This document shows positions 1-64,000 of a stretch of 64,000 bases of DNA, one piece after another. The translations under genes and the position numbers were made by a program. Position 1 is the first letter of the stretch, and every line of letters begins with the position of its first letter. The notes beneath the pieces were generated by a model. The model saw only the letters and a list, made by a program, of their open reading frames with translations. It ran no database searches and was not told the DNA's origin. The stretch spans positions 434,001 to 498,000 of the forward strand of contig PNMZ01000001.1 in NCBI GenBank assembly GCA_013823945.1. The letters are read 5' to 3'. Source of the DNA: a bacterium. GTDB taxonomy: Bacteria; Armatimonadota; Fimbriimonadia; Fimbriimonadales; Fimbriimonadaceae.

Positions 1-612
1 CGCCAAAACTGCATCCACCGCCGGCTGGATCCGACCATCCGTAGCATTCTTGAATCCAATCGGCATTGAAAGTCCGCTCGCCAATTCCCTGTGCGTCTGA
101 CTCTCCACTGTTCTCGCCCCAATCGCTCCCCAGCTCACCAAATCCGCAATATGCTGCGGAACCGTCGTATCCAGAAACTCCGTCCCCGCCGCGATCCCGA
201 GCTCCGCCAGATCTCGCAAAAAACCCCGCGCTAACCGCAAACCCTTGTTGATCTTGTGCGTTCCGTCAAGCTCTGGATCATTGATCAACCCCTTCCAACC
301 CCCCACCGTCCTCGGCTTTTCAAAATAAGCCCGCATCACAATCAGCAAATCGTCCGAATATCGCTCACCCAGACCCTTCAACTGCTCTGCAAACTCCAAA
401 GCCGCCTCTGGATCATGAATACTGCACGGCCCCGCAATCACCAACAGCCGCTGATCATCCCCCCGAATCACCGCCTCAACATCGTTGCGCCAACCCGCAA
501 TCCGCACAGAATGCTCAGGGGTTCGGACAATCTCCTCCGTCAGAATCGCAGGCTGAATCAATGGCCGCGTCTGCCGAATCCGGATGTCATCGATCGGTAA
601 GTCGTTTCTCAA
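1..612 (-). CDS. DAHP synthase (3-deoxy-7-phosphoheptulonate synthase), C-terminus cut by window edge
   Basis: Condenses phosphoenolpyruvate with erythrose 4-phosphate, the first step of the shikimate pathway, in the cytoplasm. The 204 visible codons carry hallmarks of the class I AroF/G/H family: LVIAGPCSIHD, a KPRT-containing segment, GARTVESQTHRELASG and PIGFKNATDG. The start is a TTG at 612-610, chosen because GGAGAAGG lies 5-6 bases upstream and no in-frame ATG exists before it. A search limited to ATG starts would miss the gene. It lies 40 bases downstream of the desaturase and may be co-transcribed. The remaining C-terminal part lies outside the window. Which paralogue (F, G or H) it matches cannot be told. 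Confidence 0.93.
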   Translation of the reverse strand, partial: MRNDLPIDDIRIRQTRPLIQPAILTEEIVRTPEHSVRIAGWRNDVEAVIRGDDQRLLVIAGPCSIHDPEAALEFAEQLKGLGERYSDDLLIVMRAYFEKPRTVGGWKGLINDPELDGTHKINKGLRLARGFLRDLAELGIAAGTEFLDTTVPQHIADLVSWGAIGARTVESQTHRELASGLSMPIGFKNATDGRIQPAVDAVLA

Positions 613-652
613 AATTCCTTCTCCGTTGTACCTGCCATTCCGTTCAGCCCCA

Positions 653-1453
653 TCACAGCACCCTCACTGGCTCCACCCCCGCGTCATCAAGCCAAGGCTG
701 CAATCTCTGCGCCAAAATCGGCAAATTGTGCGAAGGGACGAGCGGATAAAGATGATGCTCCAAGTGATAAGCCAAGGGTAGAAACATCTGCGGAATGAAC
801 CGCCCTCGGACTGTCCATGCTTGCCGCAACGGAATTCCTTCTTCAAAATGCCGATGAGGCAAGTGAACGGCAAAAAGCGGATAGAACCAAGAACTCACCA
901 GGACAACGAGCGAATAAGCCAACACAGCATCTGTCCAGGGCAAAGAAAGCATCCCCACCCCTATCCCCATAACGGGCAAAAGCGCTTCCACAGCTAACCA
1001 CCATCTCTGGTCAACGCGATCATCGGTCGCTTGCCATGCCCAAATCCAGAGCCGAGGCAAAAACAGCGGCCCCGACACCAAGACCTTCCACATCGGCTGA
1101 TGAGCCGCCTCCCCTTCCGGATCATCGTGATGAGGAAACCGTTTGTGATGAGCTAAGTGTGTTGCTCGGTATGCATGTCCGCTTTCCAAAATCGGCAATC
1201 CTAGAAAAAAAAGCAACCACTCCGTCGCTCGTCGAGAATGTCCGAGCGAGCGATGGACAACATCATGCGTCGAGGTTGAACAAGCCGAAAAGACACAAAT
1301 CAGACACAGAAAACTAACGATATGTACACCAAAGTGCCAACTGACTATGAACCCACTCGCATAGAGATAAGGCATCGGAATCGGCATCCAACGTTGCCGA
1401 GGCGTGCTTAAGAGTAAATCTGATCCGAGTTCTGACATCGACGGCAATCTCAT
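653..1453 (-). CDS. Membrane fatty acid desaturase / carotenoid hydroxylase-type di-iron protein
   Basis: An integral-membrane di-iron oxygenase of 266 residues. The three histidine boxes are HDVVH, HLAHH (followed by a second HH) and HLEHH, in the order and spacing of the FA_desaturase superfamily. Hydrophobic stretches near residues 30-60, 80-90 and 155-195 fit membrane spans. The superfamily includes acyl-lipid desaturases and beta-carotene hydroxylases or ketolases; the short length and the HDVVHRSLGH first box make a carotenoid enzyme possible, but the substrate is not determined by the sequence. A -10-like AATAAT ends 6 bases before the ATG, so the transcript may be leaderless. It is divergent from the LacI-type gene and followed by DAHP synthase. 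Confidence 0.8.
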   Translation of the reverse strand: MRLPSMSELGSDLLLSTPRQRWMPIPMPYLYASGFIVSWHFGVHIVSFLCLICVFSACSTSTHDVVHRSLGHSRRATEWLLFFLGLPILESGHAYRATHLAHHKRFPHHDDPEGEAAHQPMWKVLVSGPLFLPRLWIWAWQATDDRVDQRWWLAVEALLPVMGIGVGMLSLPWTDAVLAYSLVVLVSSWFYPLFAVHLPHRHFEEGIPLRQAWTVRGRFIPQMFLPLAYHLEHHLYPLVPSHNLPILAQRLQPWLDDAGVEPVRVL

Positions 1454-1555
1454 ATTTCAATTATTTCTGAAAAGAGAGAACTCATATAGTCCGGTCCCAA
1501 TTTCCATTTCCTGGCATCAGATTCGAGCTTGATGTAATATACACACCAAGTAGCT

Positions 1556-2581
1556 GTGGCCGATTCAAGAAGACCGAACCGTATTACTCTCAAAGATGTC
1601 GCCAAAGTTGCTGGGGTCTCGATTCAAACCGTCAGCCATGTACTCAGCGGCAATACCAAAGTTTCACTACCGGAAACAACAAGGACTCGAGTTCGCGCCG
1701 CTGCCGAAAAAGTCGGCTATCAACCCAACCGCCACGCCCAAGCCATCCGCGGAGGAAAAACCAAGCTTATCAGTGTCTGGATGCCCGTTGACCGACCAAT
1801 CGTCACCTACATGCGCTATCTCAAACTGATTAGCGAATACGCCAAGCGAGACGGCTACGAACTGATGGTCAATTGCCTCCAACGCAACGACGCCCTCATC
1901 GAAGGCGGCAAGCCCCCAACTCTCTACCCGGTTGATGGCATCATCAGTATCGACTCCGGAAAAGCCATCCTGGAATACCGCAAAATCAAAGGGAACGACC
2001 ACATCCCCATCTCAATCCTTGGGTTCGAGCAAGTCCCTTACAGCGACTCAGTCTCTTGGGATCTCGACGGAGCCGCAAAGCGCGCAGTCTACGATTTGAT
2101 CGAACGCGGAGCCCGGCGGATCGCCCATGTCACCCCCGACTGGATTCTTGCCGATTTCCCCCGCGAGCGTCGCCGCAAAGGCTACACCGAAGCGATGGAA
2201 TCTGCCGGCCACGAAAAATTCTTCATTCCAACCCAAGGCGATACCTCAAGTGAAGTCAAAGACAACTTGTTACTTCAGCTCAAAGAGAACTCCTTCGAAG
2301 CTCTGTTCTGCTTCAATGACACGATCGCCATCGGAGCTGCTCGCGCCTTGCTGGAACTGGGAATAAAAATCCCCGACCAAACCATGATCATCGGTTCCGG
2401 CGATTACCCCGAAGCTGCCGATTTCCAAATCCCAATATCCTCAATCCACCAGCCACTGGAAGCCATCGTTGAGAAGTCGTGGGAATGGCTCATCGAACGA
2501 ATCGCCAAACCCGAACTCCCTCCCCGTATGACAATTCTCGATATGTCGATCACCCACCGAGAAAGTACTTCAACTCTGTGA
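1556..2581 (+). CDS. LacI-family transcriptional regulator
   Basis: A 341-residue repressor-type protein. Residues about 8-60 form the LacI helix-turn-helix plus hinge (ITLKDVAKVAGVSIQTVSHV, then ... PNRHAQAIRGGKT). Residues about 65-335 form the periplasmic-binding-protein-like sensor domain that would bind a small ligand, usually a sugar. The start is GTG at 1556, fixed by the HTH beginning only a few residues in; a TAATAT hexamer lies 15 bases upstream. It is divergent from the desaturase with about 100 bases between them, and no sugar gene adjoins it, so its target is not evident. I saw no convincing palindromic operator in the divergent spacer. Confidence 0.92.
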   Translation: MADSRRPNRITLKDVAKVAGVSIQTVSHVLSGNTKVSLPETTRTRVRAAAEKVGYQPNRHAQAIRGGKTKLISVWMPVDRPIVTYMRYLKLISEYAKRDGYELMVNCLQRNDALIEGGKPPTLYPVDGIISIDSGKAILEYRKIKGNDHIPISILGFEQVPYSDSVSWDLDGAAKRAVYDLIERGARRIAHVTPDWILADFPRERRRKGYTEAMESAGHEKFFIPTQGDTSSEVKDNLLLQLKENSFEALFCFNDTIAIGAARALLELGIKIPDQTMIIGSGDYPEAADFQIPISSIHQPLEAIVEKSWEWLIERIAKPELPPRMTILDMSITHRESTSTL

Positions 2582-2682
2582 AAATTTTTTCCAATCCCTC
2601 AAAACTTAAATTTGATTCGGTTGTCACAACTTTTACAAACGTAAATGTAAATCCATATTTAGAATTTTTCAAGGAATTACAC

Positions 2683-2726
2683 AGATCAAAACACAAATAG
2701 CCCGAATCATGCAATTGATTCGGGCT
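2683..2726 (-). terminator. Terminator downstream of the 16S rRNA gene
   Basis: A perfect 11-bp inverted repeat (AGCCCGAATCA / TGATTCGGGCT) at 2699-2709 and 2716-2726 with a 6-base loop. Read on the minus strand it is followed by a T-rich run (TATTTGTGTTTTG), as expected for the end of the rRNA transcript. Read on the plus strand there is no T run, so it is unlikely to serve lacI. Confidence 0.75.
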
Positions 2727-2803
2727 AATGAAAGCTCAGTGAAAACGCAGTCGACCTGAGTGTATGTGCGAGCCTAAACTTGAGGCCCACAGTTCTTACT
2801 CTT

Positions 2804-4317
<1,514 letters not shown>

Positions 4318-4459
4318 AAATGTTTTTTCTTGCAGAGAAGCCAATGGCTTTCTGAATTGTTTTTTTACAGGACACACAAATTCTCTGTGGAGAGTTTTTG
4401 CATGCTGCTCGAGATCAAAACGAATCTTGATCTGTTGCTACTGAATGCTGCGTCTTCAC

Positions 4460-4470
4460 TGTTATTGAGC
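4460..4470 (-). promoter_or_regulatory. boxA-like element in the 16S leader
   Basis: The minus strand reads GCTCAATAACA, differing at two positions from the boxA core GCTCTTTAACA that recruits Nus factors to rRNA transcripts. It lies about 30 bases after the predicted transcription start and about 140 bases before the mature 16S. Position is right; the match is imperfect. Confidence 0.35.
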
Positions 4471-4507
4471 TTTCAATTTGCTTGCTCCTTCAAGAGGGGC
4501 GAGTGAA

Positions 4508-4536
4508 ATTATAGGCGGTCCCCCCACCAGAGTCAA
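4508..4536 (-). promoter_or_regulatory. Strong sigma70 promoter of the 16S rRNA gene
   Basis: On the minus strand, -35 TTGACT (4531-4536), a 17-base spacer and -10 TATAAT (4508-4513). Predicted transcription start is near 4500, giving a leader of about 180 bases before mature 16S. This is the best consensus promoter in the window, as expected for rRNA. Confidence 0.85.
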
Positions 4537-4762
4537 CAGGTCCCGGACTATTTCGCGAAAAAAGGCACCTTTTCTGTCAACAATCCCGTCTTTTAAGCTG
4601 TATTAGCTCTGTCTGCCCCCTTCAAGCGACCTAGACCATTCCTCAGATAACCCTAAACCCAGACCACGCAGATAAACGAAGGAGTCGTGAAAGAGGCCAA
4701 ACTTTCCAAAATCAAGCAGTATATTGGCCGCACTTGGCCTACCAAATTCCTCTTTCAATATG
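4537..4762. other. Non-coding stretch between the rrn promoter and a terminator
   Basis: No credible ORF or RNA was seen here. A short inverted repeat (AAAGAGG near 4690, CCTCTTT near 4750) is the only structure noticed. The stretch is AT-richer than the flanking genes and probably only separates the 16S promoter from the convergent-side terminator of the next minus-strand gene. Confidence 0.5.
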
Positions 4763-4800
4763 AAAAAAGGGCCCTCCCCTCTCAGTAGAAGGAACGACCC
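4763..4800 (-). terminator. Intrinsic terminator of the 4824-5339 gene
   Basis: On the minus strand a 13-position stem (GGGTCGTTCCTTC against GAGGGGAGGGCCC, with one mismatch and several G-U pairs) and a 6-base loop are followed directly by six T. It sits 23 bases after the stop codon. Confidence 0.75.
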
Positions 4801-4823
4801 GACACAGTTTCGCTCAGATGTTC

Positions 4824-5339
4824 TTACTTAAATTCCGCCGAATCCACCATCCGCTTAAAGTGAGCCGCCCACTGCTTCTCACCATCCTTATTCGGAATCG
4901 CTACGCTGAGTGCCAACAATCCCTTCTCCGGATGCTTCACCATCATGTACCGCTCCTTCGCGAATCCTTCCTTGTCGATAATGCTAAATGAAGCTGCCTC
5001 ATAACCACGCTTAGTCTTCACAATCTCATACTTCGTCGGCTTGCCTCCATCACCATCCCTAAGAATAAAGTAGAGGGCCGTGTCGTAAAGCTGGTCCCAG
5101 CTCTGCTGACTCGGCGGAGCCGTCATCGCCCCAAGCTCTCCCCCACCTGCCGGAGAAATCTTTCGCTGACCCCAACGCGTCTCCGGAGTTACCTTCCACT
5201 CCTTTGGAACTTCAAGGGTGTAGGTCGCCGTTTCAACCCGCACGTAACCATCACCCAAATCAATCAACTTCGCGTCCGCCGGCCCCTTCAGTTCCTGACC
5301 GCTCATCATCACAACCATCGTCAATATGCTTGTCAACAT
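4824..5339 (-). CDS. Small secreted protein of unknown function
   Basis: 171 residues. The N-terminus is hydrophobic (MLTSILTMVVMMSGQ), consistent with a short signal peptide; the rest is soluble. A segment near residues 40-50 (TYTLEVPKEWKV) resembles the start of PsbP/DcrB-like domains, in which a folded beta-rich unit follows a phrase of the type 'P.W', but the similarity is too thin for an assignment. It is a single-gene unit with its own terminator, divergent from the MFS operon. The product most likely lies outside the cytoplasmic membrane. Confidence 0.72.
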   Translation of the reverse strand: MLTSILTMVVMMSGQELKGPADAKLIDLGDGYVRVETATYTLEVPKEWKVTPETRWGQRKISPAGGGELGAMTAPPSQQSWDQLYDTALYFILRDGDGGKPTKYEIVKTKRGYEAASFSIIDKEGFAKERYMMVKHPEKGLLALSVAIPNKDGEKQWAAHFKRMVDSAEFK

Positions 5340-5424
5340 AAGTAAAGGTACGGCCCCAAAAACTTAACTGTCAGCAACCCTCAAAAAGCCCCACCAAACA
5401 ACCCCAAACCATCACAATCATTAT

Positions 5425-7752
5425 ATGGCGACTCCATCAAGGCTCGAAGCCCTGAACACCCTCCGCGTCGCCAACCTCGACGTCGCCTTCGCGACCGCAT
5501 TCGTCACCCTGTTTGGCGGATCGCTCATGGTCGGTTTTATCCAGCATCTCGGCGGCGGTGACTTCGCCATCGGACTCCTCGGAGCCGTCCCCGCCCTCAT
5601 GGGACTCATGCAAATCCCTGGAGCCGTCCTCGGGCGCGGGGCTGCTAGCTTCAAAAAATATGTCGCAACTGGCGGATTTCTCTGGCGACTCTTCTTCCTT
5701 CCTCTGATTTTCTTACCTCTTATCCCCCTCCCCGATCAAATCCGACTCGCAATTCTTCTTTTGTGCCTCGGCATCGCCGCTTTCTGCCAAAACTTCGTGA
5801 ACCCCATTTACAACGAGTGGATCGGAAAAATCGTCCCCGAGCGCGCCCGTGGATGGTATTTCAGCCAGCGCACACTCATCTCCACCATCACCGGAATGGT
5901 CGTCGGCCTTATCGGAGCCCGACTCCTTGACGTTTTCAAAGGCCAACCCAACGAGCATATTGGCTACACCATCATTTTCGGCCTTGGATGGATCTGCGCC
6001 ATGGTCAGCTTATTCTTTTACAACCGAATGTCCGACTCAACGCGTGAAGAAGTCGTCAAACCAGATTTCCGCAACATGGTCGAAGTCATTCGCGAACCCC
6101 TCCGCGATAAAAACTTCCGCCAAATCATGGCCTTCGTTGTCGTCTTCACCGCCTCCCAGGGGTTCGCTGGCAACTTATTCTCCGCCTTTGCCTTCGAAAG
6201 CCTCAAGCTCCCCTTCCTCTATCTCCAACTCACCGGTGTTTCGTTTGCCATCGGCACCATTGCCACCGTCCGCATTTGGGGATTCCTCGCCGACCGCTAC
6301 GGAAACAAACCCCTCCTCATCCTCATGATGATCGGCCTCGCCACTGGCCCGCTCCAATGGATGATCTGTATTCCCGATCCCAGCTATGCGGTTACCAACA
6401 CCGCAATCCTCTTTGTTGGTCACATCTTCACTGGCATTTTCTGGTCCGGCGTAGGCGTCACTCAGATGAACCTCTACCTCGCCACTTCCACCCCCCAAAA
6501 TCGGGCCAATTACCTCGCCGCCGCCCTCACCATCGCCGCAATTTCCATGGGTCTCTCTCCGCTCCTCGGTTCTGCAACCGTCAACTTTCTTCGGGAACCC
6601 ATCGGTGCCGCTAATGCCTACAAAGTAGCATTCCTCATCGTCGGCCTCCTCCGAGTCTTCGCGATTTTCCTCCTGAAACCCGTTCACGAAGAACGATCCG
6701 AAGGTTTCTCCGAAACTCTCCGTCAACTCACCGGTGTCCGCCCCAAATCATTCACCGCCCTTCGTTCAATCCGCAAGGGATCTGACGAATCCACCCGCGA
6801 GCAAGCCATCCGATCTATGGGCGAATCCAAAATGTCCCTGGGAACGAGTGAACTCCACGATGCCCTCTTCGATCCCACCCCCCGTGTCCGCCGCGAAGCC
6901 GCAATCGCCCTTGGTCGTCTTCGTAGCCTTCCCGCTGCCGAAGCCCTTCTCGACCACGCTCGAGCGCACCCCGATCTCATCGAAGAAGAAACCATCGAAG
7001 CCCTCGGAGATTGCGGTCAGCCTGTGGCAATCCCATTCCTCACGGAAAGTCTCCAGAATCCGAGCAGCATTGTAAGACGCGCCGCCGCAAAGTCACTCGG
7101 ACGCATCGGCGATCCCAGCGCAATCGAATCTCTTCGCGGGGCCGCAACCCAACCCGGTGATCCTGATATCCGTCGCGCCGCTCTTCAAGCCCTCCGGAGC
7201 CTAGAAGCCACCGACCCCACTCTCTACGAAGACGCACTTCTCGAACAACACCCTAGTGTCCGAACCGCCGCCGCCGAAGCCGTGAGCGAACTCAAAATCG
7301 CCGAACTCGCCCCAAGCCTTCGCACCAGTTTGGACTGGTATCAAGACGAAGCTCTCAGCGAAGTTGCCTACGCCCTCGGCACAATCGGCACCCCCACCGA
7401 CCTTCCCTTAATCCTCCGCTCAGCCCAAAACGCCATCAGCGAAACCAAGCGCCGTCGCTGCCTCCTCGGAGCCGCCAAACTGTTCGATCTTGACCGCGAG
7501 TTCTACCGATTCCTTGCCCTCGAAGAAGTCTCCCGCGATACAGAAATCCTCCGCAAATTCCGGCCTCTCACTCGACGAAGCGCCGCATTCGCGGAAGCCC
7601 TCGAAGCTTACTCATCGGGCAATGAACCTGCCGCTCTCCGCATCCTTGCCGAATCCAATCCGGAACAATTCCAAGTCTGGGCAACCTACCCTGTGTCAGA
7701 ATCGTTCTTAATCGTTGCCACTTTGTTCCAAACCGAACTCAGTCGCGACTAG
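5425..7752 (+). CDS. MFS-type membrane transporter fused to HEAT-like repeats
   Basis: 775 residues, far longer than a usual MFS protein (about 400-450). Residues 1 to about 425 give roughly twelve hydrophobic spans with MFS-like loops (for example GFLADRYGNKP between mid-protein helices). Residues about 445-700 form repeated alpha-helical HEAT/PBS-lyase-like units (EAAIALGRLRSLPAAEALL, RRAAAKSLGRIGDPSAIESL, AALQALRSLEATDP). The C-terminal part is therefore probably a cytoplasmic interaction scaffold. The substrate is unknown. The cyclase gene starts 7 bases after the stop, so the pair is co-transcribed. A CATTAT hexamer abuts the ATG, which leaves the exact start uncertain. Confidence 0.85.
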   Translation: MATPSRLEALNTLRVANLDVAFATAFVTLFGGSLMVGFIQHLGGGDFAIGLLGAVPALMGLMQIPGAVLGRGAASFKKYVATGGFLWRLFFLPLIFLPLIPLPDQIRLAILLLCLGIAAFCQNFVNPIYNEWIGKIVPERARGWYFSQRTLISTITGMVVGLIGARLLDVFKGQPNEHIGYTIIFGLGWICAMVSLFFYNRMSDSTREEVVKPDFRNMVEVIREPLRDKNFRQIMAFVVVFTASQGFAGNLFSAFAFESLKLPFLYLQLTGVSFAIGTIATVRIWGFLADRYGNKPLLILMMIGLATGPLQWMICIPDPSYAVTNTAILFVGHIFTGIFWSGVGVTQMNLYLATSTPQNRANYLAAALTIAAISMGLSPLLGSATVNFLREPIGAANAYKVAFLIVGLLRVFAIFLLKPVHEERSEGFSETLRQLTGVRPKSFTALRSIRKGSDESTREQAIRSMGESKMSLGTSELHDALFDPTPRVRREAAIALGRLRSLPAAEALLDHARAHPDLIEEETIEALGDCGQPVAIPFLTESLQNPSSIVRRAAAKSLGRIGDPSAIESLRGAATQPGDPDIRRAALQALRSLEATDPTLYEDALLEQHPSVRTAAAEAVSELKIAELAPSLRTSLDWYQDEALSEVAYALGTIGTPTDLPLILRSAQNAISETKRRRCLLGAAKLFDLDREFYRFLALEEVSRDTEILRKFRPLTRRSAAFAEALEAYSSGNEPAALRILAESNPEQFQVWATYPVSESFLIVATLFQTELSRD

Positions 7753-7759
7753 CTACTGA

Positions 7760-9889
7760 ATGACCTGGTCTTTCCGCAACGCGCTCCTCATCCGATTCAC
7801 CATCGTGCTTGTCATCGCCCTTGGTGTCGCCGCTGTATACACTTCCTACCAAGTCGGAAAAACCGCAAACGAGCTCTCCGAGCGCGTCATTGTTCAAACC
7901 AGTAACCTCATTGACCAGCGCGTTAATGCCCTCCTCGATGACACCGAAAGCCAGGCCAAAATCGTCAGCGGGCTGACTCGGCCCACTTTCGCCTCCCCCG
8001 GTAACCGTTCCCTCAACTCCAGCCGATTTCCTGACCTTGCCGTTCAAGTCACGGAATTGATCAGAGTCAAACCCCAATTTGCCGCCATTTCTATCTCCTT
8101 GGATCGAACGGGCGAATACCTCCAAGTCTCCCAAACCGCCAGTGGCGGAACGAGCATCCGCATTACCCAACTCACCGCATCAGGCTCAAAAATTCGAAAC
8201 AACTTCGTCCCCTTCGGGGATCGTCTCACACTGGTGGGTTCAGAAACCAAGGAAATTCAAGACCCCCGCAATCTCACCTCTTATATCCAAGCCAAAAGAG
8301 ACAAGCGAGTCACATGGACAACCGCCGATGTCCTCAATAATCTCCCCACCGGCCCCGCGCTAGGCACAACCTGCTCGGCCCCGATCACCGATGCCGAAGG
8401 CAAGTTCCTCGGCGTCGTCAGCATTTCGATCACTCTCACCGACCTCTCCCGATTCCTTCAGACCATTCGCGTCAGCCCAAACGGTTTCCCCACCCTAATC
8501 GAAGTCGTCGGAGACCGCAGCAAAATCATCGCCGACCCCCAACCCCAACGTCTGATGACCGCCGACAACTCCGGCCCACGACTCATAAGGATTGAAGAAC
8601 TTGATGACCTCCGACTCCGCGCCGTCGCCAAACAAGTCGAAGACCTCCCACGATTCCAAGAAACCGACACCCGGATCGCAAAATTCAACTACCAAAACGA
8701 AACCTATTTCCTTGGTTTCCGCCGCATCGCTGGCCCCAACCGACCACCCTGGGTACTTGCCGTCGCCCTTCCCCAGTCCGACTTTCTCAACTGGAGCCGA
8801 GAAACCAATCTCTTCTTCCTCACCTTTTCTGCCCTCGCTCTCGCCGCTGGTGCAATCGTCGCCCTCCTTCTCAGCCAGCGCGTCGTGCAACCTCTCAAAC
8901 TGCTCGTCGAAGAAACCGCCAAAATCAAGCGGTTCGAGTGGGAAGAATCTGAACCCCAGCACACCCATATCGCCGAAATCGATGACCTCAGCCAAAGTTT
9001 TGAAACCCTGAAAGCCGGCCTCCGCTCAATGGAAAAGCTAGTTCCCGCCGACTACGCGCGATCCCTCATTGCCAGTGGACAAGAAGCCAAACTCGGCGGC
9101 GAGCGCCGCCATATCACCACATACTTTGGCGATATGGTGGGATTCACCCGCCTCAGCCACGAACTCGCTCCCGAAGACCTAGTCGAAATTCTCGCTGAAT
9201 ATCTCGATGTCCTAAGTGACGTCGTCCTCGACCAAGGCGGAACCCTGGATAAATTCAACGGAGATGATGTCATGGCATTCTGGGGTGCCCCGACCCTCAC
9301 GTCCGATCACGCAACTTCGGCCATTCGCGCCGCTCTCGAAAGCCTCAAAGCGATTAGCGTCCTCCATATTGAACTCCGCCAAAACAACATCCCCGCCCTC
9401 AACGCCAGCTTTGGCGTCGCCACCGGAGACGTCATCGTCGGCAATGTTGGCAGCAAAAAGCGCATGACCTACACCGTCATCGGGGACAGCGTCAACCTCG
9501 CCAGTCGCCTCCAGGGGCTAAACAAGTTCTACCAAACCCACATTCTCGCCAGCCACACGACCTTCCTCGAAGCCGAGGCGAGTTTTGTCTGGCGCTTGGT
9601 TGACTCCGTTTCTGTCTTTGGTCGCTTCGAAGCCGAACACGTTTACGAGCCCCTCGATACCCGCGAATCCGCCCGCCCCGAAACAATCCGCCTCGCCGAA
9701 CTCAGCAACCAAGCCTTCGCCCTCTATCAAAATCGAAGGTTCGCCGAAGCCGCCGCCGCTTATGAAGAAATCCTTGCCGTCCACCCCAAAGATGGTCCCG
9801 CCTCAGTCATCCACGCCCGCTGCATAAAATTCATGAAAACACCGCCCGACCCTGACTGGGACGGCAGCTACCAAATGACACTAAAATAA
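7760..9889 (+). CDS. Membrane class III adenylate/guanylate cyclase with extracytoplasmic sensor and HAMP
   Basis: 709 residues. A first membrane span (about 8-30), an extracytoplasmic Cache-like sensor (about 31-345), a second span (about 350-372), a HAMP segment (about 373-425), a class III cyclase domain (about 450-620) and a C-terminal TPR-like helical tail (about 640-690). Catalytic features are present: metal aspartates D458 (TYFGDMVGFT) and D502 (FNGDDVMAFWGAP), purine-contact K498, and the YTVIGDSVNLASRL segment with D576, N580 and R583. K and D at these positions favour ATP, so cAMP is the likely product. It is placed between an MFS-HEAT gene and a GH172 gene, which suggests nutrient sensing tied to uptake and breakdown; that link is inference. 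Confidence 0.93.
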   Translation: MTWSFRNALLIRFTIVLVIALGVAAVYTSYQVGKTANELSERVIVQTSNLIDQRVNALLDDTESQAKIVSGLTRPTFASPGNRSLNSSRFPDLAVQVTELIRVKPQFAAISISLDRTGEYLQVSQTASGGTSIRITQLTASGSKIRNNFVPFGDRLTLVGSETKEIQDPRNLTSYIQAKRDKRVTWTTADVLNNLPTGPALGTTCSAPITDAEGKFLGVVSISITLTDLSRFLQTIRVSPNGFPTLIEVVGDRSKIIADPQPQRLMTADNSGPRLIRIEELDDLRLRAVAKQVEDLPRFQETDTRIAKFNYQNETYFLGFRRIAGPNRPPWVLAVALPQSDFLNWSRETNLFFLTFSALALAAGAIVALLLSQRVVQPLKLLVEETAKIKRFEWEESEPQHTHIAEIDDLSQSFETLKAGLRSMEKLVPADYARSLIASGQEAKLGGERRHITTYFGDMVGFTRLSHELAPEDLVEILAEYLDVLSDVVLDQGGTLDKFNGDDVMAFWGAPTLTSDHATSAIRAALESLKAISVLHIELRQNNIPALNASFGVATGDVIVGNVGSKKRMTYTVIGDSVNLASRLQGLNKFYQTHILASHTTFLEAEASFVWRLVDSVSVFGRFEAEHVYEPLDTRESARPETIRLAELSNQAFALYQNRRFAEAAAAYEEILAVHPKDGPASVIHARCIKFMKTPPDPDWDGSYQMTLK

Positions 9890-9893
9890 AGCC

Positions 9894-10994
9894 ATGCAAA
9901 GCTGGCAATCCCTTACACAAATCACTAACGGCAAATCCCGCCGCTCTTCCAGCTACGACCGCACCGGCGGAAATCTCGACTTCGTCTCCTTCGGTCCCGT
10001 CGAATCGCATACCCTCCTCGATGTCCAAACCAGCGGCGTGATCCAACACATTTGGATTACCATCGACTCCAAAGATCCGAACTACCGCCGCAACCTCGTC
10101 CTGCGAATGACGTGGGACAACCACGAATATCCCAGCGTCGAGTGCCCTATCGGCGACTTCTTCGGCAACGGCTGGGGCCACACTTACAACTTTTCATCCC
10201 CTTTTCTTGCGTGCGCTCCCCAAAACGGACGTGCCCTCGTCTGCTATTTTCCTATGCCATTTAATTCTGCGGCAAGAATTGAAATTATCAATCAATCCCC
10301 AGATTTCCCCGTTGAGCGCTTTTACTACTACGTTGACTACGAAGAAACTTTGATCCCCCAAAACACCGGCTACTTCCATGCCTTCTTTAACCAAGAACTC
10401 ACCGAACCCGAAAACACTGAACGTGACGAAAACGAGTGGTTCCTCCTCCGACCATACGGCAACCATCCATCGGACAAAGACAACTACCTCATCTTAGAAA
10501 CCCAAGGTCAAGGCCACCTGATCGGACTCAATTACTATGTCAACAATCCCGGCCCCATGTGGTACGGAGAAGGCGACGACATGATCCTCATTGACGGCGA
10601 GCCGTGGCCCGGACTCCACGGCACGGGAACCGAAGACTATTTCAACACCTCCTGGTCACCCGATCAAAAATTTGACCACCCCTGTTTCGGTCTTGCCCGA
10701 GTCCCCGGCACCGACAACCAAGACCCTAAATTCGGCTGGATGGGCCGGACTCATCTCTATCGGTTCCACCACCTCGACCCGATCCGCTTCAAAAAGTCGC
10801 TAAAATTCTCCATCGAACACGGTCACGACAACTGTCTCAGTCTTGAACTTGCTACCGTCGCCTACACGTACCAAACCCTCATCACAACTCCTCATAGTCC
10901 GCTCCCTGATCTCATATCCCGTGTCCCCCAACCCCTCCCCACCGAGTCCGACATCCACCTCTGGCGCACCGCATGGTTAAAGAATCAGGGCTAA
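9894..10994 (+). CDS. GH172 / DUF2961 family glycoside hydrolase, cytoplasmic
   Basis: 366 residues with the DUF2961 double jelly-roll signature: SFGPVESHTLLDVQTSGVI near residue 40, ECPIGDFFGNGWGH near residue 85 and GLHGTGTEDYFNTSW near residue 245. Characterised GH172 enzymes act on fructofuranosides, difructose anhydride and arabinofuranosides. No signal peptide is present, so it probably acts inside the cell on an imported sugar. It begins 4 bases after the cyclase stop and closes the MFS-HEAT/cyclase/GH172 operon. The exact substrate cannot be read from the sequence. Confidence 0.88.
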   Translation: MQSWQSLTQITNGKSRRSSSYDRTGGNLDFVSFGPVESHTLLDVQTSGVIQHIWITIDSKDPNYRRNLVLRMTWDNHEYPSVECPIGDFFGNGWGHTYNFSSPFLACAPQNGRALVCYFPMPFNSAARIEIINQSPDFPVERFYYYVDYEETLIPQNTGYFHAFFNQELTEPENTERDENEWFLLRPYGNHPSDKDNYLILETQGQGHLIGLNYYVNNPGPMWYGEGDDMILIDGEPWPGLHGTGTEDYFNTSWSPDQKFDHPCFGLARVPGTDNQDPKFGWMGRTHLYRFHHLDPIRFKKSLKFSIEHGHDNCLSLELATVAYTYQTLITTPHSPLPDLISRVPQPLPTESDIHLWRTAWLKNQG

Positions 10995-11116
10995 ACCTCT
11001 AAAGGTCCCAACCCATCAGTTATATCACCCGTGTACTCCCCGCAACAATACAGGTTCAAAACTCCGTTGAACCGTGAATACGTATGCAAACCAGTATTTT
11101 TACGCGCCCAAACCCC

Positions 11117-11145
11117 TTGTTCTTACGACCATTCGGTGATACGAT
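11117..11145 (+). promoter_or_regulatory. Promoter of the PEP-CTERM gene
   Basis: -35 TTGTTC (11117-11122), 17-base spacer, -10 TACGAT (11140-11145). The predicted start of transcription near 11152 gives a leader of about 56 bases containing GGAGA, consistent with translation from 11208. Confidence 0.55.
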
Positions 11146-11207
11146 AGTGGTGTGGTATGGGCAAATGTGTCCATCTCATTTCGAGTCATAGGAGACTAAA
11201 GAAAACA

Positions 11208-11906
11208 ATGAAGAATTCCAAAATGCTCTTGGTTGCCAGTGCAATTACTATTGCTGCAGCATCACAAGCCGTGATTTTCACCGACCCCACCGGCGATGTC
11301 AATGTTCCGGGAAGCCCTTGGCCCCACCTCGACATCACATCGGTCGAAGTAACGAACACCGACACTTCGATCAGCTTCAAGTACACAGTAAACGGCGACC
11401 TTGTTGCAACCAACTGGGGCAAGCACCTGGTTGTCATTCGACGCGCTGGTGCAGTAGATAACACTGGGTACACCCTTCCGGATGCATGGAATCGCAGAGC
11501 TTCCCTTTCGGGTGGCGGAAACGCATTCATCGGCTCCTGGGTAGATGCCCCCAGTAACAACCAGCAAAACTGGACGTTTGACGGGACTACTTGGAATCAA
11601 ATTAACACCGTTTCCAACAACATCCAAGGGCCAAATATGGTTACTTTGACGGCAAGCCTTGCCGATCTCGGTATCACCCTTGGCGAAACCATCACTTTTG
11701 ATGTTTTCACCACTGGTGGCGGTGGTTCGCCAGGAAATCCTGGAGACACAGCAGTTGATTCACTCACTGGTGCGTCGCCAACTGCATGGGATCAAGACAT
11801 CACGTTGCAAGGGCTGACATACAACGTCGAAGCCGTTCCCGAACCCGCAACCATGGTTGTCCTCGGCGTGGCCGCAGCCGCTGCCCTTCGACGACGCAAG
11901 AAATAA
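11208..11906 (+). CDS. Secreted PEP-CTERM sorting-domain protein
   Basis: 232 residues from the chosen start. A signal peptide (MKNSKMLLVASAITIAAASQA) is followed by a soluble beta-rich domain of unknown family. The C-terminus is a textbook PEP-CTERM tail: VPEPATMVVLG, a hydrophobic run, then RRRKK. Such tails are recognised by exosortase for surface sorting; the exosortase is not in this window. An in-frame ATG at 11157 would add 17 residues ahead of the signal peptide; I prefer 11208 because it follows a GGAGA site and starts the signal peptide directly. It is a single-gene unit with its own promoter and terminator. Confidence 0.9.
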   Translation: MKNSKMLLVASAITIAAASQAVIFTDPTGDVNVPGSPWPHLDITSVEVTNTDTSISFKYTVNGDLVATNWGKHLVVIRRAGAVDNTGYTLPDAWNRRASLSGGGNAFIGSWVDAPSNNQQNWTFDGTTWNQINTVSNNIQGPNMVTLTASLADLGITLGETITFDVFTTGGGGSPGNPGDTAVDSLTGASPTAWDQDITLQGLTYNVEAVPEPATMVVLGVAAAAALRRRKK

Positions 11907-11933
11907 AGAGAAACCCTCTCTTTCCAAAAATCC

Positions 11934-11969
11934 AAACCCCCTGGCCCCAAAGCCTGGGGGTTTCCTTTT
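11934..11969 (+). terminator. Intrinsic terminator after the PEP-CTERM gene
   Basis: AAACCCCC ... GGGGGTTT with an inner GGC/GCC pairing (stem 11934-11963) followed by a T-rich run (TTTCCTTTT). It separates the PEP-CTERM gene from purN and argues against the longer upstream start for purN. Confidence 0.8.
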
Positions 11970-11988
11970 GAGTAACCTCGCACCACAA

Positions 11989-12573
11989 ATGAGCCAAAAC
12001 AAAATCGCTATCCTCACCGGTTCAAAGGGCCGAGGCTCAAACATGGCTGCCATTATCCGCGCAACCCAAGAACCCAATTTCCCCGCCCAAGTCGCCCTCG
12101 TCGTCACCCCAACCGAAAACACCCCCGCTGCCGAAACGGCAAAAATCCTCAGCACCTCGACCCTCACCATCTCTCCCCAAGGCCCCAACTACTCCAAAAC
12201 CCTCCTTCAGACCCTCTACGATCATCAAATCAATCTCGTCTGCCTTGCTGGATTCATGACCCTCCTTCCGCTTGAGATCATTCAAGCCTTCCCTGACCGC
12301 ATCCTCAACATCCATCCCGCCCTCCTTCCGAGCTTCGGCGGAAAAGGCATGTACGGCATCCACGTCCACCGCGCCGTCCTCGCCGCCGGAGCCGAGACAA
12401 CAGGGTGTACCGTCCATTTCGTCAGCGAACGGTATGACGAAGGAGCCATCCTCCACCAGCGGACTTGCCCCGTCCTCCCTGATGACACTCCAGAAACCCT
12501 TGCCGCCCGCGTCCTCGAACAGGAGCACATCGCGTACCCCGAAGCCATCTACAATCTCCTAACCAGCCAATGA
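11989..12573 (+). CDS. purN: Phosphoribosylglycinamide formyltransferase
   Basis: Transfers a formyl group from 10-formyltetrahydrofolate to GAR in de novo purine synthesis. 194 residues, close to the family norm. It carries the N-terminal LTGSKGRGSNMAAI phosphate loop, the catalytic LNIHPALLPSFGGKGMYGIH segment (Asn-His pair) and the later YDEGAIL with the catalytic Asp. The reading frame is open upstream to 11857, but those 44 codons would cross a terminator and the end of the preceding gene, so MSQNKIAIL at 11989 is taken as the start. It overlaps the downstream acyltransferase by ATGA. Confidence 0.95.
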   Translation: MSQNKIAILTGSKGRGSNMAAIIRATQEPNFPAQVALVVTPTENTPAAETAKILSTSTLTISPQGPNYSKTLLQTLYDHQINLVCLAGFMTLLPLEIIQAFPDRILNIHPALLPSFGGKGMYGIHVHRAVLAAGAETTGCTVHFVSERYDEGAILHQRTCPVLPDDTPETLAARVLEQEHIAYPEAIYNLLTSQ

Positions 12574-13208
12574 ACCACCACTCCCCCCTGATCAAAATCG
12601 CATATCCATTCATTCGCGCCTGGTTTTGGCTTCTCTTTCTCTTTTTTTGCGCACCAATGCGCCGCCGTGCTCACGCTAATGTCCCGAAAGCCGGCCCCCT
12701 CCTAATCCTCGCGAATCATATTTCCAACACCGACCCCGTCCTTGTTCAATATTCTTGCCCCCGACTGATCCACTTTATGGCTCGCCGAGACCTTTTCAAT
12801 TGGACTTTTATTGGCTCGCTCCTCCGGCACTGGCGTGCGTTCCCAGTTACCCAGTCTGCCGCCGATACCGAAGCGATTCGCCGGGCAATTGATCTTATCG
12901 GTGAGGGCCATGCCGTCTGCATCTTCCCCGAGGGCCAACTCTCTCCCGACGGAAATTTGATCGATATTTTGCCCGGAGCCCACCTCATTGTCCGCCGCAC
13001 CGAAGTCACCTGTATTTGTGTCGGCCTCAAGGGAACTAACCACCTCATGCCCCACCCGCGAGTAACACCAAAGTTTGCATTCACTTGGCTTACAGCAACT
13101 TGGGGGGCACCACGCAAATTTACCAAAGCCGATTCTCGTGAAGAATTTCTCTCCTGGGTCGAAGCAGAACTCCGCACCCTTTCAAATCAGCAAAAACCCC
13201 TCCCTTAA
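12570..13208 (+). CDS. plsC: 1-acyl-sn-glycerol-3-phosphate acyltransferase (PlsC family)
   Basis: Acylates lysophosphatidate or a similar acceptor at the membrane during phospholipid synthesis. 212 residues. A hydrophobic N-terminal helix (residues about 10-30) precedes the HX4D motif NHISNTDP and the FPEG substrate-binding motif (CIFPEGQLSPDG). It overlaps purN by ATGA and is therefore translationally coupled to it. The family includes other lysolipid acyltransferases, so the exact acceptor is inferred. Confidence 0.9.
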   Translation: MNHHSPLIKIAYPFIRAWFWLLFLFFCAPMRRRAHANVPKAGPLLILANHISNTDPVLVQYSCPRLIHFMARRDLFNWTFIGSLLRHWRAFPVTQSAADTEAIRRAIDLIGEGHAVCIFPEGQLSPDGNLIDILPGAHLIVRRTEVTCICVGLKGTNHLMPHPRVTPKFAFTWLTATWGAPRKFTKADSREEFLSWVEAELRTLSNQQKPLP

Positions 13209-13217
13209 AAAATTAGT

Positions 13218-13247
13218 GGGGCCGGCTTCCCAGCACCGACCCCTTTT
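13218..13247. terminator. Bidirectional terminator between plsC and the oxidase operon
   Basis: Stem GGGG-CGG / CCG-CCCC (13218-13243, one mismatch) with TTTT on the plus side and, on the minus side, a run of T after ACTAA. It lies between the convergent stops of plsC (13208) and the oxidase subunit IV gene (13269), so it can serve both. Confidence 0.65.
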
Positions 13248-13268
13248 CCGCCAGTTGGTAAAAATGTC

Positions 13269-13676
13269 TTATTCCGGATCTTCAACCGTGTTCCGCGGCA
13301 ACGCTGAACTCGGTACCGTTTCCCAACCTGGAACTGGCTCCAACGGTCGTGAAACGTAGTCCGCCATCATGATGAACAGCGTGAAGAACCAAATGAAACC
13401 TCCGTAGGCAAATATCTTCACCAGACGGGTGCCAAACTTTACCCCCATATAGAAGTAAACCACCAGGCAAGCCTTAAAGATCGCAATGGCGAGCGCAAGC
13501 GATTGCATGAAGAACGTATTGCTATGCAAGGGTTCTGGAATCATGAACGCCGCACCAATAGTCGCCGCCATCCCCGCAAACAACCCTCCTGCAATCAGGA
13601 AGATCATGCCCTGAGGCAATACGTGGTGCGGATGCGCCCCGCCCTTAGTCAATTCTGAATGATCGTGTCCTGCCAT
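13269..13676 (-). CDS. Cytochrome c oxidase subunit IV (small membrane subunit)
   Basis: 135 residues with a histidine-rich N-terminus (HDHSELTKGGAHPHH) and three predicted membrane spans (about 24-45, 55-78, 85-107), typical of the bacterial caa3 subunit IV family (COX4_pro). It has no known cofactor and stabilises the oxidase. It is the last gene of the minus-strand respiratory operon, 4 bases after subunit III, and is followed by a terminator. Confidence 0.85.
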   Translation of the reverse strand: MAGHDHSELTKGGAHPHHVLPQGMIFLIAGGLFAGMAATIGAAFMIPEPLHSNTFFMQSLALAIAIFKACLVVYFYMGVKFGTRLVKIFAYGGFIWFFTLFIMMADYVSRPLEPVPGWETVPSSALPRNTVEDPE

Positions 13677-13680
13677 CTCG

Positions 13681-14421
13681 TTACCTCGGTATCAAATAGA
13701 AAAGTGGATACAAGAAGATCCACACCAAGTCCACAAAGTGCCAATAAAGCCCAACAAGCTCAGTGGGCACGTAATCCGTTATCAGCGGTGACTTGATCAT
13801 GATCAGCACCATCAACGAAGTAATCGCAATAATCCCGATCACAACGTGCAATCCATGCAATCCCGTCATCGTGAAATAGATGCTGTAGAACAACTTCGCG
13901 TTTTTCGGGTCGCCATGCTGCTCTTTTTTCTCAATGTGCATGAAGGCCGGCAAGTTATCATCCCACCAACTCTCGACCTTATGATCCTTATCGTGGGCTC
14001 CATACTCAAAGGTGTAGTTGGGATACAGCTTGTGGTCGCCCTTCGCTCCATATTCGAAAGTCTTAATCACCAAAAAGCCAAAAGCACACATCAAGGTCAT
14101 CCCAAGGCAAATGAGCTGAGCCGTCTTCTTACCCTTCTGTGCAAAATGAACCGCAAAGGCAACCATCACCGAACTGAACAACAGAACCGCCGTGTTGAGT
14201 CCACCCATCTTCCAGTTCAATTGCTCATGGGCAAAGAAGAATGTATCGTGAAATTTCCATCGATACAACGTGTAAATCAAGAACAACGCCCCAAAGAACA
14301 TGACCTCTGTCATCAAGAATGCCCACATCCCAACAACGTAGCTTTCCTGCTGCTGATCAATATCTTCGTACTGGAAGTAAACCTCCGGACCATCACCCTG
14401 TGCGTGTGCGTGACCACTCAT
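13681..14421 (-). CDS. coxC: Cytochrome c oxidase subunit III
   Basis: 246 residues. The membrane spans and phrases of the CoxC/CtaE family are visible: WAFLMTEVMFFGALF, NTAVLLFSSVMVAFAVHFAQ, TGLHGLHVVIG and the C-terminal GLYWHFVDLVWIFLYPLFYL. The E in MTEVMF and the final WHFVD segment are the conserved sites. It carries an unusually long hydrophilic insert near residues 120-165 that is rich in D, K and H. Its start directly abuts the coxA stop (14421/14422). Confidence 0.95.
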   Translation of the reverse strand: MSGHAHAQGDGPEVYFQYEDIDQQQESYVVGMWAFLMTEVMFFGALFLIYTLYRWKFHDTFFFAHEQLNWKMGGLNTAVLLFSSVMVAFAVHFAQKGKKTAQLICLGMTLMCAFGFLVIKTFEYGAKGDHKLYPNYTFEYGAHDKDHKVESWWDDNLPAFMHIEKKEQHGDPKNAKLFYSIYFTMTGLHGLHVVIGIIAITSLMVLIMIKSPLITDYVPTELVGLYWHFVDLVWIFLYPLFYLIPR

Positions 14422-16113
14422 TTACTTGCGTCCTCCCAACATGTCTGCGCTCTCCACTTCGTGCTCGTACATCTTCGAATCTTCTTCTGGATTGTAATTG
14501 TAAGGATCTTCCAAAACCAAAACCGGCTTTTCAAAATTCTCGGTGATTGGTGGTGAACCTGCTTGTTCCCATTCCAATCCTTTGGCACCCCATGGATTCG
14601 GCCCTGCTTTCTTCCCTTTGAAGATGGCGTAGGTGAGATAAATCCCCGGCAACAAGAAGCCAATTCCCAGCACCGTTGAACCCGCCGTCGAAAGGATGTG
14701 ATAGAACTGCCACTCCGGTGCGAAGTAGTAGTAGTGATACCGTCGCGGCATCCCCAGATAACCCACAATGAACTGCGGGAAGAACGTCAGGTTGAACCCA
14801 ACGAACACGATCATCGCGCTAATTCGGCCCCACATCTCACTGTAAGTCCGACCAAACATCTTGGGGAACCAGAAGTGAATCCCACCCAAATAGCCCATGA
14901 TCGTTCCACCAACCATAACGTAGTGGAAGTGAGCAACGATGAAGTAGGTACCCGTCAGGTGAACGTCCGTATCGATGGAGGCCAGGTGCAACCCGGTCAA
15001 ACCGCCAATCAAGAACAGTCCCATAAATCCAAGCGCATAAAGCATCGGCGTACTAAAGTGGATCGACCCCTTGTACATCGTCGTCGTCCAGTTAAACACC
15101 TTGATTGCCGATGGCACCGCCAAAATCCAAGTGATGATCGAGAAGATCAAGCCCTGCAAAACCGATTGGCTGGACAGGAACATGTGGTGCCCCCAGACCA
15201 AGAACCCAAGGAAGGCAATTGCAAGCGATGAATAAGCAATGAACTTATAGCCAAAGATCGGACGCCGACTAAAGCAAGTGATGATCTCACTGATAACTCC
15301 AAACGCCGGCAAAATCATGATGTAGACCGCAGGGTGCGAATAGAACCAGAACAAGTGCTGGAACAACACCGGGTCACCACCAAGCTCCGGAGAGAAGATT
15401 CCGAATCCAAAGCCCCGCTCAACGACCACAAGGAACAAAGTGATCGCAACCACCGGCGTACCCAAGAGGATAACAATTGCCGTTGAATAGTGCGACCAAA
15501 TGTAAAGCGGCAAGCGGTACCAAGTCATCCCCGGCGCTCGCATCTTATGGATTGTCGCAATGAAGTTGACGGCCGTGAAAATCGAGCTGAATCCGGTGAT
15601 AAAAATTCCCACCAAACACAAGCTGATTTGCGTCTCCGAAAGCGTCGATAGCGGCACATAGAATGTCCATCCCGCATCAACACCACCCAAGATGAATGAG
15701 AGAGTAATCAGCAATCCACCCGTCATGAACATGTACCAACTCAGCAAGTTCAGCCGAGGGAATGCCATGTCGCGCGCCCCAATCATGAGAGGAATCAAGA
15801 AGTTCCCCAGCACCGCCGGAATGGCAACAACCAAGAACTGGAAGACCATATAAATTCCGTGAGCCGAAAACGTTTTGTTGTAAACCTCGCTACTGAGCAA
15901 GATTCCGTGGGGAGATGTCAATTCATATCGGATCATTGCGGCCGCAACTGCCCCAATGAAGAAGAAAATCGTAACTGCGATGAGATACAAAATCCCAATC
16001 CGCTTGTGGTCGACCGTCAAAAGCCACGACTTCAGCGTGTGGTCGGCGTTCAAGTAGTTACGATCGTTTCTTGGTTGTTCTGCTGTTGCGTTGTCAATGA
16101 GAGTTGCGCTCAT
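14422..16113 (-). CDS. coxA: Cytochrome c oxidase subunit I, A2-type haem-copper oxidase
   Basis: Reduces O2 to water at the haem/CuB centre and pumps protons. 563 residues, about twelve spans. Ligands are present: low-spin haem H85 and H397, high-spin haem H395, CuB H260, H309 and H310, cross-linked Y264. The segment FYSHPAVY carries the YS motif in place of the GHPEV glutamate, which marks the A2 subtype; the K-channel lysine is present in AIKVFNW. Unusually, the His-Asp pair that binds Mg beside the active site (normally LHDTYF) reads LTGTYF (T387, G388). The start overlaps the coxB stop by 4 bases. Confidence 0.97.
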
Positions 16114-17204
16114 CGCTTGTCCTCCGCTGATCTAAATTGTGCATTCCCTGCACTCTGACCCTGGTTCGCGACATCAACATTGCTGTTGTCGCGGTTCGTT
16201 CCCGGAATCGAATTCACAATGTCCTGGCGCTCAAAGTCGCCCGTGCTCGGTGTCAAGGTTTTGATGTATTCAATCAACGCCAGCACTTGCGGTTCTGTAA
16301 TGGTTCCGCCATAAACTGGCATCGTGTTTTCATAGCCCTTTGTAATCATGTTGTGCGGCATCTTGATCGACTCACGGATGTAATCCCGATCTGCTTTTCG
16401 CTTCGTTCCATCGGTAAAGACCCTCTCTTTTCCGAATATTCCTGCCAAGCTCGGTGCCCGCGGATTATCCACACCTGTATGGCAATTTGCACATTGCTTT
16501 TCTTCCCAAATCTGTTTGCCCGCTTCGGCAACCGTTGTAGGCTTCGTCTTATACCGGTTACCACCTTTTTCCAACCACTCGGCATATTCCGTCGGCGTCA
16601 GAACGTAAAGCTGACCAACCATTTCTGAGTGCTGCGTACCGCAGTGCATCGCACACAAAATCTTGTACTTGCCAGGCTTTGTTGGCGTGAACTGCAAATC
16701 TGTGTAGCGACCAGGAACAACGTGGTACTGAGCCCGCATTTCCGGAAGATAGAGCGCATGGAGAACGTCCTGGCTGATCATCGTAATCTTCACTGGTTGG
16801 CCAACCACGACCGTTAATTCGTTGTTCTCTCGAACACCGTTCATGTGTTGGAAGTGCCACATCCATTTCTTACCGATGCAGAAAATCTCCGTCGATTCGG
16901 CCGGATCGGGCATCGTTCTCACTGAGATAAAGTTGCGTGCACTCCAAGCAAACATTCCCAAAGCAAGCACAAGCGGAACCCCCATCCAAATAAGTTCCAA
17001 TCCTGTGTGGTGAGTGATCACGTTTTTCCTATCAACCTTTGTCCCTCGGCGATATTTCGTGACGAAGTAGATGATTGCCGCAACTGTTCCCACTGTAAAG
17101 AGGAGCAATAGCAACGTGATGGTGATAAACAGAGCATCATAGTAAGGCGCATGCGCAGAGGCCGCCTCCGGTTGAACTCCGTACTGGAAAGGTCCCCAAC
17201 CCAT
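16110..17204 (-). CDS. coxB: Cytochrome c oxidase subunit II with C-terminal cytochrome c domain (caa3 type)
   Basis: Accepts electrons through a fused cytochrome c and CuA. 364 residues: two N-terminal spans (about 23-48 and 70-88), a cupredoxin domain with CuA ligands H149, C184, C188, H192 and M195, then a c-type domain with CANCH at 238-242 and a likely Met ligand in MPVYGG. The middle of the CuA loop is CAMHC, so the Glu of the usual CSExC (backbone CuA ligand and side-chain Mg ligand) is Met186. It overlaps coxA and abuts sco1. Confidence 0.96.
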
Positions 17205-18070
17205 TAGGCTTCACCCCCCTCAGTCGTGACGTCCATTTCTTCCTTCTTCGAGCTTCGATTCATCGAGATAATCCAGAATGCCAATGCCAGAACCGTGGCC
17301 ACACCCGCGACTCGGACGACATTCAAAACGTTCAGCGAACGCCGACCCGTGAGCGGATCAACATTCACACAAGCTAAGAAGAACGGGCGGTCATCTTTTA
17401 GACCAACTCGCTCATCTCGCGCATCTTTCAAGGCCAGCAAAGTTGGCTTCGCCTCAAAAGTGTCACTCACAAAGTAACGGATCAATCGCCGTTGCGGAGA
17501 AACAATCATCATCCCCGCCGGGTGAGTAATACTCCCATTCTCAGGGTCACGGTAAAAGCGGAATCCAACCTCATCCGCCAATCCATCAATATTTTTCGCG
17601 TCTCCGGTCAAAAAGTGAATGCCACCCTCTGTTCCAGGTCGCTTATAACTCTCCATGAGCTCCGCTTTTTTCTGCTTCGCCATTTCCGGAGTTTCCGTCG
17701 GGTCAATCGAAACAACAACGAGATCATAAAGCTCTCCCGCGTCATCCTTTTTCATGCCCCGAACAACCTTTTTCAAACTTTCCAACTCGGTCGCACAAAT
17801 CCCCGTACACTTGTAAAACAACATGATGAGCATCACCGGACGCTCCTTAATCAAATCACCTGTCGTGACCGGCTGAGCATCCTCGTCCACAAATTGCCAA
17901 TCCGGAGAAATCACCGCATTCAGCCGCTGGTCAATCCGAATCGAACTCGGAGCCGCCGAAGGAATTCGGCCCGTCCCCGGTGCAACATCTCGACTCGGCG
18001 GATTGTAAAACTGTGCCGACGCAACTCCCGCGAGCGCAACGACCGCCACCAAAGCACTCAAGAATCTCAC
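17204..18070 (-). CDS. sco1: SCO1/SenC-type copper chaperone for CuA assembly
   Basis: 288 residues. A signal peptide (ending ...GVASA) precedes a thioredoxin-fold domain with the copper/thiol motif CTGIC (CxxxC), the downstream conserved His in ITHPAGMM, and an AKQKKAEL-type helix. A C-terminal hydrophobic helix (about 255-272) probably anchors it in the membrane. It delivers copper to CuA of CoxB. Its stop shares bases with the coxB start and its start overlaps the preceding gene, so it is co-translated with its client. Confidence 0.93.
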   Translation of the reverse strand: MRFLSALVAVVALAGVASAQFYNPPSRDVAPGTGRIPSAAPSSIRIDQRLNAVISPDWQFVDEDAQPVTTGDLIKERPVMLIMLFYKCTGICATELESLKKVVRGMKKDDAGELYDLVVVSIDPTETPEMAKQKKAELMESYKRPGTEGGIHFLTGDAKNIDGLADEVGFRFYRDPENGSITHPAGMMIVSPQRRLIRYFVSDTFEAKPTLLALKDARDERVGLKDDRPFFLACVNVDPLTGRRSLNVLNVVRVAGVATVLALAFWIISMNRSSKKEEMDVTTEGGEA

Positions 18071-18510
18071 TTCATCACCTTGGGCACTTCCGCCCCGGCT
18101 TTCGTCGGCAAACCGCGCTTGACCACGATCTCCATGGCTTTGTCTACGGGAATCTTGTAGCGCCCCTCTTCCGGAATGGGCGCATAGCCTGAAAGCTTCG
18201 CAACTTCATCTTTACGAATCTGAACCATGTCCCCCTGCGCAGTCACGTTGCTCTGCAATAACGGCGTCCCTTTCGGCGGCATGAGTTGTCGCTCACGATT
18301 TTGCTTGATGTCAAAGCCTTCAATTCGGCCAACAACCTGCAGAAAGAGGAACGAAACCGCAACCATCAAGGCAAAGAAGGCAAAGAAAATGGCCGTATAT
18401 TTTCCTACTGGACTCGCCGCTGGCTCGTCGCTCGGCTCATAGCCCATCTCCTCCAGCAAGTCAAGGTCGCGCTCATCGAGCGGGTTGTCGTGATGATCAG
18501 ACATGTGCAC
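18067..18510 (-). CDS. Small single-span membrane protein of the ACIII-caa3 operon
   Basis: 147 residues, one predicted membrane helix (about 37-62), an acidic N-terminal region (DERDLDLLEEMGYEPSDEP) and a soluble C-terminal domain expected outside the membrane. No cofactor motif is present. Its place between actF and sco1 with overlaps on both sides marks it as an accessory subunit or assembly factor of ACIII or of the ACIII-oxidase contact; I do not recognise the family by sequence. Two starts are possible (ATG at 18510 or at 18504), both overlapping the actF stop. Confidence 0.75.
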   Translation of the reverse strand: MHMSDHHDNPLDERDLDLLEEMGYEPSDEPAASPVGKYTAIFFAFFALMVAVSFLFLQVVGRIEGFDIKQNRERQLMPPKGTPLLQSNVTAQGDMVQIRKDEVAKLSGYAPIPEEGRYKIPVDKAMEIVVKRGLPTKAGAEVPKVMK

Positions 18511-19696
18511 TAGCCTCCTTTAGATCCGCGTGTTGGTAAGGATGCGCATCAACCACCAGGGCCGCTCCTCGCATCCCAAAGCTTGAAATCAAGAACCAAA
18601 TCCCCCCGATCAAGCAAAGCATTCCAATATCCGCTGGCATCACCGTCAAGGTCTTCCGGAAGTAAGGCATCACCAGCCAGAACATCTCGACAAACCGAAC
18701 CCCGAAGATCAAAAGTGCGGTCGGCACCAAAAGCCAACTCGTTCGCTTCAACTTCGGCGAAAGGAGCAACAAGAACGGCCCGAAGAACTGCATGATGACC
18801 AGAATCGTGCCCAGGGTGCTATAGCCCCCCACAATTCGCTTCAAGTAATAAGGAATGAACTCTTTCAGGTTCCCTGACCAGATAATCAGCATCTGGCTAA
18901 AGCTGAGATAAGCCCAAAGCATCGTGAGCATCAACAACAAGTTCCCAAAATCTTTGGTCATCAAGTTGTCAACTTTGCCCGCAAACGGAGCCTTGTCCTT
19001 GTTTGCCACTACAACTGCAACCGCAAGACTCATCGCGCTCAACGCCGAGCCCACCGTGAACAGGAAGCCCCAAACCGTACTAAACCAGTGCGCATCAATC
19101 GACATCAAGAAGTCGGTGATGAAGAACGTCATTACTAAGATGAAGATCAAAATCCCCGGTGCCGCCAAGTTGTTACGGTAATCGTTGTACTTCTTGTCTC
19201 CCGTCTTCTCTTCCAGCCGCGTCCAGCTCATCAGCCGCCAGCTCAAAGCAATCAAGATCGCAAAGTAAATCGGTTGCCGAATCACCCAAGCTGTTTCGTT
19301 AAGATAAGCCTGCTTGTTGAGAATGATCATGTCCGTCGGCTCAACATTGATCCACATTTCGTAAAGAGGAATTTTGAACACAAACCAAGCCACCATCACC
19401 AAAGCAAAACAGAATGCCAAGTTGATCGGACTCGCTCCCGCTTCAAAAACTCGAAGGAGTGGCGTGCCCCAGCGACCTCGGGTCACATGGAAAAGTAACA
19501 TCAATCCCATGCATCCCATCGACATCATGATCCAGAACATCGCCCCGAGCATGAAAGACGGCGCGAACGTATTGACATCGAAACCACCGCTCAGCCCCAT
19601 AGCCGAAAGTGCCCCGCCACCAATCAGCAGTGCCCCACCGACCATTCCAAATTGCGCGCCGATCTTATTCGGCTTCGCATCAATCATTTCGCTCAT
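18497..19696 (-). CDS. actF: Alternative Complex III subunit F (quinol-binding type membrane subunit)
   Basis: 399 residues with about ten hydrophobic spans, matching the ActF family, which is homologous to ActC. It forms part of the membrane core of ACIII, which oxidises menaquinol and reduces cytochrome c. Family-like phrases are FFITDFLMSIDAHWFSTVWG and LWAYLSFSQMLIIWSGNL. It overlaps actE by 4 bases at its start. Confidence 0.92.
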   Translation of the reverse strand: MSEMIDAKPNKIGAQFGMVGGALLIGGGALSAMGLSGGFDVNTFAPSFMLGAMFWIMMSMGCMGLMLLFHVTRGRWGTPLLRVFEAGASPINLAFCFALVMVAWFVFKIPLYEMWINVEPTDMIILNKQAYLNETAWVIRQPIYFAILIALSWRLMSWTRLEEKTGDKKYNDYRNNLAAPGILIFILVMTFFITDFLMSIDAHWFSTVWGFLFTVGSALSAMSLAVAVVVANKDKAPFAGKVDNLMTKDFGNLLLMLTMLWAYLSFSQMLIIWSGNLKEFIPYYLKRIVGGYSTLGTILVIMQFFGPFLLLLSPKLKRTSWLLVPTALLIFGVRFVEMFWLVMPYFRKTLTVMPADIGMLCLIGGIWFLISSFGMRGAALVVDAHPYQHADLKEASAHV

Positions 19697-20391
19697 TCTC
19701 CACCCTCTACATTAGTTTTCTGCGGAATCGTTGTTCCTTCCACTGGCCCTGGGTTAGCAACCACCGTTGGAGTCGTCGCCTTCGGCACAAAGAGTGGACC
19801 CGAGCCATCCGGCCCGCTCACTCCAAGTGCTTCTTTGCTCGCCGAATCCAGTTGATCCACCGTAGCTCCTTGACTAACTTGCAATGCCCGAATGTAAGCC
19901 ACAATTGCCCATCGGTCATCCGGCTTAATCCGACTTGCGTGACCATACATCGTTCCGTAGCCATTTGTGATCACATCATAAAAGTGACCAACTGGCATCT
20001 CGCGCAAGCGATCCGTATGGTAATTCCCAACCGGCCGAGCCAGCGCAAATCCACGTTGAGCGATCATTCCGGCTCCGTCACCCGCCGCTCCATGGCAATG
20101 CTGACAATAAATGTCGTACCGCTCTTTGCCTCGCTTCATCACGGCTTCATCAACCTGAATCGGCATCTCACGAAGCAACTTCCCATCCGCCTTATATCCA
20201 GTGTAATACTCTGTGTCGAGCTTTGGCTTTCCAAACTCAATCGTTCCCCTAACCGGCAACCGTGTTCCCGACCCGTCGGCGAACATTGTGTTCTCGCCCT
20301 GAGCCTTGATCTTCGGCTGAATGTACATATCTAGGTGACAACCACCCAAAAAGACCGTTGTCCCTGCCAGCGCAAGCCATCCAAGTTTCAT
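19693..20391 (-). CDS. actE: Alternative Complex III subunit E, mono-haem cytochrome c lipoprotein
   Basis: 232 residues. A lipoprotein signal with lipobox LGGC (Cys18) is followed by one haem site CQHCH near residue 95 and a c-type fold with GPL- and Pro-rich tail. As ActE it is expected to relay electrons from the ActA haems toward the oxidase. Stop and start are shared with neighbours at single bases. The Pro/Val-rich C-terminal 40 residues look unstructured. Confidence 0.92.
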   Translation of the reverse strand: MKLGWLALAGTTVFLGGCHLDMYIQPKIKAQGENTMFADGSGTRLPVRGTIEFGKPKLDTEYYTGYKADGKLLREMPIQVDEAVMKRGKERYDIYCQHCHGAAGDGAGMIAQRGFALARPVGNYHTDRLREMPVGHFYDVITNGYGTMYGHASRIKPDDRWAIVAYIRALQVSQGATVDQLDSASKEALGVSGPDGSGPLFVPKATTPTVVANPGPVEGTTIPQKTNVEGGE

Positions 20392-20996
20392 TAGTAACCC
20401 TCCGAGGTCATCACGCGCTCGACCGAAAGCGAACCCAAACCGTTCATCAATTCCTCAATCTCATCCTCGTCGTACCGTGGATCCGTAGCCTCAACACACA
20501 ACACATAGCGATCAGAACTGGCCCGGTTCATACACGCCGCATTGAAGACCGGATGGTGAGGCTTAGGCAAACCGTTGAAGGCGATCATTCCAAAGACCGC
20601 GCCAAACGCTGCGAGCAGAATCGTCAACTCATAAGCCGGCGGGAAGAAGGCCGGGATACTGAATTCCGGCTTACCCCCCACGTTCATCGGATAAGGCAAC
20701 AATCCATTCACCTGCAATGCCGTGTTACTGACCGGAATGCCTTGACTTGTCCACCATTGCAGGAAGTAACCCGCCGCAAATCCCGCAATCCCGTGGAAAA
20801 ACACTACCCATCCAAGCTTGTCATCCTTCCACTCCAGAACATCCGTCAGACCGTGCACCGGAATCGGCGTATAGGCATCAACATCACGGTAGCCAGCGGC
20901 CTTCACCTTTTCTGCCGCTTCCAACAGTGCATCAGAGTTATCAAACTCTGCCACCACACCGTAAGGCTTGGGCGACGTATCGCGTACGTGACTCAT
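20391..20996 (-). CDS. actD: Alternative Complex III subunit D (DUF3341)
   Basis: 201 residues. An N-terminal soluble ferredoxin-like region (YGVVAEFDNSDALLEAAEKV) is followed by two membrane spans (about 68-85 and 122-145), then a soluble tail, the usual DUF3341/ActD layout. It carries no cofactor and tethers the Fe-S/haem arm to the membrane core. It lies between actC and actE with single-base junctions. Confidence 0.92.
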   Translation of the reverse strand: MSHVRDTSPKPYGVVAEFDNSDALLEAAEKVKAAGYRDVDAYTPIPVHGLTDVLEWKDDKLGWVVFFHGIAGFAAGYFLQWWTSQGIPVSNTALQVNGLLPYPMNVGGKPEFSIPAFFPPAYELTILLAAFGAVFGMIAFNGLPKPHHPVFNAACMNRASSDRYVLCVEATDPRYDEDEIEELMNGLGSLSVERVMTSEGY

Positions 20997-22468
20997 TACT
21001 CTGCCCCCTCCTGCGCCGTGGTTGCAAGTTTTCCGTTTTCTTTGTGATCGTGACTGTGCTTGTCGTCATGCTCCATCTGGTGGAGCAACTCTTTCATTTC
21101 AAAGATGTTGATCATGGGCAAGAACCGAATGAAGAGGAACATGAGGAAGAGGAACAATCCAATCGTCCCCGCAAACATCGCGATGTCCCAAAGTGTCGGC
21201 GAGTAGAAACCAAACGAGCCTGGCACATAATCTCGGGTCAACGAGATCGGAATGATGACATATCGCTCGAACCACATCCCTATAGAGATACTCGTCGTCA
21301 CCAGCAATAGAATCTTCATGTTCTGGCGATACTTCGGTACCCACATGAGTTGAGGAATGATCCCGTTGGTGATGATCAATGTCCAGAACGCCCAACTGTA
21401 AGGCGAATCGAACAAGTTATAGCGGTTGTAAAGCAACGCCATTTCGGCTGGCACCCCGCTGTACCAAGCATAAAACACCTCCATGATGTAGCCGTAGAAA
21501 ACGATCAATCCCGTCGCCAGCATGACTTTCGCCATCCAGTCAATGTGCTTCATCGTGATCAAACCCTCCAGCTTGTACCACTTACGAAGCGGTATCGCGA
21601 ACGTCAAAACCATTGCAAATCCCGCAAAGACCGCACCCGCAACAAAGTAGGGTGGGAAGATCGTAACGTTCCATCCGGGGACAATCCCCATCGCAAAGTC
21701 AAAACTAACGACTGTGTGAACAGACAAAACCAGCGGAGTAGAGAGACCCGCCAAGATAATCGAAGCGTGCTCATATCGGTGCCAGTGCTTTGCGCTTCCG
21801 CGCCAGCCCAAACTCACCGCCCCGAAGGCAACCTGCGCAAACTTGCTTTTTGCCCGATCGCGAAGGGTCGCAAAGTCGGGAATCAAACCGACAAACCAGA
21901 ACAAGATCGAAACTGTCGCGTAAGTGGAAACCGCAAAAACGTCCCATACCAATGGACTGCGGAACTGTGGCCACATTGCCAGCCAGTTCGGATACGGCAT
22001 CAACCAATAAGCAACCCACGGTCGCCCCGTGTGCAAGAGCGGGTAAATCCCCGCGCACATGACGGCAAAAATCGTCATCGCTTCCGCAAACCGGTTGATC
22101 GAGTTGCGCCATTTCTGCCGCAACAACAAGAGAACTGCTGAAATCAACGTTCCTGCGTGACCAATACCGATCCACCAAACGAAGTTGATAATGTCAAAGC
22201 CCCAGCCAACCGGCTGGTTATTCCCCCAAACTCCGATCCCGTTCCAAACGAGCATCACGATCGAGAGCAACAAAACGTTGAGCAACAGGAACCCAAGTCC
22301 GAAGGCGATTTGCCACGGGCTCGTCATCAGCCCCTTAATCGGGGTCTTGATCGCCGGCTCGTTGTGCGTCGCCGGATTCAGGATGATATCGCCGATTGTC
22401 GCATCAAGCGACGCATTGGTGTGGTGTCCAACCAGCAGTTCCTTATCAACGGGTGGGTTATTCGCCAT
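20996..22468 (-). CDS. actC: Alternative Complex III subunit C (NrfD-like membrane subunit)
   Basis: 490 residues with about ten spans, of the NrfD/PsrC family. It holds the menaquinol-binding site of ACIII. The N-terminal region carries the linker GLMTSPWQIAFGLGF, and the membrane core carries IGIGHAGTLISAVLLLLRQ. A histidine-rich C-terminus (HDDKHSHDHKE) is a local oddity of unknown role. Stop and start share a base with actD and actB. Confidence 0.95.
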   Translation of the reverse strand: MANNPPVDKELLVGHHTNASLDATIGDIILNPATHNEPAIKTPIKGLMTSPWQIAFGLGFLLLNVLLLSIVMLVWNGIGVWGNNQPVGWGFDIINFVWWIGIGHAGTLISAVLLLLRQKWRNSINRFAEAMTIFAVMCAGIYPLLHTGRPWVAYWLMPYPNWLAMWPQFRSPLVWDVFAVSTYATVSILFWFVGLIPDFATLRDRAKSKFAQVAFGAVSLGWRGSAKHWHRYEHASIILAGLSTPLVLSVHTVVSFDFAMGIVPGWNVTIFPPYFVAGAVFAGFAMVLTFAIPLRKWYKLEGLITMKHIDWMAKVMLATGLIVFYGYIMEVFYAWYSGVPAEMALLYNRYNLFDSPYSWAFWTLIITNGIIPQLMWVPKYRQNMKILLLVTTSISIGMWFERYVIIPISLTRDYVPGSFGFYSPTLWDIAMFAGTIGLFLFLMFLFIRFLPMINIFEMKELLHQMEHDDKHSHDHKENGKLATTAQEGAE

Positions 22469-25400
22469 TAGTGGGCCTCCTCCTGCACAAGGCTCGGATG
22501 GGGATTCGTGACCCGACTCAAATAAGTCGTCCGTGGTCGAGTGTTCAATTCCTCAAGCATCAAGTAATTCCGTTTATCGCTTCGACTCACCGACACCGCG
22601 TTCTCCTTCTTGCGCATATCACCAAAAATGATCGCGCCGCTCGGACACGCCGCCTGGCAAGCCGTCACCACTTCACCGTCTGCAATCTGCCGATCATCCC
22701 GCTTTGCCTCAATGCGCTTGTGGTTGATTCGCTGAACGCAGTAGGTGCACTTCTCCATGACCCCACGGTAACGTACCGTTACATCAGGGTTCTGCAACAT
22801 CTTCAAAACCGGAACGTTATCCGCTCTCTGACTGAAGTGGAAGAAGTTAAACCGCCGAACTTTGTACGGACAGTTGTTCGAGCAGTACCGTGTTCCAACG
22901 CACCGGTTGTAAACCATCTGATTCAAACCTTCGTGACTGTGAACCGTCGCCGCAACCGGACAAACCGGCTCACAAGGTGCTTGCTCGCAATGCATACACG
23001 TCACCGGCTGAACCAAAATCGGCGGATTGTCTTTATCCAAGCTGTTTCCGGTGCCTTTGTAATACCGGTCAACCCGAATCCAGTGCATCTCCCGGCCTTT
23101 CATGACCTGCTCCTTGCCAACTGTCGGAATGTTATTCTCGGCCTGGCAAGCTGTCACACAAGCATTGCAACCCGTACAAAGCCCAAGGTCAATTGTCATT
23201 GCCCACTGGTAGTTATCTTTCGCGTCGTCTTTGAAGTCAGTCCCCGGGTAAAGGCTCATTTTCTTGCCTTCGCCAAACTCATTCCAATCGCGATCATAAC
23301 CAGCGTGCTCGTGGTGGTGCTTCCCAAACGGATGCCCTTCCTCAAGCTCTTTCAAAGTCGTCATCTTGACCACTTCACGGTCTTTATCAACCTGGGAGAC
23401 ATCAATTGTGTTGTGGTGCTGAACATTCGCCAGGACATACTCTTTGCCCGACTTCTTCACTTCAACCCCGCTCACCCAGTGACTATTCGTTGAAGGCCGA
23501 AGCAGATTGGCATTGAACCCACCGCCCATCTTTTCGCCCTTCGCCGTACCAAAATCACCCGCGACGGTGCGGCCGTATCCCATGTGAAGGACAACGACAT
23601 CGTCCGCCTGCCCAAGATTCACCCAGACCGGAACCTCCAACTTCTGGTTACCGACTGTAACCTCTGCCATGTCCGCCTTACCGTAGAACGGAATGACACC
23701 CGCAACTTTGCGCTCATTAGGAGCCAAGATTCCGAGCTTTTTCGCCGTTGCCGCACTCATGAGCAGCGCGTTATCCCATGTCAAATTTGTTACCGGCTTA
23801 GGAGTCTCCTGAAGCCACATATTGTTCGCGTATCGACCGTCCCCAATCATCGGATCAGGAAGAATCAAAAGCTCAATTCCGCTTGCTTGGCCCGTATTCA
23901 GCGAACCGAGCAGGTTCTCCGTTACTGTAACCGTAGCCGCTGGTGCCGGAGCGCCATAAAAGCCTCGCGCCAAAATCTCGTTCCAATTCCCACCGCCCGA
24001 CAGTTCAGCGGTTCGCTTAACAATTTCCAGCGGGATCGCCGTGTCACCAATGAGCTTATCCAGCACATGCAATGCTGACCGACCTTCATAAATCGGCTCA
24101 ATAATCGGTTGAGTGATCGTGACCGTGCCGTCCATCGCGACTCCGTCACCCCAAGCTTCCAAGAAGTGCGTTTCCGGGAGCACGTAATCCATGTACTTCG
24201 ACGATTCGCACTTGTGACTGCTCAAATGAGCCTTCATCGTCACTTTGCCGAGTGCTTCAACAAAATTCACCGATGGTGGCAGGTCATAAACCGGATTTCC
24301 GCTGAGAACGAGCAAAACTGAAACTTGGTTCGCGTTCATCGCAGTCACCAAGTTCTCAATATCCTTGCCGTGATCCGCCGGAATGGGTTGCGGATCAACG
24401 ATGAACTTCACCGCCTCACCCGCGCCACCACTCAAAAATTGATTTACCGCAATCACTGCCGCCTGAACTGCCGCCGGCAAATGCGACCCTGCCACCAGTG
24501 CACTTCGCGCTCCTGCTTTTCGCAAATCTTCCACGACGGCATCAATCGCCTTCTTTTCGACCGTACTCGGCAATGTCGAACTTGCCGCTCCCGGCACTCC
24601 TAGCGAGCTTGCAATCGCCTGAACAATCGCCAACATCTCACTTGGCTTAACCCGGAACCGGTGATCTGATGCCAAACCCGTTGTCTGCGGATGGCTCTCA
24701 AAAGCATAAACCCGACTCATCGAGCTATTGGGCACTCGGCGCGTCGCAAAATCTCGGCTATACCGAATCGACATCGGGCCGGAATACAGTACATCTGAAT
24801 CCAGGGAAACAACAACGTCTGCCTTGGTGAAATCATAAACCGGAACAAAATTCCCACCGAGAGCCAATCTCGCCGCTTCTCTCGCCGCATCATGGTTGAC
24901 TGCTTCGTACTGGAACCATTGCAACTGCGGCCAAATTTTCTTCATCTCGCCCGCAAGCCGTGCAACGCTCGGCGAATTGACTGTTCCCGAAAGAACCGCA
25001 ATTCCTGCACCCTTTTCTGTGGCCCGCATCGCTTCTTCAATCTTGATCAAAGCATCGTTCCAACCCACAGGAGTTCCCTTGAACGTCGGATTCTTCAAGC
25101 GATCAGGATCATACAGATTCAGAATTTCTGCCGAAAGCTTAGAGTCAATCGAACCTAAACTTGCGCTGTGTAGGGGGTTACCATCCACCCGCACCGGTCG
25201 ACCGTCCACTTGGTCAGCAATCAAACCAACCGAATAGCCGTCCTTCATCCCCGCCGTGGCAAATTGCTTACGCAACCCGGAAACTGCTCCTTCAGGCTGC
25301 TGAACAAACGGAATAATCTTTCGAGCGGGTTGATACCGACATCCTGTCAACCCTGCAAGTGCCGCCGCCGCTCCCATCAACTTCAAAACATCCCGTCGAG

Positions 25401-25536
25401 GAAGCCCTTTTAAGCTCTCTCGATCAGGAAATTCGTCCGCCGCCCAAGGCTCAACCACCTCAGGTGTTTCGAAATGTTCCAACCCCTTGTAAAAGGTCAC
25501 ATTCGATCCGTTGTTTTTTTCGCTTGACTTACCCAT
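22468..25536 (-). CDS. actB: Alternative Complex III subunit B (molybdopterin-like domain plus Fe-S domain)
   Basis: 1022 residues. A twin-arginine signal (LPRRDVLKLMGAAAALAG) lies near residues 44-60. A long molybdopterin-oxidoreductase-like domain (about 75-720), which in ACIII binds no Mo cofactor, is followed by a four-cluster ferredoxin domain (about 750-980). The latter has CTGCNACVTAC, CMHCEQAPCEPVCP, CVGTRYCSNNCPYK and CTYCVQ ... CQAACPSG. The protein would be exported folded and passes electrons from quinol to the ActA haems. It overlaps actC at one base. Confidence 0.95.
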   Translation of the reverse strand: MGKSSEKNNGSNVTFYKGLEHFETPEVVEPWAADEFPDRESLKGLPRRDVLKLMGAAAALAGLTGCRYQPARKIIPFVQQPEGAVSGLRKQFATAGMKDGYSVGLIADQVDGRPVRVDGNPLHSASLGSIDSKLSAEILNLYDPDRLKNPTFKGTPVGWNDALIKIEEAMRATEKGAGIAVLSGTVNSPSVARLAGEMKKIWPQLQWFQYEAVNHDAAREAARLALGGNFVPVYDFTKADVVVSLDSDVLYSGPMSIRYSRDFATRRVPNSSMSRVYAFESHPQTTGLASDHRFRVKPSEMLAIVQAIASSLGVPGAASSTLPSTVEKKAIDAVVEDLRKAGARSALVAGSHLPAAVQAAVIAVNQFLSGGAGEAVKFIVDPQPIPADHGKDIENLVTAMNANQVSVLLVLSGNPVYDLPPSVNFVEALGKVTMKAHLSSHKCESSKYMDYVLPETHFLEAWGDGVAMDGTVTITQPIIEPIYEGRSALHVLDKLIGDTAIPLEIVKRTAELSGGGNWNEILARGFYGAPAPAATVTVTENLLGSLNTGQASGIELLILPDPMIGDGRYANNMWLQETPKPVTNLTWDNALLMSAATAKKLGILAPNERKVAGVIPFYGKADMAEVTVGNQKLEVPVWVNLGQADDVVVLHMGYGRTVAGDFGTAKGEKMGGGFNANLLRPSTNSHWVSGVEVKKSGKEYVLANVQHHNTIDVSQVDKDREVVKMTTLKELEEGHPFGKHHHEHAGYDRDWNEFGEGKKMSLYPGTDFKDDAKDNYQWAMTIDLGLCTGCNACVTACQAENNIPTVGKEQVMKGREMHWIRVDRYYKGTGNSLDKDNPPILVQPVTCMHCEQAPCEPVCPVAATVHSHEGLNQMVYNRCVGTRYCSNNCPYKVRRFNFFHFSQRADNVPVLKMLQNPDVTVRYRGVMEKCTYCVQRINHKRIEAKRDDRQIADGEVVTACQAACPSGAIIFGDMRKKENAVSVSRSDKRNYLMLEELNTRPRTTYLSRVTNPHPSLVQEEAH

Positions 25537-25569
25537 GTCGTCGGTTAAATTCCTTCCTCAAATCTCCAA

Positions 25570-26388
25570 TTAGCGGTGACACACCCAGCAGTCCGTGAGC
25601 TGCGAAACATTCACCCCTCGCTCCTGCATCAACTTGTAACCCTCGTGAATCTTGTCGTTTGGCAAATGCTGTGTGTGGCCCTTACTGATGCGCCACTCAG
25701 TATCCGTTAGCTTTTCACCCGCCGCAATCTTGCGATAAAGCTCAAAAATCTGTTCGCGTGGACTCAAAACGTTGGCGTGATCGCCTTCATGTCCGTGATC
25801 GTCACCGTGGTCACCTGCCGGAGCATCGCCGTGTGATTCCGAACCCGAAGCTTTGACATCAATCATGTACTTCTCAGGATTCTTGTGACAATCCAAACAC
25901 CAAGCCATACTGAACGGCTTACCCTTCCAAGTAATCGCCATCTCTTGCACCGCACCGTGGCAGGTGTTGCAACTGATTCCCCGCTTAATGTGAATCGAGT
26001 GGTCAAAGTAAACAAAGTCGGGAACCGCATTGACCTTTGTCCATTCGATCGGCTTACCCGTCGCGTAGCTGTTCCGAACCGGCTCAATCATCGGAGAGTT
26101 AGTCCAAATCTGCGAGTGGCAGCTCATGCACACCTCGGTCGCCGGAACACTTGCGTGGGCCTGCTCTTCAACCGTCGTGTGGCAATAGCGACAGTCAATT
26201 CCAAGTTCCTTAACGTGGTGCTTGTGGCTAAATGGTACGGGCTGATCTATCGGCACCGTCGCCTTCGTGTTTGCTGGTGATCGCGTAATCAATGAACCCG
26301 ATACGAGAAGTACAAGCGGCGCGCCCGCCGCAATCAGCAGCGACGCACTCGCAATCGAATTTGCGTAGGGCTTAAAGATCTGTGCCAT
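25570..26388 (-). CDS. actA: Alternative Complex III subunit A, penta-haem cytochrome c
   Basis: 272 residues. One N-terminal membrane anchor (about 15-33) is followed by five CxxCH sites: CRYCH, CMSCH, CNTCH, CLDCH and, at the extreme C-terminus, CWVCH. Five haems is the normal ActA count. A His/Asp-rich stretch (about 185-205) is an insertion-like linker. The start is ATG at 26388, preceded by GGAGG about 11 bases upstream. It is the first act gene, 78 bases after the ctaA-ctaB fusion. Confidence 0.95.
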   Translation of the reverse strand: MAQIFKPYANSIASASLLIAAGAPLVLLVSGSLITRSPANTKATVPIDQPVPFSHKHHVKELGIDCRYCHTTVEEQAHASVPATEVCMSCHSQIWTNSPMIEPVRNSYATGKPIEWTKVNAVPDFVYFDHSIHIKRGISCNTCHGAVQEMAITWKGKPFSMAWCLDCHKNPEKYMIDVKASGSESHGDAPAGDHGDDHGHEGDHANVLSPREQIFELYRKIAAGEKLTDTEWRISKGHTQHLPNDKIHEGYKLMQERGVNVSQLTDCWVCHR

Positions 26389-26466
26389 AGGTGAAGTGAC
26401 CTCCGTAGTTTTGCATGTTCACACCCGGTTTTTCCGCCCGGGAAACTGGAATGTTTTGTCCTGATT

Positions 26467-28398
26467 TCATATCGTCCACACCCGATCCACTGCGATAACG
26501 ACAAATATCAACGCCAAATAAACCATGGAGTACTTGAAAACCCCCCGTGCGTGCTCCCGATCCATTCGCTTCCACAAACCCGCACACTGCGACAACAACC
26601 CTAGGTTCAAAAGACCCGCCCCGATCCCATAAATCCAACCCGCTTGCCCCTGAACAAGAGGAATCAGACAAAGCAAAACCGTAATGACAGCATAAAGTCC
26701 GATCTGCATCACCGTAACACGATCACCTTTCACCACTGGCAACATCGGCACCCCTGCCTTCGCGTAATCATCTTTGATCAAGATCGCTAAAGCCCAGAAG
26801 TGAACCGGCGTCCAAGTAAAGATCAAAGCAAACAAGAACCAAGCGTACGGACTTAACTCACCCGTCACTGCCGCATATCCCACCAATGGCGGAAAGGCCC
26901 CCGCCGCCCCCCCAATCACGATGTTTTGCCACGTCCGCCGCTTGAGCCAAAGCGTGTAGACAAACACATAACAAAGCAAACCGCACAGAGCCATCACCGC
27001 CGCAAGCGGGTGGGCACCAAACCAAAGCAACGCCGTAGAAAGAACCGCCAAACTCGCCGCAAAAATCCCCGCCGCCTTATCCGAAACCGCATGAGTTAAC
27101 GTCGGACGCTTGGAAGTCCGCTCCATAGCCTCATCCAAATCTTTCTCGACCAACATATTGAAAGTATTTGCCGCCCCCGCTGACATATAGCCACCCAAGC
27201 AGACAATCACAATCAGTAGGAACGAAGGAGCCCCCCGCGCCCCAATAAACATCGCCGCAACCGTCGTGAAGAGCAACAATGAAATTACTCGTGGCTTGGT
27301 GAGCGCAACGTATGCCTTGATCAAATCCTTGAGCGGGAGTTTTTCCACTTCCGGCTCCTCAACGACTGCGTGGACAACATCCATTCCCTTCGGCATCGAA
27401 TGCACCGCCAGCATGACCAAAGCCATCCAGTTCGCCAAAGCAATCGCCAAGTGAGTGATCTGCATCCACACAGGCGCACTCATGACCAAATTCATTGTCC
27501 CAAAGGCCATCTGGACAACATAAAGCCAAATCGTCCAGTTCCCCCACCGCTGAACTTCTGAATTCTTCTCCCGCCGCTCCATCGCCAGTCGCGCCGTGAA
27601 CAACAAAACCAAACCTGCCGCCATCGCCAAAAGCGGGTGCAGAACTCCTCCCCTCAAAACAGGATGGGCTGAATCTCCCAGGTGCATATTAACCCGATCC
27701 ATAAACGTATTCGCCATGGCAAGTTCTGCGTGGAACGCTGTCTTCCCCATCGCCGAAACCGCCCCCGTCATCCCCAGCAAGAAGAACAAACCAATCGTCC
27801 ACTTGAATGCCGATCCCAGACCACCCTGATTGGCAAAACTCGGCACCCGACCACCACGTGCAAAGTGCGCCATCAATGCGAGTGCCCCCATCAAGGCGAA
27901 CGTATTCATCAAGTGAAGCGGCATCGTCACCGCCCGAGCCGTCGACTTATCTTCGACAACTAAGCTGAACAGAACCAAAATCGCCCCAATCGCCGCTGAA
28001 ATCAAAGTGAAAGCCAAGGCCCCAACTGAAGCTTTCCGAACTGGTGAACCTTTGGGGAACAGTCGGAAAGACCAAATCGCCATCCCCAAAACGCCCAACA
28101 AAAGCAAACCACTCGTCGCGCGATGAGAAAGCTCAATGTAAGTCTTGAGCTGAGCCCCAATCGGTAAGACTCCACCATCACACATCGGCCAACTCGTTCC
28201 GCAACCATCACCGCTCAGAGAAGCTCGAACAAATGCGCCGAACAACACCACAAAAACCGTTGCTACCAACAGATAAAGCGAACCCTTTGCAAATCTCTCT
28301 TTTGCGTTTTCAAGTCGAGTGTCGCTAAATGGAACCGCGTCGTTTCCGTTCCCATCCGCTCGGCGATCAATATCTGAAGCCATTGCGTCAGACCCCAT
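26467..28398 (-). CDS. ctaA-ctaB: Fused haem A synthase (CtaA) - haem O synthase (CtaB)
   Basis: 643 residues holding two normally separate enzymes. Residues about 30-325 are CtaA/COX15-like (eight spans; HRATSGLLLLG and later conserved His segments), which oxidises haem O to haem A. Residues about 345-643 are CtaB/UbiA-like protoheme farnesyltransferase: ALTKPRVISLLL, the N-x3-D-x3-D site (NMLVEKDLDEAMERTSKRP) and DDYAKAGVPMLPVV. Order in the protein is the reverse of pathway order. It heads the respiratory operon. A promoter overlaps the first ATG, so the ATG at 28383 (residue 6) may be the real start. Confidence 0.95.
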   Translation of the reverse strand: MGSDAMASDIDRRADGNGNDAVPFSDTRLENAKERFAKGSLYLLVATVFVVLFGAFVRASLSGDGCGTSWPMCDGGVLPIGAQLKTYIELSHRATSGLLLLGVLGMAIWSFRLFPKGSPVRKASVGALAFTLISAAIGAILVLFSLVVEDKSTARAVTMPLHLMNTFALMGALALMAHFARGGRVPSFANQGGLGSAFKWTIGLFFLLGMTGAVSAMGKTAFHAELAMANTFMDRVNMHLGDSAHPVLRGGVLHPLLAMAAGLVLLFTARLAMERREKNSEVQRWGNWTIWLYVVQMAFGTMNLVMSAPVWMQITHLAIALANWMALVMLAVHSMPKGMDVVHAVVEEPEVEKLPLKDLIKAYVALTKPRVISLLLFTTVAAMFIGARGAPSFLLIVIVCLGGYMSAGAANTFNMLVEKDLDEAMERTSKRPTLTHAVSDKAAGIFAASLAVLSTALLWFGAHPLAAVMALCGLLCYVFVYTLWLKRRTWQNIVIGGAAGAFPPLVGYAAVTGELSPYAWFLFALIFTWTPVHFWALAILIKDDYAKAGVPMLPVVKGDRVTVMQIGLYAVITVLLCLIPLVQGQAGWIYGIGAGLLNLGLLSQCAGLWKRMDREHARGVFKYSMVYLALIFVVIAVDRVWTI

Positions 28399-28426
28399 CT
28401 AACTTCAAAAGGCCTTGGTCTGTCAA
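28397..28426 (-). promoter_or_regulatory. Promoter of the respiratory operon
   Basis: On the minus strand -35 TTGACA (28421-28426), an 18-base spacer and a weak -10 TTAGAT (28397-28402). The predicted start near 28390 lies after the first ATG (28398) and about 7 bases before the second (28383), favouring the second as translation start. The -10 match is poor. Confidence 0.5.
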
Positions 28427-28553
28427 GCGAAACTCGGGACAAACGCCAAAATACTGATAAAAGTTCCCTGTCAGACCCACCTACTTTAGGGCCAGGAATA
28501 GTGACTAAATTTTCCAGATTCAAGTGAACCTGACGAAAAATATCATGAAAAAC

Positions 28554-28582
28554 TTGGACTTTGGTCCGATAATCAGTATCAT
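28554..28582 (+). promoter_or_regulatory. Leaderless-type promoter of the phosphodiester glycosidase gene
   Basis: -35 TTGGAC (28554-28559), 17-base spacer, -10 TATCAT (28577-28582), then 6 bases to the GTG start at 28589. Transcription would begin at or next to the start codon, and no Shine-Dalgarno is present. Confidence 0.55.
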
Positions 28583-28588
28583 ATCACC

Positions 28589-29419
28589 GTGCGATTGATT
28601 CCCTTTCTCGTTGGAACCCTTGCCTCGTCTGCCTGCTTTGCAATGTCAACCGCAGCCGGCGGAGCCGCCGCGCACTTCACTTTCAACGAAGGCGGAAACG
28701 GATTCCATGCCGTCGTGGCGGATATCAAAAATCCCAATATCACCGCCACAACTCAGCTTTCCCCACGCCTAACGAACATCTGGGGCATGCTCGGCAAGTC
28801 CCAACCCGTTGCCGCAATCACCGGAACCTTCTTCGCATACGAAAACCAAAAGCCCGTCGCCGATGTCCTCGTGAACGGTCAACTCAAAGCCACCGGATAC
28901 CGAGGTTCAATCATCGCTGTTGACTGGTACGGCAACGTCAGCATCGTAAATGCGCAAGTCCAAAAGCCATTCGACTACCTTGGCTATCGCTACGCGCTCC
29001 GTGGCGGAGTCCGTGTAGTGGATAAAGGCACAATCGCCCCCAATCCCCGCGCCCAAGGCTTTCGCGACCCCGCAATTTCAGGATCAGCCGCTCGCACCGG
29101 CGTCGGACTCACTGAATCCGGCAAGATCATCCTCCTCGCGACCCGAGAAAAAGTGACTCTCACCACTTTCGGTCGGGCAATGAAAGCCCAAGGTGCTGTT
29201 GATGCAGTCGCCCTTGATGGTGGGGGCTCAACCATGCTGTATTTCAATGGAGATGTCAAGATCAGCCCCAATCGCGGCCTCAACAACCTCTTCCTCATCG
29301 AAAAACGAAGCCCGTTCGACGCCGATTTTCAAAATCACCTCACGCGGATGACCGAGACCCAATCCAAAGGCGCTCTACAAGGCGTCCTTGATTCATATTC
29401 CCGGCCAACCCAGAGGTAG
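28589..29419 (+). CDS. Secreted phosphodiester glycosidase family protein (NAGPA domain)
   Basis: 276 residues from a GTG start. A signal peptide (MRLIPFLVGTLASSACFA) is followed by a NAGPA-type domain: AAITGTFFAYENQKP near residue 72, RTGVGLTESGKIILLA near residue 170 and VALDGGGSTMLYFNG near residue 210. Relatives remove sugars linked by phosphodiester bonds, such as GlcNAc-1-phosphodiester or cell-wall-bound sugars. It probably acts outside the cytoplasm. It leads a plus-strand group with a glycosyltransferase and a methyltransferase, which hints at envelope glycan work. Confidence 0.88.
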   Translation: MRLIPFLVGTLASSACFAMSTAAGGAAAHFTFNEGGNGFHAVVADIKNPNITATTQLSPRLTNIWGMLGKSQPVAAITGTFFAYENQKPVADVLVNGQLKATGYRGSIIAVDWYGNVSIVNAQVQKPFDYLGYRYALRGGVRVVDKGTIAPNPRAQGFRDPAISGSAARTGVGLTESGKIILLATREKVTLTTFGRAMKAQGAVDAVALDGGGSTMLYFNGDVKISPNRGLNNLFLIEKRSPFDADFQNHLTRMTETQSKGALQGVLDSYSRPTQR

Positions 29420-29431
29420 ACTCCCCGAGTC

Positions 29432-30175
29432 TTGGATCGCCCCCACCTCGCCGTGATCATCCCGGCCTATAACGAAGCAGAACGAATCGGCCCCACCCTG
29501 TCCCGAATCGCCGAATATCTCACCAGCTACCCCAAGACATGGAAAGTCACTGTTATCAGCGACGGAAGCCAAGACAACACCAACCAAGTAGTTGAATCAT
29601 TTTCCCAGAGCAACCCCAATTTTTCCCTCCTTGCCTATTCCCCCAACCGTGGCAAGGGGTACGCCGTGCGCCGAGGCATGCTCGAAGTCCAAGCGGATTA
29701 CATCCTCTTCTCCGACGCTGATTTAGCCGCACCAATTGAAGAACTCATCAAGCTCGAAACCGCGATCTCGGAAACAACACCGATTGCCATTGGCTCTCGC
29801 CCTCTTAAAGATTCCAAACTCGAAATCCGCCAACCCTGGTACCGCGAAATGCTCGGCCGAGCATTCAACAAGGCCGTCCAACTTCTTGCCGTTAAAGGAA
29901 TCGATGACACCCAATGCGGTTTCAAAATTTTCCGCAATGATGTCGCAAAAGACATTTTTTCCCGGTGCAAGTTAGACGGATTCGGATTTGATTTCGAGAG
30001 CCTCATCATCGCTCGTGACCTCGGTTATCAAATCGCTGAAGTCCCAATCCGCTGGTCTCACCAAGAAGGCAGCAAAGTCGTCCTCCTTCGCGACGGACCA
30101 CGCATGCTGCGCGACCTGCTAAAAATCCGGGCTTGGGGCAAAACCCGCCGACTCCAAAAACGCGATGAATCCTGA
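29432..30175 (+). CDS. Family 2 glycosyltransferase (DPM1/ALG5-like)
   Basis: 247 residues from a TTG start at 29432. GT-A fold motifs are clear: LAVIIPAYNEAERIGPTL, the VISDGSQDNT donor loop, SDADLAAPIEE with the metal-binding DAD, and DDTQCGFKIFRND. This set matches enzymes that load a sugar onto a polyprenyl or dolichyl phosphate. There is no C-terminal membrane anchor. It follows the glycosidase by 12 bases and overlaps the methyltransferase by 11 bases. Confidence 0.9.
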   Translation: MDRPHLAVIIPAYNEAERIGPTLSRIAEYLTSYPKTWKVTVISDGSQDNTNQVVESFSQSNPNFSLLAYSPNRGKGYAVRRGMLEVQADYILFSDADLAAPIEELIKLETAISETTPIAIGSRPLKDSKLEIRQPWYREMLGRAFNKAVQLLAVKGIDDTQCGFKIFRNDVAKDIFSRCKLDGFGFDFESLIIARDLGYQIAEVPIRWSHQEGSKVVLLRDGPRMLRDLLKIRAWGKTRRLQKRDES

Positions 30176-30908
30176 AGAATATCGTAAAATGCGCTCCGTC
30201 GAAGACGACTACTGGTGGTTCGTCTCCCGTCGCGAACTCGCTCTTACGCTCCTAGATACCTATGCAAAAGCTCAAAACGCAACCATTCTCGATGTGGGAT
30301 GTGGAACGGGCGCAGTGCTTTCTGAACTTGAATTGCGTGGCCATGCCATCGGCATCGATCTCAGTCACGACGCTCTCACCTTCTCCCGTGATCGGGGTCT
30401 CAACCATTTGGTCTATGCAAACGCTGAACAACTCCCCTTCGTGGATAATCTCTTCGACGCGGTTGTCAGTCTCGATACCATTGAGCACGTCCCCGATCAC
30501 GAATCTGCTATCGCAGAAATCTTCCGCACTCTCAAACCCGGAGGGGTCTTCGTCATGAATGTTCCAGCATTCAATTGGCTCTGGGGTCCCCACGATATCG
30601 CTCTCATGCACCAACGACGCTATACTCGCCGGCAGGTCAAATCTCTCCTCATCAATCAAGGCTTCCAAGTCGAAAAACTCAGCTACTCCGTCTTCTTCCT
30701 ATTCCCTGCCGTCATCCTGAGACGCCTTGCCGATAAATTCAACAAAGGTGAACCAAAAGTAACACTTCCTCAATTCAGCACCTCAACAAATCAAGCCCTC
30801 AAATCACTCATGCGTACGGAAGGCAAGCTGTTCCAAAGAGTCAATCTCCCGTGGGGCTCATCCGTCGTATCCGTGGCCAAAAAACCAAACCCTCTTCCTG
30901 ATTCGTAG
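30165..30908 (+). CDS. SAM-dependent methyltransferase (class I)
   Basis: 247 residues. It has the SAM-binding motif ILDVGCGTGAVLSEL, acidic residue motif GIDLSHDAL, and AVVSLDTIEHVPDHESA, as in Methyltransf_11. The C-terminal part holds a hydrophobic stretch (YSVFFLFPAVILRRL) seen in enzymes acting on lipid or glycan substrates. It overlaps the glycosyltransferase, so the two probably act on the same pathway. The substrate is unknown. Confidence 0.87.
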   Translation: MNPEEYRKMRSVEDDYWWFVSRRELALTLLDTYAKAQNATILDVGCGTGAVLSELELRGHAIGIDLSHDALTFSRDRGLNHLVYANAEQLPFVDNLFDAVVSLDTIEHVPDHESAIAEIFRTLKPGGVFVMNVPAFNWLWGPHDIALMHQRRYTRRQVKSLLINQGFQVEKLSYSVFFLFPAVILRRLADKFNKGEPKVTLPQFSTSTNQALKSLMRTEGKLFQRVNLPWGSSVVSVAKKPNPLPDS

Positions 30909-30917
30909 TATCAAAAA

Positions 30918-31715
30918 ATGGTCAAATTCCGCGTCGGTTGTGTCCCCTATGTCAACGCTGCTCCCCTCATTTGGCCATTCGTAGATGACGAAAACAGCCC
31001 CATCGAAGTCATTTTCGATGTCCCGAGTCAGCTTCCCGCCCGCCACAAATCCGGAGAAATCGACGCCATGCTGGTTTCCAGCATAGATGCTCTCCGCACC
31101 CCCGGTGCTCATATCGTTGACAAAGTCTGCATCGGCAGCAACGGCCCCGTCGAAAGCGTGCGCCTCTTTAGCCGAGTTCCTTTCGGAATGATTCAAACCC
31201 TTGCTTTAGACCAAAGCTCGATGACGAGCAATGCCCTCGCTCAGATTATTCTCCGCGAAGGATTCGGAGCACGCCCCAACTGCATGGCCTTTCCGCCCGA
31301 TCTCGAGGTCATGCTCGACGTCTGTGACGCTGCCATCATCATCGGCGATAACGGCCTTACCGCTCAGTCGCCCGGCGCTCGCATTCTCGACCTAGGTCAA
31401 GCCTGGACCGACAACTATAATCTCCCCTTCGTTTGGGCTCTCTGGACGAGCCATCGCCCGATAGCACCCGAACTCGCAAACTTACTCCAGTCCGTACTCA
31501 ACCATTCGGTCGAAGAAAGCTACCCATTTGCGATCAAATCCTCCGGCTGGGAACCCGACCTCGTAGCCCGATATCTCACCAATTGCGTCCAGTTTCAATT
31601 CGGCAGCGATGAACAAAGTGGACTGCAACTATATGCATCTAAACTACAACAAAACGCTATCGCAAGCGAGATTTTCTTTCCTACGATCACTGATGGAACT
31701 CCTGCTCCAAGTTAA
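30918..31715 (+). CDS. mqnA: Chorismate dehydratase, futalosine menaquinone pathway
   Basis: Converts chorismate to 3-enolpyruvylbenzoate, the first step of the futalosine route to menaquinone. 265 residues with the MqnA periplasmic-binding-like fold and family phrases: VGCVPYVNAAPLIW, DVPSQLPARHKSGEIDAML, SSIDALRTPG and GPVESVRLFSR. It lies 9 bases after the methyltransferase stop; a TAGTAT hexamer 6 bases before the ATG could give its own leaderless start. Menaquinone is the expected substrate of the ACIII encoded nearby. Confidence 0.92.
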   Translation: MVKFRVGCVPYVNAAPLIWPFVDDENSPIEVIFDVPSQLPARHKSGEIDAMLVSSIDALRTPGAHIVDKVCIGSNGPVESVRLFSRVPFGMIQTLALDQSSMTSNALAQIILREGFGARPNCMAFPPDLEVMLDVCDAAIIIGDNGLTAQSPGARILDLGQAWTDNYNLPFVWALWTSHRPIAPELANLLQSVLNHSVEESYPFAIKSSGWEPDLVARYLTNCVQFQFGSDEQSGLQLYASKLQQNAIASEIFFPTITDGTPAPS

Positions 31716-32905
31716 GACAGCCTCTCTCGCATTGTTCGCGCCGCTCCCACAATAGCCGCCATCTTCTGAGTGGCGATCTCATGTCCATTCATCTCTCTCT
31801 CACTGAACGTCGCAAAGCCACAATCCGGATTCAAAAACACATCCTTTGCATCCCAAAACTGCAATGCCTCTTCGATTCTGGCTACGATCTCATCGACCGA
31901 TTCCACATCGGGAGTCCTTGGATTCACAACTCCGAGACCTATTTCCCGGCCCTCAAATCCCATAAGATCACCTGCTCTCGGGGTCGCATATTCCAGAACC
32001 AACTGCTTCACCCGCATTCGCTCAAAGTAAGGCTTGAGTGGACGATAATGCCCCTTCAGCAGCGTTTCCTCCCGAGTGCTCCAATTCCCTCGGCAAACAT
32101 GCATTCCAACCCTCATCCCATCCGGCGCATTGTCAACCACTTGGTTCATCAGATCAACCGCAAACTCCAACTCCTCCGCTGGATCTTTACGCGCAGCGAG
32201 GGCTGCACACATAAATGTCCGTGTTTGCCCTTGAGTGAAAACTAACTCCGTCAAGACTGGCTCATCAAATTGCACAAATTCAACCCCAACCTCTGCTAAT
32301 TCGCGCAACTCTTCTCCCAGAATCTTTACTACATCCTCGCTCAGATGTTCTTTGGAATCGTAAACCTTTCCCGTTTCCTCCGGTACCCACATCGCCCGTG
32401 TTAACAAATAAGGCCCCGGTAAGGGAATCTTCACCGCATGGTCAGTAATTGACTTCAAAAACTTCGCTTCATGAACTGCCAAAGGTGACCGCCGGCTAAT
32501 CTTTCCGATACAGGTCGGATTCTTGATTGCTGTCGATGGCACATCAAGCCTCTGTAACAACTCCTCAAACCCCGCCCGATCTTCCACCAAATCCAACATC
32601 TCGGCAAGAGACATCAAACGAGTACCATCTAATTTCTCCGTTACAAAACTATAAAAATTATCTCGCCGTTGTTCTCCATCTGTAACAATATCCACTCCGA
32701 CTTCTTCTTGGGCCCGAACACAAGCCACAACCGCATCGTCCGCTTCACGTTCAAAATCTTCAACCGAAAGCCGGCCCAATTGCTTTCGCCTCTGTGAGTT
32801 CAATAGCTCACGGGTTCGAGGCCAACTTCCCACCATCGTCACCGGAAAAAGTGGCAGATCAGTTCCAGTAGCCAAGCCGATCCACCGCCTCCGAAAGTGC
32901 CCCAA
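31712..32905 (-). CDS. MetE C-terminal-domain-like (cobalamin-independent methionine synthase II family) methyltransferase
   Basis: 397 residues, only the catalytic half of a full MetE (about 750). Zinc ligands of the family are visible: HVC in VGMHVCRGNW, Glu in LVLEYATPRAG and Cys in NPDCGFATFS. With no N-terminal MetE half it may use a donor other than methyltetrahydropteroyl-polyglutamate. The N-terminal 10 codons overlap the upstream gene by 47 bases; a TTG at 32875 preceded by GGAGG is a good alternative start. It is third in a coupled trio with a PhnD-like protein and an acyl-CoA-dehydrogenase-like flavoprotein. Confidence 0.85.
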   Translation of the reverse strand: MGHFRRRWIGLATGTDLPLFPVTMVGSWPRTRELLNSQRRKQLGRLSVEDFEREADDAVVACVRAQEEVGVDIVTDGEQRRDNFYSFVTEKLDGTRLMSLAEMLDLVEDRAGFEELLQRLDVPSTAIKNPTCIGKISRRSPLAVHEAKFLKSITDHAVKIPLPGPYLLTRAMWVPEETGKVYDSKEHLSEDVVKILGEELRELAEVGVEFVQFDEPVLTELVFTQGQTRTFMCAALAARKDPAEELEFAVDLMNQVVDNAPDGMRVGMHVCRGNWSTREETLLKGHYRPLKPYFERMRVKQLVLEYATPRAGDLMGFEGREIGLGVVNPRTPDVESVDEIVARIEEALQFWDAKDVFLNPDCGFATFSEREMNGHEIATQKMAAIVGAARTMRERLS

Positions 32906-33677
32906 ATCCCGAAACTCGGCCTTGCTTCCACTCCTTAAGCCCTTCCATGTCCATCATCTCCCGATGATCCGGATTGTCATAGCTCATTGAGTGCAAACAC
33001 TCCAAAAACGCTCCTTCGCGAGTCGAATCAAAGTCCTCCCGCACACCAAAAACGCAATGATCAAACCGATCCGTCGTCGCCAAAACCTTGATCTTGTCCG
33101 GATCAGCTGTCCCGTCACTTGACCACAGCTGCCAGTTCAAATCCAGAGTACAACTCGCATCCACCTCACCCGCAACGAGCGCCTCCAATGCGTCCCGTTC
33201 CCCGCCAATATGGTCGCCGTGTTTACCCAGCAAGACATCAAATCGCTTGCCCGTGTAATCCACTCCCTCCGTAAGACCAGCCCTCAGCAATAACCCACCC
33301 GGAATCAAAGTCGCCTGCGGCGAATCTGTCGCTCCGAAACCAACAACTTTTCCTCGCAAATCTTCAACCGACCCAATGCCTGAATCTGATCGAACCACAA
33401 TGTGCGAGCATCGGTTTTGATCGGTATCGCGCATCGCAATCGCCCGACAGCCTGCACCAACTCGGCGGACCTGGTCGAGCCAAGCCAGGGGGGAATTCCA
33501 AGCTATCTCCACCTGACCTGCCGCCAGCGAATCAATCAAACGCTCATAGTTCGTATAGAGCGTATAGTCAAGCGGACAACCTTGATCATCAAAATACTCG
33601 CGAATGATGTCCCAAATCACCACCACCTTCGCATCATAAGCCACCGCCCCTAGCTGAATTGGCTCCATTTTCGCCAT
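32859..33677 (-). CDS. PhnD-like substrate-binding protein without signal peptide
   Basis: 272 residues of the phosphate/phosphonate-binding PhnD/SsuA type II fold (PF12974-like): YTNYERLIDSLAAGQVEIAW, SGIGSVEDLRGKVVGFG and the ALVAGEVDASCTLD region. No export signal and no ABC permease or ATPase lie nearby, so it is probably a cytoplasmic ligand-binding or enzymatic member, as is MqnA/MqnD of the same fold class. Its ATG overlaps the flavoprotein stop (ATGA) and its end overlaps the MetE-like start. Ligand unknown. Confidence 0.82.
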   Translation of the reverse strand: MAKMEPIQLGAVAYDAKVVVIWDIIREYFDDQGCPLDYTLYTNYERLIDSLAAGQVEIAWNSPLAWLDQVRRVGAGCRAIAMRDTDQNRCSHIVVRSDSGIGSVEDLRGKVVGFGATDSPQATLIPGGLLLRAGLTEGVDYTGKRFDVLLGKHGDHIGGERDALEALVAGEVDASCTLDLNWQLWSSDGTADPDKIKVLATTDRFDHCVFGVREDFDSTREGAFLECLHSMSYDNPDHREMMDMEGLKEWKQGRVSGFGALSEAVDRLGYWN

Positions 33678-34831
33678 CAGCCAAACAGCTCCATGCCGAG
33701 CAGTGCCTTACCCACAAAATCATGCAATACGTCGCTCGTCGGTGCCATGACTGTCATCGCCCGCGCATCGCGGAAATTCCGCTCAATTCCCAAGTGCTTA
33801 CTAAAGGCTACTCCGCCGCATGCCCGCATCCCAAGGTCGGTCACCTCAATCGCCGCCTCCGCTGCCTGCGCTTTCGTTCCTAAAACCATCAACATAGCCG
33901 CCGGGTCACCACTCGTCGCCACCCCAATCGTTGCCGCCAGGTAAGCCCGCGCCTGATCCGTTCGGATCCGCATTCGCGCCAATCGCTCTCTCAGGTTCGG
34001 CAAATCCGCCAGCGACTGATCTAAGTGATGAAGCTTGGAATTCAGCAAATGCTGCTGAGTCGCCGCAACCGCCCCCTCCGCAACCCCAATCGAACACGCC
34101 GAATTCCCAATCGCGAAAACCGGCAATACCGCCCCCATCATCACATCCATGGCCGCCCCCGCTTCTCCAATCCGCGTCGAACTCGAAACCGATACCCGCT
34201 CCATCACCATCGGCGCACTCATATTCCCCCGCATCCCCATTGCATTCCATGGCTTCTCAACCGTAAATCCCGAGTCCGTATCCGAAATCACATAGAGAGA
34301 AACCGCCATCGGATTGTCGCTCCCCGCCGCCCGCGTCGTGGCCACATATCCGTTCGCCAACCCCGCACTCGTCACCCAACTCTTGATCCCACTCAAATAG
34401 ACCGTATCCCCGTCCAACTCCTCCTGGCTCATCGGGGCCCAGAAGTGACTCCGGCTTCCCCGCTCACTCCACGCCAAAGTCGAAAGGTGCTTGCCCGCCG
34501 CAGCGCCTTTCAGCTGATCGGCAAATTTATCCCCCGCTGCATTGTATGCCGCCACTCCACAAAGATGCATCAGATAAACCATCGCAGTGCTCGCATCCTT
34601 TTGCGCAACCGTATCAACCGCCGCCGCAATCGCACTCAGCCCAAATCCCATGCCCCCAAACTCCGTCGGAACAGTCAACCCCCAATAGCCACTTTCCGCC
34701 AAAGCCCCCATCGCCTCACTCGGAAACCTACCGTTCTCGTCAACATCCGCCGCAAACGGCGCAATTTTCTCCGCCGCAATCGCTTCCAACTTCTCAATCG
34801 CACTTCGCTCAGCTTCATTCAGGGCATACAT
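33677..34831 (-). CDS. Acyl-CoA-dehydrogenase-like flavoprotein lacking the usual catalytic Glu
   Basis: 384 residues with the complete ACAD fold: N-terminal helices (residues about 1-115), the mid beta domain (LAWSERGSRSHFWAP, GIKSWVTSAGLANG) and the C-terminal helical domain with RACGGVAFSKHLGIERNFRDA. The position of the catalytic base (YEGT in medium-chain enzymes) reads MAPT, with Ala363 in place of Glu. That pattern is seen in the flavin monooxygenase branch (DszC/SfnB-like), though some true dehydrogenases carry their base elsewhere. A GAGGAAA site precedes the ATG. It is first in the coupled trio. Confidence 0.85.
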   Translation of the reverse strand: MYALNEAERSAIEKLEAIAAEKIAPFAADVDENGRFPSEAMGALAESGYWGLTVPTEFGGMGFGLSAIAAAVDTVAQKDASTAMVYLMHLCGVAAYNAAGDKFADQLKGAAAGKHLSTLAWSERGSRSHFWAPMSQEELDGDTVYLSGIKSWVTSAGLANGYVATTRAAGSDNPMAVSLYVISDTDSGFTVEKPWNAMGMRGNMSAPMVMERVSVSSSTRIGEAGAAMDVMMGAVLPVFAIGNSACSIGVAEGAVAATQQHLLNSKLHHLDQSLADLPNLRERLARMRIRTDQARAYLAATIGVATSGDPAAMLMVLGTKAQAAEAAIEVTDLGMRACGGVAFSKHLGIERNFRDARAMTVMAPTSDVLHDFVGKALLGMELFG

Positions 34832-34915
34832 GGTTCAAATTTCCTCACCGATCAATCGGCACACTTGCCAAAACGAACCCTACCCCTATCACGTTCCCTA
34901 ATTCTCGCTCAACAA

Positions 34916-35374
34916 TTAAGAAATCACTGTCCGGCGCACTATTTCTACCGATTTTTTTAAGGTCTGGTGCAATGGCGATCGATCAAAAGCAACTTCTACG
35001 ACTTCCTCCAAGTCACCAACCGCCCCATCCGCACTCACATAAATTGTGATCGACATTGACCGAATCCTCGGCGAACCCTCCTCGCCTACGACTCCCAGAT
35101 GCACCATCGCATTCTCAAGCTCTCCACTGACCACCGCTTCTACCGAAAAAACCTCCACTCTTCGAGCCCGCAAAATCCGCAACACCCCCGCGACCAAATC
35201 CGCCCCATAACTGGAAAAAAACTGCTCCAATGCGCTCGGAATCTCCCCTTTGCCGTCAAAACTCACCGCGTCCCGTACCCGCAACTCTTCCCCTCGGAGC
35301 GGTGCAACCATTGATCCATCCTCTGCCGATCTCACCCGAACTGTCCAATGAAGAGGACTCAAACCATAATTCAT
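34916..35374 (-). CDS. OsmC-like protein without cysteines
   Basis: 152 residues from ATG 35374. Layout follows the OsmC fold: an N-terminal strand region, a central helix (SSYGADLVAGVLRIL) and the FDRSPLHQTLKKSVEI segment that equals the family's CP.xxTL.. motif. OsmC/Ohr peroxidases use two cysteines at these two sites; this protein has none at all, so a thiol peroxidase role is unlikely. An upstream in-frame ATG at 35422 would overlap the glycosylase by 44 bases; 35374 lies 4 bases after that stop and is preferred. Confidence 0.75.
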   Translation of the reverse strand: MNYGLSPLHWTVRVRSAEDGSMVAPLRGEELRVRDAVSFDGKGEIPSALEQFFSSYGADLVAGVLRILRARRVEVFSVEAVVSGELENAMVHLGVVGEEGSPRIRSMSITIYVSADGAVGDLEEVVEVAFDRSPLHQTLKKSVEIVRRTVIS

Positions 35375-35378
35375 CTGT

Positions 35379-36221
35379 TCACTTTTGCCGACTCGGAACC
35401 CACGCCGTTGTCCGACCTCCAACCTGCTCCCGAATCAACTGTTCCCCATGAAAAAACTCCTCTCCCTTGCCTCCTCCCCATCTTGAATGAAATAACCAGT
35501 CTCCAGGAAACTTATCCTTATCCGCATCGGCCTGAACAGCAACGTCGAGTATCCACCAGAGCTTCTCCCGTAAAACCTCCACCTCGTCCAAAGTCAAAGA
35601 ACTCCCCAATCGCTTCGGTGCAATCCCCGCGTGATAAAGCACCTCGTCCGCAATCCAATTTCCAACTCCGCAAAACGCTTTTTGATCGAGCAAAATCGCT
35701 TTCATTGGTGCCTTTCGCTTCTTCAACATCGTATATAATTCATCGACAGTCGCTAAATCAGTATAACTATCCCTGCCCAAAGCAGCAACTTTCTCGTCCT
35801 GATCTGCCGATGACCCCTGCCACAATCGCGCTAACCGCCGTCCATCCGTCATCACCACTTCCCGTCCATCATCCGCCCTGAGCCGCAATTTCAGGAATCT
35901 CGGTCGTCCCGCTTCATCATCCAAGGGCGCGTTCCCCTGTTCGCGAATCCTCACTGTGTCCATCCCCACCTCCCGCACCCAACCGGCCATCCCCAAGTGA
36001 CCAAACAAGCACCCCCGATCCCCCAACTCCAACCACCAATACTTACCCTTGCGGCCGGTACCCCTCACCGTCGCCCCGCTCAGTTGCGACAAGAACGCCG
36101 ACGGGTCAACCCCCTTCAAGACAATTTCATCCGGAACAACCTCCGCTTCCGCAATGATCTTTCCCGTCAAAACCCGATCAAAAATCTTCCTCACGCGCTC
36201 AACTTCAGGCAATTCCGGCAT
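35379..36221 (-). CDS. mutM: Fpg/Nei family DNA glycosylase with zincless finger
   Basis: Removes oxidised bases from DNA and nicks the strand. 280 residues. The catalytic N-terminus PELPEVE (Pro2, Glu3), the conserved Lys in GRKGKYWW, and Asn in GVGNWIADEVLYHAGI are present, followed by the H2TH region. The C-terminal beta-hairpin has no zinc cysteines: where CxxC...CPxC is usual it reads EFFHG ... TAWVPSRQ, but GGRTT keeps the DNA-contacting Arg. This is the zincless-finger variant known in plant Fpg and animal NEIL1. It is translated just ahead of the OsmC-like gene. Confidence 0.92.
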   Translation of the reverse strand: MPELPEVERVRKIFDRVLTGKIIAEAEVVPDEIVLKGVDPSAFLSQLSGATVRGTGRKGKYWWLELGDRGCLFGHLGMAGWVREVGMDTVRIREQGNAPLDDEAGRPRFLKLRLRADDGREVVMTDGRRLARLWQGSSADQDEKVAALGRDSYTDLATVDELYTMLKKRKAPMKAILLDQKAFCGVGNWIADEVLYHAGIAPKRLGSSLTLDEVEVLREKLWWILDVAVQADADKDKFPGDWLFHSRWGGGKGEEFFHGEQLIREQVGGRTTAWVPSRQK

Positions 36222-36338
36222 TACAATCCAGTCTACTAAATCCCCTCTGCGAAAGTTCGACCGTCCAATTCCAACTTCCTAACCCAAAATTGAACTACTC
36301 TATGTGTAAGCCCATTTGAGACTCAAAGTAGTTCTTCT

Positions 36339-36731
36339 ATGATAAACACCGCTCTCGCCACATTAGAAATTGCCCTGGCCCACTCCCCCAATGATGGAGA
36401 CCTCCACCTTCGTCTCGGCCAAACCCTCATCGGGCAAAACCGCCTCGATGAAGCCAAACCCCACCTCGAACAATCTCGGACTCTACTCCCAAAGTCACCC
36501 AAACCGCTCGCTTTCCTTGCTACCATCGCAATCCAACGAAATAACAAATCAGAAGCCCTTAAACTCCTTAATCAAGCTCTAAAGCTCGACCCTCAAAACT
36601 ACGTCATCCGAAAGCAAAGATGGCAACTGGAATTCCCCGAAAAATTCCACCCCTCCATCGACTGGGGATGGCAACGTGAACAAATGAAGAAAGAACTCGA
36701 AGAAGAAAAGCGTGACCGCAATGGCACCTAA
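36339..36731 (+). CDS. Small TPR protein
   Basis: 130 residues with two to three tetratricopeptide units (LHLRLGQTLIGQNRLDEAKP and ALKLLNQALKLDP) and a charged C-terminal helix (WGWQREQMKKELEEEKRDR). It has no signal peptide or catalytic motif; a protein-interaction role is likely. It is convergent with adenosine deaminase, ending 4 bases before that stop. The C-terminal phrase resembles the tails of longer redoxin-TPR proteins, but no redoxin domain precedes it here. Confidence 0.75.
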   Translation: MINTALATLEIALAHSPNDGDLHLRLGQTLIGQNRLDEAKPHLEQSRTLLPKSPKPLAFLATIAIQRNNKSEALKLLNQALKLDPQNYVIRKQRWQLEFPEKFHPSIDWGWQREQMKKELEEEKRDRNGT

Positions 36732-36734
36732 ACC

Positions 36735-37724
36735 CTAAAGACGCTCGATCAACCCCGCCCGATCCGGACAGAAAGACGCCTCCGCCGCCGTCCGCACCAT
36801 CCCCCGCAAAACATCCTCATCCCAACCAAACGCCGCCGAACACCGGGCGTACTCATCACTCAAAGTCGTCCCGAACATCGGCGGATCATCGCTATTGATT
36901 GTCACCGCCACCCCCATCTCGTGAATCTCAGCAATCGGATGAGCCGCAATCGAAGGAATCCCCGCCAAGCACACATTAGAAGAAGGGCACACCTCCAAAA
37001 CCACTCCCATCGATCGCAACTCCTTCACCAACTCCCCATCCTCCAAACACCGAATCCCGTGCCCGATGCGCTGACAACCCGTCAATTCCAAAACTTCCCA
37101 AATCGAATGCGCCCCTTGAGTCTCCCCCGCGTGCGACACGATGGGCAGCCCAGATTCCCGAGCTAAGTCAAAAGCGGGCTTCAAATGTCGCGCCAAGCCC
37201 TTCCCCTCAACCCCAGAAAGCCCAAGTGCAACCACCCCTCGATCTCGTCCCTTGACCGCCCATTCCGCCACTTGCAGCCCTTCTTCCACCGACTGCTCCC
37301 GAACAATATCAATAATCAGCCCCATCTCGACCCCAAGTTCATCCTTCCCCCAAACCATTGCCCGGTTCAAAGCATCAATCTGTTCATCCCACGGAACCCC
37401 CGCCAGCTTCGCAATTGTCGACGCGGTGTAAGTCACTTCGCTCCACAAGATGTTCTGTTCCGCCTGACCCACCAAGAACTCCCGCGCCACAAACTCAATG
37501 TCCTCCGGAGTCCGCACACACCCGCTCACCGCCACATAAATCTCAACAAAATGCCTAAAATCTCGGAACGAATACCACTCCCGGAGTCCCTCAACTGAAT
37601 CCGCCGGAAGCGAAACCCCATTCCTCTCCGCCAGTCTCAACACCGTCTCCGGTCGAATTGAACCCTCCAAGTGGACATGCAACTCCACCTTCGGCATCGC
37701 CCGGCAAACGTCAATCGGAACCAT
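36735..37724 (-). CDS. add: Adenosine deaminase
   Basis: Deaminates adenosine (or a related aminopurine nucleoside) to inosine in purine salvage. 329 residues, usual length. Zinc and catalytic sites are all visible: VELHVHLEGS near the N-terminus, VSHAGETQG (catalytic Glu), RIGHGIRC and TINSDDPPMFGTTL. A -10-like TATGAT ends 5 bases before the ATG, so a leaderless mRNA is possible. Since the futalosine pathway also contains 6-aminodeoxyfutalosine deaminases in this superfamily and mqnA lies 6 kb away, that role is an alternative. Confidence 0.92.
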   Translation of the reverse strand: MVPIDVCRAMPKVELHVHLEGSIRPETVLRLAERNGVSLPADSVEGLREWYSFRDFRHFVEIYVAVSGCVRTPEDIEFVAREFLVGQAEQNILWSEVTYTASTIAKLAGVPWDEQIDALNRAMVWGKDELGVEMGLIIDIVREQSVEEGLQVAEWAVKGRDRGVVALGLSGVEGKGLARHLKPAFDLARESGLPIVSHAGETQGAHSIWEVLELTGCQRIGHGIRCLEDGELVKELRSMGVVLEVCPSSNVCLAGIPSIAAHPIAEIHEMGVAVTINSDDPPMFGTTLSDEYARCSAAFGWDEDVLRGMVRTAAEASFCPDRAGLIERL

Positions 37725-37782
37725 AACCCATCATATCCCCTTCCTCCCTTCGGGCCTATCATCTGCATATTTTGCGTTTTTT

Positions 37783-37806
37783 GTGCATAATATTCAGTTA
37801 TGAACG
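37783..37806 (+). promoter_or_regulatory. argR promoter -10 with ARG-box-like half sites
   Basis: CATAAT (37786-37791) ends 8 bases before the argR ATG. It overlaps TGCAT-AAT-ATTCA and is followed by ATTCAGTTATGAAC, both resembling halves of an ARG box (TGAAT/ATTCA palindrome) but with imperfect spacing. Autoregulation by ArgR is plausible; the operator call is weak. Confidence 0.3.
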
Positions 37807-38231
37807 ACTCCCGAGAAGCCCGGCTCGATGCCATCCGCACCATCATCGCCGAAACTCCCATCCCCAATCAAGAGGAACTGATCAAAGCCCTGACCAACCT
37901 CGGCTACTCCGTAACCCAATCCAGCGTCAGCCGCGATCTCACCGATCTCCGCATCAATAAGTCCGGCGGATTCTATGTTCTCCCCGAAACCAACGCTATC
38001 CAACAGCTCGGCATCCTTCAAGCAATTCCCGCAGGACCTAACCTCCTCGTCCTTAAAACCGCCGTTGGCGCGGCGCCCCTTATTGGACTAAAAATCGACC
38101 AACTAAGACTGAGTCAAATCATCGGCACCATCTCCGGTGACGACACCATCTTTATCGCTACCGCCCAACACACGGATCACCCCGTCATCCTCAAAGCCCT
38201 CGGCCTCACGGCCTATGGAGCGAACAAATGA
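37800..38231 (+). CDS. argR: Arginine repressor ArgR
   Basis: 143 residues. The N-terminal winged helix (EELIKALTNLGYSVTQSSVS, RDLTDLRINK) binds ARG boxes; the C-terminal domain has the arginine-binding and hexamer segment GTISGDDTIFIA. Residue pattern and length are normal for the family. Its stop overlaps the argG start (ATGA), so the repressor is the first gene of the operon it presumably controls. Confidence 0.95.
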   Translation: MNDSREARLDAIRTIIAETPIPNQEELIKALTNLGYSVTQSSVSRDLTDLRINKSGGFYVLPETNAIQQLGILQAIPAGPNLLVLKTAVGAAPLIGLKIDQLRLSQIIGTISGDDTIFIATAQHTDHPVILKALGLTAYGANK

Positions 38232-39436
38232 GCCAACCCCAAGTCGCCCTCGCCTTTTCCGGCGGACTAGATACCTGCTGGTGCATCCCGATCCTCAAAT
38301 CCCAAGGCTACGACGTCACCACTGTGACCGTCGACGTCGGTGGTTTTTCCCAAGAAGAACTCAAAGAAATAGCCCACCGCAGCCAACATCTCGGTGCCAT
38401 CAAACACATCACCATTCCAGCCGCCCAGATGTTCTTTCATGAAATTCTTCGCCACCTCATCGCCGGAAATGTCCTCCGTGGAAACCTTTATCCTCTCTGT
38501 GTCGGAGCCGAGCGCTCACTCCAAGCCCGCGAAACTGCCAAAATCGCCACCCAAGTCGGTGCCGAAGCCGTCGCTCACGGCTGCACTGCCGCCGGAAACG
38601 ATCAAATCCGATTCGAAATCGCCCTACGCACCCTCGCCCCGAATCTAAAAATACTTGCCCCCGTCCGCGACCAAGCCCCATCTCGGCCCGACCAACTCGC
38701 CCTCCTCAAAGCCAACAACCTCGATTTTCCCGCGAACAAAGCTGCTTATAGCGTCAATTCTGGACTCTGGGGCGTCACCATCGGCGGCGAAGAAACCACC
38801 GGAACCGAATACACCATCCCCGAAGACCAATGGCTCCGCACCAAGGACGCATTCTCAGAACCCCAACCCTCTGAAGAAATCTCTATCACCTTCACCCACG
38901 GCATCCCTACTCACCTCAATTCGACTTCGCTTGACCCTGTCACCCTCATCACCAAACTCGATCAAACCGCCTCAAAATACGGCATCGGACGAGGAATCCA
39001 TCTCGGTGAAACCATCCTCGGAATCAAGGGCCGCGTGGCATTCGAGGCCCCCGCCGCAACCGTCCTCATCCAGGCTCACCGCGAACTGGAAAAGCTCACC
39101 CTCACCAAACGCCAAATCGCCCTCAAAGATCAAGTTGCCGCTCTCTATGGCGAATGGGTTCACGAAGGACTCTTCACAGAACCAGCTTCCCGCATGGCTG
39201 AATCACTGTTTAAAGAATCTCAGAAATCCGTAACTGGCGATGTTCACCTCACGCTCCACCCCGGCCACGCCTTTGTCACCGGAGTCATCAGCCCTCGTTC
39301 CCTCCACGCCGCGTCACGGGCTGTTTATGGGGAATCCGTTGGCGAATGGACTCCCGATGATGCCAAAGGATTCGCCCGCCTCTACGGCCTTGCCGGAATC
39401 CTCCACGCTCGTGCCAACCCCGAGGTGAACCCATGA
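38228..39436 (+). CDS. argG: Argininosuccinate synthase
   Basis: Joins citrulline and aspartate with ATP. 402 residues with the ATP pyrophosphatase loop AFSGGLDTCWC, the TVDVGGFSQEEL segment, AHGCTAAGNDQIRFE and SVNSGLWGVTIGG. Wording of several segments (GNVLRGNLYPLCVGAERS) is closer to the Bacteroidetes-type ArgG than to the E. coli or Bacillus type, as far as I can judge by eye. It overlaps both neighbours by four bases. Confidence 0.95.
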   Translation: MSQPQVALAFSGGLDTCWCIPILKSQGYDVTTVTVDVGGFSQEELKEIAHRSQHLGAIKHITIPAAQMFFHEILRHLIAGNVLRGNLYPLCVGAERSLQARETAKIATQVGAEAVAHGCTAAGNDQIRFEIALRTLAPNLKILAPVRDQAPSRPDQLALLKANNLDFPANKAAYSVNSGLWGVTIGGEETTGTEYTIPEDQWLRTKDAFSEPQPSEEISITFTHGIPTHLNSTSLDPVTLITKLDQTASKYGIGRGIHLGETILGIKGRVAFEAPAATVLIQAHRELEKLTLTKRQIALKDQVAALYGEWVHEGLFTEPASRMAESLFKESQKSVTGDVHLTLHPGHAFVTGVISPRSLHAASRAVYGESVGEWTPDDAKGFARLYGLAGILHARANPEVNP

Positions 39437-40491
39437 GAGCCCTCATCCTCGACAAAATCGCCAGCGTCACCCAAAATGCCGCCCTCCGCCGAGATGTCCG
39501 AATCAGCGACAAATACCCCTGCAGAGAAGGCGACATCATCGCCGTCCGCATCCTCACAAGCAAGGCCGCCTACAACGCCCTCGAACTCACCACTGGTCGA
39601 ATGTCCACTCTTAAACAGGGCGACATCATTGCCGGAGCACTGGGGCATCGAAATGCTCTTCAAGGCTACGCCGGACATATCCCACATTCTCTCGAAACTG
39701 GAGACACCATAAACCTCCTCAATATGGGCGGAGTCCTCGGCGTTTGCACCAGTCACTCTCCCCTCGTTGGCCCACCCCATCAATGCGAAGTCCTCGGGAG
39801 CATTCTCAGCTTCCCCACCCTCAACTCCCGCCAAGGCGTTCCCGCCAACATCGCCACAAATGCTCCCCCGCTGCAATCCAAACTTCAAAGCAATCTCCCC
39901 CCCATCATCGCCGTCATCGGTACTTGTATGAATTCCGGCAAAACTGAAGCCTGCCTCACAATCATCCAACAACTCGTTCGTCGGGGACTCAAAGTTTCTG
40001 CCGCCAAAACCACCGGCGTCTCCCTCCGCCGCGACATTCTCGCCATGGAGGATGCCGGAGCCACCGAGATCGCCATTTTCACCGACCTTGGCGTTGTCAC
40101 AACGCAAGCGAACAACGCCGCTAACCTCACCAAAACCCTGGTCAACCAACTCGCTCAAGGCTCTCCCAATGTCATCATCCTTGAACTCGGAGACGGACTT
40201 CTCGGCGAATATGGAGTCGCCGCAATTTTGAGCGATCCACAAATCGCCGCATCCCTTACCAGTATCGTCCTGGCCGCCTCCGACCCAGTTGGAGCGTGGG
40301 GTGCAGTCGAACTGCTCAACCACCGACACCAGATCACCCCCACCCTCATCACCGGACCTGCCACCGATAACACGGCCGGAAGCGAAGTCATTTATCGTGA
40401 AACGCAAATTCCCGGGCTGAACGCTCGCCACAACCCCCTTGAAATCGCTGACCTACTGACCAAAACCCTCACCCCAAAAACTCATGTCTAA
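39433..40491 (+). CDS. P-loop protein of unknown function inside the arginine operon (DUF1611-like?)
   Basis: 352 residues, not firmly recognised. An N-terminal domain (1 to about 150) is followed by a SIMIBI-type P-loop domain: Walker A GTCMNSGKT at 163-171, then KVSAAKTTGVSLRRDILAME, an IFTDLGVVTT segment and ILELGDGLLGEYG, ending with DPVGAWGAVELL. The pattern recalls DUF1611 and dethiobiotin-synthetase-like proteins. It overlaps argG by 4 and argC by 8 bases, so it is co-translated with arginine enzymes. No N-acylglutamate synthase (argA/argJ/GNAT) lies in the operon; this protein is a candidate for that missing step or for a regulatory or carboxylate-activating role. Function is not established by the sequence. 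Confidence 0.8.
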   Translation: MRALILDKIASVTQNAALRRDVRISDKYPCREGDIIAVRILTSKAAYNALELTTGRMSTLKQGDIIAGALGHRNALQGYAGHIPHSLETGDTINLLNMGGVLGVCTSHSPLVGPPHQCEVLGSILSFPTLNSRQGVPANIATNAPPLQSKLQSNLPPIIAVIGTCMNSGKTEACLTIIQQLVRRGLKVSAAKTTGVSLRRDILAMEDAGATEIAIFTDLGVVTTQANNAANLTKTLVNQLAQGSPNVIILELGDGLLGEYGVAAILSDPQIAASLTSIVLAASDPVGAWGAVELLNHRHQITPTLITGPATDNTAGSEVIYRETQIPGLNARHNPLEIADLLTKTLTPKTHV

Positions 40492-41533
40492 ACACATCCC
40501 CGCCATCGTCCTCGGTAGCACTGGCTACGTCGCTGCAGAAATCATAGGACTCCTTCTGAATCATCCCAGCTTCCGCATCGAGGCGGCAATCAGCACTTCC
40601 CAAGCCGGTAACCGGATTGACGAAATCTTCCCCCACCTCATCGGCCCCGCCGGAGACCTGACTTTCAAATCGCTCGACCAAATTACCGATCTCCTCGCCT
40701 CGAAACGCCAAACCGCGATCTTCTCTGCCCTCCCCCACGGCGAAACTGCCAGCTTCATACAAAACCTCCTCCAGCAATCTCAAACCAACGCCCAAATCGT
40801 CGACGTTTCCGCCGACTTCCGGTACCGCACTTCCGCCGAGTACGAAGCCGTCTACGGCAAACCTCACCCCGCACCCGACCTTCTCAACTCTTTCACATGT
40901 GCCCTCCCCGATATCACCCCCGCAACCCCCGATACCCACATCGCCCACCCGGGATGCTTTACAACTTGTGTGACTCTCCCTCTCGCCGGGCTCCTCGCCT
41001 GTGACCTCATCGAACCTCAAGTCAACGTTTCCGCTGTCACCGGATCAACTGGAGCCGGACGACAACCCGGAGTCGGCACCCACCACCCGCACCGACAAAG
41101 CTCGATGTGGGCCTATCAACCTCTCAACCACCGTCACAAACCAGAAATGGAAAATCTCGTCGCCCCCTGGGAGCCTAACGCACAAGTCGCTTTCGTTCCC
41201 CACTCGGGACCCTTTGCTCGAGGCATCCACGCCACGACCTTCGCTACCCTCAAGTCAAACTCTGACGCCGAAACCGTCGTATCCCAACTTCAAAATTTCT
41301 ATGGGCCTTCACCATTCATCCGCGTCGGTTCCAAAATGCCCGAGCTCAAATCAATCGTCGGTTCCAACCGTTGCCAAATCGGAATCGCAATTCATGGTCG
41401 ACAACTCGTCGCCACGAGCATCATCGATAACCTCGTCAAAGGTGCTGCCGGAGGTGCCGTCCAGTGGATGAACCGACTGTTCAGCCTCGAAGAATCGCAA
41501 GGCTTACTCAACGCCACTCCCGGCTGGATCTAA
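40484..41533 (+). CDS. argC: N-acetyl-gamma-glutamyl-phosphate reductase
   Basis: Reduces N-acyl-glutamyl phosphate to the semialdehyde with NADPH. 349 residues: Rossmann start AIVLGSTGYVAAEI, the active-site Cys in HPGCFTTCV (usually NPGC), VTGSTGAGRQPG and the catalytic His in FVPHSGPFARGIHAT. It overlaps the P-loop gene and precedes argF' by 3 bases. In the succinylated version of the pathway the same enzyme would handle N-succinyl substrates. Confidence 0.95.
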   Translation: MSKHIPAIVLGSTGYVAAEIIGLLLNHPSFRIEAAISTSQAGNRIDEIFPHLIGPAGDLTFKSLDQITDLLASKRQTAIFSALPHGETASFIQNLLQQSQTNAQIVDVSADFRYRTSAEYEAVYGKPHPAPDLLNSFTCALPDITPATPDTHIAHPGCFTTCVTLPLAGLLACDLIEPQVNVSAVTGSTGAGRQPGVGTHHPHRQSSMWAYQPLNHRHKPEMENLVAPWEPNAQVAFVPHSGPFARGIHATTFATLKSNSDAETVVSQLQNFYGPSPFIRVGSKMPELKSIVGSNRCQIGIAIHGRQLVATSIIDNLVKGAAGGAVQWMNRLFSLEESQGLLNATPGWI

Positions 41534-41536
41534 ACC

Positions 41537-42523
41537 ATGAACGACTTCCTCTCCCTTCGGACTCTCCCCCGCGATCAAGTTCAAAACCTTGTCAACCTCG
41601 CCCGAGAACTCAAAGCCAACCCCATCAACGACACTCTCAGAGGCAAAGTGGTCGGCCTCCTCTTCATGAATCCCAGCCTGCGCACGCTTGCCAGCTTCCA
41701 GGCCGGAATCGGTCAAATGGGTGGAACTAGCGTCGTGATCCAACCAGGCACCGGAACCTGGACTCTCGAAACCCGCGATGGCATCGTGATGGACGGCCCC
41801 GAAGTCGAACATATCCGCGAAGCCATCCCCGTTCTTGCATCCTATTGCGACATTCTTGGCATCCGTTCGTTCGCCAACCAAATCAACCTCGATGAAGACC
41901 TTGCTGATCATCTCATGCACAAGTTCGCCGACCTCTCCTCCAAGCCTCTCATCAACATGGAATCAGCGAGCGACCACCCATGCCAAGCCCTCGCCGATTG
42001 GCAAACCCTGGACGAACTCGATATTCCCGCCGACGGGAACTTTGTCCTGAGTTGGGCCTGGCACCCTAAACCTCTTCCGTACGCTGTACCACGCGCCGCC
42101 CTCACCATGGCCGCCCTCCGTGGAATGAACATCACGATCCATTCCCCCAAATCTCACCCCCTCCCCGATGAACTCGTCGCCGAAGCCAAAGCCCTCGGAG
42201 CAAAGTCCATCCGCAACACTCACACCGCAAACGAATCACTCGAAAACGCCCATGTTCTCTACTGCAAATCTTGGGTTGCTCCCCAAAACTACGGCGACCC
42301 AGAAGCGGAGATGCGCCTCCGGAAAAACCTCCGCGAATGGTGCGTCGCTGAATCCTGGTTTGAAACCGCTTGGTCTGACGCCAAATTCATGCACTGCCTT
42401 CCCGTTCGCCGCAACGTTAAAGTTGCCGACGAAATTCTCGATGGCCCTCGCTCCGTCGTCATCCATCAAGCCGAAAATCGACTTCACGCTCAAAAAGCCA
42501 TCCTCACAAACCTGATTAACTGA
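41537..42523 (+). CDS. argF': N-acylornithine carbamoyltransferase (N-succinylornithine type predicted)
   Basis: 328 residues. It is not a normal ornithine carbamoyltransferase: the carbamoyl-phosphate loop is FMNPSLRTLASFQ, and WAWHPKPLPYAVPRA, HPCQALADW and MHCLPVRRNVKVADE are those of the AOTCase/SOTCase branch. The residue that separates acetyl- from succinyl-ornithine users (Glu92 in Xanthomonas AOTCase, Pro90 in Bacteroides SOTCase, in MDGxxxEH) is Val90 here. Replacing that Glu with small or hydrophobic residues is reported to switch AOTCase to succinyl-ornithine, so N-succinylornithine is the predicted substrate. argB follows by one base. Confidence 0.9.
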   Translation: MNDFLSLRTLPRDQVQNLVNLARELKANPINDTLRGKVVGLLFMNPSLRTLASFQAGIGQMGGTSVVIQPGTGTWTLETRDGIVMDGPEVEHIREAIPVLASYCDILGIRSFANQINLDEDLADHLMHKFADLSSKPLINMESASDHPCQALADWQTLDELDIPADGNFVLSWAWHPKPLPYAVPRAALTMAALRGMNITIHSPKSHPLPDELVAEAKALGAKSIRNTHTANESLENAHVLYCKSWVAPQNYGDPEAEMRLRKNLREWCVAESWFETAWSDAKFMHCLPVRRNVKVADEILDGPRSVVIHQAENRLHAQKAILTNLIN

Positions 42524-42524
42524 C

Positions 42525-43397
42525 ATGCAATCCACTACCGTCCAAGCTCTGCGCCATGCCTTGCCCTATCTCGAGCATTACCGTGGCAAACTCTTCGTCA
42601 TCAAATGTGGCGGCGAAGCCCTCGAGCACCCTGCCCACCTCGCCAGCCTCATCGAACAAATCGCAGTCCTCCACCAACTTGGGATCCAAATTGCCCTTGT
42701 TCATGGTGGCGGCCCCCAAGCCACTCAACTCGCAAAGATATTAGGACGAGAGCCCACATTCGTCGACGGCCGCCGGGTCACGACCCCAGAAGCCCTCGAA
42801 TCCACAATTATGGCGATCAACGGCCTCGCTCAAGCCACCCTCCTCGCCGCCGCCCGCAAACAAAATCTCCCCGCGATTGGCCTATCCGGGATTGATCACG
42901 GAATCATTCAAGCCACAAAACGCCCACCTATCAAAACCAGCCTAGGCATCACCGACTTCGGTCTCGTCGGAGACATCCAAGCCGTGAACTGCGTACCACT
43001 CAAAAACCTCATCGCCAATCAAGCGATCCCCTTCATCAGCCCTATTTCCGCAGATTCAGAGGGCCAAATTCTCAACATCAACGCCGATGATGTCGCCGCG
43101 CAAATCGCCCTGGCTCTCGGTGCTACCAAACTCATTTTGATCACAACCCCCAGGGGGATACTGAGCGATCCCCAAGATCAAAACTCGCTGATTTCACAAC
43201 TCACCCTCTCTGAGCTTGACCATCTTCAACAGAGCGGAACAATCTCGACTGGCATGCTCCCCAAATCCAAGGCCATTCGTACCGCACTAGAAAACCGTGT
43301 CGAGCGCGTACACGTCATCAGCTACCAATTCCCCGACAGCATCCTCACCGAAGTCTTTACCAACGAAGGCTGCGGAACCCTCATCCTCAATGAATAG
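42525..43397 (+). CDS. argB: N-acetylglutamate kinase
   Basis: Phosphorylates N-acylglutamate. 290 residues of the amino-acid-kinase family: FVIKCGGEALEHP, IALVHGGGPQATQLA, GLSGIDHGIIQ, NINADDVAAQIALALGATKL and a C-terminal GCGTLILNE. Length suits the arginine-type NAGK. It follows argF' by one base and is separated from argE by about 100 bases that hold a GC-rich hairpin. If the pathway is succinylated it would act on N-succinylglutamate. Confidence 0.94.
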   Translation: MQSTTVQALRHALPYLEHYRGKLFVIKCGGEALEHPAHLASLIEQIAVLHQLGIQIALVHGGGPQATQLAKILGREPTFVDGRRVTTPEALESTIMAINGLAQATLLAAARKQNLPAIGLSGIDHGIIQATKRPPIKTSLGITDFGLVGDIQAVNCVPLKNLIANQAIPFISPISADSEGQILNINADDVAAQIALALGATKLILITTPRGILSDPQDQNSLISQLTLSELDHLQQSGTISTGMLPKSKAIRTALENRVERVHVISYQFPDSILTEVFTNEGCGTLILNE

Positions 43398-43419
43398 TTT
43401 TCCAATTATCACCAGAATT

Positions 43420-43456
43420 GCCCTCCCCAAGTTTGGGGAGGGCAGGGAGGGGTTGT
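43420..43456. repeat. GC-rich palindrome between argB and argE
   Basis: GCCCTCCCC (43420-43428), loop AAGTTT, GGGGAGGGC (43435-43443), then AGGGAGGGGTTGT. The stem is perfect over 9 bp. Very similar extragenic palindromes are dispersed in many bacterial genomes. No T run follows, so it may be a REP-like or mobile palindrome, or an mRNA-stabilising or attenuating hairpin that lowers argE-argH expression relative to argB. Confidence 0.65.
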
Positions 43457-43500
43457 CATCAATCCTATTCAGAGACCAAGCATGTACAGGCAGTTAAACC

Positions 43501-44550
43501 ATGACTAACCTCCTGAAACTCCTCGCAGACCTTATCGCAATCCCCTCAGTCTCCCACAACGAAACGGAAATCGCTAACTTCGTCTTCTTCTATCTCACTC
43601 AAAATGGCATAACCCCATCTCGAATCGGCAACAATATCATCGCCCAAACAAGCGACAAACCGCATCTCCTCCTCAATTCCCACCTCGACACCGTCCCCCC
43701 CAACGACGCCTGGACGAGACCCCCATGGGAACCCGCGCAAGAAGGCGACCATATCTTCGGCCTTGGTTCCAACGACGCAAAAGGTTGCGTTGCCGCCATG
43801 ATCACCGCCTTCATCGCCAATAAATCCAACCCCGGACTAGCTCTCCTCCTCAGTCCCGAAGAAGAAACCGGTGGTCAAGGCACAGAATTTGCCTGGCCCA
43901 TCCTCCGCGACGAACAAAACTGGAACCCCGGGGCCATCATCGTCGGTGAACCAACCGAACTCCAAATCGGCACCGTCCAACGCGGGCTGCTCCTCCTAGA
44001 CCTCGTCGCAAAAGGCCAAGCCAGCCACGCCGCGAACGCCAACCCGACCGGTGAAACAAATCCCATTTTCACCATTGCCCGTGACCTCGTCAAACTCCAA
44101 AACATCACCCTCACTCCTCACCCCGAACTTGGTCAGCCAACCATCCAACCCACCGTTCTTACCGGAGCCGAAGCCCGCAATCAAATTCCCGGCGAAGCCC
44201 GCGCCAGCCTCGATATCCGAACCGTTCCCATCGAAACCCACGCTGAAATCATCGCTCTCCTCGAAGAGACTCTTACCTCCGAAATCGAAGTTCGATCCCA
44301 ACGCCTCACGCCTTTCGCCTGCAACCCCAAAGCCAAAGTCATCCAAACCATCATGTCCCTCCTCCCGAAGTCCAAAACCTTCGCCAGCCGCACCATGTCT
44401 GACCAAGTCCATTTCACAGGATTCAACGCGGTCAAATTCGGCCCTGGTGTCTCCGCCAGATCCCACACTGCCGACGAATTTATCCTCGCTTCCGAACTCA
44501 TCGCCGGAGCACAAGCCTACGACCAAATCATCAAGGAATTCCTGTCATGA
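43501..44550 (+). CDS. argE: M20-family deacylase, ArgE-type (N-acyl-citrulline or N-acyl-ornithine deacylase)
   Basis: 349 residues. Metal and catalytic sites of the M20 peptidases are present: NSHLDTVPP, GLGSNDAKGCVAAMI, LSPEEETGGQG, IIVGEPTELQIG and HTADEFI. In a pathway with N-acylornithine carbamoyltransferase the substrate should be N-acetyl- or N-succinyl-citrulline, not acetylornithine. It overlaps argH by ATGA. LysK/DapE-like specificity is an alternative by family, but the operon argues for arginine. Confidence 0.92.
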   Translation: MTNLLKLLADLIAIPSVSHNETEIANFVFFYLTQNGITPSRIGNNIIAQTSDKPHLLLNSHLDTVPPNDAWTRPPWEPAQEGDHIFGLGSNDAKGCVAAMITAFIANKSNPGLALLLSPEEETGGQGTEFAWPILRDEQNWNPGAIIVGEPTELQIGTVQRGLLLLDLVAKGQASHAANANPTGETNPIFTIARDLVKLQNITLTPHPELGQPTIQPTVLTGAEARNQIPGEARASLDIRTVPIETHAEIIALLEETLTSEIEVRSQRLTPFACNPKAKVIQTIMSLLPKSKTFASRTMSDQVHFTGFNAVKFGPGVSARSHTADEFILASELIAGAQAYDQIIKEFLS

Positions 44551-45725
44551 ACAAAACGACTCGCCTCTGGGACAAGGGCCAACCCATCAACGACCAAATC
44601 CTCGCCTTCACCGTCGGCAACGACCCCATTCTTGACCAACGCCTCATCCCTTACGACATTACTGCCAGCATTGCCCACGCCCAAATGCTCGGCGAGCAAA
44701 ACCACCTCACCCAGGAAGAAGTTGAAAAACTCACCCAAGCCCTCGAAGAACTCCGAAGCGAAGACATCCAAATCTCCCGTGACGAAGAGGACTGCCACAC
44801 CGCAATCGAAAATCGCCTCACCCAAAAGCTTGGCGACCTCGGTGGCAAAATTCACCTCGGACGATCCCGCAACGACCAAGTTCTCACCGCTCTCCGCCTC
44901 TATTACCGTCAAGTGATTGTCGACATCCATTCCTATACAAAAGAGGCGATGGCAAGTCTAATTGAGCTCTCCCACAATCAAGGCGAGATCAAAATCCCTG
45001 GCTACACCCACCTCCAACAAGCAATGCCCTCCTCCGTTTCGCTCTGGGCAATGGGCTACACCGCCGAACTCAATCATTCCCTCAACACCTTCGCTGCCGC
45101 CGAACACCTCATCAGCCTCAACCCCTTAGGATCAGCCGCGGGCTTCGGCACCCCGGGACTCACTCTCAACCGTGAATCCACCACCAAAAAACTCGGATTC
45201 ACCCAAGCCCACGAACCCGTCACCGCCCCTCAACTCAGTCGAGGTAAAGCTGAATCCGCCCTCGCGTTCAGCCTGTGCCTCATCATGCAAGATCTCGGGC
45301 GACTCGCCGCCGATCTCTGTCTTTACAACTCCCAAGAATTCGCCATGGTCACCCTCGCAGACGACATCACTACCGGGTCAAGCATCATGCCCCAAAAACG
45401 CAATCCCGATGTCTTCGAACTCATCCGGGGCCACTCCGCCCAAGCTCCCGCCGAACTCCAAGCCATCCAGAACATCACGCTCAAAATGACCTCTGGCTAC
45501 CACCGCGACCTCCAACTCATCAAAGAACCCCTCTTCCGACTCATCGACCGCACCCACCAAACCCTTCAAATCACCACCTACGCCCTCACCCGGATCACAT
45601 TCAACGCTGAACGAGCGACTCAAATCACCGACCCCAGCATTCACGCCGCCGAAGCCGCATTCGCCCTCGTCCAAACCGAAAAAATCAGCTTCCGCGAGGC
45701 CTACCGCCGCATCGCTGCGAACTAA
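44547..45725 (+). CDS. argH: Argininosuccinate lyase
   Basis: Splits argininosuccinate to arginine and fumarate, the last step. 392 residues, somewhat shorter than the usual 450-460. Fumarase/aspartase-superfamily signatures are present: IHLGRSRNDQVLTALRL, GYTHLQQAMPSSV and the signature loop GSSIMPQKRNPD. It closes the operon; a convergent terminator separates it from rsr. The shorter length reflects a trimmed C-terminus rather than loss of active-site motifs. Confidence 0.95.
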   Translation: MNKTTRLWDKGQPINDQILAFTVGNDPILDQRLIPYDITASIAHAQMLGEQNHLTQEEVEKLTQALEELRSEDIQISRDEEDCHTAIENRLTQKLGDLGGKIHLGRSRNDQVLTALRLYYRQVIVDIHSYTKEAMASLIELSHNQGEIKIPGYTHLQQAMPSSVSLWAMGYTAELNHSLNTFAAAEHLISLNPLGSAAGFGTPGLTLNRESTTKKLGFTQAHEPVTAPQLSRGKAESALAFSLCLIMQDLGRLAADLCLYNSQEFAMVTLADDITTGSSIMPQKRNPDVFELIRGHSAQAPAELQAIQNITLKMTSGYHRDLQLIKEPLFRLIDRTHQTLQITTYALTRITFNAERATQITDPSIHAAEAAFALVQTEKISFREAYRRIAAN

Positions 45726-45765
45726 GCAACCCCGCACCAACTTCAATACTTAAAAAATCAAAGTC

Positions 45766-45794
45766 GCTCTCCTTTCCCTAAAAGAAAGAAGAGC
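45766..45794 (-). terminator. Terminator of the rsr transcript (possibly also argH)
   Basis: An 11-position stem (GCTCTCCTTTC against GAAAGAAGAGC, one mismatch) with a 7-base loop. On the minus strand it is followed by GACTTTGATTTTTT, a T-rich run; on the plus side there is none. It lies 12 bases after the rsr stop. Confidence 0.6.
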
Positions 45795-45806
45795 AACTTG
45801 TGACCG

Positions 45807-47396
45807 TTAGTCCGCCAGAAACTGGCGAATCAAACTCGGAACCGAAGCATCAAATCCCACTACATTGAGTGTGAGCGGATCACCCGGATCTCCAATTGTT
45901 GACCGCGTCGAAGCCATTGCGACAACAATCAACTTCGCCCGAGGATTTAACTTTTTCCGGTACTCCTTCATCGCTTGCGCCGGATGCTGACTTCCGTACC
46001 AGGTTTCTGAGTCTGTGTAGATCACAAACGCGTCCACCGCCAACTTCCGCTTCAACGCAAAGTGGATCGGAGCCGCACAGTCCGTTCCTCCGCCTCCGGT
46101 CTTCTCAAGAATCCCGACGACATGATCCAATCGCATTGAACGATTCAACTTCAGTTCATACGCCTTCGTGTCAAAAGCGATATGCGTAACCGATTCTTCT
46201 TGAGCCGAAGTCACGAGAGCCATCGCCGCACAAGCCTTTCGGCAGTCCAGCCCGGCAATTCCCGCAACCGACGTTCCGCACATCGATCCTGAAACGTCAA
46301 GCCCCAGCAACAAGCGACGGCCCGCTGATTCCAAGTTCTCGAACGAGTCGTAAAACGCACGGTCAAGCGCATCAACCACTCGTTGAACAGGCTTCCACGT
46401 TCCAGTTCCCCGGAACCCTCGCCCGCTCGAATATGTGTTCAAAGCCGCCAAAATGGTGATCGGATGAATCCGCGACTTCCGCAACCGCATCGGGTTCTCA
46501 AGCGCCGAAACAACCGTTTCAACTCCGTTCGAGTACCCCGAAAGGATGCCCTTACGCAACACGCCAAGCTTGGAAAGATTTCCCAAATTTCGCAGCATCG
46601 CCGTCAATGGCATATCATCCAACAAAGCTTCCCAAACCAGGGGCTCAGTCAACCATTCTGTCGGAACAGCTTCTCGCGGAATCCGATTCTCGCGAATCAA
46701 ACGACACGCTTCCGCTAGATCAGTTACTTCGTGCAAAGCCATCGCCGCCCGAACAATCGGAATCTCCAGATTCAACTCCTTAGCCGTTGCCCACTTGAAC
46801 AAAGCATTGTGCTCGTCCGACACCGCTACCGGGTGAGCGAGCCGCAGCAAGTCACGGTGACTCCAACCATTCCGAGACTGATACTTGATCAATCCGTAAG
46901 CCAAGGCCTCCGCAGATTGCGAGTTGTACCAATTTCCAATCGCCTTCCGCAGTCCGCGACCCCATCCTCGGAGAGAGTCACAAGCAGAAGCAAATGCAAA
47001 CAAGTGCGTTCCAGTTCGGCAAACAAGCGGTACGGCAACATAGGCTGCCTTCCGAGTCGGCTCATCCCCGTACGTTGTCGCCAACGCAAGAGCAAAAATC
47101 GCCGCATCGTTCTTCGGTGCCAGATTTTTCGTGCTGACTTCAATGATTCGCGATATTAACCGCAAACCATCTTCCTTGATTGCCTCGATCACGTTCTGGG
47201 CGTTCATCTCCGTCAAGGCCATGGCCCCAACGTAATAAGTACCTGTCTCGCTCCCAAGGATCAAGAAACGGTCAACGAGTTCCCATCGATCCACCGTCCA
47301 TCCAAAGCCACCTGCATGGTTCTTGGTCTGACCAGAACCTGCAATAGCTCGATTTTGACGGGTCTTATTCGATTGGAAGAGTTGTGTGTATTTCAT
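45807..47396 (-). CDS. rsr: Ro60 orthologue Rsr (TROVE ring plus vWA domain)
   Basis: 529 residues. The TROVE HEAT-repeat ring spans about 1-350 (NKTRQNRAIAGSGQTKNHAG at the start, GLIKYQSRNGWSHRDLLRL near 170). The vWA domain begins near 360 with the MIDAS motif DVSGS at 367-371 and later GGGGTD and YTDSETW. Bacterial Rsr binds Y RNA on the outside of its ring and works with exoribonucleases in rRNA maturation and RNA decay under stress. The ATG is preceded by AAGGAG. A run of Y-RNA-like units lies directly upstream on the same strand and apparently the same transcript. Confidence 0.96.
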   Translation of the reverse strand: MKYTQLFQSNKTRQNRAIAGSGQTKNHAGGFGWTVDRWELVDRFLILGSETGTYYVGAMALTEMNAQNVIEAIKEDGLRLISRIIEVSTKNLAPKNDAAIFALALATTYGDEPTRKAAYVAVPLVCRTGTHLFAFASACDSLRGWGRGLRKAIGNWYNSQSAEALAYGLIKYQSRNGWSHRDLLRLAHPVAVSDEHNALFKWATAKELNLEIPIVRAAMALHEVTDLAEACRLIRENRIPREAVPTEWLTEPLVWEALLDDMPLTAMLRNLGNLSKLGVLRKGILSGYSNGVETVVSALENPMRLRKSRIHPITILAALNTYSSGRGFRGTGTWKPVQRVVDALDRAFYDSFENLESAGRRLLLGLDVSGSMCGTSVAGIAGLDCRKACAAMALVTSAQEESVTHIAFDTKAYELKLNRSMRLDHVVGILEKTGGGGTDCAAPIHFALKRKLAVDAFVIYTDSETWYGSQHPAQAMKEYRKKLNPRAKLIVVAMASTRSTIGDPGDPLTLNVVGFDASVPSLIRQFLAD

Positions 47397-47434
47397 TTCT
47401 TTTTTCTCCTTGTGTTTTCCAGTCTGATTTCAGT

Positions 47435-47549
47435 CTCGCGGGCAAGTGGCGCCATGGCGTAAACATTGGCAAAGCCAATGCCCCCTAGATTTGAACTAGG
47501 TAAACCCAAAAGGGCCTCTTACCGATAAGCCAGAGCTTCGGCCCGCAAG
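47435..47549 (-). ncRNA. Y RNA-like unit E, with partial tRNA-like module
   Basis: A closing stem of 9 bp (CTTGCGGGC / GCCCGCGAG) is followed by the conserved 5' strand GGGCCGAAGCTCTGGCTTATC-like pattern and answered by CACTTG on the 3' side, the layout of the Ro-binding helix of Y RNAs. The inner part holds a T-arm mimic (CCTAG-TTCAAAT-CTAGG, 47484-47500) and a perfect 7-bp hairpin capped by TTT (47464-47480) in place of an acceptor stem; the D-arm is reduced to GCCATGGC. It ends 38 bases before the rsr ATG. Confidence 0.82.
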
Positions 47550-47568
47550 AAAGGCGTTTTGTAACGAC

Positions 47569-47710
47569 TTCCGGACAAGGCTTGGCCTGGGAAAAGTTGC
47601 CCGTCCGCGATCCACTCGCCTCAACGCAGCGCGTTGGTCGCTCTTTCCAGCGAAGACACCCAAAGTGGGCAACTAGGATGGGAGGGATAACCCAAACATC
47701 CGGCCCGGAA
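47569..47710 (-). ncRNA. Y RNA-like unit D, long multi-helix insert
   Basis: The closing stem is 8 bp (TTCCGGGC / GTCCGGAA). The conserved strand GGGCCGGATG ... GGGTTATC and the 3' motif CCTTG match the other units. The insert of about 100 bases is closed by a perfect 7-bp helix GTTGCCC / GGGCAAC (47667-47673 with 47596-47602) and holds hairpins CAACGC-GCT-GCGTTG and CGCT-GGAAAG-AGCG. No clear T-loop sequence is visible, so this unit differs from the tRNA-like ones. Confidence 0.72.
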
Positions 47711-47751
47711 GTCAAATCTTCAATTGTTGTCGTTGTAGGGATGAGTCGGGA

Positions 47752-47881
47752 TTGCAGACAAGGGTTGCCTTGGCCAAGTGCTCTAACCACTGAGCTACCT
47801 TCGCCCCGAAAGGCGAAAGGCTGGATTCGAACCAGCGACCTCTCACGTTAAAGGTGATAAGCCAAAAGCTTCGGCCCGCAA
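47752..47881 (-). ncRNA. Y RNA-like unit C, YrlA type with complete permuted tRNA module
   Basis: The closing stem is 8 bp (TTGCGGGC / GTCTGCAA, two G-U pairs). The conserved strand GGGCCGAAGC ... TGGCTTATC pairs with GCCAAGG, followed by CCTTG. Inside, in circularly permuted order, lie a T-arm (GCTGG-TTCGAAT-CCAGC, 47820-47836), an acceptor-like stem closed by a TTTCGG loop (47798-47819) and a D-arm (GCTC-AGTGGTTA-GAGC, 47780-47795). This is the arrangement known for YrlA of Salmonella and mycobacteria, where the Y stem replaces the anticodon arm. Confidence 0.88.
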
Positions 47882-47915
47882 TCTCAAATTTTCGTCATCG
47901 AACCGTTGGAACGAA

Positions 47916-48014
47916 CTCGCGAACAAGGGGACGCATCTGGCTATTCTTTCCCAGAGACCCGTATGATCAGGCCCCGTGAGTTTCTAAGGTAAGCCAAAAG
48001 CTCCGGCTCGCGAG
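47916..48014 (-). ncRNA. Y RNA-like unit B
   Basis: The closing stem is 9 bp (CTCGCGAGC / GTTCGCGAG). The conserved strand GAGCCGGAGC ... TGGCTTACC pairs through TGGCT / AGCCA and is followed on the 3' side by CCCTTG, as in the other units. The inner loop of about 50 bases has a GGGGCC ... GGGTCTC region that could be a degenerate T-arm, but no standard T-loop is visible. Confidence 0.72.
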
Positions 48015-48042
48015 TACGAGTCCAAAGTGAATGGTTCAGGCG

Positions 48043-48109
48043 GTAGGCAAGTCACTTGCAACTTGGGTACTTTCTCGGTATCAACGATAACCCAAGGCAT
48101 CCGGCCCAC
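48043..48109 (-). ncRNA. Y RNA-like unit A, minimal form without tRNA module
   Basis: The shortest unit (67 bases). The closing stem is GTGGGC / GCCTAC; the conserved strand GGGCCGGATGC ... GGGTTATC pairs through a perfect CTTGGGT / ACCCAAG helix and ends with GACTTG. The loop has only a small hairpin (TATC-GTT-GATA). It is the unit closest to the promoter and looks like a bare Ro-binding stem comparable to a vertebrate Y RNA. Confidence 0.72.
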
Positions 48110-48243
48110 ACGCATTTAATGAGTCAGGGGAGCTATTTGGGATAATCCCGCTCCAAATTCGTCGTTTCTTCTCTGTGCCATCGCCGCACTTCAAGGAGCC
48201 GACGATAACACTATTTAGGTTGTATGCCTGTCACAGCGATGCA

Positions 48244-48272
48244 AATGTACCACGCTAAAAAAGGACTGTCAA
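48244..48272 (-). promoter_or_regulatory. Promoter of the Y RNA array and rsr
   Basis: On the minus strand -35 TTGACA (48267-48272), 17-base spacer, -10 TACATT (48244-48249); predicted start near 48237. About 130 bases of leader with two small hairpins precede unit A. No other good promoter was seen between here and rsr, which suggests one precursor containing all five units and the rsr message. Confidence 0.65.
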
Positions 48273-48536
48273 CCGAGTCCCAAAAAAAACGATCTCCATA
48301 TATTCAAATTTTTAGCCTGAAATTGAACTCAAATCCGGTGCTCGCAAAATCGCTAGGACCATCCCCGTTGCGGCCAAATTCCGTCCCACCCATACCGTTT
48401 CCTTAAAACTAGACCATAATAGAACCGTTCGATGTCCGGATTCCTGGTGAGGCGATAATTTTGGGAATGACCCTTAGATTCCCCTGACCCGAAAGAAACA
48501 GACCCGAAACAAACGCTAAACCAGCGAGTCAAAAAC

Positions 48537-48941
48537 ATGGCAGTCAAAACCCTATTCGTTGGGAACCTTCCGTTCTCAGCTACAAATACTCAGCTCGAAG
48601 CTCATTACGGAGCCTACGGTGGAACCAACGCCCGCATCATCCCCGACCGAGGATTCGGATTCGTGGACGTGGACGAAGATCAAATGCAAGCCGCAATTGA
48701 TGCCACCAACGAGCAAGACTTCAAAGGCCGAAATATCCGCGTCAACGAAGCTAAGCCCCGAGAAGATCGACCCCGCGAATCACGCGGTGGCGGCGGCGGT
48801 GGTTACGGCGGCGGCGGTGGCGGCGGCTACAACCGAGGCGGCGGAAGCGGCGGCGGTGGTGGTTACGGCGGCGGCGGTGGACGTGGCGGCGATCGTGACC
48901 GCGGCGGACGCGGCGGTCGAGATCGCGACGACCGCTGGTAA
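48537..48941 (+). CDS. RRM-type RNA-binding protein with glycine-rich RGG-like tail
   Basis: 134 residues. One RNA recognition motif (about 3-80) with RNP2 LFVGNL and RNP1 RGFGFVDV, then a tail of about 50 residues made of G runs with Y, R and D (GGGYGGGGGRGG type), as in bacterial and plant glycine-rich RNA-binding proteins. Members often respond to cold and act as RNA chaperones. It is divergent from the Y RNA/rsr transcript, so the locus groups two RNA-binding proteins with the Y RNAs; a functional link is inference. A strong terminator follows. Confidence 0.93.
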   Translation: MAVKTLFVGNLPFSATNTQLEAHYGAYGGTNARIIPDRGFGFVDVDEDQMQAAIDATNEQDFKGRNIRVNEAKPREDRPRESRGGGGGGYGGGGGGGYNRGGGSGGGGGYGGGGGRGGDRDRGGRGGRDRDDRW

Positions 48942-48953
48942 CAGACCAGCAAC

Positions 48954-48991
48954 AAAAAATCCCCTTGCTCTATCAGCAAGGGGATTTTTTT
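48954..48991. terminator. Bidirectional intrinsic terminator
   Basis: A perfect 15-bp palindrome (arms 48955-48969 and 48975-48989, sharing the core ATCCCCTTGCT / AGCAAGGGGAT) with loop CTATC and T runs on both strands. It ends the RRM gene and the convergent gene at 49008-49622. Confidence 0.9.
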
Positions 48992-49007
48992 GTCAAAAAG
49001 TAAATCT

Positions 49008-49622
49008 CTATCCCCCGCCCTCCGCCTTCTTCACCTCCGCTCTCGACTCCGCAATCACCGTTTCCCAAGTCACCCATTTCCCCGTGTCCGAATCAATCGA
49101 TCCCTTAATCCCCATCTTTTTAGTCGTCGCGATGTACCCCTCGACCAACTTCTGAGCCCGCTTCATCTTAGCGATCCGAGTCGGCTCCTCAATCGACCTC
49201 TCCGCCGCAATCCCAAACAAGATATCCACAAATCCCACACTCGATTTCGCTCCGCCACCCACTTGCACAACTGGAGTCCTGAATACAAATTCCCGGTCGT
49301 TCACCGCCATGTAAGTGATCCCTCCTTCCGGGCGAAATTGAATCTCCAAATCACACGCCCCCGAACTCCAGGGCACCCGCACACCGCTTTTCACTTGGAT
49401 GCTCGGCCCCTTGTACCATGGCCCAACAAAGGTTGTCAAAAACTTGGTGCAAACCGCCGCGCTCACCCCTTTCACCTCGTCCGGATGCATCACCTGCCGA
49501 AACTCCGTCCCGTCCGCCTGCCGCATCGCTCGGTCAAACATCACCTCGACTTGCTCTTCCGTGAGGTCATAATCCTGCCCCACCATCGCCCCACACATCA
49601 ACGAAAACGCCAGTACCGACAT
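49008..49622 (-). CDS. Secreted protein of unknown function
   Basis: 204 residues from the chosen start. A short signal peptide (MSVLAFSLMCGAMVGQ) is followed by a soluble domain I do not recognise; a central region (VCTKFLTTFVGPWYKGPSIQ, then a V/F-rich beta segment) and a C-terminal charged helix can be seen. The ATG at 49640 is possible, but the ATG at 49622 starts the signal peptide directly and lies 6 bases after a -10 element TATTAT, so I take it as the leaderless start. It is divergent from a methyltransferase gene. Confidence 0.72.
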   Translation of the reverse strand: MSVLAFSLMCGAMVGQDYDLTEEQVEVMFDRAMRQADGTEFRQVMHPDEVKGVSAAVCTKFLTTFVGPWYKGPSIQVKSGVRVPWSSGACDLEIQFRPEGGITYMAVNDREFVFRTPVVQVGGGAKSSVGFVDILFGIAAERSIEEPTRIAKMKRAQKLVEGYIATTKKMGIKGSIDSDTGKWVTWETVIAESRAEVKKAEGGG

Positions 49623-49627
49623 GAAAC

Positions 49628-49634
49628 TATAATA
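49628..49634. promoter_or_regulatory. Symmetric -10 element shared by two divergent leaderless genes
   Basis: TATAATA on the plus strand reads TATTATA on the minus strand. The plus -10 (TATAAT, 49628-49633) ends 9 bases before the ATG at 49643; the minus -10 (TATTAT) ends 6 bases before the ATG at 49622. One palindromic hexamer could thus drive both genes with almost no leader. No good -35 was seen on the plus side. Confidence 0.5.
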
Positions 49635-49642
49635 CGCCACTT

Positions 49643-50365
49643 ATGAATCAAAATCCAGAATCCTCCCTCGAAAAATGGCGATCCTCCGCCCAAGCCTGGA
49701 TCACCGACCAAGGCGAAACCGGTGACTGGTCGCGACGCACCATCCTCGACCCCGCTCTCGAAACAATCCTCCCCAATCTCCAGAACAAATCTGTTCTCGA
49801 TCTCGGCTGCGGCGAAGGCCGGTACGCCCGAATCCTCAAATCCAAAGGCGCAATCGCTACGGGAATTGACCCCACCCCCGAATTCATTGACCACGCCAGA
49901 TCCCAAGACCCTGACTCAACCTACATCCTCGCCCCCGCCGAGTCCATCCCCCTCCCCGACCACCAATTCGACCTCATCCTCAGCTATCTCAGCATCATCG
50001 ACATCCCCGACCTCGAGGCCGCCAGCCAAGAAATCTCTCGTCTCCTTCTACCCGGCGGGGAATTCGTTGTCGTCACAATCAGCAACCTCGCCTCAACCAC
50101 CAACGGCTGGGTCAAAGATGAAAACGGTAACAAGCTCTACCGCCATGTGGATCGCTACATGGAACACTTCGGCATGGATCTCGAATGGCGCAACATCCGC
50201 ATCACCAACTACCACCGTCCCCTCTCTTACATTCTTAATCTATTCCTCAAGAAATCCTTTGTCCTCACCGAATTTATCGAACCCCTCCCCCCACAATCTG
50301 ACCCCCAGTACCCCTACGAATACCGCTGCCCCAACTTCCAAATCTACACCCTCCGCAAACTCTAA
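49643..50365 (+). CDS. SAM-dependent methyltransferase (class I)
   Basis: 240 residues. SAM-binding motif I is SVLDLGCGEGRYARIL, followed by GIDPTPEFIDHA and DLILSYLSIIDIPDLEAA, a Methyltransf_11-type domain in the N-terminal two thirds. A C-terminal region (DRYMEHFGMDLEWRNIRITN) probably shapes the substrate site. Small-molecule substrate unknown. It converges with the Gfo/Idh/MocA gene, with the two stops overlapping by 4 bases. Confidence 0.87.
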   Translation: MNQNPESSLEKWRSSAQAWITDQGETGDWSRRTILDPALETILPNLQNKSVLDLGCGEGRYARILKSKGAIATGIDPTPEFIDHARSQDPDSTYILAPAESIPLPDHQFDLILSYLSIIDIPDLEAASQEISRLLLPGGEFVVVTISNLASTTNGWVKDENGNKLYRHVDRYMEHFGMDLEWRNIRITNYHRPLSYILNLFLKKSFVLTEFIEPLPPQSDPQYPYEYRCPNFQIYTLRKL

Positions 50366-51453
50366 TCCACTTCTCCATCCGCCAGACCATCCGGCAACCG
50401 AGCGGGCTGAACCCCACTCTCAATCACCACCGCTGAGCCAGAAACAGAAGATTCATGCGCCGCATGCATTACATCCAAAGCATGAAACGCCAATTCCCCA
50501 CTCGCCCGGTGCGCCCGCCCGGATCGAATCCCTGCCGCCATATCTGCAAGTCCAATCGAGCGAGAATTCTCCCGATTCGCAAACCTCAACGGAACATCCT
50601 CCCACTCATCACCTCGCCCGAGTCGAATCTCGCCCCCAAACGTATTCGGATCTGGACAATTCAAACTCCCCTCCGTCCCATAAACCTGGATATTCGGCAA
50701 AGTGTGCGCTCGCACATCAAAGCTCGTCACTAGAGTCCCCACCACCCCGCTTTCCATTTCCAGCAAACACTGAACGTGAGTCGGAACCTTCACCGGCGCA
50801 ACCTTCCCCGCATGAGGCTCCGAGGTAATCATCCGCTCCTCCAAAGCCTTGGAAGTCGTCCCAAAAACTCGACGCACCGGCCCAAACAGGTGAACCAAAG
50901 CCGTGATGTAATATGGACCCATATCAAACATCGGCCCCGCCCCTTCTTCATAGAAAAAGAACGGATTAGGATGCCAAGCCTCTACCCCCGCACTCATCAT
51001 AAACGCCGTAAATGAAGTCGGTTTCCCAATGGCTCCCTCCTCAATCACGGCCCGAACCGTTTGATAACCCGCCCCCAAAAACGTATCTGGTGCACAACCA
51101 ACCCGCACTCCCCCTGCCGATGCCAAGTCCAATATCTCCCGCCCTTCTTCTCGCTTAACCGCCAGCGGTTTCTCTCCATAAACATGCTTCCCCGCCGCAA
51201 TCCCCGCCCTCATAATCCCTGCGTGTTCTATAGGATCGGTCAAATTCAGAACAATATCAATCTCAGCATCTCTAAGCAACTCGGCAACCGAAACCGCCCG
51301 AATCCCGAACTTCTCCGCTGATTTCTCCGCCCGCTCATGGATCCGATCCGCCCCCGCCACAATCTCAATCCCCGCCATCCGCTGAGAAATCTCCAAGTAA
51401 GCCGGACTGATATTCCCGCACCCAATCACACCAATTCTCATATGCTCCATCAT
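50362..51453 (-). CDS. Gfo/Idh/MocA-family sugar oxidoreductase
   Basis: 363 residues. An N-terminal Rossmann domain (IGVIGCGNISPAYL, then the family's GKHVYGEKPLAV with catalytic Lys) is followed by the alpha/beta C-terminal domain (AHTLPNIQVYGTEGSLNC). Members oxidise or reduce sugars and inositols with NAD(P); those near ThuA and DUF1080 genes often act in 3-keto-sugar metabolism. It starts right at the thuA stop. Several ATG codons near the start (51453, 51450, 51441) leave the exact one open. Confidence 0.9.
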   Translation of the reverse strand: MMEHMRIGVIGCGNISPAYLEISQRMAGIEIVAGADRIHERAEKSAEKFGIRAVSVAELLRDAEIDIVLNLTDPIEHAGIMRAGIAAGKHVYGEKPLAVKREEGREILDLASAGGVRVGCAPDTFLGAGYQTVRAVIEEGAIGKPTSFTAFMMSAGVEAWHPNPFFFYEEGAGPMFDMGPYYITALVHLFGPVRRVFGTTSKALEERMITSEPHAGKVAPVKVPTHVQCLLEMESGVVGTLVTSFDVRAHTLPNIQVYGTEGSLNCPDPNTFGGEIRLGRGDEWEDVPLRFANRENSRSIGLADMAAGIRSGRAHRASGELAFHALDVMHAAHESSVSGSAVVIESGVQPARLPDGLADGEVD

Positions 51454-51454
51454 C

Positions 51455-52108
51455 TCACCTCAGCCTCGCTCCTTGCAAGGGTTCTCCCTTTCGACCAGCC
51501 CACAAAATTCCCCGCGTAACAAGCTCCTTTATCATCGGCAAGCTCAAGGCGGCCAAATCATGCCCAATCGAACAGTAAAAAACTGAACCTTCTCCCCACT
51601 TCTTAGTCCATGCAACTGGCATCCTCACGCCTCCAAAATCTTCAAACTCCGTCCACGCCAAAACCTGAATCGCCGGGTCAACATGCAAGTAGTACTTCTC
51701 ACTGCGAACCTCAAAATCCTCCAAGCCCTCAGTCAATTCCCAACCTGACTCGACCATAACTTGGTACTGACGGTCACCGGGACCAGGGTGCGCCACAAAT
51801 TGCCCGCCCACCACAAACTGATATTCCGTGCAATTCCGGAAGGCATCTCCCATCCCCCCGTGAACTCCCGCGAGCCCAACTCCATCACCGACTGCTGCTA
51901 CCAGTTCATCCGCCACTTCACCCGGAATCTCACCCATCGTCCAGTTCGGCACCACAACATCAAAATCCCTCGCTCGCGGAAAATCATCGATTTCACGCCC
52001 CAATTCAACGTGAGCTCCTTTTTCCTCAAGCCATCCCTTGAGCAAATCCGCAACTCCGTGCGGATCGTGCCCTTCCCACCCTCCGCTCACAATCAAAACC
52101 TTTGCCAT
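51455..52108 (-). CDS. ThuA-like protein (trehalose utilisation family)
   Basis: 217 residues of the ThuA/class I glutamine-amidotransferase-like fold: VLIVSGGWEGHDP at the start, VVPNWTMGEIPGE, VGLAGVHGGMGDAF and a VAWTKKWGEGSVFYCSIGHD segment near the end. Family members take part in metabolism of 3-keto-disaccharides. It forms an operon with the Gfo/Idh/MocA gene and is divergent from a DUF1080 gene, a common partnership in such pathways. Confidence 0.9.
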   Translation of the reverse strand: MAKVLIVSGGWEGHDPHGVADLLKGWLEEKGAHVELGREIDDFPRARDFDVVVPNWTMGEIPGEVADELVAAVGDGVGLAGVHGGMGDAFRNCTEYQFVVGGQFVAHPGPGDRQYQVMVESGWELTEGLEDFEVRSEKYYLHVDPAIQVLAWTEFEDFGGVRMPVAWTKKWGEGSVFYCSIGHDLAALSLPMIKELVTRGILWAGRKGEPLQGARLR

Positions 52109-52143
52109 CGTGCAATCTAGTATGATTCCCGCGAGAACAAAAA

Positions 52144-52887
52144 ATGATCGCCGCCATTTTCTCCGCCGCTCTTGCTCCTACCGTCCTAACTGGATTCCAG
52201 CCCATTTTCAACGGCAAAGACCTCTCCGGCTGGACTCCAAAAATCACTGGTCACACCCTCGGCGACAACTTTGCCAACACTTTTCGTATCCAAGATGGCA
52301 CGATCACCGTATCCTATGACGGTTACAAAAACGGCTTCCAAGACAAATTCGGACACCTGTTCTACAAATCCGCATTCAAAAATTACATCCTTCGCCTCGA
52401 ATATCGGTTCATTGGCACCCAATGCCCCGGCGGCCCAGGATGGGCGTACAAAAATAGCGGAATCATGTACCACGGTCAACCCGCCAACACAATGACGCTT
52501 GGTCAGTCATTCCCGGTTAGCGGTGAGTTCCAATTCCTCGGTGCTGACCCCGGCCAAACCCGCGGCACGGGGAACCTCTGCACCCCCGGAACCCACATCC
52601 TCAAAGACGCCAAAACGATCCGCCAGCATGTGATCGAAGTCGGCGGCCCCAGCTTAGCGGGAGATCAATGGGTCAAAGCCGAACTCGAGGTCAACGGTCA
52701 CCACATCATCCACCGCATCAACGGACTAGAGGTCTATCGCTACCAGCACCTCGTCTTTGATCCTAAAGACGCAGACGCAAAACGCATCCTCCCCACCGAC
52801 TCACTCGAAATCACCAGCGGAACAATTTCCCTCCAATCCGAATCCCATCCGATCCAATTCCGCAACATAGAACTGAAAGTTCTTTAA
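52144..52887 (+). CDS. Secreted DUF1080 protein (3-keto-disaccharide hydrolase family)
   Basis: 247 residues. A short signal peptide (MIAAIFSAALAPTVLTG) is followed by a concanavalin-like domain with the family opening FQPIFNGKDLSGWTP, the KNSGIMYHGQP loop and WVKAELEVNGHHIIHRINGLEV. Characterised relatives hydrolyse 3-ketoglucosides. Being exported, it would act outside the cytoplasm. The divergent ThuA/Gfo pair fits the same pathway. Confidence 0.9.
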   Translation: MIAAIFSAALAPTVLTGFQPIFNGKDLSGWTPKITGHTLGDNFANTFRIQDGTITVSYDGYKNGFQDKFGHLFYKSAFKNYILRLEYRFIGTQCPGGPGWAYKNSGIMYHGQPANTMTLGQSFPVSGEFQFLGADPGQTRGTGNLCTPGTHILKDAKTIRQHVIEVGGPSLAGDQWVKAELEVNGHHIIHRINGLEVYRYQHLVFDPKDADAKRILPTDSLEITSGTISLQSESHPIQFRNIELKVL

Positions 52888-52965
52888 ACCCCTCTTTCCT
52901 GGATTCGTTTTGGTGAGAATGAGGTTTGGATGTGTGGGTAAAAACAGACCTTCCCCTGAGTAAAT

Positions 52966-54267
52966 TCAGCTCCCAAACGAGTAACTGAATCCCATAAAGA
53001 ACGAAGGGCGAATCACTGACCGGGTGAACGGAACTGTCGGAGCATCATTACCAACTTGAAATCCACCAAACAACTCCTCTTCGCGCCGGAACAAAATTCC
53101 GTATTGAACCGCCATCTTCAGGTCTCGATCTAGAAACCAGCTGACGCCTAGAGAGAGCGAGCCACTCAGTTCTTCGCCCTCTCGACTTTCCAAGCCTGGA
53201 CTAATTGAAAACCCGATTCGATGTCGCCTCCTGTCGTACAATCCCATTGTCAGAATTTGAGTCAGAAATGTAAACTTCTCAGCATTGTCATCTTCCAGAA
53301 CGACATGAATGTTCCCCTGCAAACTTGGCAACACTTCAATCGAGTTTCGCTGTGCGACAATCCTATTTGCCGAGACATTATTCACTGTCGTTGTTGCCGT
53401 CGAATACGTGAGCCTCGGACTCACAATAAAATTAACTCCTGTCGATAAATTGGTAACAATTCCTGGCTTTCGTGCCACCAAAATCGGTAAAGAGGCCGTC
53501 ACCAATTTCGCACCTTCACCCTTAGGCATGACTTCAACTGTCAACCGACCATCAAAATCAACATTAGAAATCGTCAAAACCTTATTGCTCGCCGTGGATT
53601 TCATACTTGGCAAGCCATCCAACACCCCTTTCAAGGAGACTTTAACCCGATTGATGGCCTCAGAAATCCCTTGAGACTCCAATAACGTCCGCTGTCCAAC
53701 CGAACGCTCCAGTCCAATCAGCAACTCCTCTATCTTGCCAACAGATGAAACAATCGCTTGGTCTTCAACTGGTGCATCTACACCTTTCTTCAGGAGGCGA
53801 GCATCTATTTGAGTGTTCAGAGCATCAATAAGTGGCCGTAACTGACTTCGAGCCGAGTCACTTGCGTATCCAATCAAAACTTCATCGGCAGTTGCTACGC
53901 TGAGCCGACTCAAACCCGGTCCACTCTTACTTTGCTGCCATTCTACAATCTGGGCCGACTTATCATCACCTCCAACGACATATTTCAGCTTGACTGTTGC
54001 TTCCGCAGGAATCCCAATCAACTCAACGTGAAGCTGACTTCCCCGCGAGTAAATTTCAAAGTTCTCGCTCGCTACGTCCGCCGATGAACGCACGTAAAAC
54101 ATCCTTTGACTCCCATAGTCAAAGACAAAACGAGAGAAAATCATCTGCGAGTATTTAGGTGGATCGTACGGCTTCTTTGCATTCGCATCTTGCTCTGCAT
54201 TCAATCCAAAACCCAACGCCATTCCTGCAAAACCAATCATCAATCCCGTCCCCAGAATCTTCCTCAT
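52966..54267 (-). CDS. Secreted protein of unknown function
   Basis: 433 residues from the chosen start. A signal peptide (MRKILGTGLMIGFAGMALG) is followed by a long soluble protein with a beta-rich N-terminal part, a helical middle (about 150-230) and a C-terminal region of alternating hydrophobic strands ending in an aromatic residue pattern (SFFMGFSYSFGS), which could be an outer-membrane-type barrel segment. I do not recognise the family. The start is set by a promoter overlapping the longer ORF (see 54275-54303). Its nearest minus-strand neighbour upstream is another secreted protein. Confidence 0.72.
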   Translation of the reverse strand: MRKILGTGLMIGFAGMALGFGLNAEQDANAKKPYDPPKYSQMIFSRFVFDYGSQRMFYVRSSADVASENFEIYSRGSQLHVELIGIPAEATVKLKYVVGGDDKSAQIVEWQQSKSGPGLSRLSVATADEVLIGYASDSARSQLRPLIDALNTQIDARLLKKGVDAPVEDQAIVSSVGKIEELLIGLERSVGQRTLLESQGISEAINRVKVSLKGVLDGLPSMKSTASNKVLTISNVDFDGRLTVEVMPKGEGAKLVTASLPILVARKPGIVTNLSTGVNFIVSPRLTYSTATTTVNNVSANRIVAQRNSIEVLPSLQGNIHVVLEDDNAEKFTFLTQILTMGLYDRRRHRIGFSISPGLESREGEELSGSLSLGVSWFLDRDLKMAVQYGILFRREEELFGGFQVGNDAPTVPFTRSVIRPSFFMGFSYSFGS

Positions 54268-54274
54268 AACAACA

Positions 54275-54303
54275 ACTATAAAGTCAATAGTCAAAAGAGT
54301 CAA
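54275..54303 (-). promoter_or_regulatory. Leaderless-type promoter
   Basis: On the minus strand -35 TTGACT (54298-54303), 17-base spacer, -10 TATAGT (54275-54280), then 7 bases to the ATG at 54267. The promoter occupies the first codons of the longer possible ORF, so translation must begin at 54267 if this promoter is used. Confidence 0.65.
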
Positions 54304-54416
54304 TATGTTAAAGCAACTCTCATAAATTTCATATGTAATTCATATATGTTTATTGAAAAATTCACAAAAAAGGGAGGGTATTCACCCTCCCAAACCAATA
54401 CCCTTACAAAAAACCG

Positions 54417-55841
54417 CTACCCGCCGCTCGTCGTTGACCAGGTCTTCGCTGAATTCCAAGCCGTATTCATCGCGATCTGAGCATTCATCCCATACTCACC
54501 ATCACCGCCACCGCCGCCGCTTGATTGCTCAAATCCCCCACCCCCGCCTCCGCCAATTCCCCACTCCGTTAACGCCGCCTCAAACTGCTGAGCCATTGCA
54601 AGGCGTTGCTGTGCAGAAGCTCCCGCCCACTGCTGCCGTATTCCTGCATAAATTTTCGGCGCGTTAGCAATCAACATCTGGAGCTGCGGGTCAAACCCGG
54701 GCAACCCTTGAATAATCCCCCCTCGAATCGTCATCACTGCTTCCGATGTCACCTCGTCCGTCGGCCGCCCACTCGCCACCCACATAAAGATCAACATTTC
54801 CATCGTCGCATCAATATCACCCTCACTAATCTGCTGATCCCAACCCTCCTTCGCCGGCTTAGCGGTTGTCGAACCCATTTGATTCGCCCGCCGAGTAATC
54901 GCATCCCACATCACTTGCGCATAACCAATTCCCATTTCTGCACCGTTCCGAAACGCATTCTCAAATACCGCCTTACCCTCCGCGCGGCTCTGATCTCGTT
55001 CAGCCTGAGTTCCCGTCGTCAAGGTCTTCAAAAGCTCGGCCCCCTGGTTGGCCAATATTCGTTTCCCTTCCGGATCTGCTTTCGAATAGAACTCAACAAA
55101 TCGCTCCTGCGTCGCCAAGAATTCCGTCTCCGTGAACTGAATATCAAACAACACCTCGATCACCGTCACAAAATTCGCCACACTCCCGTAAGTCAGCGGC
55201 GGCTCTCCTTTCACAATGACGGAATTCATGGGCGAACGCTTGAAATTCCCTTTCATCTGCTGCGCCGCTCCCGCAATCGAAGCCTGACTAAACAACCCCG
55301 AACCCGAACCACCACCAGACCTCGGAGTCCGCGATTCAATCGCAACACTATTCTCAACCTCTGTTGCCAGCTTCATCCCCTTCGCATCCCCTGTCCGCCA
55401 GGAAGCAATTACTGCCACTGCATTCCGCTTCCCAACCACAACCGTAATCCGCCCCGCCAAACTCACCCCGTCCTCATCGGTATAAGTCATATCAATCCGC
55501 GCCGCCTTCCGTCCGTCAAACGTAACCTCGCTTCGTTTCTGGCTCCGAATCGTCCCGTCTTCTCCTAAAACCTGAGTCAAAAACCCAACGAAAGCATCAT
55601 GAATCCCACCGTGCTGGCTCACATCAATATCACTTGGCGAATTCTGCACAAACAAAGTCACATTCGCCGCCTTCTCGTCGTCTGAATCGGTCACTTCCGT
55701 CAAGAAAAGCCCATCCCCAAGTTCCGTCTTCGCCGCCGACCATCCTTGCGGTACAGTGCAAGCAAATGCTCCACCCGGGTCAACATATGAACCCGCAAAC
55801 CCCATCAACATCAACGCCGGAAGCAACACCTTGAGTGCCAT
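54417..55841 (-). CDS. Secreted protein of unknown function with Gly/Ser-rich tail
   Basis: 474 residues from the chosen start. Signal peptide (MALKVLLPALMLMGFAG), then a PsbP/DUF1795-like beta domain (FACTVPQGWSAAKTELGDG at about 30; KRSEVTFDGRKAARIDMTY at about 100), then a helical domain (about 230-420) that contains YSKADPEGKRILANQGAELL, and a tail with two poly-Gly runs. Functions of the parts are unknown. The ATG at 55841 lies 6 bases after a -10, so the upstream ATG at 55856 is rejected. Confidence 0.73.
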   Translation of the reverse strand: MALKVLLPALMLMGFAGSYVDPGGAFACTVPQGWSAAKTELGDGLFLTEVTDSDDEKAANVTLFVQNSPSDIDVSQHGGIHDAFVGFLTQVLGEDGTIRSQKRSEVTFDGRKAARIDMTYTDEDGVSLAGRITVVVGKRNAVAVIASWRTGDAKGMKLATEVENSVAIESRTPRSGGGSGSGLFSQASIAGAAQQMKGNFKRSPMNSVIVKGEPPLTYGSVANFVTVIEVLFDIQFTETEFLATQERFVEFYSKADPEGKRILANQGAELLKTLTTGTQAERDQSRAEGKAVFENAFRNGAEMGIGYAQVMWDAITRRANQMGSTTAKPAKEGWDQQISEGDIDATMEMLIFMWVASGRPTDEVTSEAVMTIRGGIIQGLPGFDPQLQMLIANAPKIYAGIRQQWAGASAQQRLAMAQQFEAALTEWGIGGGGGGGFEQSSGGGGGDGEYGMNAQIAMNTAWNSAKTWSTTSGG

Positions 55842-55847
55842 ACTGCT

Positions 55848-55876
55848 ACAATACACGTAACTAAAGAGTCCCGCAA
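55848..55876 (-). promoter_or_regulatory. Leaderless-type promoter
   Basis: On the minus strand -35 TTGCGG (55871-55876), 17-base spacer, -10 TATTGT (55848-55853), then 6 bases to the ATG at 55841. The longer ORF start at 55856 falls inside the spacer. Confidence 0.55.
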
Positions 55877-55919
55877 CTCCCGTGACGAATCCCGACTACT
55901 CTTGGCGAATATAAACTAC

Positions 55920-57206
55920 TTACTCCCCCGTCACCCGTCGAACAAACCTCCACGCATCATCAATCCCCTCTGCCACCACCATCAAATGCTCCGCATTCTC
56001 ATAAACCTTAAACTCCGTGGCCTGCTTACCAAGCGCCTCAACCGTACCCTTCAACATCGGAAGCTCTCCCGCCCCCAGACCAACGAAAACGGGAATCCCT
56101 TCTGGTATCTTGCCCCCTGCTGGCGCAAAAACCACTATCGCATCAACATCATCCGCTGCCGCTCCTAGTGCTAAGCCGCCCCCCATCGAATGACCAGCGA
56201 TAACCAGCTTTTCCATCTTGACCCCTTGCGCCGCCAGCCAAGCCCGGCAATCCCGCACCGCATTCCCCGAAGCTCTTGGAGAAAGCACCAACCACCCATC
56301 CTTCACCGCCCGATCAACAAATCCACCCGCTCCATAACTCTCCGGGAACATATTCTCGCTCCCCCCTGCCCCATGGAGAGCAATCAAAACCCGCTTGTAC
56401 TTCGACGGTTTATCAAACGGGCCAGACCCTCCGCTCACCCTGATCACAGTGCTTTCCCACCGGGCGTAAACGGGCATCAAGTCCTTTTGAACTTCCGGTA
56501 CCGTCGAATCCGCCCGAGCCGCCGCATCTGCAACCGAAAACGGAGATTCTAAACCACCCAGCCGACCCGCCGAAAGTTGGCGCGCTACCTCGTTCCAATG
56601 AGGATGAGCAACCCGCGCTAGTCCCTGTTTGATTCCAACTGCAGGAGCCCCTTTCGAGCCCCAATCCTTTGCCCCAACCAGCCACGCCGACCCACTGTCA
56701 AATTGGAAATCCCCCACCGAAAAATTCTCTGTCCCCCGCACCGATTCATGAAAGGGGGGATATATCATCGCCATTGCCCGATCCTGAGTTTTCACCTGCC
56801 GCACCACCACCCCATTCGCAGGAACATTGAATTCGTGACCTTCCCACTTCACCGTGAGCGAACCCGCCCCGGCATAAGCCCGAGCTATCGTCACCTCAAC
56901 CGTTTCCCCTGGTTCGTATATTTGCGGCTTCACCCGAAAGATCAACTCCTCACCCTCCCTCGGCGACCGACTTTCCAAAATCGCCGTTGCCTGATCAAGC
57001 TGCTGACAAACTGGCCCAAACTGACCCGAAAAGAACCCCATTACGGCACGGTTCACCAGAGGCATTGCTTGTTTTTTCTTGGCCGCATCCGCCTTCACCC
57101 AGGCCGAATCCATCACCCGCAACCGAATCCCCATGTCCACCCGGCTCGCCGTGACCTCACCCCCTGCCTGCCCCAAAATCATCAACGCCAAACTCATGAC
57201 CAACAT
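55920..57206 (-). CDS. Secreted alpha/beta hydrolase
   Basis: 428 residues. A signal peptide (MLVMSLALMILGQAGG) precedes an N-terminal beta domain (about 80-200) and a C-terminal alpha/beta hydrolase domain with the oxyanion loop LIALHGAGGSENMFP, nucleophile elbow IAGHSMGGG and a terminal His in YENAEHLM. Substrate could be an ester or a peptide. The ATG at 57206 is chosen because AGGAG lies 6 bases upstream; a TTG at 57212 would leave no spacing. It is divergent from the YCII/sigma pair. Confidence 0.83.
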   Translation of the reverse strand: MLVMSLALMILGQAGGEVTASRVDMGIRLRVMDSAWVKADAAKKKQAMPLVNRAVMGFFSGQFGPVCQQLDQATAILESRSPREGEELIFRVKPQIYEPGETVEVTIARAYAGAGSLTVKWEGHEFNVPANGVVVRQVKTQDRAMAMIYPPFHESVRGTENFSVGDFQFDSGSAWLVGAKDWGSKGAPAVGIKQGLARVAHPHWNEVARQLSAGRLGGLESPFSVADAAARADSTVPEVQKDLMPVYARWESTVIRVSGGSGPFDKPSKYKRVLIALHGAGGSENMFPESYGAGGFVDRAVKDGWLVLSPRASGNAVRDCRAWLAAQGVKMEKLVIAGHSMGGGLALGAAADDVDAIVVFAPAGGKIPEGIPVFVGLGAGELPMLKGTVEALGKQATEFKVYENAEHLMVVAEGIDDAWRFVRRVTGE

Positions 57207-57357
57207 ATCCAACTCCTACTCAATAGACGACCAAAACCTCTCCACGATTTACTCAATCTCCAGCCAATAGCTCTGCCTAACCAACCACGCAATACGGTCC
57301 AAACCCGAAGCCTCACGAATGACAACCTGTTCATTTTCAAAAAAAATCTCAAATCAT

Positions 57358-57384
57358 TGTCGGTATCGATGCATCTTCGACGAC
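57358..57384 (+). promoter_or_regulatory. Predicted ECF42-type sigma factor promoter
   Basis: TGTCGG (57358-57363), 17-base spacer, CGAC (57381-57384), 43 bases before the YCII start. As I recall, ECF42 sigma factors recognise TGTCGA with a CGAC/CGTC-like -10, so this would be the autoregulated promoter of the pair that follows. The match is by eye only. Confidence 0.4.
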
Positions 57385-57427
57385 ACATTATCGAGCAACC
57401 GCTCACAATACAACCGGAAACACAAAA

Positions 57428-57790
57428 ATGAAAAACTACTTGATCACCATCTTCAACTCGCCAGAAGCCGAAAAAACCTGGGAGAACCTGACCCCTGAGC
57501 AAATGCAAGCGAGCCTCTCCAAATACATGGCCTACTCAGAACGCCTCCGCAACGAGGGCCGTCTCCTCGCCGGCGAAGGACTGAGCATGAACGGCCACAC
57601 GATCCGAGGGACAGGTGCCGATCAGCATGTCACCGACGGCCCCCACATCCTCGCCAAGGAGCTGGTTGGCGGATTCTATTTCATTACTGCCGAGAACCTT
57701 GATGGAGCCCTTGCCATCGCCCGAGATTGCCCGGGACTAGCTCATGGAGCAACCGTCGAAGTCCGAGAACAAATGGACTACGGCCAGTAA
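57428..57790 (+). CDS. YCII/DGPF-domain protein
   Basis: 120 residues of the YCII-related (DGPF) family: MKNYLITIFNSPE, a central helix (YMAYSERLRNEGRLLAGEGL) and VTDGPHILAKELVGGFYFI, where DGPH takes the place of the family's DGPF, then AIARDCPGL. Members of this family sit beside ECF42 sigma factors in many bacteria and may sense or process a small molecule; their activity is not known. The sigma gene starts 9 bases after this stop. Confidence 0.9.
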   Translation: MKNYLITIFNSPEAEKTWENLTPEQMQASLSKYMAYSERLRNEGRLLAGEGLSMNGHTIRGTGADQHVTDGPHILAKELVGGFYFITAENLDGALAIARDCPGLAHGATVEVREQMDYGQ

Positions 57791-57798
57791 GAAGCCAA

Positions 57799-58956
57799 AT
57801 GGACACCCCAAACTTCCGCGCTGAACACAGCAAAATCACCGCCCACTTGGTGCGGAAGTTTGGACCCCATCACCTTGATGACATCCTCGATGCCACCCAA
57901 GAAGCGTTCATCACCGCCCACCAATCATGGCCCCACCACGGAACTCCCCTAAACCCCACAGGTTGGCTCATTACCACCGCCGAGCGACGACTCATTGACC
58001 AACTTCGACACAAAATTCGCCTCGAAACAATAGTCTCCGAACTCCCAATCAACGAAGTAAAAAGCCCCGATGAGCTTCACTTATTCTTCCTTCTATGCTC
58101 CCCCAAACTGAGCTACCAAGATCAAATCTGCCTCATGCTACGAACCCTCGGCGGACTCAATTCCGCTGAAATCGCCCGCCTCCTCCACCAATCAGAAGAG
58201 GCAATCCAACGTCGAATCACTCGCGCCAAGTCAAAACTCAACCCCGCCGATCTCACCACTCACCCAACTGCCGAGTCCATCACCGCAATCCTCAAAACTC
58301 TGTACCTCTTGTTCACCGAAGGGTACGAAACCGCCCGCGGACCCGACCATATCCGCCCTGATCTTGCCCGGCAAGCTCTCGTCCTCACCGCCCAGCTCGC
58401 TCTTCACACCAAAAGTGACTTTCCCGAAGTCCATGCCCTCAAAGCCCTGATCCACTTCAACATCAGTCGTTTTCCTGCGCGAACAACCAGTGAAAACCTT
58501 CCAATTTTCCTCGCCGACCAAGACCCCGCTCAGTACGATCAACACCAAATTCAACTGGGATTCCAGTCCCTAGAGCAAGCATTTCAAACCACATTCCTCA
58601 CCCAATATCATCTGGAAGCCGGACTTGCTGCCGCCATCTCCCTCAACGCTCCGGCAGAGGAAATCCTCAATTGGCACGATCAGTTAGTCAGTTCATTTCC
58701 AAGCCCCAACGCCCGCCTATCTCACGCGATCGCCCTCGGAACAGCCCAGGGCCCCGAAGCTGCCCTCGCCCAGATCGCCACGCTTACCGATCTCATTGAA
58801 AGCCCTTACTACCACGCCGCCCTCGGATACTTCCAAGCCAAAGACGGTCAAAACCAAGCCGCTGCTGAAAGCTACCGCCGCGCAACCTCGCTCACCATGT
58901 CATTGCCAATGAAGCAAGCACTTACAAGAACTGGCGAACTCCTTAGTCCCGACTAA
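57799..58956 (+). CDS. ECF42-type RNA polymerase sigma factor with long C-terminal helical domain
   Basis: 385 residues from MDTPNF. Sigma region 2 (LDDILDATQEAFITAHQSWP, then NPTGWLITTAERRLIDQLR) and region 4 (LRTLGGLNSAEIARLLHQSE, AIQRRITRAKSKL) fill residues 1-160; the remaining 225 residues are TPR-like helices typical of ECF42, ending SYRRATSLTMSLPMKQALTR. This tail is needed for activity in studied members. There is no anti-sigma gene; the YCII partner takes that place. The open frame extends upstream to 57727 inside the YCII gene, but region 2 begins shortly after 57799. Confidence 0.93.
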   Translation: MDTPNFRAEHSKITAHLVRKFGPHHLDDILDATQEAFITAHQSWPHHGTPLNPTGWLITTAERRLIDQLRHKIRLETIVSELPINEVKSPDELHLFFLLCSPKLSYQDQICLMLRTLGGLNSAEIARLLHQSEEAIQRRITRAKSKLNPADLTTHPTAESITAILKTLYLLFTEGYETARGPDHIRPDLARQALVLTAQLALHTKSDFPEVHALKALIHFNISRFPARTTSENLPIFLADQDPAQYDQHQIQLGFQSLEQAFQTTFLTQYHLEAGLAAAISLNAPAEEILNWHDQLVSSFPSPNARLSHAIALGTAQGPEAALAQIATLTDLIESPYYHAALGYFQAKDGQNQAAAESYRRATSLTMSLPMKQALTRTGELLSPD

Positions 58957-59161
58957 CAACCAAAACCTCTTCTCCCCCAATAATTACCCGGTCTCCAACC
59001 CGAATTTTCCGCCCGCGCCGCTGATCAATCTCTCCATTCACCAAAACCTCTGTCTCCGCCAAAAACATCTTGATCTCCCCCCCGTTGCCAATCATCCCCA
59101 AAGCCTTCACCAACTGCCCCAATGTGATGAATTCCGTGTAAATCCCAAATTCCCTTGCCAT
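58943..59161 (-). CDS. Small S4-domain RNA-binding protein (YaaA-like)
   Basis: 72 residues from ATG 59161. It is a single S4 fold: FITLGQLVKALGMIGNGGEI, FLAETEVLVNGEIDQRRGRK and IRVGDRVIIGGEEV, the layout of YaaA/YbcJ-type proteins that often lie near recF or translation genes. A CATGAT hexamer ends 6 bases before the ATG, supporting this short start over the 99-codon ORF beginning at 59242. Its stop overlaps the convergent sigma gene. Confidence 0.8.
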   Translation of the reverse strand: MAREFGIYTEFITLGQLVKALGMIGNGGEIKMFLAETEVLVNGEIDQRRGRKIRVGDRVIIGGEEVLVVSRD

Positions 59162-59303
59162 AACCCCATCATGACGCCCAGACTCTAAGACATCCAGGTC
59201 ACAACGGACTCGTCCCCCCTTAAAATCATTCTTTGTGAACAAAAAGTCCAGAAATTTATGATCAAACCTGTTAACTTTCCTTTATCATTGTAGTTATAGC
59301 TCT

Positions 59304-59642
59304 ATGAACAACCGCTGGCAACACTTCCGATTCAACTACAACCGCCGACCAATCATCTTTAGAGGCATCAATCTCTGGGCATACCCTTGGCGGGCTGTTG
59401 GTATCTCCACAGAAATCCTTGGCCCAGGTCGGGACGTCACCATCGAAGCCTGTGTCTATGAAATCAGAGTTAAGGGCACTTCCCACTTCTTTGCCGCAAT
59501 CGAAATTCTGCCCAACTACTGGCTCTTCGCTGCAAAGGACGACCCCTTCGACTTCACCGGAAACCCCACCGAGACTGAACCCGAACCACCCCATCGCACC
59601 GCTTACGACCCGATCCCTGAGTGCATGCAAAGCTACTTCTAA
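59304..59642 (+). CDS. Hypothetical protein rich in aromatic residues
   Basis: 112 residues, no recognised domain. The first half is Trp/Tyr/Arg-rich (WQHFRFNYNRRPIIFRG, INLWAYPWRAVGIS), with a middle beta-like section (EACVYEIRVKGTSHFFAAIE) and an acidic Pro-rich tail. C-ending codons match neighbouring real genes on this strand, which is why I prefer it to the opposite-strand ORF covering the same bases. No Shine-Dalgarno is visible. Confidence 0.5.
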   Translation: MNNRWQHFRFNYNRRPIIFRGINLWAYPWRAVGISTEILGPGRDVTIEACVYEIRVKGTSHFFAAIEILPNYWLFAAKDDPFDFTGNPTETEPEPPHRTAYDPIPECMQSYF

Positions 59643-59645
59643 AAA

Positions 59646-60206
59646 CTAATTACGCGGAATAATGCAACCAACTGCTGCCGTTGTCGGCTGGCTGACTGGA
59701 AGTCCCGCGAGCATCTCATCAAGAGCCACCCGCAGATCTCGCCGAAAACCCTCACGCACCTTTCCATGCTCAACATTTTGATTGTCAATCCGCCCTCGAT
59801 ATTTCATTCGCCAATAGGAATCAAAAGTCACTACTTCTGGCGTCACCGTCACCCCCGTTGCCTTCACCCACTTCAACTCCGGATCCATAAATCCCGGAAT
59901 CTGATAACCAAAGTCTTTCCAATGCTTGCGATACTCCGGTGCATATTTGGGAGACCCAAGATAAACCAAAGAAAAACCAACTCCTTTCCTAACGTACTCT
60001 GCCTCAATCCGCTGAATTTCCGGCGCATACCGATTCGCAATCGGACATTGGTCAGTCACAAAAATTAGAACATGAGCCTGGTTCTCACCCATTTTGAGTT
60101 GAGTAACGTCACCGGCCAAGTTTAACCCTGCGCCTAACTCAATCGAAGCGGTTGGAAGCTCATCAACCCCCGCTGCCAAGATCATTCCCAAGAGCCAACC
60201 TGTCAC
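59646..60206 (-). CDS. Redoxin-family (AhpC/TSA-like) exported protein
   Basis: 186 residues from a GTG start at 60206. A signal-like N-terminus (TGWLLGMILAAGVDELP) is followed by a thioredoxin fold with the peroxidatic/thiol site FVTDQCPIANRYAPEI and the conserved VTPEVVTFD near the end; the final part AAVGCIIPR holds a second Cys. Such redoxins partner with c-type cytochrome/copper monooxygenase-like proteins in planctomycete-like genomes, and here the divergent gene is of that kind. An upstream GTG at 60230 is possible, but a -10 element covers those codons. Confidence 0.83.
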   Translation of the reverse strand: MTGWLLGMILAAGVDELPTASIELGAGLNLAGDVTQLKMGENQAHVLIFVTDQCPIANRYAPEIQRIEAEYVRKGVGFSLVYLGSPKYAPEYRKHWKDFGYQIPGFMDPELKWVKATGVTVTPEVVTFDSYWRMKYRGRIDNQNVEHGKVREGFRRDLRVALDEMLAGLPVSQPTTAAVGCIIPRN

Positions 60207-60213
60207 AACTTTA

Positions 60214-60244
60214 AGTGTACAGCAAATCACGCCAAAGGTAAACT
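60214..60244. promoter_or_regulatory. Nested divergent promoters of the redoxin and cytochrome genes
   Basis: Minus strand: -35 TTTACC (60237-60242), 17 bases, -10 TACACT (60214-60219), 7 bases to GTG 60206. Plus strand: -35 TGTACA (60216-60221), 17 bases, -10 TAAACT (60239-60244), 6 bases to ATG 60251. Each -35 overlaps the other's -10, so only one polymerase could bind at a time. Each hexamer has four matches to consensus. Confidence 0.45.
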
Positions 60245-60250
60245 CGCCTT

Positions 60251-61465
60251 ATGTTCACTAAAGCCGTCATTCCCGCCGCGGCTTCGACCGCGCTGCTGAC
60301 TATCGCCGCGATCACACCTTCCCAAGGCACTTCCCCGAGTCCCAATTTCGCCGAAGATATCGCCCCCATCATCCAAAAAAATTGCCTTCCCTGTCACGGC
60401 CCCAACGGGATCGGCCCATTCGATTTCACCACCTACCGTAAGTTTAACCAGCACATCGAGCTCATCCGCATCCAAACTCTCAGCCGGAATATGCCCCCCA
60501 CCCACAGCTCATCCGATTTTGGACAGATCGCTGAGGCACCCCCATTAACAGATCAAGAAATTATTGCCCTTCAAGGCTACATCAGGGCCGGCCTCCCCGA
60601 AGGACAACCTCTGCTCAATCCCATCTCTGGGCCTCAAAAGCACGAAACACAACCAACAAAAGTCTTCAAGCCAAATTCACCACTACCCTCACGAGCAGAG
60701 GGAGTCATGTATTGGCAAACCGCGACATTTCCAGTTGCTGAAGCCACCCACCTCACCTCAATCTCAATCACTCCAGAAAACCCCCGAATTGTCCGGAGCG
60801 CGCAGTTCTACGTAGCTTCTCCAGGAACCAATCTAAAGCTCATCCCCGTTAATCCCAACACACTGATCACCGCTCCGGGTGTAACACCGCTCGGCGCGTG
60901 GGCACCCGGATTCCCAACCTGGAAACTCCCACCAAAAACAAGCTTTACAATTCCCAAAGGTTCGCTACTCATCGTCGCCAGCAAAATCCAACCCTCAGGT
61001 CGATCTCAGTCAACTAACTTTTCGCTAAACCTCACAAAAACCACCCAACCCCAACCAAACGCCGCCGAGATAGTATCGTTCCGAAACTCCAACTTTGAAA
61101 TCCCCGCCAACGAAGCTCCCGTAATCACAATAGGTAAAACCTTCACTCAGCCGGCAACCCTGATTGGACTCATCCCTAAAGCCCGCTTTTATTGCGGAGT
61201 TATCAGCGCAAAAGTAACCGAACCGAACCAAAAGACAAGAAAACTTTTGGAACTTGATCGCTGGAATCCATTTTGGACAGGCAACTATCAATTCACCAAA
61301 CCGGTAAACGTCCCTGCTCAGGCAAGACTAGAATTTAACTTCACCTATTACAACGACGACCGGTGCTCAATGAACGAATTTCGGGATCCGGAAACTGTCG
61401 TTTCTGGACCCCGATGGGAAGACGAAGTGTGCGAAATGCACCTCCTCATCAGCCGTCCGCGTTAA
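60251..61465 (+). CDS. Secreted protein with N-terminal cytochrome c domain
   Basis: 404 residues. A signal peptide (MFTKAVIPAAASTALLTIAA) is followed by a c-type haem domain (NCLPCHGPNGIGPFDFTTY near residue 48) with a RNMPPTH segment and then a beta-rich domain (about 160-400). The overall layout matches the cytochrome plus copper-monooxygenase-like proteins of Planctomycetes and Acidobacteria, but I do not see a His-Met copper set of the PHM type. The C-terminus has YNDDRCSMNEF and DEVCEMHLL. Probable function is extracytoplasmic redox chemistry with the divergent redoxin. Confidence 0.82.
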   Translation: MFTKAVIPAAASTALLTIAAITPSQGTSPSPNFAEDIAPIIQKNCLPCHGPNGIGPFDFTTYRKFNQHIELIRIQTLSRNMPPTHSSSDFGQIAEAPPLTDQEIIALQGYIRAGLPEGQPLLNPISGPQKHETQPTKVFKPNSPLPSRAEGVMYWQTATFPVAEATHLTSISITPENPRIVRSAQFYVASPGTNLKLIPVNPNTLITAPGVTPLGAWAPGFPTWKLPPKTSFTIPKGSLLIVASKIQPSGRSQSTNFSLNLTKTTQPQPNAAEIVSFRNSNFEIPANEAPVITIGKTFTQPATLIGLIPKARFYCGVISAKVTEPNQKTRKLLELDRWNPFWTGNYQFTKPVNVPAQARLEFNFTYYNDDRCSMNEFRDPETVVSGPRWEDEVCEMHLLISRPR

Positions 61466-63048
61466 CGCACGAATTTGAAGCTCACTTCATCAATACCCGC
61501 CTGAAGACGAGCAACGGTTCGCACGTCAGCAAACCACTTGATCTGAACTTTAACTGCGTTGGTGCCTGGCTGGACATAGCGACTCGCTTGGTTCGAAATC
61601 ACCACTGTGCGTGCCGTCGAAGTCAACTGAAACGGCTCGGAGCTAAATTCGTCGTAGCTGTTCGTCGTCCAATTGAACACCCGAATCCTCTGCCGATAGC
61701 CACCTGATAGCGCTCTTGAAACAACCTTGACTTCGATCCGATCCGGGGAAGAATCAAATGCATTGGCCGATGATTCGATTCCTGCCGCACTTCCGTCCGC
61801 ACTCGGCCCACTAACTTCCGATATCCGAAGCTCATTCCCGTCTGATTCAGCCAAAGAGGCCAAGTTACCGCTGACTATTGAAGCCCGGAGAAGTGAGAAA
61901 TCAGCGGCCGCTTTTCGCCGTGTAGTTGCATCTGTGACATCCAAAATGTAGAGACCTGTATTGATGTCACTCACCAATACTGTCCCACTGGGAAAGAACG
62001 GATAGCAACTCCAAGCTCCGTCATATCCGCGGTTATCATCCGCCAAAAAGGTGTCGTACCAGCCTGTTTGAATCGGAGAAATTGGGTTGTCACCAACTTC
62101 AAAGACCCTCAGTCCACTGCGATAGTTCGCTTGGAACACAAATCCATCATCCACATACTGGTTATGGTCAATTGCCAACAAGCCTGTCGTAAAGGAGCCG
62201 ACGTAATAGGCGTTCAACGGATCCTCAACGTTAAAGATCAGCGACCGTGTCGGAACTTGAAGATTGCTTTCGTCAAACTCGTCATCAACATAAAGGTAGC
62301 GCTTGTCGTGACTCAACCAACCCTGGTGGCAATATCCCATGTTCGGATAGATCACCCGCTTGATCATGACCGGATTGCTCTTGTTCGTCATGTCGTAGAT
62401 ATCAATCCCTCGACCTTCACTAAAGCCGTACCAAATCTGCTTACCCGCAAACGGGCCAGAATCGTAAGTCACGATCTGTGCATCATGATGATAGTTGGTG
62501 GTCATACTGGCCGGACCCACCTGCACCGGATTAGTCGGATCAGTCAGATCAAAGCACATCGTTGTGCCCGTTCCATTTCTTGAACCCACCGTGTACAAAA
62601 ATCCGTTATCTTCGTCCATCACAACATTGTGAGTTCGCCCTGGACTTGCAATCGTCCGAACCAATGTTATGACGCCATTATCAATGTTACGGATATCAAT
62701 CACTTGAATGCCCGTACCAGAGGCTTCCGTGACTGCATAAACGACACCATTGTAGACTTTGACACTCCCCCACAAACTGGCCGTATGAGGAACCGAACCA
62801 ACAATTACAGCATTCGCCGGGTCAGTGATCTCAACAAAGGCCACCTTATTGTTCAAACCCATGATCGCATATTCACGACCAGAAGGACTCACATAACCCC
62901 AGCAATCATTTCCTGATCCAGAGCCAAAAGTCGCAAGCGAAATTTGCTTGTGCAACTTCACCGCTTGTGATTGTTGGGCGTGGCACGTTACAGCGAAGAT
63001 CGAGATCATCACCAGCGCTAAAATTTTTTGTCCGATTTTTGCAAGCAT
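61462..63048 (-). CDS. Secreted choice-of-anchor B family protein
   Basis: 528 residues from ATG 63048 (GGAG lies 7 bases upstream). A signal peptide (MLAKIGQKILALVMISIF) is followed by beta-propeller-like LVIVD repeats of the choice-of-anchor B family: NDCWGYVSPSGREYAIMG, VAFVEITDPANAVIVG, GIQVIDIRNIDN, GIDIYDMTNKSNPVMI and GLYILDVTD. A C-terminal beta domain (about 410-528) may serve attachment. No PEP-CTERM or LPXTG tail is present. The stop overlaps the convergent cytochrome gene stop. Function unknown; probably cell-surface. Confidence 0.87.
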   Translation of the reverse strand: MLAKIGQKILALVMISIFAVTCHAQQSQAVKLHKQISLATFGSGSGNDCWGYVSPSGREYAIMGLNNKVAFVEITDPANAVIVGSVPHTASLWGSVKVYNGVVYAVTEASGTGIQVIDIRNIDNGVITLVRTIASPGRTHNVVMDEDNGFLYTVGSRNGTGTTMCFDLTDPTNPVQVGPASMTTNYHHDAQIVTYDSGPFAGKQIWYGFSEGRGIDIYDMTNKSNPVMIKRVIYPNMGYCHQGWLSHDKRYLYVDDEFDESNLQVPTRSLIFNVEDPLNAYYVGSFTTGLLAIDHNQYVDDGFVFQANYRSGLRVFEVGDNPISPIQTGWYDTFLADDNRGYDGAWSCYPFFPSGTVLVSDINTGLYILDVTDATTRRKAAADFSLLRASIVSGNLASLAESDGNELRISEVSGPSADGSAAGIESSANAFDSSPDRIEVKVVSRALSGGYRQRIRVFNWTTNSYDEFSSEPFQLTSTARTVVISNQASRYVQPGTNAVKVQIKWFADVRTVARLQAGIDEVSFKFVR

Positions 63049-63183
63049 GTCAACTCCGCACCCCCAAATCGAGGATGCAATAACAACAGAATATCGTATC
63101 TGGCCCGTCAAATCAAACATTTTCAAGAATAATTCATCTACAAATCATAAGATGCCAATCTGATTACAGCATTTTTAGCAGAT

Positions 63184-63215
63184 TTCCGGGCGAGACACTC
63201 AAGCCTCGCCCGGAA
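63184..63215 (-). terminator. Hairpin downstream of the sugar dehydrogenase gene
   Basis: A perfect 11-bp stem (TTCCGGGCGAG / CTCGCCCGGAA) with a 10-base loop, 9 bases after the stop at 63225. No T run follows on the minus strand, so it may end transcription only partly or protect the mRNA 3' end. Confidence 0.5.
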
Positions 63216-63224
63216 TCCAAAAAT

Positions 63225-64000
63225 TCAATTCAAAACAATCCGAGAAAGTCGGGCATTCGCCCCTTCCGTCAGAACATAAAGGAACCCATCTGGTCCTTGA
63301 CGAACATCTCGAACCCGAGAACCCATATTCAACTGAGTAATCCCCAGAACCCGACCCTGATCGTCCAAATCAATTCGCCGGACATCTTGACCGGCCAGTC
63401 CACCACTGAAGACATCACCCTTCCACTTCGGATACTTCTCTCCCGAATAAAATGCCATGCCGCAAGGAGCCGGACAAGGCGTCCAAGCCACAAGCGGATC
63501 AACCATTCCCGGCAATGACGTATTGTCAGAAATCTTCGGCCCGGAGTATTCAAAACTAAATGTCGCCTCGGGCCAACCATAGTTCTTGCCCGCCTCAATC
63601 ACGTTCACTTCATCACCGCCCCGCGCACCATGCTCATTCGCATAAACTCGGCCCGATTTCGGATCACGCGCCATCCCTTGGATGTTGCGGTGCCCCAAAC
63701 TATAAATTTCCGGCAATGACCCCTCTTTCCCAACAAACGGGTTGTTCTTAGGAGCCTTACCATTCTCATCCAACCGCAACACTTTCCCGATATGGCTACC
63801 CAAATCCTGAACATGATGACGAGTTAATCGACCATTGATCGCCGATGGCGGGTTTCCTCCATCCCCAATACTCATCAAAAGCGTTCCATCAGCCATCCAG
63901 ACAATCCGAGATCCAAAGTGCTGCCCTCCGGGCTTCGCAAAATTAGGTTTGAAAATCACTTCAGCATTCTGAAGCTGATTCCCGACCAGCTTGCCCCGCG
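63225..64000 (-). CDS. PQQ-dependent sugar dehydrogenase (soluble GDH/Asd family), N-terminus cut by window edge
   Basis: At least 258 codons, open to the window end at 64000; an in-frame GTG at 63959 is internal since upstream codons (RGKLVGNQLQNAEV) continue the family sequence. Signature phrases are QHFGSRIVWMADGTLLMSIG, EIYSLGHRNIQGMARDP, ANEHGARGGDEVNVI and GPDGFLYVLTE, those of the soluble glucose/aldose sugar dehydrogenase beta-propeller. The His and the GHRN region belong to the PQQ site. Probably exported (signal peptide outside the window). Whether it binds PQQ here is not shown. Confidence 0.9.
   Translation of the reverse strand, partial: RGKLVGNQLQNAEVIFKPNFAKPGGQHFGSRIVWMADGTLLMSIGDGGNPPSAINGRLTRHHVQDLGSHIGKVLRLDENGKAPKNNPFVGKEGSLPEIYSLGHRNIQGMARDPKSGRVYANEHGARGGDEVNVIEAGKNYGWPEATFSFEYSGPKISDNTSLPGMVDPLVAWTPCPAPCGMAFYSGEKYPKWKGDVFSGGLAGQDVRRIDLDDQGRVLGITQLNMGSRVRDVRQGPDGFLYVLTEGANARLSRIVLN

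Follow-up and report, generated by a model that had tools for sequence, protein, structure and literature searches.

A P-loop protein in the arginine operon of a Fimbriimonadaceae bacterium is a candidate for the missing N-acyl(succinyl)-L-glutamate synthase

Introduction

DgcN, a protein of the DUF1611 group, acetylates D-glutamate, and MobB is a GTP-binding P-loop adaptor of molybdopterin synthesis. DgcN is described as the key gene of a D-glutamate racemization pathway (PMC12363236). In Bacteroides, arginine synthesis runs through N-succinyl intermediates, with BT3761 proposed as its first enzyme (PMC7311316). The transcarbamylases that act on acylated intermediates carry diagnostic residues: the N-acetylornithine enzyme is marked by Glu92, Asn185 and Lys302, and the N-succinyl enzyme by A/S/P/V/Q at position 92, P at 185 and V/I/E at 302 (PMC4581275).

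We analysed a stretch of 64,000 nucleotides (called the window here) whose arginine operon contains a gene for a P-loop protein. Searching the open-access literature, preprints aside, we found no paper tying this P-loop family to arginine.

Results

The P-loop gene (called X here) lies in an operon of the order argR-argG-X-argC-argF'-argB-argE-argH (Table 1). It overlaps argG by 4 bases and argC by 8 bases; the first-pass annotation had reported these overlaps and the gene content of the operon, and the open reading frames together with NCBIfam searches bear it out on both. There are no argA, argJ or GNAT open reading frames in the arginine operon of the window. The same annotation had described argD as absent, which is correct for the operon and wrong for the genome, where two ArgD-like aminotransferases are found elsewhere (C4:121403, 394.6 bits with a cut-off of 410, and C2:209757, 347.5 bits). 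In many relatives, argC and argF' are separated by an aminotransferase-like ORF. In the genome of the window, step 1 is the sole arginine step with no operon candidate and for which no gene of a known family was found elsewhere.

Table 1. Features of the arginine operon and of the P-loop protein, in window coordinates.
Feature	Position	Strand	Basis or remark
argR, arginine repressor	37800..38231	+	NCBIfam match to the right family, below curated cut-off
argG, argininosuccinate synthase	38228..39436	+	NCBIfam above curated cut-off
X, candidate N-acyl(succinyl)-L-glutamate synthase	39433..40491	+	352 aa, unnamed P-loop family
X, N-terminal beta domain, residues 1-150	39433..39882	+	no credible PDB match
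X, C-terminal P-loop domain, from about residue 155	39895..40491	+	dethiobiotin synthetase / CTP synthase / DUF1611 fold group
X, Walker A GTCMNSGKT, residues 163-171	39919..39945	+	sequence, 95-sequence alignment
argC, N-acyl-gamma-glutamyl-phosphate reductase	40484..41533	+	NCBIfam above curated cut-off
argF', knotted acylornithine transcarbamylase (V92, P185, K302)	41537..42523	+	NCBIfam N-acetylornithine-type carbamoyltransferase above cut-off
argB, N-acylglutamate kinase, no fused acetyltransferase domain	42525..43397	+	NCBIfam above curated cut-off
argE-like M20 deacylase	43501..44550	+	best NCBIfam matches are succinyl-diaminopimelate desuccinylase models, sub-cut-off
argH, argininosuccinate lyase, 392 aa, no fused acetyltransferase domain	44547..45725	+	NCBIfam above cut-off

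Some features around the operon were noted on their own account. A Ro60/TROVE protein (45807-47396, minus strand; PF05731 and a Ro60 vWA domain) is encoded on the opposite strand directly after argH, and argH is likewise followed by a similar ORF in the close relative G007, a member of the Fimbriimonadaceae whose locus (L061) is 84% identical. Rfam detected no Y RNA in the window; its sole match above the gathering score is a full-length 16S rRNA gene (2804-4317, minus strand). The argE of another close relative, G006 (L023:12886-13931), is split into two frames of 67 and 283 residues by a frameshift or a sequencing error.

The conservation of gene order was followed in 99 operon loci (approximately 95 distinct), picked by similarity to the query protein and taken from 19 relatives and the best 80 of 551 matches in species genomes. 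argC is located directly 3' of the P-loop gene on the same strand in all 99, with a gap of −4 to 164 bases between the aligned parts, and argG directly 5' in 93. This linkage spans Armatimonadota, Acidobacteriota and Gammaproteobacteria. Loci that have no adjacent argG (e.g. L036, L039, L041) retain the P-loop gene with argC-argF'-argB, and in G001 and G002 the protein is only about 38% identical to that of the window, yet its gene heads argC-argF'-argB. Since the gene stays with these three even at such low identity, it associates with the acyl-intermediate genes and not with argG/argH. The median identity of the P-loop protein to a mostly gammaproteobacterial set is 51.7%, similar to the values for the enzymes argF' (50.9%) and argB (49.3%), and the pairwise distances of the P-loop protein correlate with those of argB (r=0.95), argF' (0.93) and argC (0.92). 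A homologue is present in 21 of 61 genomes (the window's own and 60 relatives), which, together with the argC adjacency in 99/99 loci, argues that the observation is not due to chance. Of 147 genomes sampled in the order of Peristeroidobacter, 116 have a match, a few of them to the paralogue only.

Across the same 61 genomes, the knotted acylornithine transcarbamylase (NF003384 above cut-off) was called in 19, and all 19 carry the P-loop gene (Fisher p=7e-14, shared ancestry ignored). ArgJ is present in 23 genomes, none of which is a carrier (Fisher p=3e-6, ancestry likewise ignored). Two carriers have no call for the knotted transcarbamylase: G029 is 72% complete and has argC adjacent to the P-loop gene at a contig end, and the homologue in G052 is a paralogue of 26% identity in another gene context. 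An ArgA or ArgJ elsewhere in the genome, which the first-pass annotation had set against its own proposal, was not found in carriers, many of which are metagenome assemblies of unknown completeness: ArgA reached its cut-off in 0/51 (what matched was either the kinase domain of ArgB or fragments of generic GNATs) and ArgJ was found in 0/37 further carriers. The P-loop gene is thus tied to the acyl-intermediate pathway in genomes where ArgA and ArgJ were not found. Neither ArgJ nor the P-loop protein is present in 17/61 genomes, so absence of the known enzymes alone proves little. Several genomes without both (G011, G023, G030, G040, G044, G046, G048 and G050) have an OTC-type transcarbamylase, and the clade therefore probably contains some other unrecognised first enzyme.

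The P-loop protein has no family above cut-off in Pfam or NCBIfam. Its sub-cut-off matches (MobB, DUF1611, CbiA) all span the P-loop region; the best in Pfam is MobB (PF03205), with E=1e-4 and residues 159-239 only. The DUF1611 model PF07755 gives E=0.011 and 15.6 bits compared with a cut-off of 25, again over the P-loop only; at E<=1 it matches 17 of 19 family members (best E=6e-5), and the N-terminal DUF1611 model PF17396 is absent from all 19. TIGR01890 (ArgA) and TIGR00120 (ArgJ) are not among the NCBIfam matches of the protein. For TIGR00347 (bioD) the window protein has no listed match, and one relative reaches 14 bits where the cut-off asks for 83. A PDB sequence search with the protein returned nothing, and a search with the family profile returned chance-level matches only.

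The AlphaFold2 model of the whole protein has a pLDDT of 92.4. The N-terminal domain modelled alone (pLDDT 91.9) is mostly beta, and this isolated model showed no credible match in the PDB (Foldseek best E 0.34, VIA best Z 3.3). No DUF1611 chain was found in this search, a result that by itself would not decide membership. VIA-align superposed the C-terminal domain on the DUF1611 proteins 2g0t (Z 17.4, 181 residues, rmsd 2.8) and 2obn (Z 16.4) and on DgcN (PDB ID: 7xrj; Z 15.3 over 182 residues). The P-loop domain matches CTP synthases and dethiobiotin synthetases equally well (Z 15-17).

The Walker A motif GTCMNSGKT pointed out in the first-pass annotation is intact. In the alignment of 95 sequences GK[ST] is invariant, with residue 171 always Thr or Ser, and a second lysine follows at +22 from the P-loop lysine in 95/95. 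G163, M166, G169, K170, K192, D201, D207, E251 and D254 are invariant or nearly so, and so are D284, D312, R56, R73, K8 and E51; R200 is found in 94. Our alignment places a lysine at +22 in dethiobiotin synthetase as well, and CTP synthase has its second lysine at the same spacing. The solved DgcN and the DUF1611 sequences have GKM and an alanine at +22. Judged by these residues, the P-loop protein resembles an ATP-using ligase more closely than it does a transferase of the DgcN type. The substrate site is probably formed with a contribution from the N-terminal beta domain.

Membership of the DUF1611/DgcN family was rejected because the PF07755 score is below cut-off, the N-terminal domain is different, and GK[ST] plus lysine takes the place of GKM plus alanine. 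The resemblance to DUF1611 in the first-pass annotation is thus reduced to a weak one in the P-loop alone, and the protein is only a distant P-loop relative of DUF1611/DgcN. True DUF1611 (DgcN-like) genes above cut-off occur as separate genes in 46/61 genomes (L141-L160) and are absent from the window's own.

Paralogues score 137-195 bits with the family profile. Identity is approximately 26-30% in the two cases measured, one being 30% over 305 residues, and GKT with a lysine at +22 is present in 12/12 paralogues examined. In Gammaproteobacteria, some are neighbours of genes for an M20 peptidase and a flavin-reductase-like protein (L253, L255, L257, L258, L259, L261), forming a second unnamed conserved cluster. 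Others belong to clusters that also encode an ABC exporter, a hydrolase-like and a porin-like protein (L256, L260, L262), and the Armatimonadota paralogue (G052, L042:632-1714) adjoins an ABC-exporter-like ORF. The arginine clade is one branch of this unnamed P-loop family. Relatives remote from arginine genes, another point raised against the original proposal, do exist as diverged paralogues in these two other contexts; the orthologues stay with arginine genes.

The nature of the acyl group was approached through the transcarbamylase, by comparing 90 sequences from operon loci, among them that of the window. At position 92 they have A (64), V (17), Q (6), T (2) or P (1), without a single Glu; 87 of them have Pro at position 185; and at position 302, V is found in 51, K in 18, A in 13 and E in 6. 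The window's enzyme, with V, P and K, has two of the three N-succinyl-type residues, and its Lys at 302 is AOTCase-like. The succinyl-type residues and an M20 deacylase that is nearest, below cut-off, to succinyl-diaminopimelate desuccinylase models point to N-succinyl intermediates like those of Bacteroides. Judged by these sequence features, the acyl group is probably succinyl rather than acetyl.

A conventional synthase was also searched for. No GNAT lies inside the operon in the window. Nor was a fused N-acetylglutamate synthase (NAGS) seen: the ArgA model matches only the kinase part of ArgB, and argH is of normal length. The window's genome has 18 GNAT-like ORFs; of the 10 scanned against NCBIfam none reached the NAGS cut-off, and L043 is RimI. 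Five of these GNATs have counterparts in five distant carriers (RimI, L044, L052, L054 and L058). L044 is present in 46/61 genomes, including every carrier among the relatives, and L058 in 35/61. Both also occur in ArgJ genomes and are therefore not tied to the route of the P-loop gene, though either might be a synthase. A generic GNAT follows argH in at least one gammaproteobacterial locus (L134).

Discussion

The gene linkage, the phylogenetic profile and the failure to find ArgA or ArgJ together suggest that the P-loop protein is the missing N-acylglutamate synthase. We put the probability that it is a non-GNAT, non-ArgJ N-acyl(succinyl)-L-glutamate synthase, possibly ATP-dependent, at about 0.64. 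This value covers the assignment to step 1; the chemistry is graded lower. The first-pass annotation had proposed N-acetyl- or N-succinyl-glutamate as the product; its idea of a synthase gains from context, profile and the missing ArgA/ArgJ, and of its two acyl groups succinyl is now favoured over acetyl. In the proposed mechanism, the protein would acylate L-glutamate to give the first arginine intermediate, most likely N-succinyl-glutamate. ATP would activate the acyl donor as an acyl phosphate, which glutamate would then attack; an acyl-CoA donor is the alternative. The enzymes encoded next to it, namely ArgB, ArgC, the transcarbamylase and the M20 deacylase, would use the product. Tentatively, we propose that the protein could represent a new class, an ATP-dependent N-succinyl-L-glutamate synthetase with a dethiobiotin-synthetase-like fold and an unmatched beta domain, distributed over several phyla and forming a branch of a wider P-loop amide-forming family whose paralogues lie beside M20 amidohydrolases or ABC exporters.

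The same step could be catalyzed by a DgcN-like acyl-CoA-dependent transferase, in which the P-loop binds the phosphates of CoA and no ATP is used. This is a sub-case of the synthase assignment that differs in mechanism. DgcN, titled an N-acetyltransferase in its PDB entry, shares the fold of the P-loop domain, and the N-acylglutamate synthases already known use acyl-CoA (PMC4490483). However, that fold fits dethiobiotin synthetase and CTP synthase no worse, the N-terminal domain differs from that of DgcN, and GK[ST] with the +22 lysine in every sequence contrasts with GKM and alanine in DgcN/DUF1611. We give this transferase mechanism a fairly low probability. A more distant alternative is a regulatory or partner role for the protein, which would bind nucleotides as a flux sensor or adaptor, while an unrecognised GNAT elsewhere makes the N-acylglutamate. 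Each of the 18 GNAT-like ORFs is a potential cryptic synthase, no carrier among the relatives lacks L044, and MobB is the best Pfam match, though sub-threshold. Yet L044 and L058 are just as present in ArgJ genomes, none of the scanned GNATs reached the NAGS cut-off, the many invariant charged residues in both domains are enzyme-like, and at loci without an adjacent argR the gene still accompanies argC-argF'-argB. A regulator is thus unlikely. Least probable is an enzyme of another reaction linked to the route, such as a later ATP-dependent step on an acylated intermediate or a carbamoyl-phosphate-related step: several ATP-dependent activations of carboxylates would be compatible with a site like that of dethiobiotin synthetase, but every step except the first has operon genes or genome candidates.

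If confirmed, the synthase assignment would close a step-1 gap that recurs when amino acid prototrophy is predicted from genomes, and would do so for many of them (the 116 of the Peristeroidobacter order, along with Fimbriimonadaceae and some Acidobacteriota). The succinylated route, which is documented in Bacteroides, would then reach into further phyla, and a P-loop family covered by no Pfam or NCBIfam model would acquire a function. The assignment would also mean a non-homologous replacement of GNAT/ArgJ at the committed step, where donor and feedback control are possibly different.

Comparison with known systems

The C-terminal P-loop fold (VIA Z 15-17) and a GTxM....GK motif are common to the P-loop protein and DUF1611 (PF07755/PF17396; 7xrj, 2obn, 2g0t), and with DgcN it would, by analogy, share the N-acylation of a glutamate. 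Unlike DUF1611, it falls below the PF07755 cut-off, has no PF17396, and combines another N-terminal domain with an intact GK[ST] and second lysine. The similarity to MobB is weak and limited to the P-loop region, and both architecture and gene context differ. With ArgA, ArgJ and the Cabys_1732/BT3761 type the protein shares the predicted reaction, N-acylation of L-glutamate as arginine step 1. No sequence relation to ArgA or ArgJ was found, and the protein is neither an amino-acid kinase with an acetyltransferase nor an ArgJ. Compared with dethiobiotin synthetase and the synthetase domain of CTP synthase, it adds the N-terminal beta domain, sits in an arginine operon and has no significant family match, but it has their P-loop fold (Z about 16-17) and the Walker A motif with a lysine 22 residues on.

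Follow-up and report, generated by a model that had tools for sequence, protein, structure and literature searches.

The rsr locus and its five Y RNA units

The window (the whole stretch of 64,000 nucleotides that was analysed) belongs to a 3.16 Mb genome of the Armatimonadota (Fimbriimonadaceae). Five Y RNA units were located on its minus strand, at 48112-47435, between a sigma-70-like promoter and the sole rsr (Ro60) gene of the genome. The features are listed below from the promoter to the end of rsr; R2 is the covariance model of the unit core, R1 that of the junction domain, and A3 and A5 are the alignments used for U3 and U5.

48244-48272, minus strand: sigma-70-like promoter, TTGACA-N17-TACATT with TG ahead of the second hexamer (promoter scan)
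48120-48225, minus strand: leader element upstream of U1, limits approximate (CGTCGA..TCGACG pairing in relatives)
48040-48112, minus strand: U1, short type (S), 73 nt (R2 49.7 bits; in the R2 training set)
47916-48014, minus strand: U2, longer hairpin type (X), 99 nt (R2 25.7 bits)
47751-47882, minus strand: U3, full tRNA-mimic type (T), 132 nt (R2 32.6 bits; fold covaries in 14 loci)
47820-47836, minus strand: T arm of U3, GCTGG-TTCGAAT-CCAGC (conserved loop, covarying stem in alignment A3)
47799-47819, minus strand: closed acceptor-like hairpin of U3 (covarying stem, A3 columns 65-72/94-101)
47781-47796, minus strand: D arm of U3, GCTC..GAGC (its four stem pairs are the same in all 14 A3 sequences)
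47568-47711, minus strand: U4, four-way-junction type (J), 144 nt (unfiltered R2 18.6 bits, partial)
47599-47660, minus strand: four-way-junction domain inside U4 (covarying pairs; R1 74.1 bits, in the R1 training set)
47435-47549, minus strand: U5, partial tRNA-mimic type (t), 115 nt (R2 26.7 bits)
47484-47500, minus strand: T arm of U5, CCTAG-TTCAAAT-CTAGG (covarying stem, A5 columns 53-57/65-69)
45807-47396, minus strand: rsr, Ro60 orthologue, 529 aa (Pfam TROVE and vWA_Ro60; PDB 2nvo, E 3e-102)
45761-45799, minus strand: terminator-like hairpin 3' of rsr, 18-pair stem followed by a T-rich tail (terminator scan)

The original prediction had placed five tandem Y RNA-like units on the minus strand ahead of a Ro60 gene, and both the motif scanner and the core model found all five there. 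The lengths proposed for U2 (99 nt) and U5 (115 nt) were retained, while those of U1, U3 and U4 were revised from 67, 130 and 142 to 73, 132 and 144 nt, respectively. Consecutive units are separated by spacers of 25, 33, 39 and 18 nt, and 38 nt lie between the end of U5 and the rsr start codon. The units of the window share a common plan, in which a stem strand with GGGC or GAGC at its end precedes one unpaired C; then come GA or GG, a short upper stem, the box GG-TTA[TC]C, a variable distal part, CTTG and the second stem strand. All nine bases of the closing stem are paired in U2 to U5, and that of U1 consists of six inner pairs and three outer mismatches. The bulged C was present in all five units of the window and, in the phylum as a whole, in 124 of 125, the latter figure not being independent since the scanner that picked the units favours C. 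According to the available part of a review (PMC4030889), this base is the primary binding site of Ro60 and is retained in bacterial Y RNAs. The Ro-binding lower stem, the bulged C, both boxes and the covariation of the stems uphold the proposed identity of the units as Y RNAs.

A search of positions 44000-51000 with the unfiltered core model R2, which was built from 34 short units including U1, indicated that the five best matches were the five units, all on the minus strand, with scores of 49.7, 26.8, 25.7, 18.6 and 17.1 bits (the matches in U3 and U4 being partial); the next best match scored 6.3 bits. U4 was not recovered in the R2 locus search at E 0.05. Analysis of the window with Rfam gave a notable match for U3 alone, to YrlA, and all Y RNA models scored below their cut-offs. 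In the covariance-model search suggested with the original prediction, Rfam support for the window itself was weak, the YrlA model remaining below its cut-off on U3; the locally built core model found all five units.

The assignment of the downstream gene to Ro60 was borne out. Its product carries the TROVE and vWA_Ro60 domains, and the best solved structure for it was D. radiodurans Rsr, followed by two further Ro60 chains. H188 of the window Rsr aligned with H187 of human Ro60. The same review, as far as its text was available (PMC4030889), names this human residue as essential to the contact between Ro60 and Y RNA in their complex. The window Rsr shares 99% identity with the protein of 'Armatimonadetes bacterium Uphvl-Ar1' and 81% with that of a Fimbriimonadaceae MAG. 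One TROVE gene, rsr, was found in the genome, which also carries a gene for PNPase. Divergent from the array lies a gene coding for a glycine-rich RRM-domain RNA-binding protein (48537-48941, plus strand), and a weak Rfam Ref55 match resembling a terminator hairpin was observed at 48950-49004 on the minus strand (35.4 bits, cut-off 43).

The promoter at 48272-48244, which had been proposed to serve the whole array, is the only promoter-like site on the minus strand between 45700 and 48560, and neither a promoter-like nor a terminator-like site was detected on this strand between the units in the site scan. By chance, 1.5 promoter-like sites on both strands and 3.7 terminator-like sites are expected in the region, so that only conservation of such sites could carry weight; a terminator-like hairpin (48281-48262) overlaps the promoter itself. 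A related site with a 19-base spacer, TTGACA-N19-TANANT, was found upstream of the array in four of eight near relatives (L064, L065, L070 and L071) and was not found in L066-L069, which qualifies the proposal of a single promoter. The leader between promoter and U1, about 100 nt long, is conserved in part. In L064-L071, the CGTCGA..TCGACG pairing is accompanied by an inner and a second hairpin; most of the window row is unpaired in the alignment of these relatives, and RNAfold prefers one long hairpin for the window. The leader consensus is weak, with nine pairs and an unfavourable covariation term (+0.35), and Rfam gave no match for the window leader (48120-48225). No processing signals were identified in the array.

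Distribution and conservation of the units in the Armatimonadota

Units were sought upstream of rsr genes in the window and its relatives with a scanner that combines three short weight matrices with a stem. Upstream of rsr, it gave 132 hits in 128 kb, a number that includes overlapping hits and those of the near-copy L063; it gave none downstream (132 kb), on the opposite strand or in shuffled sequence. When overlapping hits were resolved by a stem search, a looser count gave 125 units (L063 left out) as against one downstream and none on the opposite strand. Since the scanner rewards pairing, 81 units were also picked by motif alone. In these, the outer five positions paired with their own partner in 0.805 of cells, compared with 0.528 after shuffling (maximum 0.602 in 2000 shuffles) and 0.607 when partners were taken from other units of the same array. 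Among the 34 short units, which were picked by the pairing scanner, 91.2% of cells paired as against 34-49% when the strands were slid, and pairing was maintained through compensatory changes in these units as well. Compensatory changes in relatives, named with the original prediction as a check, were therefore found in the short units and outer stems, and also in U3 and the U4 junction as described below.

Rsr was detected in 56 of 291 Armatimonadota genomes (E 1e-20). At E 1e-4 or better, R2 gave matches in 31 of these 56 genomes and in none of the 235 genomes that lack rsr. As 27 of the 31 had contributed sequences to the model (the exceptions are G002, G015, G080 and the near-copy G151), the fair part of this test is the empty 235 genomes. 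The Y core tracks rsr across the phylum. Genome G106 carries two rsr genes (L041 and L049); the scanner found no unit at either, and R2 found one at L049 (E 1.1e-4). In G003, a minimal unit of 68 nt with a fully paired nine-base stem was observed between open reading frames (L113 4012-4079, minus strand, equal to G003:C28:68511-68578), and the rsr gene of this genome was found on another contig (C46).

The number of units per locus was determined for the 52 Armatimonadota rsr loci whose upstream sequence is 1.1 kb or longer. No unit was found in 12 loci, one in 13, two in eight, three in three, four in five, five in five, and six, seven and eight in two loci each. These counts are approximate, R2 finding units missed by the scanner (e.g. 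in L049 and L080) and some scanner units resting on a relaxed 3' box. Loci L045, L046 and L057 were left out of all counts, and L059 of the distribution, for short upstream sequence; the near-copy L063 was left out of phylum counts and loci without units were left out of the unit alignments. Since 12 of the 52 loci are without a unit and 13 have one, an array is not needed beside rsr in the phylum. Five units is a high but ordinary number for the phylum, in which the array, contrary to the original prediction, is not exceptional: three or more units occur in 19 of the 52 loci, and some loci outside the phylum hold several candidates in a loose scan.

To describe the order of units, distal parts were sorted into short (S), full tRNA mimic (T), T arm only (t), junction (J) and other (X), which gives the order S-X-T-J-t for the window. 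The order was S-T-J-t in L064, L065, L070 and L071, S-S-T-J-t in L066, S-S-T-J-t-X in L067 and S-S-T-T-T-J-t in L069, while L068 had S-S-t-t-T-T-J-X, its last unit being without a T arm. The S-T-J-t order is therefore kept in the window and in seven of the eight near relatives L064-L071, with extra units in some, and other orders were found in more distant loci. Rsr identity in the eight relatives ranges from 61 to 81%, which indicates that the order of units outlasted much sequence change. U2 was seen in the window, in the near-copy L063 and in L064, where a counterpart with an altered TTATC box was readable and had been missed by the scanner. No T-arm unit was found in 13 of the 40 loci with units, a number to be read with the fact that the scanner and the T-arm rule miss some.

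Distal domains and their relation to known Y RNAs

Atop its Y stem, U3 carries three tRNA-like elements in permuted order, namely a T arm, a closed acceptor-like hairpin and a D arm. The fold contains 36 predicted pairs over 14 loci, 21 of them changed on both sides. U3 matched Rfam YrlA (RF02553) with 30.6 bits (E 0.001), below the cut-off of 69, and the tRNA model weakly (22 bits); ARAGORN found no tRNA in positions 44000-50000 of the window. Taken alone, the YrlA match is poor evidence, since weak matches below the cut-off were obtained in seven of 14 control genomes, with a TROVE gene in one of the 14; in eight loci of relatives, YrlA scored up to 49.2 bits. With the T arm, the acceptor-like closed stem and the D arm all present, U3 is of the YrlA design. 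It resembles YrlA in the lower stem with bulged C, in the permuted arms and in its place beside rsr, and differs in its sub-threshold score and in being one of five differing units. According to the available part of a review (PMC8394870), YrlA has a domain similar to the D, T and acceptor arms of tRNA, which serves DusA and TruB as a substrate.

U5 keeps the T arm and has no D arm by the unit-sorting rule. It covaries in eight loci, and its alignment A5 leaves out L068, whose last unit has no T arm. Upstream of rsr, the tRNA model passed its cut-off in L036, L068 and L094 and equalled it in L077. The sequences in L094 are two stretches of Picosynechococcus pAQ7 (2690-2796 and 2822-2944, plus strand), each longer than 100 nt, which may be tRNA-mimic Y RNAs. 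In L077 (genome G074), a fluoride riboswitch above its gathering score was observed at 6963-7033 on the minus strand, about 2 kb upstream of the array.

The distal part of U4 has no T arm and is not a tRNA-like domain. It forms a four-way junction in which a closing helix meets three hairpins, one with an NNAAAG loop, one variable in sequence and one whose five-base loop ends in GA. Alignment of nine sequences revealed 18 pairs, 12 of them changed on both sides, and 98.1% of cells paired as against 28-41% when slid; RNAalifold recovered the same four helices unaided. A reading of the junction as tRNA-like, by arm order and short linkers, was dropped for want of a T loop. R1 matched once in each of ten genomes of two genera, nine being training sources and one the near-copy G151, and every match lay in an rsr array. 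It also matched the held-out genome G132 of another genus (L072, 39.1 bits, E 1.4e-7), at a position that had been assigned to a Y unit by the scanner before. Nineteen weaker matches in the 291 genomes (E 3.6e-4 to 0.0099) and five in the studied loci (E 0.061 to 0.9) were treated as chance. A strict motif search for the junction returned near relatives already known and none further. The junction domain gave no significant match to a known family in Rfam, the sole overlap being with the nematode stem-bulge RNA (RF01656) over the whole of U4 (17.3 bits, E 1.3). Two units of relatives passed the RF01656 cut-off of 38 (L036, 41.9; L065, 38.3; eight loci examined), whereas six more matches in the same eight loci were below it.

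Features absent from the original prediction are the tRNA-like domains in U3 and U5, the junction domain in U4 and the partly conserved leader.

The gene for the Y RNA of D. radiodurans presumably also lies upstream of rsr. The available part of PMC4726728 describes this Y RNA as tying Rsr to PNPase and gating access to it. The window resembles the Rsr/Y RNA/PNPase system (RYPER) in having an Rsr orthologue and a PNPase gene in the genome, and differs from it in the array and the junction domain, neither of which appears in the available parts of the accounts in PMC4726728 and PMC8394870.

Since a scan of named genomes with Rsr had returned just two close relatives, other phyla were sampled through ten rsr loci on plasmid or phage records, chosen among the 64 plasmid and 357 phage records that gave a match; a scan of viral contigs with Rsr found no relative. 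R2 matched upstream of rsr in four of the ten, namely Mycobacterium phage Colt (E 0.0024 and 0.0061), Streptomyces phage Genie2 (0.0029), Nonomuraea (0.011) and Gordonia phage Cashline (0.025), and in none of the remaining six at E 0.05. The actinobacteriophage and actinobacterial loci resemble the window in having Y RNA-like units upstream of rsr, with up to four candidates per locus in a loose scan. Unlike the window, they gave no significant R1 match in this small sample of ten loci, and no Rfam Y RNA family reached its cut-off there. In Gordonia phage Forza (L097, about 5510-5870, plus strand), Y-like candidates from the loose scan lie downstream of rsr in a tRNA/tmRNA cluster, with no R2 match.

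Proposed function and alternative explanations

With the order of the array, its structures, their covariation and the co-occurrence with rsr observed, we asked what the five units may do. From the sequence, it is rather probable that five Y RNAs are cut from the precursor of one promoter that also includes rsr, compete for one Rsr and give it differing partners. A single precursor carrying the five Y RNAs and rsr would be transcribed from the promoter and the Y RNAs would be cut out of it. The shared lower stem would then dock on the outer face of the Rsr ring, as expected from homology. The distal parts would present a bare stem-loop in U1, an extended hairpin in U2, a full closed tRNA mimic in U3, the junction in U4 and a partial mimic in U5. 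In competition for one Rsr, the mix of RNAs would set the gating of the ring, and the distal part of each would pick the partner, be it PNPase, tRNA-modifying or tRNA-binding proteins or a new junction partner. Choice of partner by the distal parts is suggested by the conserved order and structures, while the single precursor, the competition and the binding to Rsr are suggested by homology. The alternative Ro60 gates or tethers of the original prediction likewise remain a proposal.

The main rivals are a cis-acting leader and a set of partly redundant duplicates. In the first, Rsr would bind its own leader through the five stems and repress or stabilise the rsr mRNA, the units not being released. 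The array ends only 38 nt before the start codon with no promoter-like or terminator-like site between, and in 24 of the 40 loci with units no more than 120 nt separate the end of the last unit from rsr, as such a leader would have it; in the other 16, however, the distance exceeds 120 nt, and the minimal unit of G003 is on another contig than rsr. The conserved tRNA-mimic and junction folds also exceed the needs of an operator, and in Salmonella the Y RNA genes follow rsr, the operon being written rsr-yrlBA-rtcBA in the available part of PMC7790460. We regard a mainly cis-acting array as unlikely.

Slightly less likely again is that only one or two units work and the rest are paralogues of tandem duplication that drift without selection. 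Unit number, which varies from 0 to 8 per locus, and U2, confined to the window, its near-copy and the altered-box L064, are in keeping with drift. U3, U4 and U5, however, are positional orthologues with compensatory changes at Rsr identities down to about 61%, and the short units carry compensatory changes as well.

That the units are unrelated repeats or tRNA debris with a chance likeness to Y RNAs is scarcely credible in spite of the tRNA-like arms of U3 and U5, the 22 bits of U3 and the three loci in which the tRNA model passed its cut-off, being already contradicted by the controls (0 or 1 hit as against 125-132 upstream), by the absence of an ARAGORN tRNA in 44000-50000 and by the covariation of stems and domains.

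The Y RNA units themselves are of a known kind; the junction-bearing unit and the fixed mixed array represent a variation on it, of which no description was found in the open-licence literature searched, nor was any paper found there that treats Ro60 together with an Armatimonad. At somewhat less than even likelihood, Ro60 of the Fimbriimonadaceae could act as a multi-adaptor platform. Its Y RNAs would then form a fixed cassette in which every member has a distal domain of its own, and the junction of U4, as an undescribed RNA domain, would dock a partner so far not known from any Ro60 particle.

With an ordered set of differing Y RNAs beside one rsr gene, it becomes testable whether the choice of partner for the ring lies with the distal domains. 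In the search for a new Ro60 partner, the junction domain offers a clear bait, and natural experiments are provided by the phylum, whose rsr loci carry 0 to 8 units. Since five differing Y RNAs lie ahead of one Ro60 gene and their order is largely kept in relatives, a single protein of RNA quality control may make use of several RNA adaptors that are interchangeable.
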